From NCBI GenBank assembly GCA_001599915.1, contig BCIG01000022.1, positions 310,001 through 374,000 on the forward strand: 64,000 nucleotides of DNA, in the 5' to 3' direction. The notes beneath the pieces were generated by a model that searched no databases, was not told where the DNA came from, and saw only the letters and a list, made by a program, of their open reading frames with translations. Below, piece by piece: positions 1 to 64,000 of this stretch; position 1 is the first letter of the stretch; every line of letters starts with the position of its first letter. Source of the stretch: Symbiotaphrina buchneri (lineage: Eukaryota > Ascomycota > Symbiotaphrinales > Symbiotaphrinaceae). A program made the translations under genes and the position numbers.

Positions 1-204
1 ATCAAAGATGTCTCCGAGGAGGACCGCCGTGACCGGTAGCAAAATGCCGGATGCTGCGGCTAGAATGAAGCCTAATATTAAAGGAAGTGTATGTTCTCGA
101 CTTGAAAAGTGGAAGAGCGATATCCAAGATACTTTGCCCACCGAATCCGAGGGTTCTGACTTGTCCATAGCCTTTTCGGCCATGGTCTTTTGCTTGATAA
201 CCAT
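1..204 (-). CDS. ABC-B family exporter, N-terminal fragment (Ste6-like)
   Basis: Reading leftward from the ATG at 204 (just after a stop codon) gives 68 residues that run off the window. About 30 polar residues are followed by WISLFHFSSREH and a first membrane helix, LILGFILAAASGILLPVTAV. This order (polar lead, aromatic W-S-L-F motif, first helix ending in an L-P-V-T turn) is how full-size ABC-B exporters begin, and the closest feel is the Ste6 a-factor pheromone transporter group. No nucleotide-binding domain is inside the window, so family membership is an inference from the amino end only and the substrate is unknown. Confidence 0.55.
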   Translation of the reverse strand, partial: MVIKQKTMAEKAMDKSEPSDSVGKVSWISLFHFSSREHTLPLILGFILAAASGILLPVTAVLLGDIFD

Positions 205-978
205 TGGTTAAGTCTGGCCGGAAGTGTTAAGCAGGATTGGGGATTTGGGCTCGTTCCGACCTATATGGAACAACAGGCAGGCCCAACATAGACTGATAAT
301 TTCGACGGAGCGCATGGCATATGTAGAACTCTTGAAGTCGTAAGCCACGGGCCCAAGCAGTAAAGCCTCTGGCAAATGGAGTAGAATGATCATTGGCGCC
401 ATAATGTGTTGCAGATAATCATTGGGGGTGTAACAATTGCAACCCCTTAATATTGTTGTTGGGGATGATTTGCTTCATATTGTCCGGGAGCTAAACCGAA
501 ATCGCTTCGAATGGATCAACCGAACAATGGGATGAAAAGAAAACACTCGATTAGAAACAAAGGATTGTGGAGTCAAACAATCCATATTAGATAATTGTGT
601 AGTGAAACACGCAGTGAGAGGATCCCATATCGGACAGAAATGGTGGCACTGTCACGTACCAGTCTTTCAGACATCACAGCGACGCGATGTGGCACACGTG
701 GCAGTTCACAGACCATCTTTCGGTCGCAATGGTCGACTAGATTTCCAATGTCAGTAAGTAAGACATTCGTCCCTCATGCCTGGGACTTCAGCACCTGGGG
801 AAGATGGTATGGAGGACTTCGACGAGAGCCCGAATGGAACATTTATAATACACCAGAGCGCCAACGTTTCATTTCTTAGGGGTTGAGAAGTATTGAGCCG
901 CCAGTGATAGCTTTTCAAGACGGCGTCCTCCTATCATAGCCTTCCAAAAGTCGTCCATCTCTCCACCTTGAGCTCACA
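205..978. other. Intergenic, no supported gene
   Basis: Upstream region of the ABC exporter and downstream of PBDC1. A 95-codon open frame on the plus strand (595-879) has Arg/Ser-rich composition and no recognisable motif or splice partner, so it is not called. Confidence 0.5.
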
Positions 979-1453
979 TTACGAGTCCTCTTTCTGTTCT
1001 TCCGGATGCGCCTTTTCGTAAATCCAGTCATTGAGGCCTCTGCGATTTCTGTCCAAGTTCAGGTCAAGAACACTATATCTCGCTTCGATCACATACCTTG
1101 CAATTTCAATTGCATAGAACTGCATGCGCACGGCTGGATAGATGAGCATGTCTTTCCCCCTTAGTTCACGAGAACGTACCAAATATAGTTTCATCTTGCC
1201 CATACTCCCACTTTGGATTGGCGCGTAACATAGTCCCAAAGTTGTAGTCCTCTATCTTCTTCTCATATTGCATCATGAAATTCCTCCACTTTTCCTTTCC
1301 TTCTTTACTCTTCATCTCATCCTCATTTATGGTCGCCGCAGGGTCAAATTCCGGGAATTCTCTCTGGAAATGCTCGTAGATCTCGTCGTCCATTTTCGTG
1401 AGCCGTAGTTGAGAACCCCGGACCTTCTCGAGGATGGCCCAGTATGTCGACAT
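979..1453 (-). CDS. PBDC1: PBDC1 / Ypl225w family protein (eEF1A chaperone)
   Basis: Three exons: 1453-1180, 1133-1097 and 1048-979; introns of 46 and 48 nt. The spliced frame is 126 residues. The family core is plain: DEIYEHF, FPEFD, INEDEMKSKEGKEKWR, EDYNFGTMLR, then MQFYAIEIAR joined across intron 2 to NRRGLNDWIYE. The yeast homologue Ypl225w works at the ribosome as a chaperone for nascent eEF1A; the same soluble cytosolic role is inferred here. Intron 2 keeps frame if retained, so a read-through annotation would carry 16 extra residues that break the conserved AR-NR joint. The start at 1453 lies a little upstream of MDDEIYE, which is an alternative start. It is divergent from the mitochondrial TyrRS gene. 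Confidence 0.9.
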
Positions 1454-1984
1454 ATGCTGAACAACTGCCGGAGGGTCAGCCTTTGAAGCGCAAGAATTTT
1501 GCTCTTATCGTGCCTTTGACCGCGAATTGTTTCTCAATCTATCAATATCAATATCTCATGATATGTCATTTGGAGCAGCGACGGGTCATACATCTTCAAA
1601 GTTCTCCGCCTCCTCGGCGTTGAACGCCCCGCCGGCAGGAGCTACAGACATTCTGTGTAGCTGATTGCAGACTAAGATAGCTTTTGTCCGGACCCCGGCA
1701 CAGAATCTGTCTTGAGTGACCGCAAGTTGCAGTGTCTGGGGCTTATATGTAGTGGTTGGTGTCGATTTTGAAATTCCTTTCGATCTGGTTCGTCGGAGGT
1801 TTTGGCAACTCCGCAAAATCGGGGGTTTAGGGGGGGTGGGGGGGTTGTGTTCTTGTCGGCGTTAGTTGGGCAGACGGTAGATACCATTGATGTAGAAAAG
1901 CTGTCGCACCCGTCTTCCATCTTGTCTTTCGTTGGACGATTGACATAAAAAAAGCGGTATGCTACACCTGTAAAGCCCAAATTG
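1454..1984. promoter_or_regulatory. Divergent promoter PBDC1 / mito-TyrRS with G-rich tract
   Basis: Shared 5' region of two divergent genes. It holds a G-rich tract at 1821-1844 (G5, TTTA, G7, T, G7), a possible G-quadruplex. Open frames on the minus strand here look like antisense noise. Confidence 0.45.
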
Positions 1985-3879
1985 ATGTCTATCTCCAGGG
2001 GCCCTCTGGCCCAGGCACTTAGGCCATACATATGCCCTGCTTGTCGAAACAAGCGGTGGGCCAACACACCAGTCACAGCCAAAGTGTTGACAAGACGGAT
2101 CAGCCAAAGTTTCCTGAAGAAGCAAGCAGAGGCAGCTCAACAATGGGCTGTGCAAGCGGAAGAAATAAAGGCTGGGAAGAGACAAAGCATGCTATCTCTA
2201 CTGGAAGAACGTGGCTATGTCAACTCAATCACAGGGTATGGCTCCAGATCAACGGGTGGAACCTGAAAAAGCTTACCACTTCAGTGACCGTGATGCTTTA
2301 GATGAACTCTTGACTACGAAACGGATTGGTGCCTATGTCGGCATTGACCCCACCGCGCCTTCCCTGCACGTTGGCCACCTATTACCATTCATGGTATTAT
2401 TCTGGCTCTATATCCATGGATATCACACTGTCTCCTTGGTTAGTGACCTGCGACATAGAGAGACTGCTGTTAACACTGTGACAGTTAGGCGGGGCTACAG
2501 CAAAGATTGGTGATCCTACGGGCCGCACGGAATCCAGACAGTTGCAACCCTCTGCTATGCGTAAAGCAAATATAGTTGCGATGCATTATCAATTGAAAGC
2601 ATTGTGGCAAAGGGTCGAGCGCCATGTCCCTAAACATGGTTACAAATGGGAAAAGTACTGGCATCGAGAACTTGTCAACAACAACGCATGGTTGAATAAA
2701 CTGAAAGTTATGGATCTATTGTCACTATTAGGGCCAGGGATGAGGATTGGTTCTATGCTTGGAAAGGATACGTGAGTGACGTATGTCCCTCGAGATATGT
2801 GGTGGCTGCTCACGATCTTCGCAGAGTGCAAAAGAAAATGCACAGCGGAGATGGCTTGTCGTTTGCAGAATTCACCTACCCCATCCTCCAGGCTTGGGAT
2901 TGGTGGCACATGTATGACACTAAAGGCATACAGATGCAAATAGGAGGTTCCGATCAGTTTGGGAATATCGTGGCTGGAATAGACGCTATAAAATATATCA
3001 GCAAAAACCACCCTGATCCTGATGAACGCCAGAAACTCGACGATCCCAAACTAGTACCTTGCGGCTTTACTGTGCCATTATTGACGACATCGTCGGGGGC
3101 AAAGTTCGGGAAAAGCGCCGGAAATGCAATATGGCTGGATTCGGAGATGACCAGCGTTTTTGATCTTTATCAGGTGACCCCAACCGTTGGTTCCTAGACA
3201 CTGAGTGGTACTGACTCTTCAGTACTTCGTTCGGTCTGCAGACGAAGACGTCGGCCGATATCTTAAGCTGTTCACTTTCCTACCAATTCCATACATCAGT
3301 AGCATCATGGAGAAGCATGCGCAAGATCCAGGAAAACGTGTTGCACAACACGTTCTCGCTCGGGAGGTGGTATCATTAATCCACGGCGACGAAGAAGCTC
3401 AGAAAGCCGTCTCTGAACATTCTGCGCTTTTTTCGCGACGGCCGAAAATCGCAACAGGGGATGTCAGCCCCTCCCTCAACTCGCGCGCGCCTCAGACAAA
3501 TGCCAACAACGCTCCGAAAGCGAATGTCATTCTTCCGGAGTCGTTGGTTATCAACCAGCCCATTGCCCGTGTCTTGTATTCAGCCGGTCTGGTGTCTTCG
3601 AGAAGCGAAGGACACCGGCTAGCTGAACAACGAGGTGCATATATTGGTAGTCAATCCGGAAAAGTCGGTGAAATGGGGAATGAGCTCTCCTTTGCACCAA
3701 TCAAAAACTGGGATCCGAAGGAGACCACGAAATATCTCATAGACGGGAAGATACTTGTTCTTCGGGTCGGCAAATGGAAGGTCAAGGTAGTGGAAATCGT
3801 GAAGGACGATGAATTTGAACGTCGAGGCCTTGAAGCTCCTGGCTGGGAGAAACATTCAGAAGAAGATAAGTCGAGCTGA
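1985..3879 (+). CDS. MSY1: Mitochondrial tyrosyl-tRNA synthetase
   Basis: Five exons: 1985-2235, 2285-2438, 2485-2771, 2825-3173, 3223-3879; 565 residues. It charges mitochondrial tRNA-Tyr. Class I motifs are visible: [20 protein letters not shown] (HIGH-type HVGH), [24 protein letters not shown] and KFGKSAGN (KMSKS-type). The C-terminal part, from about residue 440, carries an S4-like RNA-binding segment ([20 protein letters not shown], then LRVGKWK). A basic, Cys-containing lead ([13 protein letters not shown]) fits a mitochondrial presequence. In Neurospora the homologue CYT-18 also helps splice group I introns; whether that second role is kept cannot be read from here. Intron 2 has the donor GTTAGT, the same six bases that open the second insert of the tRNA-Ser gene at 51021. 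Confidence 0.93.
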
Positions 3880-4183
3880 TCCTGATATAGCGATGGCTGC
3901 ACGAATGAATCATTGGTTCATAATCAAGGAGTACCCAAGGTGGATTGAACAACCATCGCCACGCTATGCTTGTGCTGGTGAATATGCGCATTTCAAACAA
4001 TCAAAAAACGCTCAAAAAAGTGACTCTTCCATGAATCTCGTAAATCCAACCGAACGCTGCTGGGAATATGCCAAGGCCCCGTCGTAGAAAGAACCCTGAA
4101 TCTCTAAATACAGGTATGCAGATACAGAGTGCAGCAGGTACAGAACGCACAAGGCAAATATGATCAAGCACAGCATTGTAGTA
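3880..4183. other. Convergent 3' region
   Basis: Space between the TyrRS stop and the stop of the opposing membrane-protein gene. Nothing recognisable seen. Confidence 0.5.
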
Positions 4184-5905
4184 TCATCTTCGCCCTTCGC
4201 CTCCTTGCTCATCATGTTGCTCGGGATGGGGTATAATCGGCGTCGCCGCTGGAGTCGATCCAATCACGTGGATCTCCGGCAGGTCGATCGCTAGAGGAGG
4301 TAGGACCGGCGGACCATCTTCACCCAGAGATTCTGCCGGGTATGGTGGTGCGGGCGCCTGAAGCTCCCCCCACCTCAATATATCATAGTTCGGAGGCGGG
4401 GATGCTACTGTCCCACCAGAGGCGGGAGAAATCTGTTCTGCACCGATATGCTCGAAGTCACTGCCGGAAGGTGTATGTTGCATATATTCGCTTCCCGTGC
4501 TTCCTGAGCGCAACGACGAAGCCGCTGAAAGGCCTCTCGGTCGACCGCTTCCCCCTTCAATCGACGCAGCTGAATCCAATAGCGGCCGGTGATCGGAATC
4601 TTGCGAAGATGCACGAATCCTAGACCCGTCATGTCTTGCTAGACCAACATCGGCGTAACTCACCGAGGATACTCTCCGCTCTTGTTCACGCTGTTGAACT
4701 CGCTGTTGATGTTCACCGAAGAGTAGCGCAGCGCTGACATTTGTCGTTGAACCATCTGGGCTCGCGTCAGTTCCACGTCTCCCACGTCCCTCACTTGCGC
4801 GACGTAGCTCTCGTAAAGCTTGTTCATCACCACGCTGTCGGGCGTCCTCCCTTAACCTGCGCCGCTCTTCCCTTTCAGCGATCTCCCGACGACGAGTGAC
4901 TCGAATTTGGTAAAGCGCTTCCTGTTCTTCGTTCCGGCGGCTCTCTTCTTCCTCCGCCGTTTCCGGTAACTCTACCACCACATCGATACCGGCACGATCA
5001 CCCTCACGGCCAAGTACTTGCTCGTTCGGCGAAGGGTCTTTCATGTAAGCGGGCAAAGTTGCAATCGAACGAACAGAAGTGTGTCGATCGACTGTTGTAG
5101 CTTGCTCAGTCGCTGATCCTGAACCGAGTGGGATAGATCCATCTCGATGCAGACGGCAATGAGCAGAGGGATCCCAGTTCTCCCATTTCCTCTTCAGGTA
5201 GTTGGTGGGGATGAAACGTGGATTAGGGTACCGCCGGCGAAGAGAGCGACTACCAAAGAGGATAAACACCACAGTGACAATGCCAATCAAGATGACGATT
5301 ATCGCCTAGACTTCATTAGCACTGACTTCACAAGCAAGACATTGGTGGCAGCTTCAGCATACAATGATCAATGGCGTGTTTGCCGCCGGAGCGAGGCTTG
5401 ACGCATCCGAACTTGATGTAGAGCTTGTACTTGAGTGTCCGGTGGTGGTCGTACTGGATGTCGATGCTAACGTCGCCGTTACTCCCGGCGTAGCCTGGGA
5501 TCCTGGTGGTGAGGTAAGGGAGACCGCATTGGATGGGACTGGCTGCAAAGGTGGATCCTGCCGCCTTGCCAGTTCGTCCATGGCTATCCGCATCGTGGAT
5601 GACAACTTTTCAGGGTATCAAGCTGTTTAAGCCCCTCAGATTGCAGCGCTCGAGACCTAGGACCGACGGCTGCCCGGCACACTGATCTGGCGGAACAAGT
5701 CGTTGTTTGGTGAAGAGTCTAATTGTCCTCCATATTGGAACGCAGCATCCTGGATAATATGGACGGGCGTGACGCAGGCCGATTCGAATCTCGTGGATCC
5801 GTTGGTGGCTGACACAATGTTGGCCCCGCAAAGCCCAGCTGATCCGAAGCTCTGGATTGCTGACGACCTGGGTATTCGTTGCGTGGACGATTGCCGCCCC
5901 CTAGC
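4184..5905 (-). CDS. Single-pass membrane protein with long charged cytosolic tail (5' end unresolved)
   Basis: Clear exons are 5605-5363 and 5305-4184. The joint across the 57-nt intron builds one membrane helix (LIIAIIVILIGIVTVVFILF), preceded by a Ser/Thr-rich, probably O-glycosylated segment and followed by about 350 residues of charged, repetitive cytosolic sequence with Arg/Glu helices and a Pro-rich end (PPPNYDILRWGE, PAPPYP). An upstream exon, about 5905-5681, reads GSAGLCGANIVSATNGSTRF and ends FRQIS, joining in phase to LSSTMRIAMDELARRQ through a 75-nt intron. A further hydrophobic stretch near 5955-5900 may be the signal peptide, but I could not place the start codon. Topology suggests a plasma-membrane or wall sensor shape; the function is unknown. 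Confidence 0.6.
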
Positions 5906-5949
5906 TCAGCTATGCGGTCGCCAGCGGCAATTAGGGATGTAAGAGTAAG

Positions 5950-6517
5950 CGCGACGACTGAGGTCAGGTTTCAGACAGGGGGGGTAAGAGTACCCCATTA
6001 AGTATGTTCGCAGGTTGAGATGATGAGCGGGCATTTACCAAGCGACGATGGCCACAGCAGGTGGGCGAGAAAGAAGTCGACAAAACTCCGGTGTTCCTTG
6101 ATCAAACGCAGTAAAATGTTACCATGGTTATCCGTACCATCGCTGTTACGGTCAATGGTCCGTCCATGTTGTTCTCTGTTGTGATTCGTCTGGGGCGGTG
6201 ACACTCTAACGGTCGCAGTCGCGGTCGAGGACCGAGACCAACGGAGATAAATATAGATCAGAGATACGGGTTCGGCTCGGCTCTTCCTGGGACTCTGACA
6301 GTACCCTTGACCCCTGACCCCTTACTAAGCCACCACTCAATTCACATTTCAGCCATTCATGCATTGTGGTGGAAGATGGTTGGACAGCCCTCCTCCATCT
6401 CGTAGTCGGACTCGGATACAACTCAATTAGGTTGACGACTCCAAGTTGTGGACTAAACTAATTGGTGTGACCCATCTTTCAAGAATTGCTACAAGCCGGA
6501 ACTGGGGGGATCAACCG
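5950..6517. other. Intergenic; may hold 5' exon of the membrane protein
   Basis: A well-formed candidate intron (donor GTAAAT, CTGAC branch, CAG acceptor) can be read on the minus strand between about 6035 and 5956, which suggests a 5' exon of the neighbouring gene. No start codon was fixed. Confidence 0.35.
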
Positions 6518-8088
6518 CTACCCTAATCTCTGTTCCAACTTCTTCAGGAATCGGTTGACACCCTTCTCAACTTTATCAGCACGTTGCTCAAGCCTCCCTG
6601 TAGCTGATCGTTGTCCCGGTCCGGCCGTAGGGGGTTTTGAACCATGCCCATGTTTGGCTTCTTCCTCTGTCGGCTGATAAACTTGCTGATGTACAGAATA
6701 GGGATCTTGTCCCAATTGCTGCTGTTGACCACCCTGAGCATAAGAATAACTTGAATAAATGGTAGGCAGCGGGGGTTGGTAGTACGGTAGTTGCTCATGC
6801 TGTCCGTAAGGGGCATTATATCCTTGGTTGCTTGGAAGTCCTGGCGAAGGTGCACCATAACCGTGAGAAGACTGGTTCTGTGGCGGTGAGGAAACGGCTG
6901 ACGGGACCGCACCTGATGGTGGAGGGAAGAAGGTGTGTCTTGCCTGCGGAGCTAAAGCACTGGGTGGGGGAGGCGAAAAGGAATTGGTTCGCTGCACACT
7001 GCTCAACGCAAGATTATCGGACGAAGGCGTCGCGTGAGACGGCGCGGACGGAGGACCAGGGAAATAATGCTGTGGATGCTGTGGAGGAGGTCGCTGGTAT
7101 TGCTGTTGGTCGTGCGGAGTCTGCGCCGAGTAAGAATGATGATGCTGAAGCGGAGGCGGAGAGAAATATGGAGCTTGATCCGAAACAGCTGCGCTGGCCA
7201 GACCGGTTCCTGATCCGGCATCCGGAGGAGGAGTCTTCTCTCGATGCTTCAGAGGCTCGGGCGCTGCTGGAGCGGCGGGATTATACGGCAAGGGGGCATA
7301 ATCACCGGAGACGTGCCGTCCCTGTGAATATGCTTCAGTTGATGGACTAGGTCCAGCCCCAGGTGTCAGCACAGGAAAAGTTGATGTTGTGCCCGTACTC
7401 GTCCGTCCATCATGACCAGGACAGGGATCTGTTATGGCTGCTTGTTCCAATCTTTGGACTACAGGGCTCATGGGTACATCCGCTGTCACAGTGACGCCAG
7501 GATCATCAAGCACCTTCAATTGAGCTTGATGAAGCACTGTCTTGAGGGAGTCCACAAATTGCACGGCATCTTCTTTTGTCCAGAAGTAGATGTCCACAGT
7601 GTGGATCCTCTGTAATTCTTTCCGCTGGCTGGTTTCATCCGGATCTGGTAAGTGCCATTGTTGTCGCTCTGATGTTAAATGCGACACGCCTTCAACTACC
7701 AAAGTCACAAGCATAGAATGTCGATACGAATACTCTGCACTGATGGAATCGAGAACTTCGAGCATCAGCTGCAGTCACCGGACACGGTTGAGCACATACA
7801 GCCGGTGAAAGCATCTTCATCCGCAGTACCAGGGTTGTTTGCTATCTCCAGCCGACCTCGACATTGACCTGAGTTGTGATGGAGATAAACATGCGAGCCT
7901 TTGTCAAAACGATGATGTTGTGGACGAGAGATCGGGGCGCTGAAATAACAATGGACGTCCGCGCAGCTGCACCGATTAGCAACGAAGGTATCCCGACATG
8001 GGGGCGACGGGAGGCTGGCGGGGGAGGGGGCAGGAGCAGGGATTTCGTACAGAGTAAGCAGAGTGTCTTCTCCAGGGTATCTAGACAT
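6518..8088 (-). CDS. Conserved fungal protein with Pro/Gln/Tyr-rich low-complexity half
   Basis: Exons 8088-7800 and 7755-6518, joined by a 44-nt intron with GTATGT donor. The join gives NNPGTADEDAFTGFLDSISA in one frame. A folded-looking segment follows (EYSYRHSMLVTLVVEGVSHL, QWHLPDPDE, RIHTVDIYFWTKEDAVQFVD), then about 250 residues rich in Pro, Gln, Tyr and His (prion-like), and a closing amphipathic helix (RLEQRADKVEKGVNRFLKKL). In the first exon a second frame is also open and looks more protein-like (SAPRSLVHNIIVLTKARMFI). A small GT...AG intron could enter it, but I found no clean way back, so the first 90 residues are uncertain. No function is assigned. Confidence 0.6.
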
Positions 8089-8711
8089 GATGGATCGAAA
8101 AGGGAGTCAAAGGAAAGTAGATCAAGCGTATTTGCAGTATGAGGGCGACGACAAGAGCACGCGAACAAACGGAACAGGCGAAGAAGCAATGACAGAAGAA
8201 AAGCGACACCCCATCATTATTATTTCGACCCTCAACGACGGTTTGGATGCCCATACCGTGTCTTTTGCCGCCCGACGGCTGCAGTGGCCGAACATGTCGG
8301 CGCTTAATGCTGACAGGCCGCGGGCCAGCTTACCTGAGAGGTCGCTGAGGACCAGGGGTGTGTGGGGGAGGTAGCCGGAACGGAGAAGACGGCGGAGGAG
8401 CTGCTTCGACCTTTGGTTGGTTGGCACGTCGCACCCTCGAAAAACATGCCGGCACTTGCCGCACGCACCTACGAATTTCGTACCTTACCTTACATTTAGG
8501 TACCTGCCAGAAAAACCAACCGTCCCCTTCCATAGTGCACCGAGTCTCAACCATTCCCGGACTCGACGCAGCTCTCCCGTACCTCCACTTACAGGAGTCA
8601 CGACACTGAGGGACGCCGGCTTGGACCAAAATATTCCATCGGCTTGTAGCCGTCAAGGAACACAAGAGCCCGGCTTGGCTGGGGCCCGTTCTCCCTTTAC
8701 CCCCTCAAGCC
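8089..8711. promoter_or_regulatory. Divergent promoter with CCTTACC motif
   Basis: 5' region shared by the Pro/Gln-rich protein gene and the uS8m gene. It contains TACCTTACCTTACATTTAGG at 8481-8500, a member of a motif family also seen at 13585-13660, 13955-14033 and 52942-52958. Confidence 0.4.
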
Positions 8712-9236
8712 ATGTCTCTCGTCAACCTATCCCACGTCTGCTCTCATCTGCAGAATGCGTCCAAGGCACGGTTGGGCCTCACATCTGTCCCCTGCACCAA
8801 TCTCATCACAACCCTGATGCTATCTCTCCAGTCCTCCGGCTTCCTTTCCTCCGTCACTCGAGGCGGGCCCACTCCTCCGACCAACATCAATCCAATCACC
8901 GGGGCCAGGACAACGGCTACATCGTTAGCAGTGACCGATGGTGAAGAAGAGGTCACACAGGCAAACGTGGCCTCCCGAAGGCTATGGGTGGGTCTGAAGT
9001 ATTGGAATAATGAACCGGTCCTCAGTCGGATGAGCATGGTCAGTAAACCAAAGAAGAGGATATGGATGGATGTAGATGGTCTCGGCCAGATTGTGAGGGG
9101 GAGGAATGCGGGATACGTTCAAGGGCTGACGAAACCGGGAGAGTGCTTGTTCGTCACAACGGATAAAGGCGTCTTGGAGGCTAGAGAATGCGTGGAGCGC
9201 AGGATAGGAGGCATGTTACTTTGTCGGGTCTTATGA
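8712..9236 (+). CDS. MRPS8: Mitochondrial small-subunit ribosomal protein uS8m
   Basis: One exon, 174 residues. It starts MSLVNLSHVCSHLQNASKAR and shows the S8 pattern: SLQSSGFLSSV, RRLWVGLKYWNNEPVLSRM, a basic KPKKRIWMDVDGLGQIVRGR strand, and a C-terminal KGVLEARECVERRIGGMLLC that matches the S8 end (G-V-L-x-x-x-A-x-x-x-x-x-G-G-x-L-L-C). It is a component of the mitochondrial small ribosomal subunit that binds the central domain of the small rRNA. Size is usual for fungal mito-S8. No separate presequence is obvious, as is common for this protein. Confidence 0.9.
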   Translation: MSLVNLSHVCSHLQNASKARLGLTSVPCTNLITTLMLSLQSSGFLSSVTRGGPTPPTNINPITGARTTATSLAVTDGEEEVTQANVASRRLWVGLKYWNNEPVLSRMSMVSKPKKRIWMDVDGLGQIVRGRNAGYVQGLTKPGECLFVTTDKGVLEARECVERRIGGMLLCRVL

Positions 9237-9630
9237 GAGGAGTACTCCTTAGGTCGAGTATCGTGGTCTATGGTGGACATCGACGCCATCTTCTCGCGCC
9301 TTACCCAGCGGGGTCGTCATCAGTGGAAGGCTTTATTGTTAAGGGTTCGACGTTTAACGGACAACGGTGTTTGGTAGCATACCCAACTTCAAGGTGCGAT
9401 CAGTTCAAGATCGACCTAAACTACTGCTGGCGGCTCAACTTTCCATGATACTGCAATAGAATCCATCTGTTTCGTCCGGGGTAGACAGTAACAGAAGATC
9501 AAACTCAGCAACCCGCTACTTATGAGCAGGGGTTCTGCGGTGTGGCGAAAAAGAAGACAAACACAGTGTGACAGGGCCGCGCAATGTATCCCACAGGTTT
9601 GTCCCTCACACAGAAGCTTCAGCTTTGATG
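9237..9630. other. Convergent 3' region
   Basis: Between the uS8m stop and the stop of the opposing disordered-protein gene. Open frames here are not supported. Confidence 0.5.
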
Positions 9631-11343
9631 TCATGTCTGCGCCGTGGGTGTGGTCTGTTCCGACCCCGACCCCTTTCCGGCCCCATCAGGCTCGACCGCT
9701 AGCATATTCTCCTTCCCCTCTGGCTTCTCCGCAACGTTCCGTCCCTCCATAGCCGATGGACCATCGATACTCTCCTGGACCTTATGGGCTCGTTCTCCAT
9801 CTGTTTTTGTCCGATCAACTCCGCTAGTAGACCTTCTCTTCACGGTGCCAGCCCTCTTAGGCGCCACGCCAGCCTTATGGTCGATTTTCTCATGGACCTT
9901 ACTAGCCGAGCTAGCCGTGGGTCGCATCATTCTAGCAAGAAAGCCGTCCCCGGAAGTAGAAGGACGGGGCTTCGACTGCTCTTGAGTGGTAGCTGAACTT
10001 CCTACGGAAGCACGAACCGCTCTTCGGATCGTACCATTCGTAGTACTCCTTTGGGCAGTAGGGGTCTTTGCGCGATCCGCAACAGAGGAGTGTCTTCGAG
10101 GATCAGGTCGCAGATGTCCCATTGACCGCGAAGATCCTAACCCTTGCTTCGGAACACCTTGTTTAGCTGCGGAGGATGCTGTTGGAGCGGTCAAATGGGC
10201 TGGTAGAGGCACCGGGCGTGTCGGTGACCTGGGCCGTATTTTACTGTTCGGGGAAGAATGCTTCGACTTGTGCGACGCTACACTGTTTAGTGAGCCGGAT
10301 GTAGACGGGCGGGGACTGCCAGATCGTCGGGCAGTGGTACTTGTTGTTGCTGGTCTGGGCAACGGCTTTGCCGTGGGACCGTGCCCATGGGACATGTTAG
10401 GATGAGAGCTTGTACTGGACTTGACAGATTCTTTTGGACGCCCGCGAGGCGTTAATGTATCCTTGCTAACCCTCGACGAAAGTGTATTTGACGCAGGCTT
10501 GTCCAGAGGGGCCCCTCGAGAAGTGTGACTGGCTGTAGATGGATGCTGTTTATTCTGTGTATGGTTCTCGGGCACCCGGGGTTTAGCAGAGGATACTGAG
10601 TCTCTGACTGCATTGCCCGCTTGAGCAGATATTGCTCTCGTTTGCTGCCGTTTTGTAGGGGAATCCTTCAAAGGTTCATCCGTCAGGGGAGAGGGGGGTT
10701 TCGGAGGAACAGATGACGAATTCTCCTTAACCGGACCGGAAATAGACAAGTTTTGCTCAATGGCACCTCCTGAGACAACGCTCTCATCTGTAGGGATGCC
10801 TGGTGTCATCGTGGCTTCAGTGTCCTCAGCGGAGGTCATTGGCTTATCCGGGTGTGCAAGCGGGGTGTGGTCAGCTAGGACCTGAACTTCCTTCAATGGA
10901 GTCTCCCCAACCGCAGGTTTAGGCTCTTCCTCTTCCATGGCTTCTTCCTGTGTCACCTCAAGAGCTGGTGTGGCCGCGATTGCAGTCTCCGGAATCGTCT
11001 CCTGGACGTCCACACTCTGTCTCCTTTTTTCCTTTTCTTCCTCAATCGTTTCTTTGACCTCTTGAGCCTCGGCTTCCTCACTCACACTGAAGCTATCTCG
11101 ACGGCTGCTAGAGCGCTTCAACTGGAGCTCTTCCACGATTTGTTCGCTAGGTTCGACTGCCACGAAGCTTGCCCGCACCTTCGCTAACGGCTGCGGAGTA
11201 CTGCCACCAGCATGCACAGTTCCGTTTCTGTTTGCTGGAGACCTATCCCTCGAGGGTGAAGGCGACGCGGATGTCTCGTGGTTGCCGTTCTCAAACATGG
11301 CTCGCAAATTGCGCACGCCGCTGCTCGATCTTTGAGACGACAT
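9631..11343 (-). CDS. Long intrinsically disordered Ser/Thr/Pro-rich protein
   Basis: One uninterrupted frame; the start chosen is the ATG at 11343 (MSSQRSSSGVRNLRAMFENG, 570 residues). An in-frame ATG 60 bases upstream would add a hydrophobic lead (MLALALLGASLSE) and is less likely. The N-terminal motif V-R-N-L-R-A-M-F-E recurs at the start of several disordered fungal proteins. The rest is low complexity: a Glu/Lys-rich stretch around residues 90-150, then Ser/Thr/Pro-rich basic sequence with many SP and TP sites, suggesting a phosphorylated, perhaps cytoskeletal or nuclear protein. No folded domain is visible and no function is assigned. Confidence 0.75.
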   Translation of the reverse strand: MSSQRSSSGVRNLRAMFENGNHETSASPSPSRDRSPANRNGTVHAGGSTPQPLAKVRASFVAVEPSEQIVEELQLKRSSSRRDSFSVSEEAEAQEVKETIEEEKEKRRQSVDVQETIPETAIAATPALEVTQEEAMEEEEPKPAVGETPLKEVQVLADHTPLAHPDKPMTSAEDTEATMTPGIPTDESVVSGGAIEQNLSISGPVKENSSSVPPKPPSPLTDEPLKDSPTKRQQTRAISAQAGNAVRDSVSSAKPRVPENHTQNKQHPSTASHTSRGAPLDKPASNTLSSRVSKDTLTPRGRPKESVKSSTSSHPNMSHGHGPTAKPLPRPATTSTTARRSGSPRPSTSGSLNSVASHKSKHSSPNSKIRPRSPTRPVPLPAHLTAPTASSAAKQGVPKQGLGSSRSMGHLRPDPRRHSSVADRAKTPTAQRSTTNGTIRRAVRASVGSSATTQEQSKPRPSTSGDGFLARMMRPTASSASKVHEKIDHKAGVAPKRAGTVKRRSTSGVDRTKTDGERAHKVQESIDGPSAMEGRNVAEKPEGKENMLAVEPDGAGKGSGSEQTTPTAQT

Positions 11344-12340
11344 TGTCGGAGAATGAGTCAGATCCTCGGATAAAGAAGCACCCAGCAAGGCTAAGGCAAG
11401 CAAAGGAAGAAGTCACGATTTGGCGAGGGAAGTGGCCAGGACTCGCATGCAATCAACGTTGTTCGGACGGCGTCCTCCGTAGATGGCCTGCACTACGGTG
11501 TCCACGGGTCCAGAAGGATGCAGTGCGCCAGCTTGTGTCGGCAATCCAGCGGCACAGCGGCTATCTGTTCCTGTCGTCGTCGTAGAGAGCACTGGCTACC
11601 TGGTTTCGCGAGGGAGAATACCTGCGAGCCTGATACGGGAGGTAAGGTGGTGGAGAGTGGAATGGAGTGAGGTAGTACGGAGTACGCAGTAGGTAGGGGG
11701 ATGGTGCTTCATTTAGGGTGACCCCTAATCGCTTCAGAATGACGCTGGTCGAGGCGACGCGACCAACCCCACAGGCTTGGCGCCCCGAAGACTTCACTCA
11801 CCAAAACAATTTTCCCTAAATGGACAGATGTTACCTATCCAAAAGCCTTGCATTATCATAGTTTCTATATCCGGGTCGCAGTCTCCCTTTGTTCCTTCAG
11901 CTACCTCGACTTCCACCGGCTCTGCTTTGCATGACCCTATGAATTGATGACCATTTCAGGAGCACCACACACGATCGCAGATTACGAGCGGCGACGGAGA
12001 GCGCACCATTTCAAGAAGACTCATCGTTCCTGCATTAAGACTAAAATTATTGCATTATTCATCAAGGTTGTAGACATCGGCGGCATGCGCGACCGCAGAC
12101 CCCAAAGGCAGAGAAAAGAAATCGTGATCATCCATGTCAGAGCGATTTTGAAAGCAAACGCCGGCAATATGTGCGAGCCAACTCCTTTTCAAGCTCTTTG
12201 CATGCAATGTCAATTCAAAAAAAGAAGGAAATGCTTGATAGCCATGCAACTTCTGCTCGCTCCGCCTAGCATACGGTGATGTAGAGGCCGATACTAGGAA
12301 GTTGTTAGGACATCGATCAACAGCAAGTTACAGGTTTGAC
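11344..12340. other. Intergenic, no supported gene
   Basis: Upstream region of the disordered protein and downstream of the But2-domain gene. Open frames on both strands are short and without recognisable motifs. Confidence 0.45.
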
Positions 12341-13380
12341 TCACGGGGCAGGGTTGTAGTCCTGGAAGTAGGACAAGCTCGTGTCTCCGACGGCCTTGAG
12401 CTCATAGCTGACAGTTTGATCTGCAGGGCAAGAGAAGGTGGATATGACGTAGGAATTGCCGGGAGCCACAGTGGTGGATCCATAGTCCGTCTTGACGGCG
12501 GGCTGATTATTGTACGTGGTCGACGCCGTCGCAACGCCGTTCAGCATGCTAAAATCGATTGCCCCGTTGCCAGAGAAGGTATAGGAGGAAGTCTGCAGCT
12601 GGGATTGATCGGGGAACAAGAAGACCAAAGAGCAGCTCTTGCCGGAATCCGATTGAGGCACGTCGAAGTTGAAGATCGATGATGTGGTGGAATCTACGGT
12701 GCCAAAGTATGAGGTCCCGGCCGCCGTGTCGGGTGTAGCCGAGTTGACAGGCACGATCAGATGGGGGAACTCATAGTTGCCTGACAGAGTCGTGGGACAA
12801 GAAGGCGGGGGTGGGGGAGCACAGCTAGCGTGACAGCCGTCGGAAGTCAAGGTGATCTCAACGCAGTTGGTGCCCCCAGGAGCGCTGTAGACATTGTACT
12901 CTCCGTTGTCACCTAGAAAGGCATTAGTAAGAGCATCCCTCTACCAGTTCTTATTTGGTGTGTGTTGACATACCAGTAGGGCAGGCGTAGAATTGCTTGC
13001 TGCCATTGTACTCGACCGTGCCATCGCAGTCAATCGAGAAGCCGGTTGTAGGCGAGGCACCGGTATCACACTGGAACTGAGTAGTAGGAGCTGGAAGAGT
13101 ATGTCTGTCAGCAAGCAGCCTGAAGCGGAAGTGGCTCGGGGAGCGTACGGGTCAAGATGCAGCCGCGCCCAGAACCGTCGGTGATGCCGCCACTGCTGTC
13201 AATGCAGTACTGGGCCGGAGCAAGCCCACCACCGATGCGGTTCTGACCATCATCGAGCTGACCGAGGGTGCCGGTTTCTCCTCCAGAGGCGGAAAGGCCA
13301 AAGCAACAAGTGCTCTGACGGGCGATGAGAGCATTGGATCCGGCAGCGAGGCCCAAGATGGTAGCAGCGATGTTCTTCAT
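12341..13380 (-). CDS. Secreted protein with But2 C-terminal domain
   Basis: Exons 13380-13149, 13090-12974 and 12912-12341; 306 residues. A signal peptide (MKNIAATILGLAAGSNALIA) is followed by a Cys-rich region (CCFGLSASGG, YCIDSSGGITDGSGRGC, FQCDTG, FSIDCDG, YACPTGDNGEY) like extracellular ascomycete wall-associated proteins. A proline hinge (APPPPPSCP) leads to the C-terminal half: YEFPHLIVPVNS, SSIFNFDVPQSDSGKSCSLV, PGNSYVISTFSCPADQTVSY. This matches the domain called ubiquitin-3-binding protein But2 C-terminal, which in moulds mostly occurs in secreted proteins. A role at the cell surface is likely; no catalytic residues are apparent. Introns of 58 and 61 nt were placed by phase and by an intact Cys pattern. 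Confidence 0.85.
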
Positions 13381-14043
13381 TTTGTAAGCAAGTAGCCGGT
13401 TATGACGATGCCCGAGCACAAAGGATGCTTTGGTTGATGGAGGGAATGAAGCAAAGCTGAGCAAGTGTAGATATTATTGGGATGTCTGTAAGATGGCTTG
13501 CTGGTGGAGGAGAGAAGGAGGTGAGGGGTGAGGGAAGAGGAGAGGAAGCGGGGTTTAAGTAGTCTGGAGAAGCAGGCTACGTCGTACCTTACCTTCACTG
13601 CATGGGAGGAGTCAGTTGAGCAGGTGAGGTAGGTAGGTACCTAGCTAGGCAGGTAGGTTGTTTGCTCGTGGACGATCACATCCTGCTCATCCACGATCCA
13701 TGTAGCTTCGGCTCGACGGTCAGGTAAGGTATTTCGTACACCACGGATACCGGAGGCTCGTGCACCTTTACGAGGGGTGGGCATATGTCATTACGAGCAG
13801 TTGACATGACGACGGGGCCACCTGCGACAATTGTTTCAGTTCGGGCTGTCGGCGCTGGTGCTGGCCGACAAGGTGTGCGTGAAGGCAGTCGCTTGGTGCA
13901 ACCGGAAGGAGCGATGAATGAATGACATGTCTAAGTGATCGTCAGTTCAAAGTTGCCTTACCTTACCGTGCCTTACGAGCTACCTACCTTACCTTACCTT
14001 AGGTACCTTACGGTTGCTACCAACCTTACCTTAGCAGTGCTTT
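13381..14043. repeat. Intergenic region with GGTAGGTA / CCTTACC microsatellites
   Basis: 5' region of the But2-domain gene. It contains an AGGTAGGTAGGTACCTAGC-type tract at 13621-13660, CTTACCTTAC at 13585, and a longer CCTTACC/GGTACC tract at 13955-14033. These are imperfect short tandem repeats with self-complementary TAGGTACCTA parts. Related copies lie at 8481 and 52942. Confidence 0.6.
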
Positions 14044-14256
14044 ATGATTACCTTATGTGACAGAGAGAAATGTACCATGGTTGGAGTCAGACAAGTTGCG
14101 CATGGTAGCAGGGTAGATCGGGAAGCTGAACAGGACTTACAGCAAGGCAGCGGAACTGCGGAGAGACAAGTCAAGAGCGAGGTGGAACAGGCTGCCGACA
14201 AATTATACGAGGAGAGGATGGAGGACGAGTACGCCAAACGGGAAGGCGGCGCTTAA
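14044..14256 (+). CDS. Possible small acidic helical protein
   Basis: A 70-codon frame whose second half looks like a real small protein: ERQVKSEVEQAADKLYEERM then EDEYAKREGGA and stop, an amphipathic charged helix with a tidy C-terminus. The first half is doubtful. A 48-nt GT...AG stretch could join MVGVRQ to QGSGTAERQ in phase, which would start the protein at 14073. No family is recognised and no strong promoter or polyadenylation signal was seen, so existence as a gene is uncertain. Confidence 0.35.
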   Translation: MITLCDREKCTMVGVRQVAHGSRVDREAEQDLQQGSGTAERQVKSEVEQAADKLYEERMEDEYAKREGGA

Positions 14257-14833
14257 GCGATGGGATTCCACCATAATAATCGCGTCTTTGATACTAGAAG
14301 ATTTGATGGAAGGCGCGTCACGGAAGGGGCTGATGCGCTCCGTCATCGACTGCGGCCACTGTTCATGAAGCTGTCTGGCAGCGACTTTGAAGTCCAGAAG
14401 AAAATTTAAGGTTCCTCTGGCGATGATTAATAATCTCTGCTTTTAACCTTTTGCATCTTCCTGTGTTCTTAAATGGCGTATTGAGACTTTCGCGATGAGA
14501 AATGAAGAAGGATCTCGCCCAAGCCAGCGTAAGGCCAGACTGCGTCACCGGGCGTCGGTGTGTCGGTTTGTCGGTGTCGGCAAGTCGGGGAATGAGTGAC
14601 GTTGGGCAGCTTTCAGCTTAGAATTGCCGACGCGCTGATTGGCTAGAGCTGTACGCCTCGACCGAGCTTCTCGCCCTTTTTCTGAGAAATTATGCCTTTA
14701 TGCCCGTGAACAGAAGGCAATAAGCAAACATCGAATGCATTCAAAAGGCCCACTCCCGCCTCCTAGGACTTGTTCCTCCAGTCTTTCTCAACAGCCTTGG
14801 TTTTTCGAGTAGAATACCCGTCATCACCGCGCC

Positions 14834-15887
14834 ATGTCTCTCGTCTTCCTAAAGAATCTGCTCTTTGGCCGCCCAAGCTCCTCGAATGAGGAAAGGGCGC
14901 GGCCTGCTTCTCCTGCGCGTACCAGCTATGGTACCCTGGCGCCTCCAGCTCCAAGTCCAGAGAGACGGTCCTCCACTGCGACCAACTCATCTCGGTACGA
15001 AGGGGCCAACTCATCCGACTCGGATACTGCGACATTGACACCCAAAAGATTCGGGGACTCTGACCGAGACGTCGAAGCCGGCAGAAGCCTCCTAGGTTCA
15101 GAGGTCATGTCTGACTATGAGTCCGCCCAGAACAACAAGGTGGACGCCCGGATAATATCAGACGCCACGATCGGTCTTTCTGATGGGTTGACGGTGCCTT
15201 TTGCCCTGACGGCTGGGCTGTCCGCGCTGGGGGACACCAGGGTTGTCATCTTTGGTGGCTTGTCGGAGCTGATAGCTGGTGCCATATCCATGGGCTTAGG
15301 AGGCTATCTTGGTGCTAAGAGCGAAGCGTAGGTGCTCCGTCACTGTCACTTTTCATAGACAGGGTCAGCTAACACTCTAACTTCCAGTGAATCCTACAAA
15401 GCCACCCTCTCCGAAACCCGGGAGCTCATCTCAAGCTCCACCGAGTGCACCGGCACCATCATCCATTCCATCTTCAAACCTTATGGTCTCCCTGTCGATA
15501 CCATCGACTCCATCGTCGACAACCTTCAACAGTCTCCGGAAGATCTTCTCGGCTTTCTGATGCGGTTCTACCACGAACTCCCAGAACCAGCCTCTAACCG
15601 TGCTTTCGTATCGGCGTCCACCATCGCGGCCGGATATTTTGTTGGTGGCTTCGTGCCATTACTTCCTTACTTCTTCGTTGCTCGATACCAGGTCATCACA
15701 GCTCTATGGTGGAGTGTTGCGGTCATGGCAGTTGCGCTCTTTGCTTTTGGGTACGTCAAGACTTGCATTGTGCGGGGCTTCAAGGGTAGAGGAAATATGG
15801 AAGGGAACAAAGGCAGGCGTACATATGGTTATCGTCGGAGGCATCGCCGCAGGAGCGGCCATGGGCTTGGTCAAGGCGTTTGAATGA
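14834..15887 (+). CDS. Ccc1/VIT-family vacuolar iron or manganese transporter, frame change near the end
   Basis: Exon 1 14834-15327, 60-nt intron, exon 2 from 15388. A Ser/Pro-rich cytosolic N-terminus of about 100 residues precedes the VIT core: VDARIISDATIGLSDGLTVP, FALTAGLSALGDTRVVIFGG, LAELIAGAISMG-like SELIAGAISMGLGGYLGAKS, then the cytosolic metal-binding helical loop (ETRELISSS, FLMRFYHELPE) and later helices (FVGGFVPLLPYFFVARY, WWSVAVMAVALFAFGYVKT). The family moves Fe2+ or Mn2+ into the vacuole. The last helix (VHMVIVGGIAAGAAMGLVKA) lies one base out of frame with the rest, the switch falling at about 15790-15800 after VKTCIVRGFKG. A 34-nt GTACGT...AG stretch would restore frame but would remove the conserved KTC-VRG motif. 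So a sequencing slip or a real frameshift is more likely. Confidence 0.8.
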
Positions 15888-16120
15888 TATCGGAGTACGG
15901 TATTCCAGCTCACCTCATTGCGGCATTGCGGCGGCGTTCATTACTCCATTCATACATTATACCTCAAGGCCCCAAGGCCTTTTGCATCTCTAAGCTCCGG
16001 GCTATGCATAGAAAATAGAATAGCAGAATCCTCCACACAAGCAACCAGCAACTTTCCAACCCGGCTGATAGACTGCTTAACGCCAGTCCCAAATGTCATC
16101 AAACCGTCAAGCTATATATC

Positions 16121-17129
16121 TCATGAAGCTGTTGATGCCGTCCCCATCTCCTTATTCCAGGTTCGCCGCTCCTCTATACAAGACTTATGCACGTACTGGA
16201 TCGTCAGAGTAATCCCGATCAACACAAAGGTGAACGGCACGCCCCAAGCTGCCCTGAATTAGCAATTTTTGTGAGAAAAATGTTCGAGAAACATACCGAT
16301 GCCGTAACCCACAGTTTCAGGGACGGTAAAGACCACAGCTGTGAGCACAGCTGCTACCAGCAGCGTAGACACAGACCAGAAGACGGAAATCTTCAGCAGC
16401 ATCGACCGGAACTTAGGGCTGGCCTCATAACGCGCATTCAATGCCTGTCTATAAGGCCGTCCGGCGTTACAATCCACCGCCGCAACATCCTCCATCAAAG
16501 TGTACATTGCGGGCCGGATCGGCCTGCCCTTGGCTACCGAACTGATCCGGAAAGGCGCATTGACGCCGCACAGATGCAGTGCTGTGAGGAGGAATATACA
16601 GCTTCCTAGGGAGTATAGTATGGTCGGTCCCGGCATTGACAGGAGCCGTACCAAGGGGTAGTTGAACGACGTGCCGATGATCAATTCCAGGGTGACGCAG
16701 AAGATGACGAGGGAGAAGATGTACTGGCTCGTGTCGAACCATCGACGGTTGCTCCCCAGCGGTCGGTAGTACGGGTCCCTCTTCAGAAGCTTGAGGAAGC
16801 GCAATGTGAATTCGCCATAATTAACAAAACCCCACAGTGATGTGATGACAGCGAATACTGATGCCCCTCAATGGTTAGCTGCTCCGCCCATCGAAAGATG
16901 ATTCTTGTATAAAACGACTAGGAAGCAACCCACCCACTTCCTTCCTCATGTTTGTCCCGAACCATAACCCATAGAACAAGCAGATCGGCATGAGGCACGA
17001 GTCGAAGAACCAGATGACCGCAATTATCGACCAGGCTTTCTTATGGTCCGTCACCTTGTACGGCAGATCGGGAGGCCCCGATATGGGCCCATCAGCTGGT
17101 GCGGGAGGATTTCGCAGTGTGGGCTGCAT
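16121..17129 (-). CDS. Conserved fungal six-helix membrane protein
   Basis: Exons 17129-16934, 16857-16297 and 16248-16121; 294 residues. Conserved lead GPPDLPYKVTDHKKAWS is followed by about six hydrophobic helices: IIAVIWFFDSCLMPICLFYG, FAVITSLWGFVNY, IFSLVIFCVTLELIIGTSF, ILYSLGSCIFLLTALHLCG, SVFWSVSTLLVAAVLTAVVF and AWGVPFTFVLIGITLTIQYV. The last helix is recovered only by splicing the 48-nt intron at 16296-16249; without it the protein ends early. No transporter signature or catalytic motif is seen, so the function is unknown. It is tail-to-tail with the Ccc1-like gene. Confidence 0.8.
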
Positions 17130-18213
17130 TGCCAAAATTATTCTGACATCTGGGGCAGCGAGCAACAATCAAAGACTATGAAAGGGTTGCCGGGCGGGAG
17201 GGGGAGAAACGGATAATAATTATGCTGAACAGCCTTTGACGACTTTTGTTCCTCATCTGGCCGGCTGGATCGCTTTTGGATTGCGAAATCGACTTCTCGG
17301 CAGCGCGTTTCCACTTGCACTTGCGTCACTGCCCACTACCGGGATGCCCGCTTCTAGCCTTCGCTCGAATCTGGAGCGAAAAAGCTTAGCATCCTACGCA
17401 CCGTCAAGGATTTACCCTGGACCATCAGACCTTCCAGCCAATCAACGTGCATACCCTACTACCTTAGATGGCTTCCATACGACGAGGCATGCATGGTCGT
17501 CTTCAAATCCACAATTGCCTTTCCGCCCTCATCCGTCCCGCTGTCTAATAGCACAAAACACAATCAAGTGACCACCGCATAAAGTAAGAGCTTGGAGAAA
17601 GGGATCGGAATTCGGACAATTCTTTTTAAAGTAATTTCCGAATACTGCTCAGTTTCTCTTCCACCACAGACCAGAACCGCTGCCATTTTGAGACCGCCAG
17701 TCACTGTATAAACCTCCGTCGTATAAGCTATTTTGATTCTACACAGTGTTGGCTGCCTCTTGCATTTGCTATGTTTGGGCCGGGGCCAACTGAGGCTGCC
17801 CGCCGCTGAAGTCTCCGCAACCCTTGCTCTATGCGGTTAGGGATAATGCCCAAAGCAATCGCCTGGGTTAAGACCCATGCATCTTTCCCATGTCACGTTG
17901 AATTACCACAATGGACGCAAGGGCCGCGTAATCCGCCAGCGAGCGGATCGCGCAATCGCTAGTTCTGGATGAGACCAGCTGCAGCTGTGGCTTAAGGTCT
18001 TTCCTTGCAGTTGGTCTTCGAAATCGATCAAGATCTCCAACATCACTTTTGGAGTGCATCTGTGGCCTCCTTCAAAATGTTGGCCGGGAAATGGCATAAT
18101 TCAGGTCAAACCATCCGTGCTGGCTAGTGCTCCGTCCAGCATTGCACAGACAGATCGAGCGGTAAGTGGTAGTGACTTTCTATGATCGAAGATCTACTTT
18201 CGTGCTCCAACAC
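17130..18213. other. Intergenic, no supported gene
   Basis: Over 1 kb between two minus-strand genes. Open frames are short and without motif. Nothing recognisable seen. Confidence 0.45.
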
Positions 18214-19156
18214 CTACCGAAACCACCAATTGGCCTAGACGAGCGTCAGTACAGTACCAGTAGGTTGCAAAGGAAGAGCACGCTTTACATACAGAAGCGG
18301 TGAGACCGTCGCCGATACCCTTGATACTATGCCACCACCCCTTGGGTATAAACAGAGCATCGCCCGGATTTAAGCGGGCTTCTGCACAATGATTGCCATA
18401 CTTAGCAACGGCCTCATCATGCCAGACCTCGTCTTCTAGGACATGTCTCTCCGGCCCTTGCATCATCTCGTCACCCCTCATGGTAGCGGAAGCATGCCCT
18501 CCCAGTATTTGCTGCACCGACTGGAAGATGTCCAATCCAACATCAGGCTGAAACAGTCGGACAGCCTTCTGGCCCGCCAGGTGCACGAAGAAGTTGGGGT
18601 TGGGATCCCGATGAAGAGGAGTGTAGGTAGGTGCCAGGCCTACCCAGATGTTGGCATCGTAGACATCCCCTTTCCCTGCCCCCGCGACAAAGGTCGGTAA
18701 GGGAAGGCCCTTCCGAAGCTCTGCGGGCAGATCGGACATTGATGCTTGGGCAAGATAAAGGCGCTCTGAAGATTGAGGATTGGCCTCTCGAGTCCACGCA
18801 AGGAAGAAACTGAGCGGAGCCTGAAAACGCTCGAAAGCGATCTCACTCTTCGAGGCTGAATCTCCTTTCTTCAGCCTGGTCAGTTCTAGAGGGACAATAA
18901 CGTCGCCGAAAGCAGACAAGAAATCGTAGTTCAAGGAGCGACCAGCTTGCTTCTCGGACGTGAACCACTTCCTCATTGCTGGGAGTTCAGGAAAGCTCCC
19001 ATGAGGCAGCACGACTGGGACGGCTGGCACGAATGCCGTGCGCCGGAACGAATCCAAGGTTACATCTCGGAAGATGTCAACAGAACGAGGTTTCGAACCT
19101 GAATGGATGCCCCTGATGGATTTTGTGGCTCTGGACGAGCATCTCAATGGCAGCAT
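18214..19156 (-). CDS. JmjC / cupin-8 Fe(II)-2-oxoglutarate oxygenase-like protein
   Basis: Exons 19156-18293 and 18234-18214; 294 residues. The double-stranded beta-helix is visible with the metal triad: IWVGLAPTYTPLHRDPNPNF supplies H-x-D, and PKGWWHSI supplies the distal His; HLAGQKAVRLFQP carries the usual Lys. The tiny second exon encodes ANWWFR, completing the conserved S-A-N-W-W-F-R end. The basic, Ser/Arg-rich start (MLPLRCSSRATKSIRGIHSG) looks like a mitochondrial presequence. Likely a protein or RNA hydroxylase of the Hspbap1/TYW5 type; substrate unknown. An upstream ATG at 19210 would read through the C20 run and add a polyproline; the ATG at 19156 is preferred. Confidence 0.85.
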
Positions 19157-19174
19157 TGCCGACTGAAGTTGTTT

Positions 19175-19194
19175 GGGGGGGGGGGGGGGGGGGG
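19175..19194. repeat. Homopolymer of 20 G
   Basis: A pure G20 run (C20 on the minus strand), 18 bases upstream of the chosen start of the JmjC gene. It is a slippage-prone tract in the 5' leader and is also G-quadruplex capable. Confidence 0.95.
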
Positions 19195-19527
19195 AAAGCA
19201 CCGTCTCCACGAATGCACAGCGTCGGCAGAATCCAGCACCGGTTCGTTCGGCTGACCTTCCTCAGGCGGTGGCCGGTGAAGCTAAACTGCCGGTCACTTC
19301 GCACCCCGCATTGCGTGGGGCAATTGCACATGCAACGAAGATCTGCCCCCAGGAGAGGCAGCTAACCCGAGAAATGCGCCCTGGGATCGGTGCGCAATTG
19401 CCCGGGCATTTAATTACCTTCGCCATCCGCTGCATGTTCCATTTCTCCTCTTGCAAGTTATATTATCCTTGAGTGTCCTTCAAAGTTACTGGTTCGCACT
19501 GTAACTGGTGGTGCTTTCATTTTAACC

Positions 19528-21609
19528 ATGGGGAAACCGGTCAATCGCATCGCCAAGGACAATGGCTATCGAGCGGATACATTCACTTATTATCCGGTCC
19601 TCATCGTGGGGGCGGGCGAGTCAGGGATTGCAATGGGATGTCGCCTCAAGGAAAAGCTAGGCTGTGATCAGTTCCGCATAGTGGATCGCCAGGCTGGTAT
19701 CGGTGGGACCTGGTGGATCAATCGGTATCCCGGTGTGGCTTGCGACGTGTAAGATATCCCCCCCTCCCCAAGAGGACGAGATCCCGGTGTTGACGTCCTA
19801 GTAGCCCTGCCCTGTTTTATTCCTTCAGCTTCTCACCAAAGAGCAACTGGTCGAGCTATCACCCACCAGGCCCCGAGATAGTCACGTATCTCCAGGAAGT
19901 CTGCGAGAAGTACCAGATAGTGGACAAGATCCAGCTGAACACAGACGTCACTCAGCTACGCTGGTTGGAAGACGAAGAAGTGTGGGAAGCGACGTTGACA
20001 CATCTAGTCCCAGGCGCTGGAGACCTATCGGCAAGAGACCGAGGAGAGAAGGTCAAGAAGGAAGGCTGGCATTCTGTCTACTCCAGTACGGAGATTATCC
20101 GTGCCAAAGCTGTGGCAAGTTGTGTTGGAGGGCTAGTAGAGCCAAAGGGCTGGCCCGACAACATACCAGGCCGCGATACTTTCGAGGGCAAGATCTTCCA
20201 CTCGGCACGTTGGGATTATAACACCGATTTCAGCGATAAGGATGTTGTCGTCCTTGGAACTGGATGCAGTGCGGCCCAATTCGTTCCGAAACTGACGAAG
20301 GCCCCTTTAAATGCCAGGTCTGTGACACAGGTCATGCGCTCCCCTCCGTGGGTAGTCCCAAGGGTTAAACCGCCAGGCGGAGAGGAATGGTGGTCGAAAT
20401 GGAGTCCCACCCTGCTAGGCAAGGTCCCGGGGCTCGCATGGCTCTGGCGGTTCAAGATCTTCATTGACACTGAAAAGGAGTGGGGTCTTTTAGGCCCTGG
20501 TCTCTTTGGTGGCAGCCCAGAAAGCCAAAAGATGAGAACTGAGGTGAGCTGTTCGACTCATTTCATGAAGAGTAGCTGCTGACAACGTTCCAGTATGAGA
20601 AAGAGCTTATCCAACATATCAAGGATACAGTGCCCGAGAAGTACCAGGAAATGCTCACCCCTGACTACGGAGTGGGTTGTAAACGTCGGATAAATGATGC
20701 CACCTGGTTCCCTGGACTCCATGATCCGCGAATGAATCTCACCACCCGGCCGATTAGCAAAGTCAATCCGCACAGCATCACACTGGGCCCTGGCCGGACA
20801 TACCCTGACCTAAAGAAACAAGATTCCACCGTGCCGACGGACGAAGTTGAGGTCCAGGCCGATATCATTGTACTCGCCAACGGATTCGACACTCAGAACT
20901 GGCTCCACCCGCTCAAAGTCATCGGCAAGGGTGGCAAGTCGATACACGATGTTTGGAGAGAACGTGGAGGCGCCCAGGCGTACATGGGAGCAGCCATGGA
21001 CGGCTTCCCCAATTTCTTCCTGGTCTTCGGCCCCAACACCGCTACTGGACACTCCTCCGTTATATTGGCCACTGAGAACCAGGTCGAGTATGCCCTGAAC
21101 TTCATGAAGCCGATCCTGCAGGGCGACGTGGCTGAGTTTGACGTGAAAAAGGAGGCGGAAGTCGCATACACGAAAGATATCCAGGAGAGCCTCAAAGATA
21201 CAGTGTGGATGTCGGGCGGATGTGCGCATAGTTGGTATAAAGGAGAGAATGGATGGAACTCGACCACTTATCCGTGAGTGTCTCCGCACAAGCTTTGGTG
21301 CCACCTGTAGACTCTAACTGATTGCTATCCAGATACTCGCAGTGGAGGTTCATCTACCACTGCTTGTTCCCGACATGGAGTGACTACAATATAAAATATA
21401 CACGAAAGGGCTACACCAAGCGGGCGGTTTCGAGTATCCTCAAGTCTGCTGCATTTATTGCAGCGATTGTGGGCCTTTACAGAGTAAAGAAAGCCGGAAT
21501 ATCATTCAAAGCCCTGCCAGGTCTCCTTCTTCAACATCTTAGATTACTGATCAGGCGTGCCGCAGAGTACGGAGTCGAGGGTCTTCAGATGGTTAAAGCT
21601 CGCATATAG
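19528..21609 (+). CDS. Baeyer-Villiger-type flavin monooxygenase
   Basis: Exons 19528-19748, 19829-20543, 20594-21273 and 21333-21609; 630 residues. FAD-binding Rossmann motif VLIVGAGESGIAMG, followed by GIGGTWWINRYPGVACDVFS (typical of the class), the fingerprint FEGKIFHSARWD (F-x-G-x-x-x-H-x-x-x-W), and the NADPH-binding VVLGTGCSAAQF. The enzyme family inserts oxygen next to a ketone or oxidises heteroatoms; substrate cannot be told. A hydrophobic C-terminal segment (ILKSAAFIAAIVGLYRV) may anchor it to a membrane. No polyketide synthase or other biosynthetic backbone gene is adjacent, so membership in a metabolite cluster is not indicated. Confidence 0.93.
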
Positions 21610-22139
21610 AAGCTTCAGGGATGTACTTTGCATTCTCCGGCGCTGGATAGAACGGATCTACGGACATAGAGTATCCTAAACTTTCAGGCTCTGCTTACAT
21701 CCTTAAGCTGACATGGCGTCTGCATGCGTCTGAGTCAGATTTGCTCTCCACGCAGGACGAACTTCGTAACTGTATGCATTACATGCCTCCACAAGCAATC
21801 ACCAAATACCCCCCTGCAGGATTATACAGTCCTATCCTCCCAATTTAACTTTATGAGGCCAAGGCGGGAGTCTGTCGTCAATCGATCACTGATATACCTG
21901 AATTGCCAAGATGGCCACTACCATCCGGACACCGCTGGGTTGAGAGGGAGCTGCGGCCGAATTAGCACTCTGTTTGAGAGCAAAATTGCGGGCAATATGA
22001 AATTGAGGCCTGGCGTACTGCTTGCAAGGGTTCCAAGTGACAATGAAGTCTTCGGCATAAATCAGTAGTCCTCGTCGGTCGATTTATATCATATGATCAT
22101 TCCATCCCTTCATATGCTAGTACGACCAGGCGGAGCTTT
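21610..22139. other. Convergent 3' region
   Basis: Between the monooxygenase stop and the stop of the DUF4202 gene. Nothing recognisable seen. Confidence 0.5.
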
Positions 22140-22724
22140 CTATGATTGTAATGCCTTGGTGACAAGGGTTTTTGCTCTGTCCGACATATCGATTTGCAGG
22201 GCCAATTCATGGCCCTTATCAGACATCTTTACCCAGGTCTTCCGCAGGATATCGAAGATTTTCTGTTCATCATGTTCTTTCTCGAAGGCATCGAACTGAT
22301 CATCCAGGAATACCAAACAGGCCACATCCTCTAGCGTCTGCGTCTCTTCATCCTTCTTCAAGTTCTCCTTTCTGACGAGTGCAGCCACTCTGTCCGCTTC
22401 TTCTGCCGAGTAACCACAGTCCAAGCAGATCTGGGCTGCCTGTTCGGCTTGCCGCTTCTTGAGGGCCGTTCGCCATGCATGGTAGCCTACTTTGTTCATG
22501 GGGTACGAGTCGCGACGGATCTCCCAGCGGCGGAAGTGCTGTGCGCGGATCGCCAGTTTCAGGGTCTCTGATGCCGACGGGTTGAGTTTCTCCAGGTACG
22601 AGGTCATTTTGCGCGCATAATGCAGCTCGTATGGTACCTCTTCCCCGTTCACGACGATTTTGTTTGGATCTAGAGCATGGGCTTCGTCGATGCGCCGGAG
22701 CGCATTTTCGTATCGTGAACCCAT
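22140..22724 (-). CDS. DUF4202 family protein
   Basis: One exon, 194 residues from the ATG at 22724 (MGSRYENALRRIDEAHALDP). Conserved blocks: PYELHYARKMTSYLEKL, LAIRAQHFRRWEIRRDSYPM, GYHAWRTALKKRQAEQAAQI, FLDDQFDAFEKEHDEQKIFD. Conserved His and Asp in this family resemble an HD-like metal fold, but the activity is not known to me. The frame stays open upstream without an ATG, so this start is the natural one. Confidence 0.88.
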   Translation of the reverse strand: MGSRYENALRRIDEAHALDPNKIVVNGEEVPYELHYARKMTSYLEKLNPSASETLKLAIRAQHFRRWEIRRDSYPMNKVGYHAWRTALKKRQAEQAAQICLDCGYSAEEADRVAALVRKENLKKDEETQTLEDVACLVFLDDQFDAFEKEHDEQKIFDILRKTWVKMSDKGHELALQIDMSDRAKTLVTKALQS

Positions 22725-23237
22725 TGGGGCCTCCCTTTTCACTCCGTAGCAGATCCGCAGTATGGCCTCAGTGCTTGGCGCTTCAATTGCAGATGACGGC
22801 TGTTTGTGAGGAGGGCGCTCGTTCGAGGCCAGAAGAGTTGAAGCTGGAGTTGTACAAGCTAAGACAGAGCTAGCCAAAGGCTAGGTCGGAAGAGGGATAG
22901 AGAGGAAGAGGTACGTGCGCTCTGGAGATAGCGGGGTTAGCGGCCACGGCTAAAGAGCGAAGGGAACGGCAGATACGGCAGATACGGCACACACGCGCAC
23001 TGCCCATCTCATGGGGTGGATTTGGGACGGCACGGTGTATTGATGCTGAGAAATCAACCAGTCAAATCGGAATGGTCTGGTAATGAAAATGAAAATTGCC
23101 CCTGTCAGACCTTTAAGAATTACCGCCGTCATACTTCGTACTCGTACCTAGTTCTCCCGCGCAAGGGTTAGGCCCCCCCGCACCATAATGAGGTGCTCGG
23201 TGCTCTCTCGCCATGGGCTTCTATCGCCTGTGACGCC

Positions 23238-23247
23238 TATATAAAGG
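23238..23247 (+). promoter_or_regulatory. TATA box of the aldo-keto reductase gene
   Basis: TATATAAAGG, about 155 bases before the ATG at 23399. It is followed by a CT-rich leader (23277-23350) typical of highly expressed mould genes. The rest of 22725-23237, the divergent spacer to the DUF4202 gene, shows only a short GGCAGATAC duplication. Confidence 0.6.
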
Positions 23248-23398
23248 GGCCAAGCCTGTGAGGGGTAGCTGTCCTCGCTGCTCCAAAGCTCCAACTTCTT
23301 CTGTCAACCTCTCCCCCCGTTCCCCCAACAGTTCTTCCTCCACCTTCACAGAGCATACCGCCCCGCAAGCGATCAATTAAGAGAAACCAATCGCAACC

Positions 23399-24655
23399 AT
23401 GGCTGAGCTACCTCCTTCACTGAAGGCGTCCCTGGAGACCACCAAGGTCGAGTACAAGAATCTGGGCAAGAGTGGGTTCAGGGTCTCCGTCCCTATTCTT
23501 GGCGCCATGAGCTTTGGTGACCCGCGCTGGGCACCGTGGGTCATTGACGAGGAGAAGGTAATGCAATTGATCCTTTTCCTATATCTGTCTCCGCACTGAC
23601 AATCCGGAGGCGTTCCCACTTCTGAAAGCTGCCTACGAGAGAGGCCTGAACACTTGGGACACGGCCAATGTCTATTCGAACGGAGAGTCCGAGAGGATCA
23701 TTGGCAAGGCCATTAAGAAATTCAACATCCCGCGCCACAAGCTCATCATCTTGACCAAGTGTTATGGGCCGGTTGGAGAACAGCCCGAAGTGAGCGGCAT
23801 TCGTCATGGCAAGGAGATTGCCCGAAGCAAGGATTACATCAATCAGTCCGGTATGCGCGCCCCCAGCTCTGGGTCACAGATGCAGGTGCTTACGATCAAG
23901 TATAGGTCTTTCGAGAGCCGCCATTTTCAATGCCGTCAACGCCTCTCTTGAGCGCCTCGGGACCGACTACATTGATCTCCTCCAGATTCATCGCTTCGAT
24001 CCTGCCACACCGGTCGAAGAGACAATGGGAGCTCTGCACGACCTGGTAAAGAGTGGAAAGGTCCGCTACATTGGGGCCAGCTCGATGTGGGCCTTTCAAT
24101 TCTCCCTGATGCAGTCAACGGCCGAAAAGCATGGCTTCACCAAGTTTGTGTCGATGCAAAACCACTACAACCTGCTCTATCGGGAGGAAGAGCGGGAGAT
24201 GAACAAGTACTGCAACCAGACAGGTGTCGGCCTCATTCCGGTACGCACTGGCCAGCAGTATAAATATTTTTCGATGACTAGTACTGACTCGGTAATAGTG
24301 GGCGCCATTGTGCCGTGGACATCTCGCTCGTCCTCCGGACGCTTTTGGATCCACCACGCGCTCAGCTGCGGAGAAAGAGCAGGCAAACAAGGAGGCACAC
24401 CTCGTGACAGGCCCAGCAGAGGTTGACCAAAAAATTATTGGCCGAGTGCAGGAGATCGCGAAGAAGAGGGGCTGGAAGATGAGCACCGTGGCCCTAGCGT
24501 GGATCAACCAGAAGGTGTCAAGTCCTATCGTCGGTTTCAGCAGCGTTGAGCGGATGGACGAAGCGCTCGAGGATACAGGCAAGACGCTCACCGAAGAAGA
24601 AGTAAAGTATCTCGAGGAGCTTTACGTCCCCAAGGCGATCATCGGCCACACTTAG
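23399..24655 (+). CDS. Aldo-keto reductase (plant/fungal aryl-alcohol dehydrogenase-like)
   Basis: Exons 23399-23557, 23610-23850, 23906-24240 and 24299-24655; 363 residues. The catalytic tetrad is visible: Asp and Tyr in [15 protein letters not shown], Lys in LIILTKCYG, His in DLLQIHRFD. The TIM-barrel blocks [33 protein letters not shown] and the C-terminal NADPH-binding [15 protein letters not shown] are all present and in frame after splicing. It reduces carbonyl compounds with NADPH; the physiological substrate is unknown. A TATA box and CT-rich leader suggest strong or inducible expression. Confidence 0.94.
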
Positions 24656-25012
24656 CCAGGCTGCTCGCAAATTTTGGCGGCGGGATGATAGCTACATATT
24701 CCATCTCCTGGCCGACAATAAAGGTTGCCTGGACAATAACCCGCAGTGGCTCAGACTTGCCTTTACTACTTCATTGTGACAACTTCGATACGAGCTGGAA
24801 CCATGATCGCCTGACCGGTTACTCCAACTATACAGAAGGAGAAACTCGTGACGAGGCAGATGCCCAGTCTCCCGCTTTCTATACGAAGTGGAAACTCAGC
24901 AGTATCTGTGAGACTCGATTCAGACCACGGACCGTGATCAGAACGAGCCCCATCATCATAGCCACCCGCCTCTTGAATTTTGAGCTTTACCCAGCGCTCT
25001 TGACAGTGATGT
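24656..25012. other. Convergent 3' region
   Basis: Between the aldo-keto reductase and ASNSD1-like stops. Nothing recognisable. Confidence 0.5.
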
Positions 25013-27092
25013 TCACCGAAGGACAGTAGTGCCCTTGATTTTGCCGGTCTCCATCTTGGCCGTCCGCGCACCGAATTGTATCTGTAGTGCCACTCAGCTG
25101 TGCTCTTAGAAGGCTGAGCTTTAGTCATTGTACATACCGCGCGCTTCTTCTCCGCAGCCGTCCGAGGCAAGCCCAACTTCAGAGCCAGCAGTCTCAGAAG
25201 CCTTTTGCCAGGTTCCAAATGCGCTGCAGGGTCATTGTCCTGGGCGGTAGGTTGTACGCCGAAGCTGCACTTGAGCCACACCGGGCAAGCTAAGGCCCAA
25301 TCCAGAAATTGCTCATCAAGATAAGGGGACCTCACTTCCTTTCCCCAGTGGGACATGACCCGGTCATCTCGGCCCAGATTCCGCTTTCCTAACCGGCTCA
25401 CATCGAGATCCAGTTCGTCCAACAGGCCTTGGTAATCGCCCCTCCTGTACGCAGTAGCATGACGTGTGTAGCCTCCAAAAAGCTCATCGGCACCCAAGCC
25501 TGATAAAAGCACGCGTGCCGAAGATATGTAGCTCACCGGCTGTGAAGCATCAGGGCAGCGCACAGTGCCTGCGCCTCTGGCAGCAAAGTAGAATGCATAA
25601 GCGATCGAAAGATCCATCTCTGTATTATGAGGACGCATAATTGAGATGACCTGAGATCGGTGTGCTAGTGCTTCGCTGCGCGGAACGTCAATTTCTATCA
25701 GTCTCCAGTTACGACCAGGAGATACATGCTGGAGTTCCTGCAGCGCTGTGCGGGCGGTCAGTCGGTCGGGACATAAGTCAAACGGCGACTCTGAAATTGC
25801 TCCATCGGCAGCAAACATGGCTTCTGCTTCATGTGTATCAGCAAGATCTGACCGTTTAGCACCAGTAGCTCTCGCCGTCTGGCCATTTGAACGAGCATTG
25901 GCTGCGGCGACGACACGAGGATTCTCAAAAGCGACATTAAGAAGGTCAATGGTCTCTTCAGGCGGTAGCAATCTGTGCGTAAGCAGAGCGAGCAAAGTAC
26001 AATCTAGTCCTCCAGAGAATAGAATGGCAATTCTTGCCGCCCTGCCAGGCTTACTGGTATCCTTCGGAGAAGGTGGGTTGGGTACGTTAAGCACTCTAAG
26101 CTTCATAGATGCTTCCAAAGCTTCTTGAAGCTGCAGGACACTGGCACTATCGACACCCGGAAGCGCAGGCTCCTCAGAAGGCAGTTCCTTGTTCAATGGC
26201 GCATACTGTAATGTCTGGAAATTTGTTAGAGCACCCATGTGGCATTGAGATTGTTCGTGGAGCTTACCAGTACTGTGCGACAGGGTTCTCGACCTGCCGC
26301 ATCTGAGGGCAGGGTCCAAGGCACATGGAGCACTGCAGCGCTGCTTTCCCCGCCAAGTGATCGCAGTCCTGGTGCAGCAGGTGTACCCAAAGGAGCGACT
26401 TTCTTTAAATCGAGGCAGTAGATCCCATCGGCTTCGACCTCCATCCATAGTGCGTCCGGCGCACCATCGGAGACACTGGAAAGGATGAAATTGCCTGCGT
26501 CGTCTTTACAACTCAAGAGCGACCGCCTGCCCAAGCAATCTCGCCCATAGAAGAGCTTGTGATTGGGTGCGTCGTAGTAGACGAATGCAAAAGGACCAGA
26601 AATGCTTGAAATGACAGCGACACGTCCGAATGAATCTTCGGATGACACGGCGCGGCCATGGAATTCGCTCAGCTGTTGCTGACTGTCTCGAACAGCAGAG
26701 GTTGACCGATTGTCAGAAGGGGGTTGAGAATGAGAGGCATCGAGCAATAATTTAAACACTGTTTCTGCATCATTTCCAGATACAGGTGCACCGTCAATCT
26801 TCCAGGCCTCGCCATTCCAGCAGAGAACAGAATTGGACTTCCGGTCAACAAGAGGCTGAACAGTGACGCCATCACCTCGCAATGAAAGTACGCTTGCAGT
26901 AAAGGAAAGATAGAAGATATCCTTGTCAGCCTGTACATGAGCTGTACCACTGTTGTCTCGGTTCAGCGGAACGACTTCTACTGCTTCATGAGTCTCGACA
27001 CTGTCGGGCCCGCGATTCTGCAGGAGGCTAGCAACGGCTCCAGGAAGCGGACGGTTACATGTCCGGCTCAGGGAGAAGTAGATGCCGCACAT
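25013..27092 (-). CDS. Asparagine synthetase domain-containing protein (ASNSD1-like)
   Basis: Exons 27092-26268, 26214-25138 and 25081-25013; 656 residues. It begins MCGIYFS, so Cys2 of a class II glutamine amidotransferase domain is present, with LLQNRGPDS and WNGEAW following. The synthetase domain carries the ATP pyrophosphatase P-loop LFSGGLDCTLLALL, the DLSIAYAFYFA block, LLSGLGADELFGGY, and the C-terminal QFGARTAKMETGKIKGTTV formed across the last intron. This is the eukaryotic ASNSD1 (yeast YML096W) type, distinct from the true asparagine synthetase; its substrate is not established. A conserved single-copy housekeeping gene. Confidence 0.93.
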
Positions 27093-27608
27093 GCGTGCGG
27101 AATAGGCCTAAGTAGAAAGTGAAGTACTATTCAGGCAATATCAACATGTGGCTAACGTCCACGGACAAAAGATATTGAGAATAATGGACGGTTGAAATTG
27201 GTTTCCACCTAGGCGTGGTGGGTAAGGTAGATTGTCACAGCTTTAGGGTGGCTTGGCGGACAAGCGTTGAGCTGGAGCGCTGCGTGTTGTCGTCAGGGTC
27301 CAATCAATGCTCACTTTAGCGGCATCAACATAATCCATGCAAAGCCGCTTCATTATTCCCCGATCCCGCAATCCGCACAGGTATCTAATGGAAATGGCTC
27401 TCATTACATATCTCTACAGATAGGGACCTGCCTTTTACTTCTCTTAACCCGGTCCCAGGTATCATACATACCAAGCTAGCCCCGAGCGCCATATCATCAC
27501 GGACCCGCTCAACAATCTGTTTCCGCTCTGGGGACAAGTTTTGGCAATAAGAGGTCATCCGCCACCCTTCGCTGCTTCTAATTACCCATACTGGTATACT
27601 GGTGATAC
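27093..27608. promoter_or_regulatory. Divergent promoter ASNSD1-like / VPS9-CUE
   Basis: 516 bases between two divergent starts. GTAAGGTAG near 27224 resembles the intergenic motif family. No clear TATA box. Confidence 0.35.
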
Positions 27609-30297
27609 ATGTCTCCTCTCCAACCGGAAGATCCCCAGCAGAATACAACGAAGGCCGATATTAGGTCCGTTGACGAGCACAGCGCATCGAATGCAACCGT
27701 CCTAGAACCGGAAGAGCGTACAGGTGAAGCAGAGGTCATCGGAGATGGGCAAGTTTCGTCGAAGATGTCGCAGACGGGCTTGAGCGCCTCTGGGCCTGCG
27801 TCAGACAAAACATTAGGCGCGCTCCAGGGAGATTTTGTCCATGATGCACCATCCGTCAAGTTAGACCAACATCTCTCGGCTCTTGAACAGCCGGGCGAAG
27901 CAACCGAAACAAATGAAGAGCAGGCGCTGGCGCTTTCTCATACCGATTCGTCAAATAAAGAGACAAATACCTCTAAAAGTCCCGTTATAGAGATGTCAGA
28001 ACCACAGTCTCCAACTCCACCGCCACCGCCTCCGAAAGACGACTTTCCAGCTCACTCGCCTCCAATTAGATCTTCTACCGATATAGTATCGGACTCTGAG
28101 GGGTCTGTCACGGGTAGACTTGGAGTTGAAGTGGATAACGGGGCGAAATCAAGGTCATGGACACCGTCGGAAGTTGACCCTGACGAGAAGCATGCAGAGA
28201 GCTATCAACAGGATGCCGCTGCCGATTCAAAATCAGAAATACAAAACATCATGGGCCAATTTGATGAGGAAGGTGGTGGACCCGGGATAGACGAGGTCAT
28301 GTCCCCTCGTCTGGAGCTTGCAGGACCTATGCTGGGAACCGCCATCCAGCATCCGCCTCGAAAGTCAAGCCTTGAACCTGCAAGCAATTTTGGCTTCAGC
28401 CGCTCGCCGAACAGATCCACTATAGATTCCGTTGAGGACGTTAAGGAGTCCTCATCTCTGTCAGAGAAGGGTCCGTCTCTTCCTAGCCCCCCTGAAAGCC
28501 TACCGGCGAAGGGGAAACCGTTGGAATCTGCTTCGAAAGAGGGGGCAGCATTGAAGCCGATCAGCTCACCCACTTCAATGCATCGCCCGCCGCCACCAGA
28601 ACCCGAACCCGAACCCGATCTTCCATTTGACTTTCATCGATTCTTAGAACAGCTTCGACATCGTAGTGCCGATCCTGTAGCAAAGTTTCTGAGATCGTTT
28701 CTCATCGAATTCGGAAAGAAGCAATGGATGGTCCATGAACAGGTCAAGATTATCAGTGATTTTCTCGCGTTCATTGCTAACAAGATGGCCCAATGCGATG
28801 TTTGGCGGGGTGTTTCTGACGCAGAGTTTGACAATGCTCGAGAGGGCATGGAAAAATTGGTCATGAATCGACTCTATACACAGACCTTCTCTCCAGCAAT
28901 TCCTCCCGCACAGCCATTGCCCCGGAAAGCTAAGGGGCGCCAGGGTGATAGAGCCATGGGACCTGGCAGAAGAGGGCAACATCAGGAAGATGTGGAACGT
29001 GATGAAATACTCGCCCAGAAAGTCCGTATCTACGGCTGGGTAAGGGAGGAACATCTTGACATCAAACCTGTCGGGGATACAGGGAAACGCTTCCTGAATC
29101 TTGCACAGCAAGGTATTTATTGGACTTTTCTTACAGAAGATGCTTCAACTGATACAGCAGCAGAACTCTTGAAGATCAATTCCTACAGGGCTCCTCGTGA
29201 CAAGGTCATTTGCGTGCTGAACTGTTGTAAGGTCATATTTGGTAAACGATTCAGCTCAACCAATTAAGAGAAGTATGTTGACAAGACCAGGTCTCCTTCG
29301 TCATGAAAATTCGGACCAGTCGGCAGATTCCTTTATTCCGCTCATAATCTATGTTGTTCTACGAGCCAATCCGGAACATCTTGTATCCAATCTGCAGTAC
29401 ATCCTCAGGTTTCGAAATCAGGAAAAGCTTGGAGGAGAAGCGGGCTATTATCTTTCCTCTCTGGTAAACTGTCCAGTTCAAGAGTATTTGTATGCCAGCT
29501 GACTTTGCCAGACTGGTGCAGTTCAATTCATCGAGACGCTTGATAGGACGACTCTTACCATATCTGATGAAGAGTTCGAGAGAAATGTCGAAGCTGCCGT
29601 GTCAGCTATAGCTGAAAAGCATCGGAAGGATGAGCAAGCCGAGCAAAAGCGAAACGATATGACGGAGAAACCTACATCCAGCGGGCGGTTGATCACCCCA
29701 AGGAGTTCGAGTGAAGCAGAAGTTATGAGATCGCGACCATCTACCTCGTCTCGAGAGCCCGCCAACCAAGCAACAGCGGCAACAACGAGTGGGGATGGTA
29801 CAGAGGATGGGACTGTGGGTGGCCTATTACGAACCATTCAGAAGCCTTTATCCTCGATCGGTCGCATTTTTTCTGATGACACTACGAGCCAACATCCTCC
29901 ATCAACTCCTCCACCACCTTCAACACTTCCATCTAGGCCGCGGCAGCAGCGAAGTAGTACTGACGAACCGAGGGGGAGCAATTCAATACTAACAGAGGAG
30001 GACGCAGCAGCCAGGCAGGCTAGTCTTGAGACGGCAGAGGCTCAGAGACTCCAGAGGATCGAGCACGCGGATGTCGTAGAGTAAGCCCTAGAAGCAGTGG
30101 TCTTTTCGGTGGCACAGGATTCTAACGAAGTCAGGACTCTTGCAGGCATGTTCCCAGATCTGGACAAAGATATCATCAGCGATGTTGTGCGAATGAAAGA
30201 CGGAAGGTCAGTGCCCGTTTTATGTTATTTGGCGCATGACTGACCCCTTGTCAGAGTGGGCTTGGCTGTAGATGCCTGCCTCTCCCTCAGCTCTTAA
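27609..30297 (+). CDS. VPS9-domain Rab5-type GEF with CUE domain
   Basis: Exons 27609-29241, 29291-29463, 29512-30080, 30135-30206 and 30255-30297; 829 residues. About 340 residues of disordered acidic, Pro-rich sequence precede a helical bundle (FDFHRFLEQLRHRSADPVAK, QWMVHEQVKIISDFLAF) and the VPS9 core (RAPRDKVICVLNCCKVIFG, SADSFIPLIIYVVLRANPEH, LGGEAGYYLSSL). After another linker the short last exons build a CUE ubiquitin-binding domain: LAGMFPDLDKDIISDVVRMK then GRVGLAVDACLSL. The protein should activate Rab5/Vps21 on endosomes, with ubiquitin binding linking it to cargo sorting, as for yeast Vps9. The CUE is lost if the last two introns are not spliced. Confidence 0.92.
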
Positions 30298-30842
30298 AAG
30301 GCTGAGGCATCCATCAGGGCCCTGGGCGCTCCAGCGTATGACAAGGTTCCTGATATCATGGACTGAGGGGCCTCAGGGGCTTGGCTACTGCCATGCGGAC
30401 CGTGCGCCGCCTTACGGTTCGGAAGCGTTTCATGATTATGAGCAAAGCGATATACCAAGCTAGTCGGGTTTGCATGGCGCATCATCAAACTTCCTTGCCT
30501 TGAACTTACGAGGAGGAAGATGCGGTGTAATTTATATAGATTCGGTGCACTTCATGTTGCACTTCCTCGAATGCTTTGCATCCTGTAGGTCCTTACCTTC
30601 AACCATTTGGATTTGCGGTAATTTCCGCATCTCCGCTTAGCCTTCAACACACCATTTACAAATATTGGCCCAAGTGCAATCAGAAGCCGATGCGCGGAGC
30701 GTCTAAACAATAATTCCATGGGACTTGGAGATAATTTTGGGAAATGAACAGGAAACAAGAGGGACGATGGCCATGCTCCCACATGTAATGCTGATATAGT
30801 GTGCCAAAATCTTCCAGATCCGCAGAGAGCACATCCCACAGC
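30298..30842. other. Intergenic, same-strand spacer
   Basis: Between the VPS9-CUE stop and the next start. No motif recognised. Confidence 0.45.
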
Positions 30843-33128
30843 ATGACTTCCCCGAGCCCGACGCCGAACAAATCAGCAAAGACAAAATCGGCGGAGCCTT
30901 CCATATCATCGCTGGTGATATGCCGAAACAAGTCAGTCCTGAATGCCCCTTTAAACTGAAGGTACTCCTACTGAGACTGAACGAACAGGCATTGGCGCTA
31001 CATCTCTTCCTTCCATGGTCCTTGGCTTCAATTACCACCGGAGATCCTCGAATCCCTGGCGCACAGCAATTATTTCTCGCCCCGACCACACCCAATTGAC
31101 CCATCGGTCTTTTATGACTTAGTGAAGATTCGTCGTCAGGTGGACGAAGCAACTGACTTAGCAGTCCGTGCAGCCAGCGGAACCACCTCGTCTTCACTAC
31201 ATAATTCCCACAATGCTAGCAATGGTATATTCGGTGGAGGAAGTGCTGCAGCTCTGGGGCTAGGCTTGGGAGGCGGCGGAGGCAACGCACGATTGAGCAG
31301 AGAGAGGAAGCATCGAATGCGAGAACTGGCGACTCAGAAGTTGTCGAATGCATATCATCTCGACGAAATTGCGGCTAGTGTGGCTACTATGCAGTCTGCA
31401 TCGGCTCTGGAGGACGTTGCAAATCTGGTGTTGCAGAGGAGTCAAGCCGATCTTGACGCAAAATATGTGCATTTCTTCCACGAAAAGATTCCCTCCCGGA
31501 TGCTAGCGCAGTGTACGAGTCTTCGAGCACTTGATGAAATCATTGCATCACAGCCGAATGAAGCAGCGCCCTTGCGAACGAGGGCTGTCACCAGGATATT
31601 CAAGGATGATTACACAGGTGCAGCCAGGGACCTGACAGAAGCGCTGGCAGCCTGTCGTTTCATGATGGCTCAGCATAGAGCCGGGAACACCCAAGTCCAA
31701 CTTTCGACTACAGCCGCCACTCAAGCAAGAGATTGGAGACAAGAGCCAAGAGTCGAAGAAAACGAGCAACCGACGAGTTTGGAAGGGCAATTGCTATTTC
31801 AACGTGCCGGTGTCTATCTGACGATTGCGTGTCAGCAGGTTGGCGCTGCCTTGCATGGTCTACCTGCCAAGCATGTTGCTGATGGAGCGAGCACAGAGAG
31901 GGAAATTTCACAGCCGTCAGAAAGTGCAGCAGCGAAAGAGGAGGCATCACATCGGTTACAAACCAGGAAAGTAGTAAAACTCAATGCTAAACGAGCATTG
32001 AGGGATTACATGAGCTTTCTTTCCCATTTTGACTACACACCTGGTCTGCCCGCGGAGGTAGCAGAAGAGTTCTTGCGCAAAGTCAACTATGCTGCAAATG
32101 GTTACACGAAGACAAAGTCTTATCTGTCAAATAGATATGTCGAGTCTGCAGGGAGTCATAGTGATATGAACGGCCACACTTCAAACGCTGTTGTTTCTCG
32201 CAAAAATAGCTCCCGAAAACACCAGAATGGTGATGAGTTTGATTGTTCCAAAATTCCAGCTGTCAAAACTCCAGAAGTTCATCAAGTTTCCGCACTTTTC
32301 TCCGCTACGCCTCCCGCCGGCCTTCCTGCTTATCCTTCGATATCTCTGGCACTACAGACGGCTACAACCTCACACACTACTCCGGAAGCGACACATGAAG
32401 CTGTCACTTACCATCCCCTTCTGACCGATGCTCTGCACAGTCTCCTCTTATGCCACTGTCTAATTCAGACGTCACCTAAGGAACTCCTGCGCCATGCTCA
32501 CAACGTCGCGCGGCTGGCACGCATTTGCGACGGTTATCCTATTTTCCTTGCCGCACGCTCTCCATCTCGTACCGATTGGATTGAGGTCATCAGACGCACC
32601 AATAACTTCCTGGGTCTGCAGCATAGCTGGGAGTCACTTTGTGCGCCTGCGCCACTGCCTGGTCACTCTACAGCTGCAGCGCCGAAAAAGCAAGAGACGG
32701 AAGAACAGGTGCGAGAGAGGAGAAAGAATGAAGCAATCCTAGAAGTCCTCGCGGATGAGCGAGTCCACGATGAGGAGAGCTTTCAAGCAGCTGTGGCGGC
32801 AAGAGAGAAGAGAGCCGAGGAAGACAGAAAGCTGGAGGCCGAACCAAAGCAGGGTCAAGCATCAACACAACCCAAGAGATGGGCGCAGGAAGATGGCAGG
32901 GAATATCCCATCACGACTGAAAGAGCAGAGGCTGTTGCCAGGTGGGTCTTGGAAGCGCCTCTAGGCGGTGTCGAGGGTTCGTCCAGGCCCAAGAAGAGCA
33001 GTAAGAAAGGTAAAAGCAAGAAAGCAGGCGGGGCTCAAGGGGCCATTGTTGAAGAAATGGCAGGCTTGACTGTCACGTCCGAGATAACAGAGTGTGAAAA
33101 TCGGCGTCCTGGAGAGGACGTCAAATGA
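30843..33128 (+). CDS. Large conserved fungal protein with TPR-like helical region
   Basis: Exon 1 30843-30931, 57-nt intron, exon 2 30989-33128; 742 residues. The short first exon (MTSPSPTPNKSAKTKSAEPS) was found by phase: splicing gives NKHWRYISSFHGPWLQLPPE, then PHPIDPSVFYDLVKIRRQVD, a continuous and conserved-looking start. A Gly-rich linker follows, then helical repeats (LRALDEIIASQPNEAAPLRT, DDYTGAARDLTEALAACRFM) like tetratricopeptide pairs, and a basic Lys/Ser tail. No catalytic motif is visible. Conserved across Pezizomycotina by my impression; function unknown. Confidence 0.75.
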
Positions 33129-33541
33129 TTGTACATTAGAATTTGGAACGGCCATGGTATGGTTGGATGTCGGATGTTGAGCTTGTTGATCTCGGATCTT
33201 GGTTATCGCAGAGGCTAAGTTGCCCAATTCGCCCCAGAAAAGCTTTGGGGAAGCCAAACGGCTGATTTTGTCACCATCTCTCAACTTTGGGTTCTGCAGA
33301 CTCCTTCTAAGAAGATGGTCAAGAAATCTCGATATGAAATATAATCCAGCTACACACCATCTAAGTGTGGTACATGTAACCTGCACTTACTGTCCTGTAA
33401 CGCCTTCTCGTGAGGATAGGATGTGATCGTCAGCCATAATGCGCCTCTTCCATTAGCCTCATGGCCCATGATGCCTCGTAACCTGGTATTCCAATTACCC
33501 GTGAAGTTCAGTCATAATACATTACGGTCCGGGATCTTTCA
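33129..33541. other. Convergent 3' region
   Basis: Between the TPR-like protein and Rad10 stops. Nothing recognisable. Confidence 0.5.
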
Positions 33542-34738
33542 TTATGATGTCTGACGTAGCCTTGCCAGTGCTGCCGCGACTCCGTCACTTAATGTTTCAT
33601 CCCTGGCTTTCCCCTTAGGTTGTGACTTTTCGGCTTGATCGGCCGTAGGAGCATTCTCTCCTGGTAATCTCCGCCTTGTCTCTTCCTCAGCGGCTGCCAT
33701 TAGAGCCTCCTCTTCGTCTTCACCAGGCTCCCACATGGGAACATCCTCCGCGATCCTCGTTGATGGTCTTCGCTCAGGATCTGGTGTAGCACTCGCACTG
33801 GCACTCGAGGGTCTAGTTGCCAGTCCGCCAGGTATCCTGCCGATTGGGATAGGTTCCCCTATTCCTAGGCGTGCTGCAACTCTGGCATCTGGCCCAGCTC
33901 CGCCCGTTGCCGGATGGTCAGTTGGTGTTCCTCTACTGCTCTCTTCCCTATTGAGGCCCACTCCTCGTCTAGCGGCTTTCCTAACTCTGAAAGGCTCACG
34001 GACCGTCGAACACCATCTCTGGACCTTCTTCTCACCCCAGCCTGCAATGAGTGATACCTCCTCCGGCTGTGCGTTGACTGCAGCTCTAATGCTTCCAAAA
34101 TTCGACACCAGTCCAAGCGCATCCGTTTTGTTGATGCTTCTTGGGACCGTTATGAATTCAACCAGCTTCTCCGAATAACCCGTTGCTTGTGCTGCCTTGA
34201 TGCTGCTTGAATTTGCGTGTTCATACGATTTGAACAGTTCCAAATACCGGCCGGCTTCTTGTGCGCTCCAGCATAGAATGAGGGTCAGGTTGTTGACCAG
34301 GCTCGTCTTGGAGAGCTCCTTTAAAGACTCTTCGTGGTTTTCAATATCCACCATTGTCAGCAACACTCGCAGGTTGAATTTATGGCCGAGGGCACGGATG
34401 CGTGAGTATATGTACTCCGGGTGCAAGCGATGGTATTTGAGGGAGAGGAATAGGGCACATGTAGTGTTCCCCAAGACATAGTCGGAGGGAATATCCGAAT
34501 ATTCCCAGGGTACGTTGCGAACATAGTTGAGGATCGGATTGCCCTTTTGACGGGCAGAGACTAGGATGGAGGAAGGTGCTGCGCGCTGTGGTAGGACTTG
34601 CGGTTTGGGCTGTACGACTTTGCCGGTAGAGGCAGTCTGTTGAGGACCTGCTTTGGTCGAGGCCGACGCAGCAGCGGACTTTTCCACAAGCTCCAGGGCT
34701 GCGGAAAAGGCAGCATCATCGTCGTATTCGTCGTCCAT
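33542..34738 (-). CDS. RAD10: Rad10/ERCC1 nucleotide-excision-repair protein
   Basis: One exon, 398 residues. The central domain is plain: QKGNPILNYVRNVPWEYSDI, TTCALFLSLKYHRLHPEYIY, LRVLLTMVDIENHEESLKEL, LILCWSAQEAGRYLELFKSY. It is followed by the paired helix-hairpin-helix region (VEFITVPRSINKTDALGLVS, then VSLIAGWGEKKVQRWCSTVR). It pairs with XPF/Rad1 to cut damaged DNA 5' of the lesion; the Rad10 subunit itself is not the nuclease. A disordered C-terminal tail of about 120 residues is longer than in yeast, a common fungal trait. The start MDDEYDDDAAF is the first ATG. Confidence 0.95.
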   Translation of the reverse strand: MDDEYDDDAAFSAALELVEKSAAASASTKAGPQQTASTGKVVQPKPQVLPQRAAPSSILVSARQKGNPILNYVRNVPWEYSDIPSDYVLGNTTCALFLSLKYHRLHPEYIYSRIRALGHKFNLRVLLTMVDIENHEESLKELSKTSLVNNLTLILCWSAQEAGRYLELFKSYEHANSSSIKAAQATGYSEKLVEFITVPRSINKTDALGLVSNFGSIRAAVNAQPEEVSLIAGWGEKKVQRWCSTVREPFRVRKAARRGVGLNREESSRGTPTDHPATGGAGPDARVAARLGIGEPIPIGRIPGGLATRPSSASASATPDPERRPSTRIAEDVPMWEPGEDEEEALMAAAEEETRRRLPGENAPTADQAEKSQPKGKARDETLSDGVAAALARLRQTS

Positions 34739-36134
34739 GGAGGAGCGGCATACTTCAGGATCTTGGAGGACAGATTCAGAAATAAAGTGCTATGAGTGTC
34801 TCCAGGGTGCACTGTACTCGACTCGGTAGTGGTGGTACTCGTACTCCGGATCCCTGCACGTCTGCACGTCCTGCAGGGCTTCCCGTCGTCACGACCTGCT
34901 CGTACTCTACTCGAGTACTGTACAAGCGTACCTGGCGAGCTAACCCTTCCTGGTAATAACCGCTTCGGCTAAGAGAACCGCAGCCAAGTTCAGGATGGTT
35001 CGGTTCTTTGGGATGGGAATCCGCGCTTAACCGCAAGCAGCTGTCAATCCATTGAGCCATGACACAAAAGGCCAAAGTTGTTCATGAGATGCGCAACTGG
35101 TAAAGTTGGGCGGAGAAGTTGAAGGAGGTTTATAGCAGGTATCTGAGGATAATAATGTAAACAGAATCTGAAGGGTTGGATTCTTTCTTTCTGCTATGTG
35201 AGACAGTAGTTGGCTGGACATTTTCTTCTGAGCCAAAGCCTAAAGAATCGCTCGCTCTTCATTGTTCTTCCGGGCGCTCTCGTTTGGTTTGGACCGTAGG
35301 CCCGGTCAGCCCTTACATCAAATCACCCAACCTTAATCCCCATCCTCGCCGCCCGCCGAACCCAAACCACCTCATCCTGCCTCATACCCTGCATCTTTCC
35401 TTTGACAGGTCACCACTAACGACATATCTCGCATCGCCAGCTCCCGACTACATCGTCACCGGACTGCACACGATACGCGCGCCTACCTCAGCGGCGACTA
35501 CCGGAGCAGGAAGCCGACAACGCAAGAAGGTGCTCTCGCGTGGAGAGTTCTTGGCGGATTCAGATCGATCGGGGTTCTTCTGAGCCATTTTTCTCGCCCT
35601 GCTGTCTACACACTGCCACTGGTGTTCTAAGACACAATCTCAAGCGGGGTCTGGCACCTCTTCAAACGGTCTCCGATTGATTCAGACGGACTGGCTGCGC
35701 ATATACAGCTGCAACGTTTATCACCATCCCCTGGATTCGTTGCTGGTCACTGGAGCGGTCCGTATTCAATGCTCGGCATAGCATGATATCGGTTTCCGAG
35801 GCTTGAGGGCGTCCCTTAACTGTGCCGGCCTTGTCCTATCTAGAGCCAAGGCTTGTTACACAAGTCCAAGGATAACCAGGGCAAGCAGGCTTGCGTTGTT
35901 TGCAAACGGCTTCTGCGACTAGAGCATTGGAGATCGGTGCTGCGGGCTCCTCAACTGCTGCATACGGTGGACTAGCCACCAAGGACGCCGTGATCATTCA
36001 GGGATACGTCTGTGGCTGGTCTTGCTACTTTTGCATCAACCAGGATTTCGTCGAGACCAGTCGCTCGCCGCTTTGGTGGTCTACGTCTGCGGTGCATCTA
36101 GACAACGCGCTCCATAACCTGAGCAGCGACTTCC
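34739..36134. other. Long 5' region of Med19, no supported gene
   Basis: About 1.4 kb between divergent Rad10 and Med19. A 135-codon frame at 35176-35583 has no motif and could lie in the Med19 leader. Direct GTACTC-rich repeats occur near 34810-34920. Confidence 0.4.
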
Positions 36135-37645
36135 ATGTCCAGCATCCACCGAAAAGTTTGCGGCGCAACTTATCCATTATCACCGGCATCGCCCTCAGTA
36201 GCACTGAGTGGTGACCCTCCTACAACACCCGCAGTCTCCTATCCTCGTACTCCTCCTTCTCCTTTGATGTCGGGGCAATCACCGCGACATGCGTCACCCT
36301 CAGCTACTCCCCACTCCTCTTCTACGTCGTCAGCACATTTTGGCGCTTCGTCACCTCCGTCAGCTGCCATTATGTCTAAACAACTATCTCAGGGTCCGAT
36401 TATGGCGACCACCAACGCATACCCGACGCCTGCAAGCAGCACAACTGGTCCAGGCACCCAATCCCAATCCTTGGGCAGGAACGAGGATCGAGAAGGGGAT
36501 ATCAAGATGGAAGATGACACATTATCGGATCCGCCATCCATGCCCATCACGCAGGAATCGGACGCAATGAACATTGACACGGAAGAGCACAGGAGGTCTG
36601 ATCATGACCGGGAAGGTATCTTGGGGGATACGCAGACTGGCTCAGCAAGTACTGCAGAATTGGGCAAGGAGGACAAAGGAAAGCAGGTGGAGGGTCATAC
36701 CGAGAGAGAGGAAAGGTCACAGAGAGATAAGATCCTAGAGCGCCTACATGCAGATGTGGGACCGCTTTACTGTCTGGCTGAATCTCGTGAGTCACTCAGA
36801 CTGATAGCCAATGGTCGTGTTTTGGCGACGGCTTGAAAGCAGCTAACACTGTGGGCTATAGCTTATACCATGTCTCGACCGCATCCGAGGGATGACCTCA
36901 TTGCGCAATATGGTCTAAGTTCTCTGGCATCCACCGTGGCTCGGACGAACCCTGTTACTGGGGAGAAGAACAAACTGCGGAAGTCTTACAAAGGCAAGAT
37001 GCAGCAATTCGCTCTGTCTGGAAGGAACGAGCCTGCCAAGCGGGTTGAGGGCAAACTAAGTCTTGATGAGCTCGTTGGTTATCCCGACGATGACTGGCAA
37101 AATACCCAGGTTTATGGGCGAGAAGTCGAGAAGGGCCTATCAGAGGCTTCATTGGCAAAGCTTGAGAGAGCAATGAAGATGGAGCCAGGTCCCTTACCCG
37201 ATTTTAATGCTGATATATTGGGTTTGGATTCAAAACCTCAACCAGCTGCAGATCCAAAGAAAGCGGCTCAGCAAGCACGCGGTTCACAAACTCCTGTAGG
37301 GACGCCTAAGGTTCCTTCTGGCGGCGCAACTCCATCCGCAGAGATTTCAAGACCCAAACGCGCAACTAAGAAGAGAAGATATGACGAGGAGAGTTTTGAG
37401 GGATATGGCGAGGGCTTCTTGGATGACAATGAGGTTGGGGGGTATTCGACAAGTGATGGCGATGGCCGAAAAGGCGGGTCCTCGAAGAAGAGGCGGCGAA
37501 AGGTGATTCTTCTTTGGAATGATTGCATGCTACATCTGCTGACGTTGCAAAGGCCGATGGTGGACCCAGCCCTCCGGCTGGTGCTGACAATAGGAGTGGA
37601 TACGGCATGAGCGGCTATCTGAGTGGAATTGGTGGCTACAGATGA
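36135..37645 (+). CDS. MED19: Mediator subunit 19 (Rox3)
   Basis: Exons 36135-36786, 36862-37502 and 37553-37645; 461 residues. A disordered Ser/Pro-rich start (SGDPPTTPAVSYPRTPPSPL) is followed by the Rox3 core formed over intron 1: LYCLAESPYTMSRPHPRDDL, IAQYGLSSLASTVARTNPVT, GEKNKLRKSYKGKMQ. Later come EGYGEGFLDDNE, a basic KKRRRK nuclear-localisation stretch and the conserved glycine-rich end GYGMSGYLSGIGGYR. The protein is part of the Mediator head/middle and helps recruit RNA polymerase II. The ATG at 36135 is the first in frame, but an extra 5' exon is possible. Confidence 0.88.
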
Positions 37646-38393
37646 TCGTCGCACTGCCGTTCATTTATTCCAGTGTCTCTACCCAGTGCAGTCAGTTGGC
37701 ATGCACCTAGATACCAAGCGCCCGGATGTCGTCATCAGCGTCCAACGGTCTCCGGTCCTAGTGGCCATGTACAAGGTTTGATCTTTTGTGTCTTGCATTA
37801 GCGGATGGGATGACTATACCCATAATTTTACGAGCCGGTCGCAATTGCTTACGCTGGGGGTGGTTTATGAAGGCCGCAAGCTTGCGCCTCGGAAAAGGGT
37901 TCTCTGGCGTTGTATGGCACTATCGATTTATTCGATGGTTTGGGACTTGAGCGGTTCTGCTAACGGTCGCCCTGTTGCGGCAGATATTATCAAATACAAA
38001 ACATACCAGTCAAATGATATTACGTGTATGCTTGAGCCAGCTACATCACAAATGCCGCATTGTATTCAAGATATTGCCAACAATACCATCCATCCACTCT
38101 TTGCCCTTTTGCGCCCTTTGCGCCCTTTGCGCCCTTTGCGCCCTTCCCCTGATCAACGGGCCGATGGCCCCTTCATGGTAGCGGGCCGATGCCCCCTGCA
38201 CTCACCGCCCTCGGCGATTTTGCCCACACGATTGCGAGCTCTCGATTGTTTGGCACAACAAAGATGCCGAGTTCGGCATCTGCTGCTGCTCGTCTTACTC
38301 TTCTAAAATGTACAATATAATCTAGGTCCATGTAATGTTGATCGAGGGGTCGCATTCCTACTGCACGCGTTCTAGAATTCGAAGAACATTGAC
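37646..38393. other. Intergenic with tandem repeat
   Basis: Between Med19 and the HAD gene. The only clear structure is the 9-nt repeat at 38111-38146. Confidence 0.5.
38111..38146. repeat. Tandem repeat, 4 x 9 nt (GCGCCCTTT)
   Basis: Four head-to-tail copies of GCGCCCTTT, the last with one changed base. About 250 bases upstream of the HAD hydrolase start. A microsatellite-like tract of unknown role. Confidence 0.9.
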
Positions 38394-39176
38394 ATGGCCA
38401 GTCTCAAGCCCACCGGCCCCACCAAGCCCCTCACCTCCTTTCGGCTGCTCACCCTCGACATCTACGGCACGCTGATTGACTGGGAAGGCGGCATCTACAC
38501 CCAGTTGAAGCCCATATTGTCTCAGTTTCCATCCTCCCATCCCTACAAACCGGAGTCCGCGCGCATAGCCTTCCTCAATGCATTCACTAAGCACGAGGCT
38601 GCCGTGCAGCGTGAGCACCCCGCGTGGCTGTACTCGGATGTCCTAACGGAGTCGTACAAACGCCTAGCTGCCGAATTGGGCGTGTCCTACACGGCGGACG
38701 AGGCTGAGCGCTTTGGTGCGGCGGTCGGAGAATGGCCCGCCTTCGAAGATACGGTCGAGGCGATGCAGACGCTGGGCAAATACTACAAATTGGTGCCCGT
38801 CTCGAACGTGGATAAAGTGTCCTTCTCCAAGACGTGCGCCGGGCCTCTAAAAGGGGTCAGGTTTGATGCGGTGTACACGGCGCAGGATATTGGGTCGTAT
38901 AAGCCGGATCTGAGGAACTTTGAGTATCTGATCAAGCATGTGGATGAGGACTTTGGGGTCAAGAAGGATGAGATTCTGCATACGGCGCAGAGCTTGACGC
39001 ATGACCATGTGCCGGCGAAAGAGGTAGGGCTATATAGCGCCTGGATTGCCAGGTTTGGTGGAGAGAGCGCAATGGGCGGCACGGAGGAGCTGGGTCCGAA
39101 GGTTGCATTTGGATGGCGATTTGGAAGTCTGGGCGAGATGGCTGAAGAGGTGGTGAGACAGTTTGAGGGCAATTAG
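38394..39176 (+). CDS. HAD-superfamily hydrolase, haloacid dehalogenase type II-like
   Basis: One exon, 260 residues. Motif I LLTLDIYGTLIDWE supplies the nucleophilic Asp, motif II KLVPVSNVD the Ser, motif III IGSYKPDLRNFEYL the Lys, and motif IV HTAQSLTHDHVPAKEVGL the acidic residue. The cap is helical (LNAFTKHEAAVQREHPAWLY). The type II haloacid dehalogenase subfamily hydrolyses 2-haloacids or acts as a phosphatase; which applies here is not certain. Confidence 0.93.
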   Translation: MASLKPTGPTKPLTSFRLLTLDIYGTLIDWEGGIYTQLKPILSQFPSSHPYKPESARIAFLNAFTKHEAAVQREHPAWLYSDVLTESYKRLAAELGVSYTADEAERFGAAVGEWPAFEDTVEAMQTLGKYYKLVPVSNVDKVSFSKTCAGPLKGVRFDAVYTAQDIGSYKPDLRNFEYLIKHVDEDFGVKKDEILHTAQSLTHDHVPAKEVGLYSAWIARFGGESAMGGTEELGPKVAFGWRFGSLGEMAEEVVRQFEGN

Positions 39177-39221
39177 CTGCATCAATGCGTGCAGAACTTC
39201 GCAATGGTATCTGAGTGCGAT

Positions 39222-40064
39222 CTATACAAGAACCTGTCCGGCAACACCTATGGCCAATCCCAATCCTGCCCCGTACATGTCAATGGCACATCTTGTCGGC
39301 GCCGCTGCCTTTGAAGGCGTTATCAACACCATGCCCGCCGTACCATACGCATTGCAGCTTGATAATTGCAAGCCGTGACAGGCCAAGCTGCTCAGACTTG
39401 AACATATAGAAGTTGCGGCAGTGCCTAGAGATGCCGTTGCCCCGGACACTGTTATGCCTCCGCCCGCGCCTGTTACTGTAACACCATTGACGCCGCCTCC
39501 CAACGACGCTGTACAGCTAGCGTACTCGCTCTGGCAACTCGAGAATGCCGTCGAACATGCACCTTCGTTCGAGAATGTTGTTGGCGCATATACGAACGGA
39601 AAGTATTGATTTGAAACCGTGCTGCCCGTTACGGTAGATGCAGCAGAAGCCGAGACCGTAGTAGTGGCGCTCGTTGACACAGTCGTAGATGTGGCCGTCG
39701 TCCCGCCCAGGAGCAGCACACTACTACTGCTTCCAGTTGTCGCCGCAGACGCGACGCTGATCACTCCTGTGCAATATGCCCCCACGGGACAGCATGCTAT
39801 ATGCCCGGCTTGGTCGAGTGCGCAATTCGTGTTTGCGCCACAGCATACGTTTGATCCACCGCTAATTGCAGTGCAAGCTACCGCGCTGGAGGGGCATGTC
39901 GCCGTGGTTGCCCGACGAACCAAGTCATGAGGAAGGAGGTAGGTAGTCGTGGAGATGAGGGTTTCTTCGATGTAATAGGGCTCGGCAAAGGGAAGAATGC
40001 CGGCGCTGGTGGAGAGGCCGATCCACAGCAGGAATGAGACGAGCCGTATAGGGAAGAGGCGCAT
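39222..40064 (-). CDS. Secreted, probably GPI-anchored Cys-rich Ser/Thr-rich protein
   Basis: One exon, 280 residues from the ATG at 40064 (MRLFPIRLVSFLLWIGLSTS, a signal peptide). A Cys-rich module follows: ATCPSSAVACTAISGGSNVC, CGANTNCALDQAGHIACCPV, GAYCTG. Next come a Thr/Ser/Ala-rich stalk and a second Cys set (ACSTAFSSCQSEYASC). It closes with a hydrophobic tail (GAGLGLAIGVAGQVLV) suited to GPI attachment. Likely a wall or surface protein; no enzyme motif. The reading frame is open upstream without an ATG. It is tail-to-tail with the HAD gene, the two stops being only 45 bases apart. Confidence 0.82.
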   Translation of the reverse strand: MRLFPIRLVSFLLWIGLSTSAGILPFAEPYYIEETLISTTTYLLPHDLVRRATTATCPSSAVACTAISGGSNVCCGANTNCALDQAGHIACCPVGAYCTGVISVASAATTGSSSSVLLLGGTTATSTTVSTSATTTVSASAASTVTGSTVSNQYFPFVYAPTTFSNEGACSTAFSSCQSEYASCTASLGGGVNGVTVTGAGGGITVSGATASLGTAATSICSSLSSLACHGLQLSSCNAYGTAGMVLITPSKAAAPTRCAIDMYGAGLGLAIGVAGQVLV

Positions 40065-40797
40065 TCTTTTGTCCGCAAAATAAGAAGCAACCCTCGATGA
40101 ATGCAGCAAGGTAGCAAAATGGAGTTCGGCCTCTGATCGTACAGAGAATTTGCTAAAAATCCATGGGAGTGGTCATGACAGTAGCTGACAAGTTTCGAGC
40201 ATATTCTATCAGAGCAACCAATTAGCAGATGCCACAGTGGAGGCTCGCAAGGCAAATGTCGATTGAAGCCGACGAGTTTGTTGGGAGCACATTGAGTATC
40301 TTACTCACCTCAGAAGATCAGCGGTGGAGTTTATTTGGTAGTTTTTGGTGGAGTTGGTTCTCGAAGCGCTTGGGAAATGGTTGTAGCTCACCGGTGCTTC
40401 ATCATCCGACGTCTGTGCGGGGACTGTTTTGGTGTCCACCCGGCAACCAATCGACTTTAACCTTAATTTAAAGCAAAGCTTAAGCTCCTAACCCGCAAAC
40501 CTTAAACCTTGCAGCCCACGATGGCTCCGAGAATCCATCATTTTTGCAAGTCGATCCCGCATCATCACCGAACGGCCTAATTCTTTTTCTCTCTGCTCTC
40601 AATTTTAATCTCTATTTGAAATTGCTTGATTTGCCGAGCCTTAGAATTGATATTCGTTGATCTTCACGCGAAACTAAAAATCTCTCATTGTTTGCTGTTA
40701 CATTCCGGAGCCTATTGTCCTTTCTTATGATATACGTCGGCAGCTATATGCTTCGTTATGCTCAAGATGGTCCGCCCAACGAAATTTTGACCACTGT
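40065..40797. other. AT-richer intergenic region
   Basis: 5' side of the surface-protein gene and 3' side of the DapA-family gene. AT-rich stretches such as CCTTAATTTAAAGC; no gene seen. Confidence 0.45.
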
Positions 40798-41727
40798 CTA
40801 AGCTACACGCTTCAGAGAAGCCGAACTGATCGCTGCATGTATCTCTTCCTCTGCGCCTGCCGGTAAAGGAAGCAGGGGTGAGCGCACCGTAGCGTGTTCC
40901 AAGATCCCACGAGCAACCAATGCGTGTTTGAGGGCAACGGTGCCTTCCATGTGCGAGCCCCGGTGGTAGACGCTCTTGGTCAGTGGCAACAAGCGATCGT
41001 GCACCTCGCGAGTTCTCTTATAGTCCTTCGCCTTGCCAGCCTTGATCATCTCGATGAGTGGCTCCGGGGCGATGGTGCCGTAACCAACAAGGAAACCGTC
41101 GACATCGAACGCAGTGTGAAGCAAGTATTCGTCGTGGCACGTCAGGATCTGGAGATCTGGACGTTCACGCCGAATAACAGGGATCTCGGTATCCCAGCGA
41201 CGCATATTCCGCACACCGTTCTTCATTGCGAATACTCCTGGCTGAGCGGCGATGTCGAGCATCGTTTGCAGGCTATAGGTGGCTTTCGTGATGTCCGGAT
41301 ATTGGAACAGGATCAGCGGCAGTCCGCTTTGCTCATAGACGACCCGGTAACGGTCCTGTGGAGCGCCGGGCTGATATCCGAAGCGCAACCAACCGTGTGA
41401 TGGGTAAAGGAGACCTGCGGATGCCCCGGCGGCTTTGGCCCGTTTGGCCTCTAGCGCAGCTACCTCGGTGCCTTCGCTCGTGATCCCAGCAATTATAGGG
41501 ATCCTGTTATTGACAGACTTAACAAAGGCAGTGATCACAGCTGCCTGTTCATCCTGTGTCAAGAACGTGCCTTCGCCGGCATGCCCTAGAACGACGAGAC
41601 CCTTAACATCTTCGATGCTGCTTAACCACGAGCCCAAGCGCTGAATGGCCTCGAAGTCAACGCCGCCGTCTCGCGTGAAAGGAGTGACGGGAGCTGGAGT
41701 CAGGCCTCTAAGGTCGAGTTTGGTCAT
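40798..41727 (-). CDS. DapA-family lyase/aldolase (DHDPS/NAL superfamily)
   Basis: One exon, 309 residues from the ATG at 41727 (MTKLDLRGLTPAPVTPFTRD). TIM-barrel motifs: GLVVLGHAGEGTFLTQDEQA, IIAGITSEGTEVA, and the Schiff-base Lys in GVFAMKNGVRNM with the partner Tyr in LILFQYPD. The superfamily makes or cleaves 2-keto acids: dihydrodipicolinate synthase, N-acetylneuraminate lyase, keto-deoxy sugar-acid aldolases. Fungi make lysine by another route, so a catabolic aldolase or dehydratase is the better guess. It is divergent from an MFS organic-anion permease with which it shares a 556-base promoter, suggesting one uptake and breakdown unit. The frame extends upstream to 41829, but MTKLDL is the family-like start. 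Confidence 0.9.
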   Translation of the reverse strand: MTKLDLRGLTPAPVTPFTRDGGVDFEAIQRLGSWLSSIEDVKGLVVLGHAGEGTFLTQDEQAAVITAFVKSVNNRIPIIAGITSEGTEVAALEAKRAKAAGASAGLLYPSHGWLRFGYQPGAPQDRYRVVYEQSGLPLILFQYPDITKATYSLQTMLDIAAQPGVFAMKNGVRNMRRWDTEIPVIRRERPDLQILTCHDEYLLHTAFDVDGFLVGYGTIAPEPLIEMIKAGKAKDYKRTREVHDRLLPLTKSVYHRGSHMEGTVALKHALVARGILEHATVRSPLLPLPAGAEEEIHAAISSASLKRVA

Positions 41728-41950
41728 ATTGCTTGTCTCTGGCCAACTTACACGATACAGCAACGATGGAGTCGAAGGGGCGTCGAGTGAAATGCTAGAT
41801 ATTGCTGGGATTTTTGGTAGCGTTCTCAATATCAGTCAGATTACGAGAAGTGAGGCCTTCTTATAGACTACCATACTTAGATGAAGCGCAATGTGATGTA
41901 GCTTCCCCGCCCTACGCCTGGAGAGTATGCTCAGTAAGTTCAGGGGAGCG

Positions 41951-41978
41951 CCGGAGGATCGAAAGTCCGGAGGATCGA
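41951..41978. promoter_or_regulatory. Direct repeat CCGGAGGATCGA x2, candidate operator
   Basis: Two exact 12-base copies at 41951-41962 and 41967-41978, 16 bases start to start, inside the shared promoter of the DapA-family and MFS genes. The embedded CCGG/CGGAG is in the range of Zn2Cys6 half-sites. An inverted 11-base match lies at 48016-48026, upstream of the Zn2Cys6 gene. Confidence 0.5.
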
Positions 41979-42283
41979 GCGCGAGCTACCCGCACAAACG
42001 ATTGTGCGGTGTCTGCATCCGGCCCACGCGTCGCACAATGCTCTCCTTACCCCGGCCGGGGAAGAGAAGAACGTGGAGAAACGATTCTCATGGGGTGGTC
42101 ATGTGGAGTATGTCCGGTCTGGTGGTATTTAAGAGCAAGGATCTTGTTGTTCCTGATGGATCTCGCTGGAATTCTCAAGGCCTCCTGGATCTATCAGAAA
42201 ATCACCGGTCACCTCAGGCTGAATTATTGGTACACCACCACTCCTGGCAAGTATAAGCTGGAGATATATCTCTCACCTTCAAT

Positions 42284-43855
42284 ATGACTGTACATGATAT
42301 TGAGAAGACCGCTCCTTTGGAGGTCGAGCATGTTTTAAAAGAGCAAAGAGATCCCGCCAAGTCGGGCGATTATTCAGGGGCTGTCGCAAAGAGTGACCCG
42401 AAAGAGGTAGCATTGGTGCGCAAACTGGACTGGAGGCTCATGCCTGTGCTTTTCATGATGTATTTTTTGTGAGGAACCCTCTTTGCGAACCACAACAGTT
42501 TTTCAATGTCTAATATGCCATGCAGGAACAAGCTGGACCAAAATGCTATCGCTAATGCTCGATTGAATCATCTCGAGAAGGACTTAAAGCTGAAGGGATC
42601 CGAGTACAACACGTGCATCAGCATCCTCTACGTTGGGTAGGTAATTCCGTCTGTATGTTCTTGTCCTTGGGAAAGATCTTTGAGGTTGACCCTCCTTGTG
42701 TACAGCTATCTGCTCATGCAAGTCCCATCCAACATGCTCATGCCCTCTCGCAAGATTCGACCATCTTGGTACATGAGTAGTTGCATGATGGCCTGGGCCA
42801 CGACTGCGGCTTTGACGGCATTGGTGCAAGACTACAAAGGTCTTGTGCTTGTTCGCTTCTTCCTAGGAGTCGTCGAAGCCCCTTTCTACCCTGGAGCTCT
42901 TTATCTTCTGTCCCTATTCTACACCCGCAAAGAGATTGCAACCCGTGTCTCCATTCTTTATGCGGGCAATATATTCGCAGTATCGTTTGCTGGGCTCATC
43001 GCCGCTGCAGTGTTTGACTCACTGGATGGCGCTCATGGTATTGCTGGCTGGAGATGGCTGTTTATCGTTGAAGGCGTCGTTACGTTCGGTATTGCACTTA
43101 TTGCTGCCTTTCTGCTCCCAGATTACCCCATAACCACAAAGTGGTTGAAACCAGACGAGCGTCAGCTGGCACACGACCGGATCCAGCGAGACACTGTTGG
43201 CATCGAGCCTAGCAAGGGAGTACGCGCCGGCTTCGCCCAAGCAGTCCGCGATCCTCGCCTGTACCTTTTCTGCGTCATGCAGAACATGCACCTGAGCGCA
43301 ACTTCCTTCAATCAGTTCTTTCCAACGGTGGTGAGCAGCCTTGGCTACAACAGCATCATTACCTTACTCCTCACGGCCCCTCCCAGCCTGGTTGCCGGCG
43401 GGGTCGGGATCTTCATCGGCATCTCATCCGGCAGGTTCAATGAGAGGACCTGGCATATCACGAGCTGCCTCAGCATTGCTCTAGTCGGGTTCATCATTTC
43501 CTGTACTACTCTCAACGTCGCCGCGAGATATATATCTTGTTTTCTCTTTGCTTCTGGCACCTACGCTGTCAACGCGGTAATCTTGGGATGGGTTTCCGCA
43601 ACCTTGGGGCAGACAGCGGAGAAGAAAGCAGTGTCTTTGTCCATTGTCAATATGGTCTCCATGGCTTCCTTTATCTATACGCCCTACCTCTATCCAGCAA
43701 GTGATGGCCCTAAGTATGTGATTGCCATGTCCAGCAACGCTTCATTTACGTTTGTTTGTTTGACTTGTGTTTGGATTTTGCGGTTCTGGCTGCAGTGGAC
43801 CAACAAGAAGTTGAAACAACGGGATCCTCTGACAAATGTCCTATATGCCTACTAA
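42284..43855 (+). CDS. MFS permease, DAL5/anion:cation symporter type
   Basis: Exons 42284-42468, 42526-42636 and 42706-43855; 481 residues. The N-terminal block reads KLDWRLMPVLFMMYFLNKLD then QNAIANARLNHLEKDLKL, typical of allantoate/tartrate/nicotinate-type permeases. About twelve membrane helices follow, with LVRFFLGVVEAPFYPGALYL, WLFIVEGVVTFGIALIAAFL-like segments and YPITTKWLKPDERQLAHDRI before the central loop. These proteins import small organic anions with protons. Divergent pairing with the DapA-family lyase and the nearby regulators suggest uptake of that enzyme's substrate. Confidence 0.92.
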
Positions 43856-44060
43856 AGGTTCAGCTCCATGCAGATTTTGAAGGCATGGACCCAGGAACGT
43901 GTACATATGCTAGCCATCAGAATCTTTTTGGAAGTACAGGCATTGGACTTTCATCTAATTGCTGTACAAATGCAAGCCTTGAACCAAACCGTGAACACGG
44001 TCATATTTCACATGCTTGAGTTCCCTGGTGCATAAAATGCTGTTCTTCCATTAGATATTC

Positions 44061-46470
44061 TCAATCATCTCCCATCCAGAAGGGTATCTCAGAGCCGTAA
44101 AACAATTCCAGCCCGTCATCGTTTAGCCCCAGTGACGGGAACTGAGGTCCAATCCCGGGCATATTCCATTGCGAGTCGGCAAATTGTGAAAAGTCCGAGA
44201 CCGCCCAGTTATGCGACGTAGGATCGGGATTGGGAATGGTGTGGGCCCCTGAGCTTGAGTCATATACAGGGATGGATGTGTCCGCTACATGTACTTGCTG
44301 CGTGTTATCTGCTCTTGTTGTTGAAGGACCCCGTCGCTCTTGCAGCAAGTGAGGGTGCGGTGGAGCTGATGAGCCTGGTCCACTTTGTGGTTGTAGTGGC
44401 CTTATTGAGCTGCTTGATGGAGGTTGTAGCGTATCCAAGCCCAGCATATGATGCTGATAACCAGGTCTGTGCGTTATGATGGCCGGTTCAGATCGTGAAG
44501 CGTCTAGTTGCTGACCTTCATCCGCATTGATACGCTTTGAGCGAGTGCAGCCATCCATCAGGTGGCCACGCAAGTTTTGAATTGCAACACTACAAGCATC
44601 CGGCCAGATACTCCCTCGCAATGTTAAGTGCTTTAGTATTTGCAGGCTACGGTCTGCCATTCTGTGATATTGTTAGGACCTTGACAAGGGTAGAATAGTT
44701 TCTTCTGAATGAATATCCAAGATATACACGCTCAGTAGGTCAACATACCGTATTGCTACTTCTTGCGGCACTTCCTTCTCGTTCGCAGCATAGATCATTA
44801 TAAACGCACTCATCCAGACTGCCCAAGTGAAAGAGGGCCAGAGCAATGGCGTATCCTCGGAAGCATCTTGCCCAGCAGGGTTTGCCTTACTTTCCCAAGA
44901 GGTCAAAGCTTTGTGTAGAGCGTTGATAACTGATCTTGATGCACCTATGCAAGTCTGGAGTGCAGCATTATAAGCTGTACTCCTCTTCGAGGCCGCAAGG
45001 ACAGATCTATTCAATGCGATGATGGCTTCATGTCTGAGGACAACAAGCGTGACGCGATGAGACTGGCTGAAAGGTAGTGACGGAGAGGCATTTGACTCTA
45101 AGTATTCATCGATCTCATTCCACCACTTTGTCAACTTGGCATCGATGACCATGGCCAGGTCAGCTTCAGCATGTGCTTGCGAGACAGGCTTTTTGCGCAA
45201 GTCCATGATCAACCCTCGAATCTGTGCATGTTTTGAAAGAAAAGTAAGAAGATCCAAACGATCGTCCGGTTCTAATGGGTCAGCGGGGCCCGGTCACAAG
45301 CGGACGATATACCCTCACCTGGGAGCTCATGATCCAGTTCTACATGGTGCTCTGCACCTGGATGGCAGACATCCACATCTTCGTCTCGGATTGCCAGAGG
45401 TATGCCGAGTCTTACACAGATGTGTCGATCGATGCAGTAGATCGACCAAAATATTCGTTGTCTGAGCTCTGCTTCCTTAGAGGTAAAAGCAGAATACCGC
45501 GCCGGACAATGATGCAGCCCAAGTTGAAGCGCCATGCGAACGGCAAGACCTTCAACTCGTGAAGCGGCATTGTACCGCAACATGGAAAGCAAGAATAATA
45601 AAACGCTAAGGACGGCTTGCAAGGATTTTAAGGAACTCTCCTCTGATAAGGCGCGTTGCGTGCTCTTGATCGCATCGCTAAAAGATTGGAAAACAAGATT
45701 AGCAGGAACAGGTCGTATATGTCGCCCGGTTTGACGGCGGTCCGCTAAGGAAATGGATATGATCGCACGAAGAACAGTAAGCCTGAAAGTAGTCTCATTG
45801 TCCTGTTCAGAGATACCATTGTGTGCGAGACAGATTCGAAGTACTCGAGTACAGTTGGTGCATGGAGAAAGGGGTAGGCTGGATGCCAGTTCTCAAAGTA
45901 GCTGCGGGTCCAGTCAAGGAGATCCTCAAAGGAGACCGGTCCACTTCCGTCCAATTCATGGGTATTCTGAACTTCGTTTGGCTGCCATAAATACCTCAAA
46001 GCTGTCTTTTTAGCCCCGGCAGGAAGTTGATCATCTTCTCCGGGAACGGCATCACTCTCCGGAGTCTGAACCTGGTCCTGTGCGCGCCCAGGTCTCTGCA
46101 GGGTCGGGGTCTCCGATGTCGATCGACCAAAGTAGAGACTACCCGTAGAACCCGCAGAGTTCGCAGCGTTAGTGCCAGGAGATTCTCTCAGAGATCCAAC
46201 TTCACGAAGCTGCTGTCCCATTGTTTGTAGGAAGACTCTTCTCCTCTTGGCCGGTGGTTCAGCATCTGCAGTATTGTCCGCCATTAATTCTCCTTGGTGC
46301 GGTGTGAAGCTTGCGGTTCTATCTCTGGTGACTAGCCTCTGGATCCCTCGATACCATAGACATGTACTTATGTATTCAGCTTCAGAATAGTAAAGTAGTC
46401 TTTCTCTTCTGACATGAGAGCAGTCACGGTATGTTGTGGTCTTTCGCTCAGGTTGCGCTAAATCCGGCAA
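44061..46470 (-). pseudogene. Fungal-specific transcription factor (middle homology region), apparently decayed
   Basis: First ATG in frame is at 46284 (MADNTADAEPPAKRRRVFLQ). Exons 46284-45319, 45271-44749 and 44661-44061. The middle homology region is well preserved: YFENWHPAYPFLHAPTVLEY, then RAIISISLADRRQTG, LLFLLSMLRYNAASRVEGLA, RIFWSIYCIDRHICVRLG. Two defects are seen. The frame slips by two bases in a CACACA run at about 45819-45826, and exon lengths become a multiple of three only if two bases are removed. Upstream of the ATG (46420-46335), YRDCSHVRRERLLYY and ISTCLWYRGI keep Zn2Cys6 spacing but only two of six cysteines. A sequencing error could explain the slip but not the zinc-cluster loss. 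Confidence 0.6.
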
Positions 46471-46798
46471 TGTTCCCCGCCAAAGCTTAAATCTGGATTT
46501 GCGGGGGATCTACGAGGAATCCTTGCTAACTCCACAGGTCCCTGTACCGTACCTTACATGTCGAAAGACACAATTCCTCATGGCAATGGCAGGAATACAA
46601 AAGCTAATGACCAAAATATAGCTTTAAAGCAGGATTGGTACAGATGTACAAACATACACATCACCCACAACCTCCTTTAAGTCCTCATTGTTGAATCCAA
46701 TGCAGGCCCCGGCGCTGTACCAGAGGATTTCTAAGTGACTTTATACGTAACAGGGTCGTCCAAATCCTACAAGATCCAATTGCTCTTTAACTTTTTGA
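46471..46798. other. Spacer between two regulator genes
   Basis: 328 bases between the compact Zn2Cys6 gene and the decayed factor, both on the minus strand. Nothing further seen. Confidence 0.4.
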
Positions 46799-47918
46799 CT
46801 AGAAGAATTTGCGCCATTGTAGAGATGATAACTGTCTGGATCCTTGAGAACATCGGGGCTCGTCTCCCCTGGCGGTACCGGAAGAATGCAGTAATGATGC
46901 TTCGGACTGCTCTTCCGTAAGTGCTGATGGACCCTGCCCTTGGGGCAGTTGAGTGCTCATGAAGGGCGTAGTGGGTATGCTGCTTCCCCATTGTAGAGGC
47001 ACGTCTGACAATGACCCTTGACTGATGGGCCAGGAAATTGGCTCGTTCTCCCAATTTTGTGCTTCCTCTAGCAGGTTAGACTGCCTGTAGCTAGACGGCA
47101 GGTCTTCAGGTTCACCCTCAGTGTTGTTTGACTCAGGCACCACTGTATACTCTCTGTCAGGCTGAGAGCGTCGTGGTTGTCCAGGAGTGGCTCCCTCTAG
47201 ACCGGAGCTGTTTCCAAATAACGGAGTTCCTAGACCTTCAGAGCTTCGCGATCTTGAAGGGACCGGAGTTCGCCCCTCTCCATTATAAAGGATTGATTGC
47301 CTGTGTTGGAACCAATCTCGCCACTGAGCTTCCGATCCAAGTGGTAGACGCGTCCACTCCGTGACTTTACCTTCTTTTGATTGAGTTGTGCTGTACTCTA
47401 TAAATGTACGAGATATGCCCGAGTGAGCATCCTGGACATCATCCGCCTTGTTTACGTTGTCGATCAGCGACAAGGCCTTGTAAAGGGCAGTTTCTGTCTC
47501 AACAAGCCGCTGCTCCAGTCTGGAAAGATAACCTGTAGGAATACCCCTATCCGATTGTGCTGATCAGAGCCTAAAATGAAAAGTCTCAATGACAGAACCA
47601 ACCTCTTATTAATTTGCGGATACCGACATGTCGCACCTGTTGAAGAGCACTGGGCGCATGATGGTCTGCCAAGGTTTAGTAAACCAATGTATGTATCTCT
47701 GACTGGGTTTACCTGCAGTTTTCGGTCACACTGCGGTGGACGAAAAGTTGTTAGCACACTTCGTAAATATCGTCGCTGTGGGATCTCACCCTGCATTTCT
47801 TTGTACGACAAGGCTCACAAGCGATAGGATTAGATTGCTCCTGATATGACTTTTTATCAGCACCTGTATTGATATATTCAGGACGTGAGATGCATACCAA
47901 AATCTCCGAGTCTTCCAT
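46799..47918 (-). CDS. Compact Zn2Cys6 DNA-binding protein without middle homology region
   Basis: Exons 47918-47790, 47730-47717 (14 nt), 47665-47603 and 47546-46799; 317 residues. The zinc cluster is complete once spliced: ACEPCRTKKCRCDRKLPSC then AQCSSTGATCRYP, spacing C-x2-C-x6-C-x6-C-x2-C-x6-C. A linker and coiled coil follow (KRGIPTGYLSRLEQRLVETE, TALYKALSLIDN), then an acidic, Ser/Pro-rich tail that could activate transcription. Intron 2 fits only as GC...AG (51 nt); using the adjacent GTAAAC donor breaks the KLPSC motif. The gene lacks the usual ligand-region domain, and the adjacent factor lacks a working zinc cluster. A regulator of the nearby permease/lyase pair is a fair guess, not shown. 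Confidence 0.85.
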
Positions 47919-48015
47919 CAATTCAGCGGACAAAGGTTAATCCAAGTGTGGAGACGAAATACGGGGGACCCTAGCTTGGATTTAACAATCTCCGGAGCAG
48001 ACATGTCCGCAGTTA

Positions 48016-48026
48016 CGATCCTCCGG
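48016..48026. promoter_or_regulatory. Inverted copy of the CCGGAGGATCG motif
   Basis: CGATCCTCCGG, the reverse complement of 11 bases of the repeat at 41951, about 100 bases upstream of the Zn2Cys6 start. It could be an autoregulatory site; chance is not excluded. Confidence 0.35.
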
Positions 48027-48304
48027 GAAGGGGCTTGGCGGAATTGCAATCCCGCCCCACAAAATCTGCCCGGGGTATGGATCAACAATTGTAGAATCTA
48101 GCCTACGCAGCGCCCAAAATACTACTTGTCCAGCTCATGCCTAACGGTGTTTTATGTCCAGTAGATATTTTTCGGGCTCTATCGGTCTATTGACTAAAAC
48201 GGGAAAACCAATTCCGAAGCTGCCAGTCCAGAACCAGGCTTCTCTAAGGGGTTTCAAACCCAGCCAAGGCTAGAAAGAGCACGAGTCCTGCCTTTCAGAT
48301 TGAC

Positions 48305-50720
48305 TTACCTGTGAAGCAGACGCCAGAGTCTGGAGCGAGCATTTGGACTAGTCATACCGGCCTCTCGACGTCGTCCAATCGCCGTCTGCTGCCGACCTGA
48401 CAACCTGGAAGGTTTTCCAACTCTGCGTTTATAAGCTGAAAGGATTTTGAGGTATACCAACCGAGTCTGCGGAGTCGGGTCAGATTGTTGCGACCTGCAG
48501 GAAGTTCTGCCAGTGGACACGGCGCTCCTGCGTGGGACTCCCGGCGGAAGAGCGGTCATCTCCCGGTTGCCCACAACCATGGTACAGGCCTCACCACGAG
48601 TCAAGGCAACAGTCATGCAATTGGAGCTTCTGACGAATCTAACAGGCGCTCTGGTTCCTCCAGTATTTACGAGGTCGAGGATAATGACATCAGCTTCGTC
48701 TCCTTGGCTGTCATCAACCGTCGTGACGTGTACATTGGCAAAGCGCCGAGGTTGCCAGGCGTTCAACACTTTGCGCAGTGTGGTAGCCGCTGCCCTGTAG
48801 TAGCAGAGGACGCATATCTCGGAACCTTGATAGTTTCCTTTCGAGAGCATATCCTCCAGCAGCAGACAAATTGCACCGATATGGTGCAAATCTACTTTGC
48901 TGTCACCACCACGTTGCTCTTTGCGTTCATGAAGGTCACAACGAAGCGGAAATAAAGGTAACGTCGTGCTGGGCGAATCTCGGTCAAAAATCTCAACTCA
49001 CGACAGTCGATGTCCTACTCAGGTGTCAGCAATGCTTTATACAGAGTCTAATGGAGCTGGCCGTTCATACACTCCAATACACCTGTCTCACTTCACCAGA
49101 TCCGGATACCCGTTGCACACAGATCTCCTTCAGGAGCTTATTATCGATCACGACACATTTCCACTTACTCTATGTTTCTTCAGCGAGGATCGGAATTATT
49201 GCAAGCAACTGGCTTCCTTCCACTGACAGAAGAATATCACCTTCCGGGAGCTCGGCGCGGGCAGCATCCCGTGCTGCAGTGATATCGGGCTGGGGAGCAG
49301 CTGCGCCAAATGGATATCTGGTCAGCCATCCCCTGTACCACAAGTGGGACTTTCTTGTGTTCGCCGGATTTTGTGTTGTCGGAGCGTCGGTCAAGGGACC
49401 TTCATAGAACTCCCTGTTAGGGAAGCGAGACCTATGAGGAGCCATCCGGTATTGCTGTATCAGTGCGATACATGGGGTCCCAAGTAATAGCAGACGCTCA
49501 AAAGGAGACATTGCACCTTGCTGGGCGAACTCACTGGAGCCAAGGGATGTGACCGTAGGGGGCAATTCGCGAGGGTCACCGACCAGCATTGCGTCTCCCA
49601 TACTATTGACCAGCGGCACGATCGTCTCCCCTTCGGTCGCTTGGCCCGTCTCATCCAAAGCCGTATGCTTGGACTTAAAGGAGTCGTGCGTCAACGCGTC
49701 TGTACCAGCGCCTATGCAAGTTCCCATCACGCACCATGCGCGCCTGAGGTAGAATCTCCTCGCTTTCATCCACGCATAGGCTTCGTCATTCCTGATCTTC
49801 CTTGCATGGTCGTCATCATCATCTGACGTCAAAAGACTTGACGTAGCATTCAGAGCCTTCCGAAGTTCACCAAGCATCTCACGTCTTCTCGAACACGGGT
49901 GATGTTCTGTTTCAACCGCACGTGACGGGCATCATATTCTTTCAGCGACCGGAGGATGTGGCACTTCAACGACAAGTCATCAACATCGCCGTCAGCGGTT
50001 GTTTCCAACCTCATATCGTAGTCCCGATGGAAAGCAGTCGTCAGCTTGGCAGAACTGTCTCTGGTATCTGGCAGCAACTACTTAGATCATTGGTTTGGCA
50101 TGGCTTAAGCTGGCCAGGGATTGCTTCTGAAATACCCCAGGCGGGCCGAAATATGCCACCTCTTTGATGACACGATCTGTGATTTGCTGTCTCACGCGGT
50201 CCGCGATGACATACACAGCGCAATTGCTAGCTGCGCCAACGAAGACAGTAAGTTTGGCATGCTTTATAATGACGATCGCTGCAAGTATCAGCAATGTTTT
50301 GCTTGTTCCCGGTGGTCCCCAAACCGATGATACAAGCCCTTTCTTAAGCAGAAAAGTTTGCGACCTGCATCTTGATCTGGGGTGGGGTTGATTCGACCAG
50401 AGACCAACCTCAGAGCAGCTCGTCCAGCTTTATCTAAGGAGATTGTCGGAGTTAGCCCTTGGATCTTAATTTTGCGCGTCCCTGTAGCAACATCCTTAAG
50501 TCTGAAATTCGTCGCAATTTTGCGAGACAAGACCCCATACATAAACCAGTTGATGGCTCTTATGAGAGGTCTGGTCGAGCTTCCTCTTGGGCCAAAGATG
50601 AACGTTCCAGTGCGCGTTCCTGTTGTAACTAGTCCTTGGAGGCCGCCGACTCTTAATGCATGTATGGGACTCCTGAGCCAACCCCGGAATCCCGAACCGT
50701 ATGCGGTACGAAGCTAGAGC
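48305..50720 (-). pseudogene. UPF1-like superfamily 1 helicase, broken
   Basis: Helicase motifs appear in order on the minus strand but in different frames: Walker A in VWGPPGTSKTLLIL (near 50296-50319), motif II as DETGQ (49655-49641), motif III LVGDPRELPPT, LIQQYRM, motif V HVTTVDDSQGDEADVII, and motif VI VALTRGEACTMVVGN. The N-terminal part (VTTGTRTGTFIFGPRGSSTR, SGRINPTPDQDAGRKL) leads into motif I with a one-base slip at about 50333-50345. Another slip lies near 49875-49882, and a stop follows SHAKPMI near 50082. No intron with proper sites explains these. It is a decayed or very divergent RNA/DNA helicase of the UPF1/NFX1-like group; a fungal accessory gene is likely. Confidence 0.65.
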
Positions 50721-50929
50721 TTTCCCACGGCAGCACTGCTCGGCTGGGGACATTTAGCTTCTGCAAAGACGTACCGAGCTCGCAAGCCAATCACGACGCT
50801 AGCGTGATACTCATCTAATTCTGCCACCTCACGATCAGGCATGAAAAATATGAGAACAAAACGACTTCTATGGATTAATAGAGTCAAATAACCGGCAAAT
50901 TGTCACAAAAACAAGGCACTGTGGCGGAG

Positions 50930-50981
50930 GTTAGATTCCCATTCAATAATCTCAAAAAATCACCACTAACTTGATGTTCAG
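50930..50981 (+). other. Intron-like insert 1 of the tRNA-Ser gene (D-loop)
   Basis: 52 nt: GTTAG start, ACTAAC branch-like box at 50965-50970, TTCAG end 11 bases later. Its removal restores the conserved GAGTGGTTA of type II tRNAs. Boundaries can slide by two bases because AG precedes both junctions. Confidence 0.75.
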
Positions 50982-51020
50982 TGGTTATCGCGTGAGACTA
51001 GAAATCTCATTCCTTCGGGA

Positions 51021-51075
51021 GTTAGTCATCCCTGGAACTCGGTCTTCGGTCAATCATCTAACCTAGCAACTTTAG
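51021..51075 (+). other. Intron-like insert 2 of the tRNA-Ser gene (variable arm)
   Basis: 55 nt: GTTAG start, TCTAAC branch-like box at 51057-51062, CTTTAG end. An earlier AG at 51065-51066 lies only four bases past the box. Ending at 51075 leaves GC before the T-stem, as in yeast tRNA-Ser. Confidence 0.75.
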
Positions 51076-51107
51076 GCACAGGTTCGAATCCTGTCAGTGT
51101 CGAATTC

Positions 51108-51149
51108 TTTTTTGTTTTTTTTCTGGCGTTTTTTTTGGCGCTTTTTTTT
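51108..51149 (+). terminator. RNA polymerase III terminator series
   Basis: Four T runs (T6 at 51108, T8 at 51115, T8 at 51129, T8 at 51142) within 50 bases of the tRNA 3' end, two of them separated by GGCG-type spacers. This supports active Pol III transcription of the interrupted tRNA gene. The remainder to 51406 shows no gene. Confidence 0.75.
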
Positions 51150-51406
51150 GGCTCTTTCTTTTTCCTCTTCAATTCACATCTTTTTTGAGAAGTAACCTAG
51201 TCTTTAGTTGTTACAATTTTATTGACCGTACCCCAGTAGAGCGAGTCGTTCCATCTGGACCACTGTAATTCCACTAAGCGCCTGCCGGAGGAGCGGACAT
51301 CACCTCCCAGCGCCGAATATCCATCGGGTATCTAAAAATGAGCATAGTCATTATTGCGAAAAGAAAATGACGAAAGCAGAGAGCCCAGCACTATCTAAGT
51401 ATACCC

Positions 51407-52636
51407 CTATGATGTGCGGCCACGAGAAGCATTGGCAGAAAGAAACCTCCGCGGTGTTCGCTCAGTAACAGAAATGTCGACTTCATTGTACCAGTCGACG
51501 AACGTGTTAGTACGCTTCGCAGTCTTGTCACCACTGCACTGTGGCCAGAACTCAAAGTCTTTTCCAAGCACGTCATGACCCGTGACGCAGACGCCGAAGC
51601 CGTCCGCAGGATCGGAAGGGCGAGAGTACAAAGCGAAACGTCGCGGATGCTTGCCTTGCACAATATCGTAGCGGACATTGACATGCAGAAGAGTCGTCAA
51701 GCCATACTTGTTGACGATGTGCTTCTTGATCTTGAACTCCATCAGATTCCCTTTGAAGTGAACACGCCCTCCGGAAACGACCAGCTTCACATGACCGCCG
51801 GCCTTTGCGTTTGTGCGCCTGATTTAGGAGCTGAGGTCTGCTTGCGCAAGCTGCGAACGGCGCTTGTGGTGCAGGTAGTATTCTCGAAGTTCCGTGTCAG
51901 CCGAAAACCTGAGCGCCTCAAAGGCCGTTATCGTGTACGGTGACCGGATGAGAGAGTCCAAGGGAAACAAGACGTTCAGACCGCGGCCTTGGAGCGTGGC
52001 ATTGTTGTGTGCCAAAGGTTGCAAGAAGCCAGGAAGCGTCGGCAGGGTTGAGAACAGGACGCAGCACCAGAGCTCGACAAGGCAGACATAATTCGTCGCC
52101 AGAGGGGCGTGTCGAAGCATCTCAGGAAACGTGGCGAGGGCCACGAAGCGTTGCTGCCGGTTAGCTCCGAAGCCAACTCTGTACAACGGAGAGGGATTCT
52201 TGGCTCGATGTGAACCAGAAGAGTGTTCTGATTTTCGCGCGTTGATTCCCTGCGTCACCCTTCTGCCAGGGCGGAATCGAGCCGATGAGCCGACATACAG
52301 TTTGAAGAACTCTGAGTCATGATCATCCGTGATGATGATCATGTAGACTCCAGGCGCGTTCTCGATGGGCTTGAACTCGGCATGAGCAAGGGATTGAACA
52401 TCCCATGGCGTTTCGTGCTTGAAGGTCTGGAGAGCCGACCATAAGCCGGCAAGGATCGTCGTCGCAATGTGGAAAGGTCCGGTCGACTCGATCCACTCAG
52501 ACCAGTGGTCCAGGGAAGCGCCAGCTACGGCGTGGAGGAAGGCCAGCAAGTGTTCTCTGATACTGTATCCAGTTAGTATCACGATCCGCATGAGATAAGA
52601 TAACTCAAGGTTAACTTACACTGCTTGTGGATCCAT
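51407..52636 (-). CDS. GIY-YIG-like domain protein with one in-frame stop
   Basis: Exon 1 52636-52620 (MDPQA-V), 57-nt intron with a full TACTAAC branch site, exon 2 52562-51407; 390 codons in one frame. The stretch APGVYMIIITDDHDSEFFKL then YVGSSARFRPGRR matches the GVY...YVG core of GIY-YIG proteins. A TAA at 51826-51824 interrupts the frame after QADLSS; beyond it the same frame runs 138 more codons (KLVVSGGRVHFKGNLMEFKI, FVDWYNEVDIS) and looks genuine. Thus either the product is the first 251 residues, or this is an early pseudogene. CAA to TAA is a C-to-T change at CpA, the type RIP makes in ascomycetes. Neighbours (broken helicase, interrupted tRNA) mark an accessory stretch. Function unknown. 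Confidence 0.6.
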
Positions 52637-53357
52637 AGAAATTCAGTATACAGTAATTGACTTCTCCATCGAAATCAAGTATATAGTAAGAACTATATAC
52701 TTGAATATAATTTTATATATAATATACGCGCTTTCTTCCACAGCTATACACAATAACACAGTTTGGGGCAAAATGAGCTGTTTAAATAGACGCAGAAGCG
52801 GGGTAACCCCGCAAAGCTCCTGTGAATCGCTCATGTTTGCTCAGGTGAGTATGAGTCAACAGGCAGCAAACAAGCAACTGGCAAACAAATCAACTGTAAG
52901 GTGAATGATTGTGGAAACATTGATGGGAGGTGGAAGATTATGTAGGTAGGTAGGTAGTTACGAAGCAGGTTGTCAGTCAAATGCGCACTTGTGTATGAGT
53001 CGTGACGTATGGTAGAGCAATACTCCTGCATTTGAGGAAGGTATTATGGAGCTGGTGCAAGCTCCTGTAAAATGGTCCGATTCAGGGGTTAGGGGGCCGG
53101 AAAGATCAGATCTGTCTTCCAGGAACGAGCTAGCGTGGTGATTGATTGGCTCGGATCCGATCCGTGACGTGGGAGGCTCTAAGCTCCTAACATCCTCAAT
53201 GACTTGGCGTTGCTGCGATTGCCGGGACTGTTGATTTGCTTCGACCTGCACATCATCGATCGCATTTACTTGACATGCCTCCATGAGAAAGCAGATAGGT
53301 GTCCATTATTGGAGGCATGTCTGCGCACGCCGTCCTTTGATATAGATATACTGCACA
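52637..53357. other. Divergent intergenic region, AT-rich near 52.7 kb
   Basis: Holds the inverted repeat at 52675-52704 and GTAGGTAGGTAGGTAG at 52942-52957. No gene seen. Confidence 0.5.
52675..52704. repeat. Perfect 12-bp inverted repeat with 6-nt loop
   Basis: TCAAGTATATAG / TAAGAA / CTATATACTTGA, 39 bases upstream of the GIY-YIG-like start. A strong AT-rich hairpin; it could be an operator or the scar of a small element. Confidence 0.85.
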
Positions 53358-55605
53358 ATGGATGTGCTCATATTCGCATTGCTTGCCTTCTGGCTCTCCC
53401 TAGCCCATGGGGCGCCTCCTCTACAACGTCCGCTGTTATACCCGGATCGCGCTGATGAAGCCTTGGACACGCAAGCCTCTAAACGAAAGCTACATGGCCG
53501 GTTTCTTCACATCACAGGTGTGTTTGCTTGCCTTGATCTAGAACCTCGCATCTTCCGGGCATCGTTCTGACCAAAGATCAGATATTCATCCCGATCCCTT
53601 CTATGAGATATATTCTTCCACGGACAAAGGAGATGCATGCCATCGCGGCGACGGCCCAGCGGGTTATTATGGGGCAGAAACGACGGACTGCGACACGCCC
53701 CTATCGCTGGTGAATGCGACTTTCGACTGGATCGAAAAGAACCTCAAGGATTCCATAGACTTTGTCATATGGACAGGCGACAGCGCGCGGCATGACAACG
53801 ATGAATTCATTCCCCGGAACACGAGCCAAGTGGTACAATCAAATGAGATGTTGGCATCGGGTATCACAGAGATTTTCAGCCGAGGGAATAAGAAAGGCGA
53901 CTTGATGGTACCAATTGTACCTACCTTTGGGAACAATGACATCCTACCACACAACATCTTTAGGGAAGGTCCAAATGAATGGACAAGGCGGTATATGCGG
54001 ATATGGAACAATTTCGTGCCAGAAGAACAACGGCATTCCTTTGAGCGTGGTGGTTGGTTTTACGTCGAGGTTATCCCCAATAAGCTGGCTGTCTTCAGCT
54101 TAAACTCATTGTAAGCGACATCTGCATGTACACCTGTTTTACTCCATGTCCCTTACTGATATCATCCAAGGTATTTCTTCGACAACAATGCTGCCGTAGA
54201 CGGGTGTTTCAACAAGGATGAAGCTGGATATGAACATATGGACTGGCTAAGAGTACAACTAGGCTTGCTTCGTGAACGGGGTATGAAAGCCATATTGACG
54301 GGCCATGTCCCCCCTGCGAGGACCAAAAATAAACAAAACTGGGACGAAAGTTGTTGGCAACCATATACTTTGTGGGCACATCAGTACAGGGACGTGGTGA
54401 TCACATCCATTTGGGGCCATATGAACATTGATCACTTCATACTCCATGACTCCAAGTCTGTTGACCTTGAGGAGCTGGATCCAGATCGAAGTGCTATGCT
54501 CAGGAGTTCGGGTTCAGAGGAGATATCAACCATGGGCGCTGCGGATTACCTCATCGATCTGACCGAGGAATGGGCAAAACTACCTCAACCTCCGTCAAGC
54601 AAGCCGAAGGGAGGGAGCGTAGATGGCCGGGAAGTCGAAGCCGCCAAGAAGGGAAAAGGGAAAAAGGGGCACAAGAAGAAGAAAAAGAAGTCTAGTCCGA
54701 AGAAAAAATACCACAAGAAAATCGGTGGTAAATGGGGTGAGAGATACAGTCTATCACTCGTCTCTCCGAGCGTCATTCCAAATTACTTTCCAACATTGCG
54801 CGTTGTCGAATATAATATCACAGGCTTGGAGGACGCGCCCGTCTGGAAGCCTGATCAGCTTGTCGAAGCAACGCAAGAACTACAGTTTCCAGAGCTCATG
54901 GCTAAATATATCGATCGAAATCTTAATGGCCAAGCAAATGACGACCTCAGCGAAGCCAAGAAGAAGAAAGGACACAAGAAGAAACCAAAACGACCAAGTA
55001 TCACCATCCCTGAACCCCCACCAAAGTCGGCTCCGCCTGGACCTGCATACTCGTCCCAGCCTTTGACGCTGTTGGGATACACACAGTATTACGCTAATCT
55101 TACGTTCTTCAATAATGACTTCGATAATAATGGCACGGATATTGAACCTGATGATGTCGTGCTTCAAGGTGATGAAGACCAGAATGGAGGGTTCGAGGGG
55201 CAGAAATGGCGGGATGGTATACATAGGGGCAAAAATCCGCATAAGAATGAGCCGCATCCTCGGGGATTCCACTTTGATATCGAATACTGTACTTACGAAG
55301 ACGGGATCTACAAGTTGAAGGACCTCACAGTGAAAAGCTACCTTAAGCTGGCGTCCAGGATTGGGAGATCAAAGCCAGCCAAAAGTCCTGAGCTTGGTCT
55401 ACAGGATGACGCAGCCATAGGTGACGAGGCTTATGAGGGCGGTGAGGAGGATGAACAAGGGCCCCCGCGCTCTGAGCAGCGAGGCGCAAGCAAGGGGCAG
55501 AAAGAGCGTGAAAACATCAGGAAGCATAAGCCGTGGGTGACATTCCTACGGAGAGCTTTTGTGAAGACAATGGATGAGGAGACCATAATGGAAGAGTTTG
55601 GTTAG
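53358..55605 (+). CDS. PPN1: Vacuolar endopolyphosphatase
   Basis: Exons 53358-53517, 53582-54110 and 54171-55605; 707 residues. A signal-anchor MDVLIFALLAFWLSLAHG leads into the metallophosphatase core: FLHITDIHPDPFYE, IDFVIWTGDSARHD, VPTFGNNDILPHNI, ILTGHVPPAR and ITSIWGHMNIDHF provide the metal-binding Asp, His and Asn set. Two Lys-rich inserts (KKGKGKKGHKKKKKK and KKKKGHKKKPKRP) interrupt the C-terminal half, as is common in filamentous fungi. The enzyme cuts long polyphosphate chains inside the vacuole. The second exon starts after an acceptor (GATCAG) chosen because it alone gives ITDIHPDPF. Confidence 0.95.
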
Positions 55606-56272
55606 GTTGGCAACCTAAGTGTTCTACGATCTTGGAGGCGTCACTTATTGTCTGGCATATGATGGAGTTTGGGCATGGAAGGTGACCCGGCGAGGGATAT
55701 CTTGTTTGGAATATCGTGCCTTTGCAATGCATAAGCTTATGAGGATAATGTAGGAAGGATCTTGAAATCCGCATTGATTGTTGCCTTTCTCAAGTGCTTT
55801 GCTTCTCTAGTTCTCCTACTGGCTTATTGTTTTCGGACCGAATGCGCCGAATTGAGTTCGTCCACAGCTTTTGGGAGAGATTCTCATGGAAGGCAGCGCA
55901 GACTCATGCAGACCGTCCTACGCTTCATAATGGGCAAATGAGGCTGGACGGCTAGTATAGAATGCCTGCGAACATGGCGCCCGGAAATAGTCTCCAGCCA
56001 TTTCAGCTGCGAGACAACACTCAATGATAGTGTGGCATCGACCCAGTGACTGTAACCCCTGACGGGAATAGAATCCTGTCAAAACAGCGAAGGACGTCAC
56101 CGAGCGCTCGGACCTTCGGCATATACTCGGCACACGATTAGCCGGAACGGGAAGACACGCTTCCCCACGAATTTCTCTGCCGGCATTTCATCTCAACAAA
56201 TGCGATGCCGATGCGCAACGTCACGCCGCATCCAGAACAAGCAACGGGGTCCCGGGTTATAGACAGTCGCCA
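55606..56272. other. Intergenic, no supported gene
   Basis: Between the endopolyphosphatase and the aldolase on the same strand. Nothing recognisable. Confidence 0.45.
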
Positions 56273-57275
56273 ATGCCGAAACTCAAGGGCAACCGCACGT
56301 TGCGCATCGTACATGCCGCCGAGAAAGGCGGTTATGCCGTCCCCGCGGTCGTCTGTGTAAGTTTTCCCTTATCTGCGTTCATCCCAAATACCGCGCTCGA
56401 AAAAAAAAATATATATATTTCATTCGTCGACAACATATATTGGCCACGCGCCCCCCGCTGACAATCGAACACAGTATAACCTCGAGGCCGTGCTCGCGAC
56501 CAAGCTCGCCGCCGAACGGCTACGCGCGCCATGCATGATCCTGCTCTTCCCCTGGGCGCTGACATATGCGGGGACGCTGCTTCCCGCGCTGGCAGCCGAG
56601 GCGGTGCGCACAGCATCCGTGCCTTTGGCGCTGCACCTAGACCACGCGGACGACGCAGCGCAGATCCGCGCCGCGGCCGCGTCGGGCCACTTCGACTCGA
56701 TCATGATCGACATATCGCACCTCGAGCGGGACGCCAACCTCGCCCTGACGCGCGAGCTGACGTCGTTCTGCCACTCGCACGGTGTCGCTGTCGAGGCGGA
56801 GCCCGGCCGCATCGAGGGCGGCGAGGATGGCTTGATCAGTACCGGTGACCGGGGCCTGCATGAGGTCCTGACCTCCGCCGAGGACGTGGATGATTTTTGC
56901 GATACGGGAATTGATATGCTGGCGCCGGCGTTTGGGAATGTTCATGGAAAGTACCCTTCTGACGGACCGCATCTGGATTGGGAACGGTTGCAGAAGGTCC
57001 ATGAGCGCGCGTGGGATGCAGGCGTGGTGCTGGCGTTGCATGGCACCAGTGGCTTTAGTGAAGAGCAGATCACGGAGTGTATCAAAAGGGGCGTTAGGAA
57101 GGTGAACATCAATAAGGTCGTGACGGAGAAATACAAGGAGGTCATAAGGGAGAGCGATATATCCGGCTCTTTGACGCACGTAATGGAGGAGGCAACGAAG
57201 AGAATGTCCGAGGCAGTGGAATGGGTGATTCGAGCTTGCGGATGTGAAGGAAAGGCTAATGATTTCGCAAGATGA
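56273..57275 (+). CDS. Class II fructose/tagatose-bisphosphate-type aldolase
   Basis: Exon 1 56273-56356, 118-nt intron (longest resolved here, containing an A9 and TATATATAT tract), exon 2 56475-57275; 294 residues. Zinc ligands are visible: LALHLDHADD, FGNVHGKYPSDG and VLALHGTSG. EAEPGRIEGGEDG and the phosphate-binding KVNINKVVTEKYK complete the fold. Length is that of the short KbaY/GatY branch rather than glycolytic Fba1, so a sugar-phosphate or ketose catabolic role is more likely than glycolysis. Exon 2 is GC-rich in its first 350 bases compared with its neighbours. Confidence 0.92.
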
Positions 57276-57597
57276 AAATTGCGTGAAATACCAACCAGAG
57301 ACATAAGGCAAGAGTCATGGCAGAGGAAAAAGTGCATCGCGTCAGTCGTATATATTAGGCATGCTTTGGTATAGAGGCAACACAGGAGTCGGCGCAGGCC
57401 TTACGTTAGAAACAATCGATAATATTGGAGGTCATGAACATTCATGACTGCCAAATCATTTCCCTAAAACTCGTGAGATCGTACATTTGATGAATCCCAA
57501 CTCCCTGCTAACGAAGAGCCCCAAAGGACGAGGAGGTCGGGAGTAGAAGGCAGACTATGGACGAAGCATTGCATCACAGTCGTGGTATCCTTCAATT
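57276..57597. other. Convergent 3' region
   Basis: Between the aldolase and CFEM gene stops. Nothing recognisable. Confidence 0.5.
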
Positions 57598-58646
57598 TCA
57601 TGACAAAACAAACATAGCAGCAAGTGCAAAACATAACCGGAGCAGCCAAGACTCTGCCGTAACAAGAGTACCCGAGCTTTGCGGTGCAAAGGGAGCACCA
57701 TTTGTCGGATTCCCGCCATTGTTTGAGCCTGAGCTAGAAGTCGAAGTCGTTGAAGAAGTGGTCGTGGAAGAGACAGAGTCGAGGACATGCTTGGACTAGA
57801 ACTGCTTGCGCCCGCGGCTGTGGCAGAACTGCTGGCCGTTGAAGAAGATACAGACTCTAAGGAGGAAGAAGAGGAAGAGACGGTATTGGAGCTCGATCCA
57901 GAGAAAGGGCTGCTCTGAGTGGACGTCGGCGACACCACTTCTGTTGCGGCCACAGTGCTAGTCGCTCCATAAATGGTAGTACTAGGTCCGAAGGTCACTG
58001 GAGCAATTACGACCACCGTAGAGCCAGCAGAATTGGTTGTGGTCTCTGTAATTGTGGTCGCGGTGGTCGCAGTCACTGCGACAAGGGAGCTTGATATGCT
58101 TGATGTGCTTGATGTACCACTTCCAGCCATAGGCGTGGGATGTACCATAGTAGTCGCGCCTCCAACAGTGATTTGTCCGACTGAAGCAGTTGACGAAGCG
58201 GAAGCAGAGGCTGCGGATGCTTTCGAGGCAGCGGAGGCTGATGCCAAACTGGCTGTAGCGGAACTGATGGCAGCTTCGGCGCTAGTGACGAGGGCTTCTG
58301 GTAAAGGATCGCCTGCAAGGCCACAGGCTACCTGTAGAGGAGGCAGAAGGTCGAGGACAGACGACAGATCATCGGGACAATTGACATCGACGCAATGAAT
58401 AATGTCGTTGAAAGAGTAGGTCGTGGATTCCCGACAAATGCCTGCGGCACCAAGTTAGCAACGGGCGTGTTGCGAAGGATCTCTGCCACGATTGGTAATA
58501 TACGCACAAGAGATATTGAAGCCATTGCAATTATAGTCGCCTGTCCCGGAGATGCAATTCTGTACGCACTCTGGCAAGGTTGGGATCTGCGCAAGCGCGG
58601 TGGACATTAAAGCCAGCAGCGCCCACCGTCGGAAAGAGGTCGACAT
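57598..58646 (-). CDS. CFEM-domain GPI-anchored surface protein
   Basis: Exon 1 58646-58508, 66-nt intron, exon 2 from 58441. A signal peptide (MSTSFRRWALLALMSTALAQ) is followed by the CFEM module with all eight cysteines: PECVQNC, YNC, NISCICRESTTYSFND, IIHCVDVNCPDDLS and VACG. The C-I-C pair is formed across the intron. A long Ser/Thr/Ala stalk follows, and a GPI-type end (SWLLRLCFALAAMFVLS). A second intron must lie in the stalk near 57780-57720, because the tail is in another frame. Two donors with the acceptor CTTCTAG both fit and I could not choose. CFEM proteins bind haem iron or act at the fungal surface. Confidence 0.87.
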
Positions 58647-59463
58647 CCTGAAGCTTGGTGTATCAGAAGGAGATTATTCCAGGGCGAGCAACGATTTTCG
58701 GCCCGGGCTAGATTGTCGAAGATAAATCTCCTCCGAGGCGGCGCAAAGCAGCAAACGGTGACCTTAGTTGTGTTGCGACAAGCTGCGTTTGTGGTCCCGT
58801 TGTTTGTCCTTCTGGTGTTTCATCAACCGCCGGGTGCGCGCAGAAGTGAATCCGACCCGCGTTTTCTGGTCACAGATCAAGGAGGGTGCAAGGACAGGAG
58901 GAGAAGCAGAGGCAAGGAATTAAATGTACCATGAGCGGCAGGCAAATGGGTCGAGCCATGGTTGTGGCTCGTTCATGTGGGTGGTAAACCAATTGGCAGT
59001 GAATGAGCAAGCACACGGGATTTGGTGGTTTGACAGTTGCTGAGAGCCAATCAAGCAGTTTGGATTGACACTTTTACAGGGATCTTTCGCGTCTGAAGAA
59101 GGCGACGGGCTAGACGGGCTACGTCAGAAGTCAATTAATTCGCCGCCCCTACTCGCACTAAGTACAGTAGCTTGTTATGTACACCCCTTTCCGCGCCCCT
59201 TTCCCTGCTTCTGTCCTGCCAACTGTGGCGTTTCCCCGCCTGCACTGCCACTTTTCATTCAAGGCTAGAACTCGCCGACCCACGATCTAGCCGTGGTTTA
59301 ACCCATAAATCTTTCTTTGACTTCCCTCTCGAGATAAGCTTGCATGCCCTATCTGTTAAGATATTTCCTGTTGCAGAAATTGGGTGGTACTCTACATAGT
59401 GGGACTAGATTGGGCGTTGCTATTTGGTCTGTAGTCCGTACATATGGATTATTATTATTATTG
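58647..59463. promoter_or_regulatory. 5' region of the CFEM gene
   Basis: About 800 bases between the CFEM start and the 3' end of the next minus-strand gene. No gene or clear box seen. Confidence 0.4.
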
Positions 59464-61036
59464 TCATAACTTCGAAGAACCCTGTCGTCTCTCTAGTTTC
59501 TTCGTTTGAGATTTGTAATTCTTCACCAACTGCCTCACTGCCAGATCCAGCAAGACATCCTCGCTGCCTCCTGGCACCTTGGCTGCTGGCACCTCCCTCC
59601 ATATCCCTGCGGACCATTAGCTGACGGGGTACTTTCGGAGAACTACGCGTCTGTCACTTACGTTCAGCAATCTCTCCCTGTCCTGTTCTTGTCAAGCCAT
59701 TCCCTCCAAACAACAAGACAGCGCAATGCGCACATTCCATCAAGACCATGCCCACCTGAGCTTTGCACAGGGCGGTCAGCCCTCCTAGCTTCACGTCCGC
59801 ATCTTCTTTGCTCATCTGCGTCATCTGATACACGAATTGCTCAACCCATGCGGACTGGCTTTCCAGGAGAGCCCCAGCCTTAGCAAGTCGGTGTCTGACC
59901 ACTGGTTGATCCATTAACGTCTTCCCGAACGCCTCTCGCTTCAAGCAATATTCGAAAGCCGCCGCCAGGGCTACTCTGCATTGCCGTGTGACGCTTATAC
60001 ATATCGTAAGTCTCTCATGATTGAAATTCGTCATAATATATCTCATCCCTTCGCCCTCCTTGCCGATCAAGTTAGACGTCGGCACTCTCACATCGTCCAG
60101 CTCAATGAACGTCGTGCCAGCCGCAATATGGCCGGTTGCTTTGATCCGTCGCATGGAGACGCCCGGATACCTTTTGAGGGGAATTACGAGCAGAGACAAG
60201 CCCAATGGTCCAGGTCCTCCTGTACGGACAGCGATGGTGGTATAGTCGCACCATATTCCGTTTGTTATCCTGGCAAAAGTGGTCAACAAGCGCATCTAGT
60301 ATTACCTGGAGGTGGCGGGGGAGCTGGCTTACCATTTCTTCGTGCCATTTATGATGTATTCCTTGCCATCCTCGCTTTTGACTGCGGTAGTTGTGATGTC
60401 TGCGACGTCTGAGCCAGCCTCGGGTTCCGTAATCGCAATGCATGTTCTCTTCTTTCCTAGCAGTAAGTCTGACAGGAATCTCTCTTGGAGCTCTTTACTC
60501 CCAAACTTAATTATTGGAGGCACACCAAATGCCATGCCGGTAGTAATTGAGCCAGGTGGACCAAAGAGTCCTGATCGCAACATCTGGAATGGACCTGTCA
60601 GCATGCGGCATGAATCGCGGCTTGTCAATCCACGCACCTCATCAAAGTATATCCCTGTATGTATATAATCCCACTCTTCTATTTTCACCCCTCCCGGCAT
60701 CTCTCTGATACCCAGCTTTCTCAACCAGTCCAGTGGTAATGGAGCAGGCAGGTTGGGAAGCAGATAGTTTCCGACTCCTTTCCCCTGGAGCTTTGCAAAC
60801 TCCTCCCATACATATTCCGGTACAATCTCATCTCGCTCCCACTCCATGGCATGCTCTATGAGATGTTTTGACACGAACGCCCGACATGCTTTCTGGAATC
60901 TGCGATGCGTTTCCTTGTAATATGGAGATGGAAGCCCGCAGAGCCATGGTGGTTCGGAGAAAGGAACCGGCGTCGTTCCTGGTTCGAAAGTCATATTTGA
61001 TATCTGTCGGAAGGCTTTAGTTTCTCCAAAGGACAT
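59464..61036 (-). CDS. Acyl-CoA dehydrogenase
   Basis: Exons 61036-60333, 60269-59662 and 59606-59464; 484 residues from MSFGETKAFRQISNM. Family signature CIAITEPEAGSDVADITTTA (FAD and substrate binding), then KKWITNGIWCDYTTIAVRTG, FIELDDVRVPTSNLIGKEGE, MTNFNHERLTICISVTRQ, REAFGKTLMDQPVVRHRLAK, and the C-terminal end AERIWREVPAAKVPGGSEDV formed by the last splice. It oxidises acyl-CoA to enoyl-CoA in peroxisomes or mitochondria. The very end (RRQGSSKL) loosely resembles a C-terminal SKL peroxisomal signal and does in fact end in SKL, so peroxisomal import is likely. Confidence 0.94.
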
Positions 61037-62060
61037 GAAGATCACATCCTCGTTGTTGGACAGTAGGTGAGCTGAGCGTCTTACTTCGTAAAGCACAAGC
61101 CAATTGCATGTGCTCCACCTCGGCATCCCCAGATTCCGCTAACCCTACTTCGTTTCGTAGCGTTACTTCCCGGAAGAACTATTCTCCGGAATTATTTTGT
61201 TAGCGCGCTGCCAATTTCCCATGCAGGCTCCACTCGCAGCACACTGGGTGAGACAAATGATTGCGGTCTTGGCAACCTCGCTCAGTAGTATGGGACCGCA
61301 ATGAATTCTCTCACCCAGGTGTGCAGCAAATTTTCGCTGAGTAAGCGCACTGGTTCCCAGCAAGCGAGCGAGTATATCTACCGCGACCCTCCCGCGCCCT
61401 TCTGCTCTTCTTTTCTTTTGCTCCTCATCAGTAGAGGTTATAGCTAAAAACTGTAACCATAGGAGCTCCACTACGGTGGCTTGCTGAGGGTTGTTCTGAT
61501 CTCGCAAGAGCAGTGGATTTCCTTCCGTTCCCGGCTCCTTTGAGCGATCTGGCGTCTGTCTGTACCTAATCAACTGCGGTCGATGTGCTTCTGCACAGCT
61601 GAGCCGGAGTTGTGGGATGGATGCTACATACACACGTCTCGAAGATTTTTTTCGTTGAATCGCGGCGGGTGTGCTAGTTCAGATATTACGGAGGCTACGA
61701 GCTTTCGAGACTGCATGTGTTGGAATTGCTGTATGCAGGTGGTGGTGCGAGTTCGTACTGTAGAAAAATTGCTCAGTTGGAAAATGTTACACGATCCTCC
61801 CAACCAGCATATCTGGTCTGCCGAGTACTTCTATTCGCGAATTGATAGCACATCTCGAACTCCTGCTATGGCAGATCTACGTCTTCATGTTGCATGATGA
61901 AAATGGCCATGGAAATGCCCATGAAAGTCACCATCGTCTACTGCGATCCGAGCATAGCACTGAGGCTTGTGTTCAAGTCGTAGATATTGTAATTCTATCT
62001 GCAACTCCTATGACCTGCAAGCCAGCCGATCAAATGCCCAACCATATCCGTAAACTATCT
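61037..62060. other. Intergenic with one unsupported open frame
   Basis: About 1 kb between the uL1 stop and the acyl-CoA dehydrogenase start. A 156-codon minus-strand frame at 61163-61633 has a plausible composition but no ATG-context, motif or family I recognise, so it is not called. Confidence 0.4.
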
Positions 62061-62841
62061 CTAGTACAGACGCTTTGGTGGTGACATAGATGCCTTGATC
62101 GTCAAGCTGCCAACGTTTTGCCAACCCTTCTTCAACAGAGACACCAAGTAGTTGATGGCCAACATGATGTTTCCGATGAGGGCCTCCTCGTCCATACCAA
62201 CGTTTCCGACCGCAACACCCAAGCACAACACCTTCTTCAACTGGAACTTGATGGTGCTCTTGACCTCGGTGATCTTGGCGTTGAGGTCTTCGTTGGCGGA
62301 GACGGGTGTAGGGAATTTACCAGCTAGATGATTGTAAGTCGTAAGTCACACCCACTGATGAAACCAAGCAAGCGAGACAGAGATGAGCGTACCCTTGGAG
62401 AGACCGGGTCCCAAAAGACGGGGAATCTGCTTGATGAGAGAGTCGGAGGCAAGGAAGGCATCGTATTTCCGGGCAAGCTTCTTGATGAGCTTCTTGTTCT
62501 TGTTGAGCTTCTTCAAATCATCGGAGGACATGGCATCAACACCCAGATGCTTGGCACGGTCGATGTCGTGCTGGTCACCCAAGACACAGACGCTCATGCC
62601 AGGGCGAGGAACCTGAGGAAGCTTGACAGTTCCGGAGAAACGCTTGTCACGTTGAGGGTCATAGTTCTTGAGACCGATCTGGAGTTCGACGGTTTCGAGG
62701 AAGTTTCTCTTCTTCTGGTTGTTCGAGTAATCCAGAAGTTGTTGGACGTTGGTACGCACTCCGGCTGTTATCAGTCAGTATCACATCCTGACAAGCAAGA
62801 GATTTCGTATCTGGAAACATACCGACTGTGATTTTAGACAT
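62061..62841 (-). CDS. RPL1: 60S ribosomal protein uL1 (L10a)
   Basis: Exons 62841-62823, 62764-62393 and 62323-62061; 217 residues, exactly the usual length. The start [20 protein letters not shown] is formed over a 58-nt intron directly after codon 6, the typical ribosomal-protein-gene layout. Conserved parts: [81 protein letters not shown] at the end. It is part of the L1 stalk of the large subunit that moves deacylated tRNA out of the E site. Confidence 0.97.
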
Positions 62842-63450
62842 CTTGATGACAGTCTTCCAGAAGAATTTGTTAAGATTCTTATGGTGAGGATTTGCGTGAC
62901 GTCCGATGTAGTTGTCGACGGATGTGCTTGAGGTAGCGGTCAGTGAGAATTTTGAATGGCCTTGGCGAAGCGTTGTGGGGTTTCTTAGGTCAGCACCCTA
63001 ACGCTTCTGTGCTTGGCGTTCGCCCTTCGAGCCCCCGTCTCAGAGCCGCAACACCAACCCAAAGAATCACGATGCCACAGTTGCCAAACAATTGGACCAA
63101 GTTCTCGTTCGAGGATTACAAAGTTGTTCGCATGGCTCTTTCAGTTCAATTAACAGTGTAAAATATGTACTCTATTCTGCCTTCTTCCCTTTCACGCCTC
63201 AAGTGTACGCAGTTTTGAGCTCGTCATTATAGGCAGTCGCCATGTATTTTACAGTAATGGGAAGGTGCGATGGTCAGGACAGGTACTCATGGCGCCGAGA
63301 CTTTCGAGTGAATCTGCCATCCTGAGCGTGTCCTATGACTATGAGCGTTCCCTCTCCTTTCCATCTCTGCCCTGACGACTCGAGATCTCGAGGCCTGCAA
63401 CCCTGTCGATGTGAGCCTTCAAACAATCCAACGCCGGCGGTACTATTACC
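62842..63450. promoter_or_regulatory. Divergent 5' region of uL1 and Myb-like gene
   Basis: 609 bases between divergent starts. No gene supported; open frames are short. Confidence 0.4.
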
Positions 63451-64000
63451 ATGTCACCTTCAGGAAAGGAGAAGGCAGCATCTGGGAAGGAGCCGCGCAA
63501 GATCACCATGCGTGAGTTGTGGACCGGTAAGTTGCGCGAAGAGAGGTTGAAGCACCAGAGTACGCAGTACGGCAAGAGGAAGAACGCTTCGGCCCAGAAG
63601 AAAGCTGTAAGTGGTGTCTTTCCTGGTCGAATAGAACCGCCCGAGGCAGCGTAGACGTCTATGAGATCCTAGCGAAGCATCAACTGATATTTGCGAAAAG
63701 GAGGAGACCAAAACTGAAGCAAAACCTGAAGAAAAGCCGGCCGAGTCCTCGGTTGCTGAAACAAAGCCAGCAGAAGAGACGGCTCCCGCTGACGCTTCTC
63801 CCGAGTCTGTGCCTGGCTGGACGGTCTTCAAAGACGCTGAGCTCCTGAAGTGCAAGGAAGAGAACAAGACTTGGAGAGAAATCGCTCTACAGCTCGGAAA
63901 GGCACAGCATGAGTGCAAGACGAGGTTCAGGGATCTGAAGCCGCCCAACAAAGAAGATTCCAAACCCACCAAGTCAAACGCCAAATCCACCACGTCAAGC
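63451..64000 (+). CDS. Myb/SANT-like protein, 3' end outside the window
   Basis: Exon 1 63451-63606, 104-nt intron with GTAAGT donor, exon 2 63711 onward. A basic start (KITMRELWTGKLREERLKHQ) joins over the intron to an acidic Glu/Lys/Pro stretch and then a Myb-like helix set, PGWTVFKDAELLKCKEENKT then WREIALQLGKAQHECKTRFR, with the spaced tryptophans of a SANT/Myb domain. DNA or chromatin binding is a reasonable guess. The reading frame is open at the window edge. Confidence 0.7.

Follow-up and report, generated by a model that had tools for sequence, protein, structure and literature searches.

Two short, probably spliceosomal introns in a nuclear gene for tRNA-Ser(AGA) from a filamentous ascomycete

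We analysed a gene for tRNA-Ser(AGA) in a 64-kb stretch of DNA (the window, meaning the whole stretch analysed), which a sequence-only reading had described as a split gene at positions 50915-51102 of the plus strand. These coordinates proved to be exact: once joined, three exons of 15, 39 and 27 nt make up a class II tRNA-Ser(AGA) of 81 nt in which all stems are completely paired, and the two inserts that separate them carry intron signals. Judged by these features, the locus is probably a tRNA-Ser(AGA) gene in the nuclear genome of a filamentous ascomycete, with two short U2-type spliceosomal introns. The signals favour this class, which had also been proposed before, over the other classes that we tested; the preference is clear in the case of insert 1 and weaker in that of insert 2. 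The kind of intron is a known one; its host, a tRNA gene, would be new.

Structure and detection of the split gene

All parts of the gene lie on the plus strand. Exon 1 (50915-50929, 15 nt) contains the 5' strand of the acceptor stem, U8 and the 5' strand of the D-stem up to G15. It is followed by insert 1 (50930-50981, 52 nt; GTTAGA...CTAAC...TTCAG), which interrupts the D-loop between positions 15 and 16. Exon 2 (50982-51020, 39 nt) supplies the remaining D arm, the anticodon arm with the anticodon AGA at 51000-51002, and the variable arm UCC-UUCG-GGA, at the foot of which insert 2 (51021-51075, 55 nt; GTTAGT...CTAAC...TTTAG) is found. Finally, exon 3 (51076-51102, 27 nt) comprises a G-C linker, the T arm, the 3' strand of the acceptor stem and the discriminator G.

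The spliced 81-nt product is called tRNA-Ser(AGA) by ARAGORN. All 20 stem pairs are present (acceptor 7/7, D 3/3, anticodon 5/5, T 5/5). The 7-bp acceptor, class II variable arm, T-arm and discriminator G that had been claimed for the gene were all recovered in the spliced form, together with the other features of a class II tRNA-Ser, namely U8, A14, G18G19, the TTCRA loop, a long variable arm and G73. At minimum energy the product folds into a cloverleaf plus the UUCG-capped variable arm. This energy is unremarkable, with a z score of -1.08 and 21 of 200 shuffles equally stable. We also compared the product with yeast and human tRNA-Ser(AGA) and with a fission yeast tRNA-Ser, using reference sequences each of which is called tRNA-Ser by ARAGORN. 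Relative to these three tRNAs 7, 10 and 6 of the 20 pairs are changed on both sides and yet still pair, and none is broken, as expected if the structure has been kept by selection.

The gene is likely to be transcribed by RNA polymerase III (Pol III), judging from its promoter and terminator elements. The B box (GGTTCGAATCC, 51081-51091) is whole in the DNA. The A box (50922-50932) conforms to the consensus TGGCGGAGTGG once insert 1 has been spliced out but not before; its genomic version, which that insert breaks, reads TGGCGGAGGTT. Downstream of the discriminator there follow AATTC, T6, G and T8, of which T6-G-T8 (51108-51122) is a likely Pol III terminator. Directly 3' of the gene we noted a T-rich tandem repeat (51117-51162; 13-bp unit TTTTTTTTGGCGC, 3.6 copies).

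Standard tools overlook the gene. ARAGORN and Rfam at its cut-offs report no tRNA in the 64-kb window, and ARAGORN still missed the gene in the whole window when introns of up to 300 nt were allowed. With introns disallowed, the unspliced gene and both versions that retain a single insert remained uncalled. A permissive Rfam scan of 50700-51300 recovered the T arm alone (15.7 bits, E 2.6); a SNORD79-like match on the opposite strand (18.3 bits, against a cut-off of 47) was taken to be due to chance. The failure of ARAGORN and Rfam to find the gene points to a blind spot.

A split-tRNA matcher, which was designed with the gene at 50915-51102 already known, gave one match in the window, the gene itself, on the plus strand and none on the minus strand. 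It gave none in two sets of shuffles (0/100 and 0/2400), the larger of which contained 75 chance pairs of acceptor plus T arm. Split patterns that recover the window's own gene had no match in viral contigs. The insert-1 split pattern had none in genome contigs, and the intact-tRNA patterns had none in viral contigs. These collections comprise viruses and prokaryotes, and all these results have little bearing on fungi.

Intron signals and insert boundaries

In an allowed register both inserts begin with a GT donor and end with a YAG acceptor. The branch box CTRAY, sought 6-36 nt before the acceptor, is CTAAC in both cases (50966-50970 in insert 1 and 51058-51062 in insert 2), with the likely branch A at 50969 and 51061, that is 12 and 14 nt from the intron end. 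The GT start, CTAAC box and AG end attributed to the inserts by the earlier reading are therefore borne out. A purine precedes the branch box in insert 1 only. In shuffles drawn from the pooled inserts and scored in the allowed registers only, the relaxed set GT..CTRAY..YAG occurred 38 times (insert 1) and 37 times (insert 2) in 200000, and the strict CTAAC version 18 and 11 times. For insert 2 a fairer figure is obtained with the register left free in the variable region, where the strict set appeared in 311 of 100000 shuffles (about 1 in 320). Of the 3968000 intervals in the whole window that measure 45-75 nt, 115 have GT..CTAAC..YAG. The longer form GTTAG..CTAAC..YAG at such spacing is found in the two inserts and in the reverse-strand reading of insert 1, the latter because GTTAG and CTAAC are complementary. 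This exact complementarity of donor and branch box (50930-50934 with 50966-50970, and 51021-51025 with 51058-51062) means that each insert could fold its donor onto its branch box.

We then compared the inserts with six introns predicted in protein genes of the window, a set that leaves out the PPN1 and MFS candidates. The VIT1 intron was confirmed, since joining its flanks raised the domain match from 71 to 189 bits and extended it from 59 profile positions to 189. For the other five the support is that joining gives a continued frame. Candidates in the TyrRS and VPS9 genes were dropped because joining gave no extension of the frame. The six introns are 47-87 nt long, and their CTAAC or CTGAC boxes start 11-19 nt from the end. 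Both the lengths of the inserts (52 and 55 nt) and their distances from the start of the box to the end (16 and 18 nt) fall inside these ranges. The donor GTTAG, however, is used by none of the six, which counts against the spliceosomal reading. Moreover, the donors depart from GTRWGT, the consensus of a fungal U3 set, GTTAGA at two positions and GTTAGT at one. As far as the U3 study is excerpted here, 88 of 136 canonical U3 donors match GTRWGT and the other 48 deviate, nearly always at a single position (PMC5832005), so that the consensus is a preference rather than a strict rule.

Two further observations concern the inserts. A hairpin can form at 50961-50985 (ACCACUAAC...GUUCAGUGGU), where insert 1 ends and exon 2 begins; it would span the branch box and the acceptor of insert 1 and could hide both. 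A shared, introner-like origin of the two inserts was considered and rejected, as 1800 of 5000 motif-keeping shuffles were at least as similar to each other, and 12-mers of either insert have no second occurrence in the window.

How well the tRNA itself fixes the boundaries differs between the inserts. Three registers of insert 1 and two of insert 2 yield an identical product, and both GT-AG readings leave the cloverleaf unbroken. When registers of insert 1 were ranked by an alignment to tRNA-Ser that is blind to splice signals, with insert 2 removed as GT-AG, the GT-AG register was the single best of 1207; its product contains GAGTGGTTA, which is also present in all three reference tRNAs. In the analogous ranking for insert 2, with insert 1 removed, the GT-AG register was among seven tied registers of 1533, with two above them. 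The energy of the variable arm was rejected as a judge of the insert-2 boundary, because it places the GT-AG register 43rd of 133, of which only two have GT..AG. ARAGORN was rejected as well, since it accepted 634 of 737 alternative products. The tRNA therefore does not fix insert 2. Its junction is placed by the splice signals, by the anticodon stem, which this reading leaves unbroken, and by the GC linker of two bases after the insert, which the reference tRNA-Ser sequences have in common.

Alternative explanations

The main rival to the spliceosomal reading, and an unlikely one in our judgement, is that the copy is dead. It would once have been a tRNA-Ser gene, would have received two intron-like inserts and would have fallen out of use, its function being served by other, intact AGA genes. 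The broken A box would fit such a history. Genes for tRNA-Ser(AGA) are usually multi-copy in fungi, so that the loss of one copy would be tolerable. Against decay stand the exons, in which no base disrupts any of the 20 stem pairs, the intact B box and T runs, and the donor, branch box and acceptor that are kept in both inserts; a dead copy of recent origin, however, would look the same as this locus. That the inserts are two chance insertions merely resembling introns is scarcely credible. The weak donors would suit such an origin, but the strict signals are as rare in the fixed-register shuffles, and for insert 2 in the free-register ones, as given above.

A different division of labour has been considered for insert 2. 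Here insert 1 would be spliceosomal, and in place of insert 2 a canonical 52-nt intron at 37/38 (51004-51055) would be cut by the SEN endonuclease, leaving an 84-nt tRNA-Ser(AGA) with another variable arm, CCUAG/UUAGG. SEN cleavage at 37/38 is a known pathway, and ARAGORN proposes exactly this intron, within a tRNA-Ser(AGA), when it is given the gene minus insert 1 and may include introns. Such calls on versions with a single insert are, however, of little weight. With insert 1 kept instead, ARAGORN reports a tRNA-Leu(GAG) with a 45-nt intron, and when insert 2 was shuffled, 1999 of 2000 versions received some call of a tRNA with an intron, 1217 of them still as tRNA-Ser(AGA). Likewise, the 4 of 5 anticodon-stem pairs that the 84-nt product retains are reached or exceeded in 15158 of 20000 shuffles. 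This product lacks a full anticodon stem, having a G.A mismatch there, and it folds less stably (-21.4 versus -25.8 kcal/mol) and aligns less well to the reference tRNA-Ser sequences (26.33 versus 30.67) than the product of the GT-AG junctions. Moreover, its base 32 is unable to pair with base -3 of the intron, a pairing that SEN needs. We regard the 37/38 intron as a minor and improbable rival that concerns insert 2; insert 1, which does not lie at 37/38, is unaffected by it. With both inserts removed as spliceosomal introns the anticodon loop is intact.

The two remaining alternatives invoke other splicing systems. It is very improbable that the inserts are ectopic introns cut by the tRNA endonuclease, like those of Cyanidioschyzon, which form a bulge-helix-bulge (BHB), or those of the Guillardia nucleomorph, many of which have no clear BHB. 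Sites outside 37/38 and two inserts per gene are known in those systems, and insert 1, if its register is shifted in one particular way, reaches 4 of 4 central-helix pairs, of which three are G-U. A BHB has a 4-bp central helix and 3-nt bulges; scored by the central helix only, the GT-AG registers have 0 of 4 pairs (insert 1) and 2 of 4 (insert 2), and no register of insert 2 exceeds 3 of 4. An endonuclease would also leave the GT..CTAAC..AG of both inserts unexplained. Equally hard to credit as two chance insertions are minimal group I-like introns. The inserts are close in size to the small group I-like introns of 63-75 nt that the cited part of one report describes in Phialophora rRNA (PMC3160393), but each of the five registers has G or A where group I introns have a U, just before the 5' site.

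Precedents, possible processing and neighbouring genes

Spliceosomal introns in other non-coding RNAs offer precedents for the reading that we prefer. The two that had been named together with the claim, the U6 gene of fission yeast and the rRNA genes of lichens, are both in print (PMC10484740, PMC8527467, as far as these are excerpted here). In fission yeast U6, as proposed for the tRNA gene, an mRNA-type intron sits in a transcript made by Pol III (cited in PMC10484740); U6 is itself spliceosomal, however, and its intron is thought to stem from reverse splicing, a link that a tRNA does not have. The passages from the lichen study describe ectopic spliceosomal introns in another essential structured RNA, rRNA rather than tRNA, one of them of 57 bp, which yeast removed from Pol I transcripts (PMC8527467). 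A closer precedent is the introns of fungal U3 snoRNA genes, which are reported, in the text used here, for the vast majority of the Pezizomycotina analysed (PMC5832005). Like the tRNA gene, the U3 genes encode a small structured RNA and have canonical GT-AG ends, a CTRAC-type branch box and a short distance from branch to acceptor; four of them have two introns without recognizable mutual homology (same excerpts of PMC5832005). The hosts differ in that U3 is a snoRNA that bears a cap and is driven by an external promoter, whereas the promoter of the tRNA gene is internal.

Among introns of tRNA genes proper, the canonical eukaryotic ones share the host but lie at 37/38 and are cut by SEN, whereas insert 1 is in the D-loop. 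The tRNA genes of Cyanidioschyzon merolae and of the Guillardia theta nucleomorph are, as here, interrupted outside 37/38, some of them repeatedly. According to the portion of the source drawn on, those introns are BHB-mediated and cut by a tRNA endonuclease, a defined BHB being absent from many of those in Guillardia, and a GT-CTAAC-AG pattern is not described for them there (PMC3978253). The earlier reading knew of no described case. In agreement with this, no spliceosomal tRNA intron appeared among the entries listed from the open PMC library; this search covers neither most subscription papers nor any preprints, so that priority is unproven. The excerpted parts of PMC6652019, PMC11782384 and PMC6945747 make no mention of one.

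From these sequence features the following course of events may be proposed. Pol III, relying on the whole B box, the T-run terminator and a weakened A box, would produce a precursor of about 200 nt. The acceptor and T stems can pair already in this unspliced RNA, so that trimming of the ends ahead of splicing is possible. The spliceosome would then excise both introns, and the 81-nt product would be trimmed, receive CCA and be charged with serine. In this scheme the roles of Pol III and of the spliceosome, the order of the steps and the use of the product in translation are all predictions from the sequence.

If true, this would join two systems, since introns of mRNAs and of tRNAs are treated as separate, each with its own machinery. 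It would also imply that the spliceosome copes with a very short Pol III transcript whose first exon measures 15 nt, and it would bear on the spread of introns into non-coding genes. More tentatively, and with somewhat less than an even chance in our view, some fungi might produce part of their tRNA set by means of the mRNA spliceosome, introns having entered sites in tRNAs that the usual endonuclease does not serve. Serine decoding would then need pre-mRNA splicing, and there would be an overlooked class of genes. Such genes would be overlooked because eukaryotic tRNA finders do not look for them; for tRNAscan-SE 2.0, the excerpted description gives a search for noncanonical introns for candidates of the archaeal model (PMC8450103).

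The gene is flanked by minus-strand reading frames. On one side there is a helicase-like region (49170-49931; AAA_11/AAA_12), part of a group of minus-strand frames at 48305-49931 upstream of the tRNA gene, and on the other a frame at 51824-52615 without a Pfam match. Elsewhere in the window we found frames for the Mediator subunit Rox3 (PF08633, 8.2e-62), for ERCC1/Rad10 and for a VIT family transporter. In a search of solved structures the ERCC1 frame matches ERCC-1 chains. The window also encodes a mitochondrial tyrosyl-tRNA synthetase, whose best matches are 2ktl and 5ijx/5ihx, which we take to be Aspergillus and Coccidioides proteins. By its gene content the window seems to come from a filamentous ascomycete, probably a Pezizomycotina-like one. 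Finally, a minus-strand gene at 24766-27107 combines glutamine amidotransferase and asparagine synthase domains and has one predicted intron of 53 nt; it is presumably ASNSD1-like.
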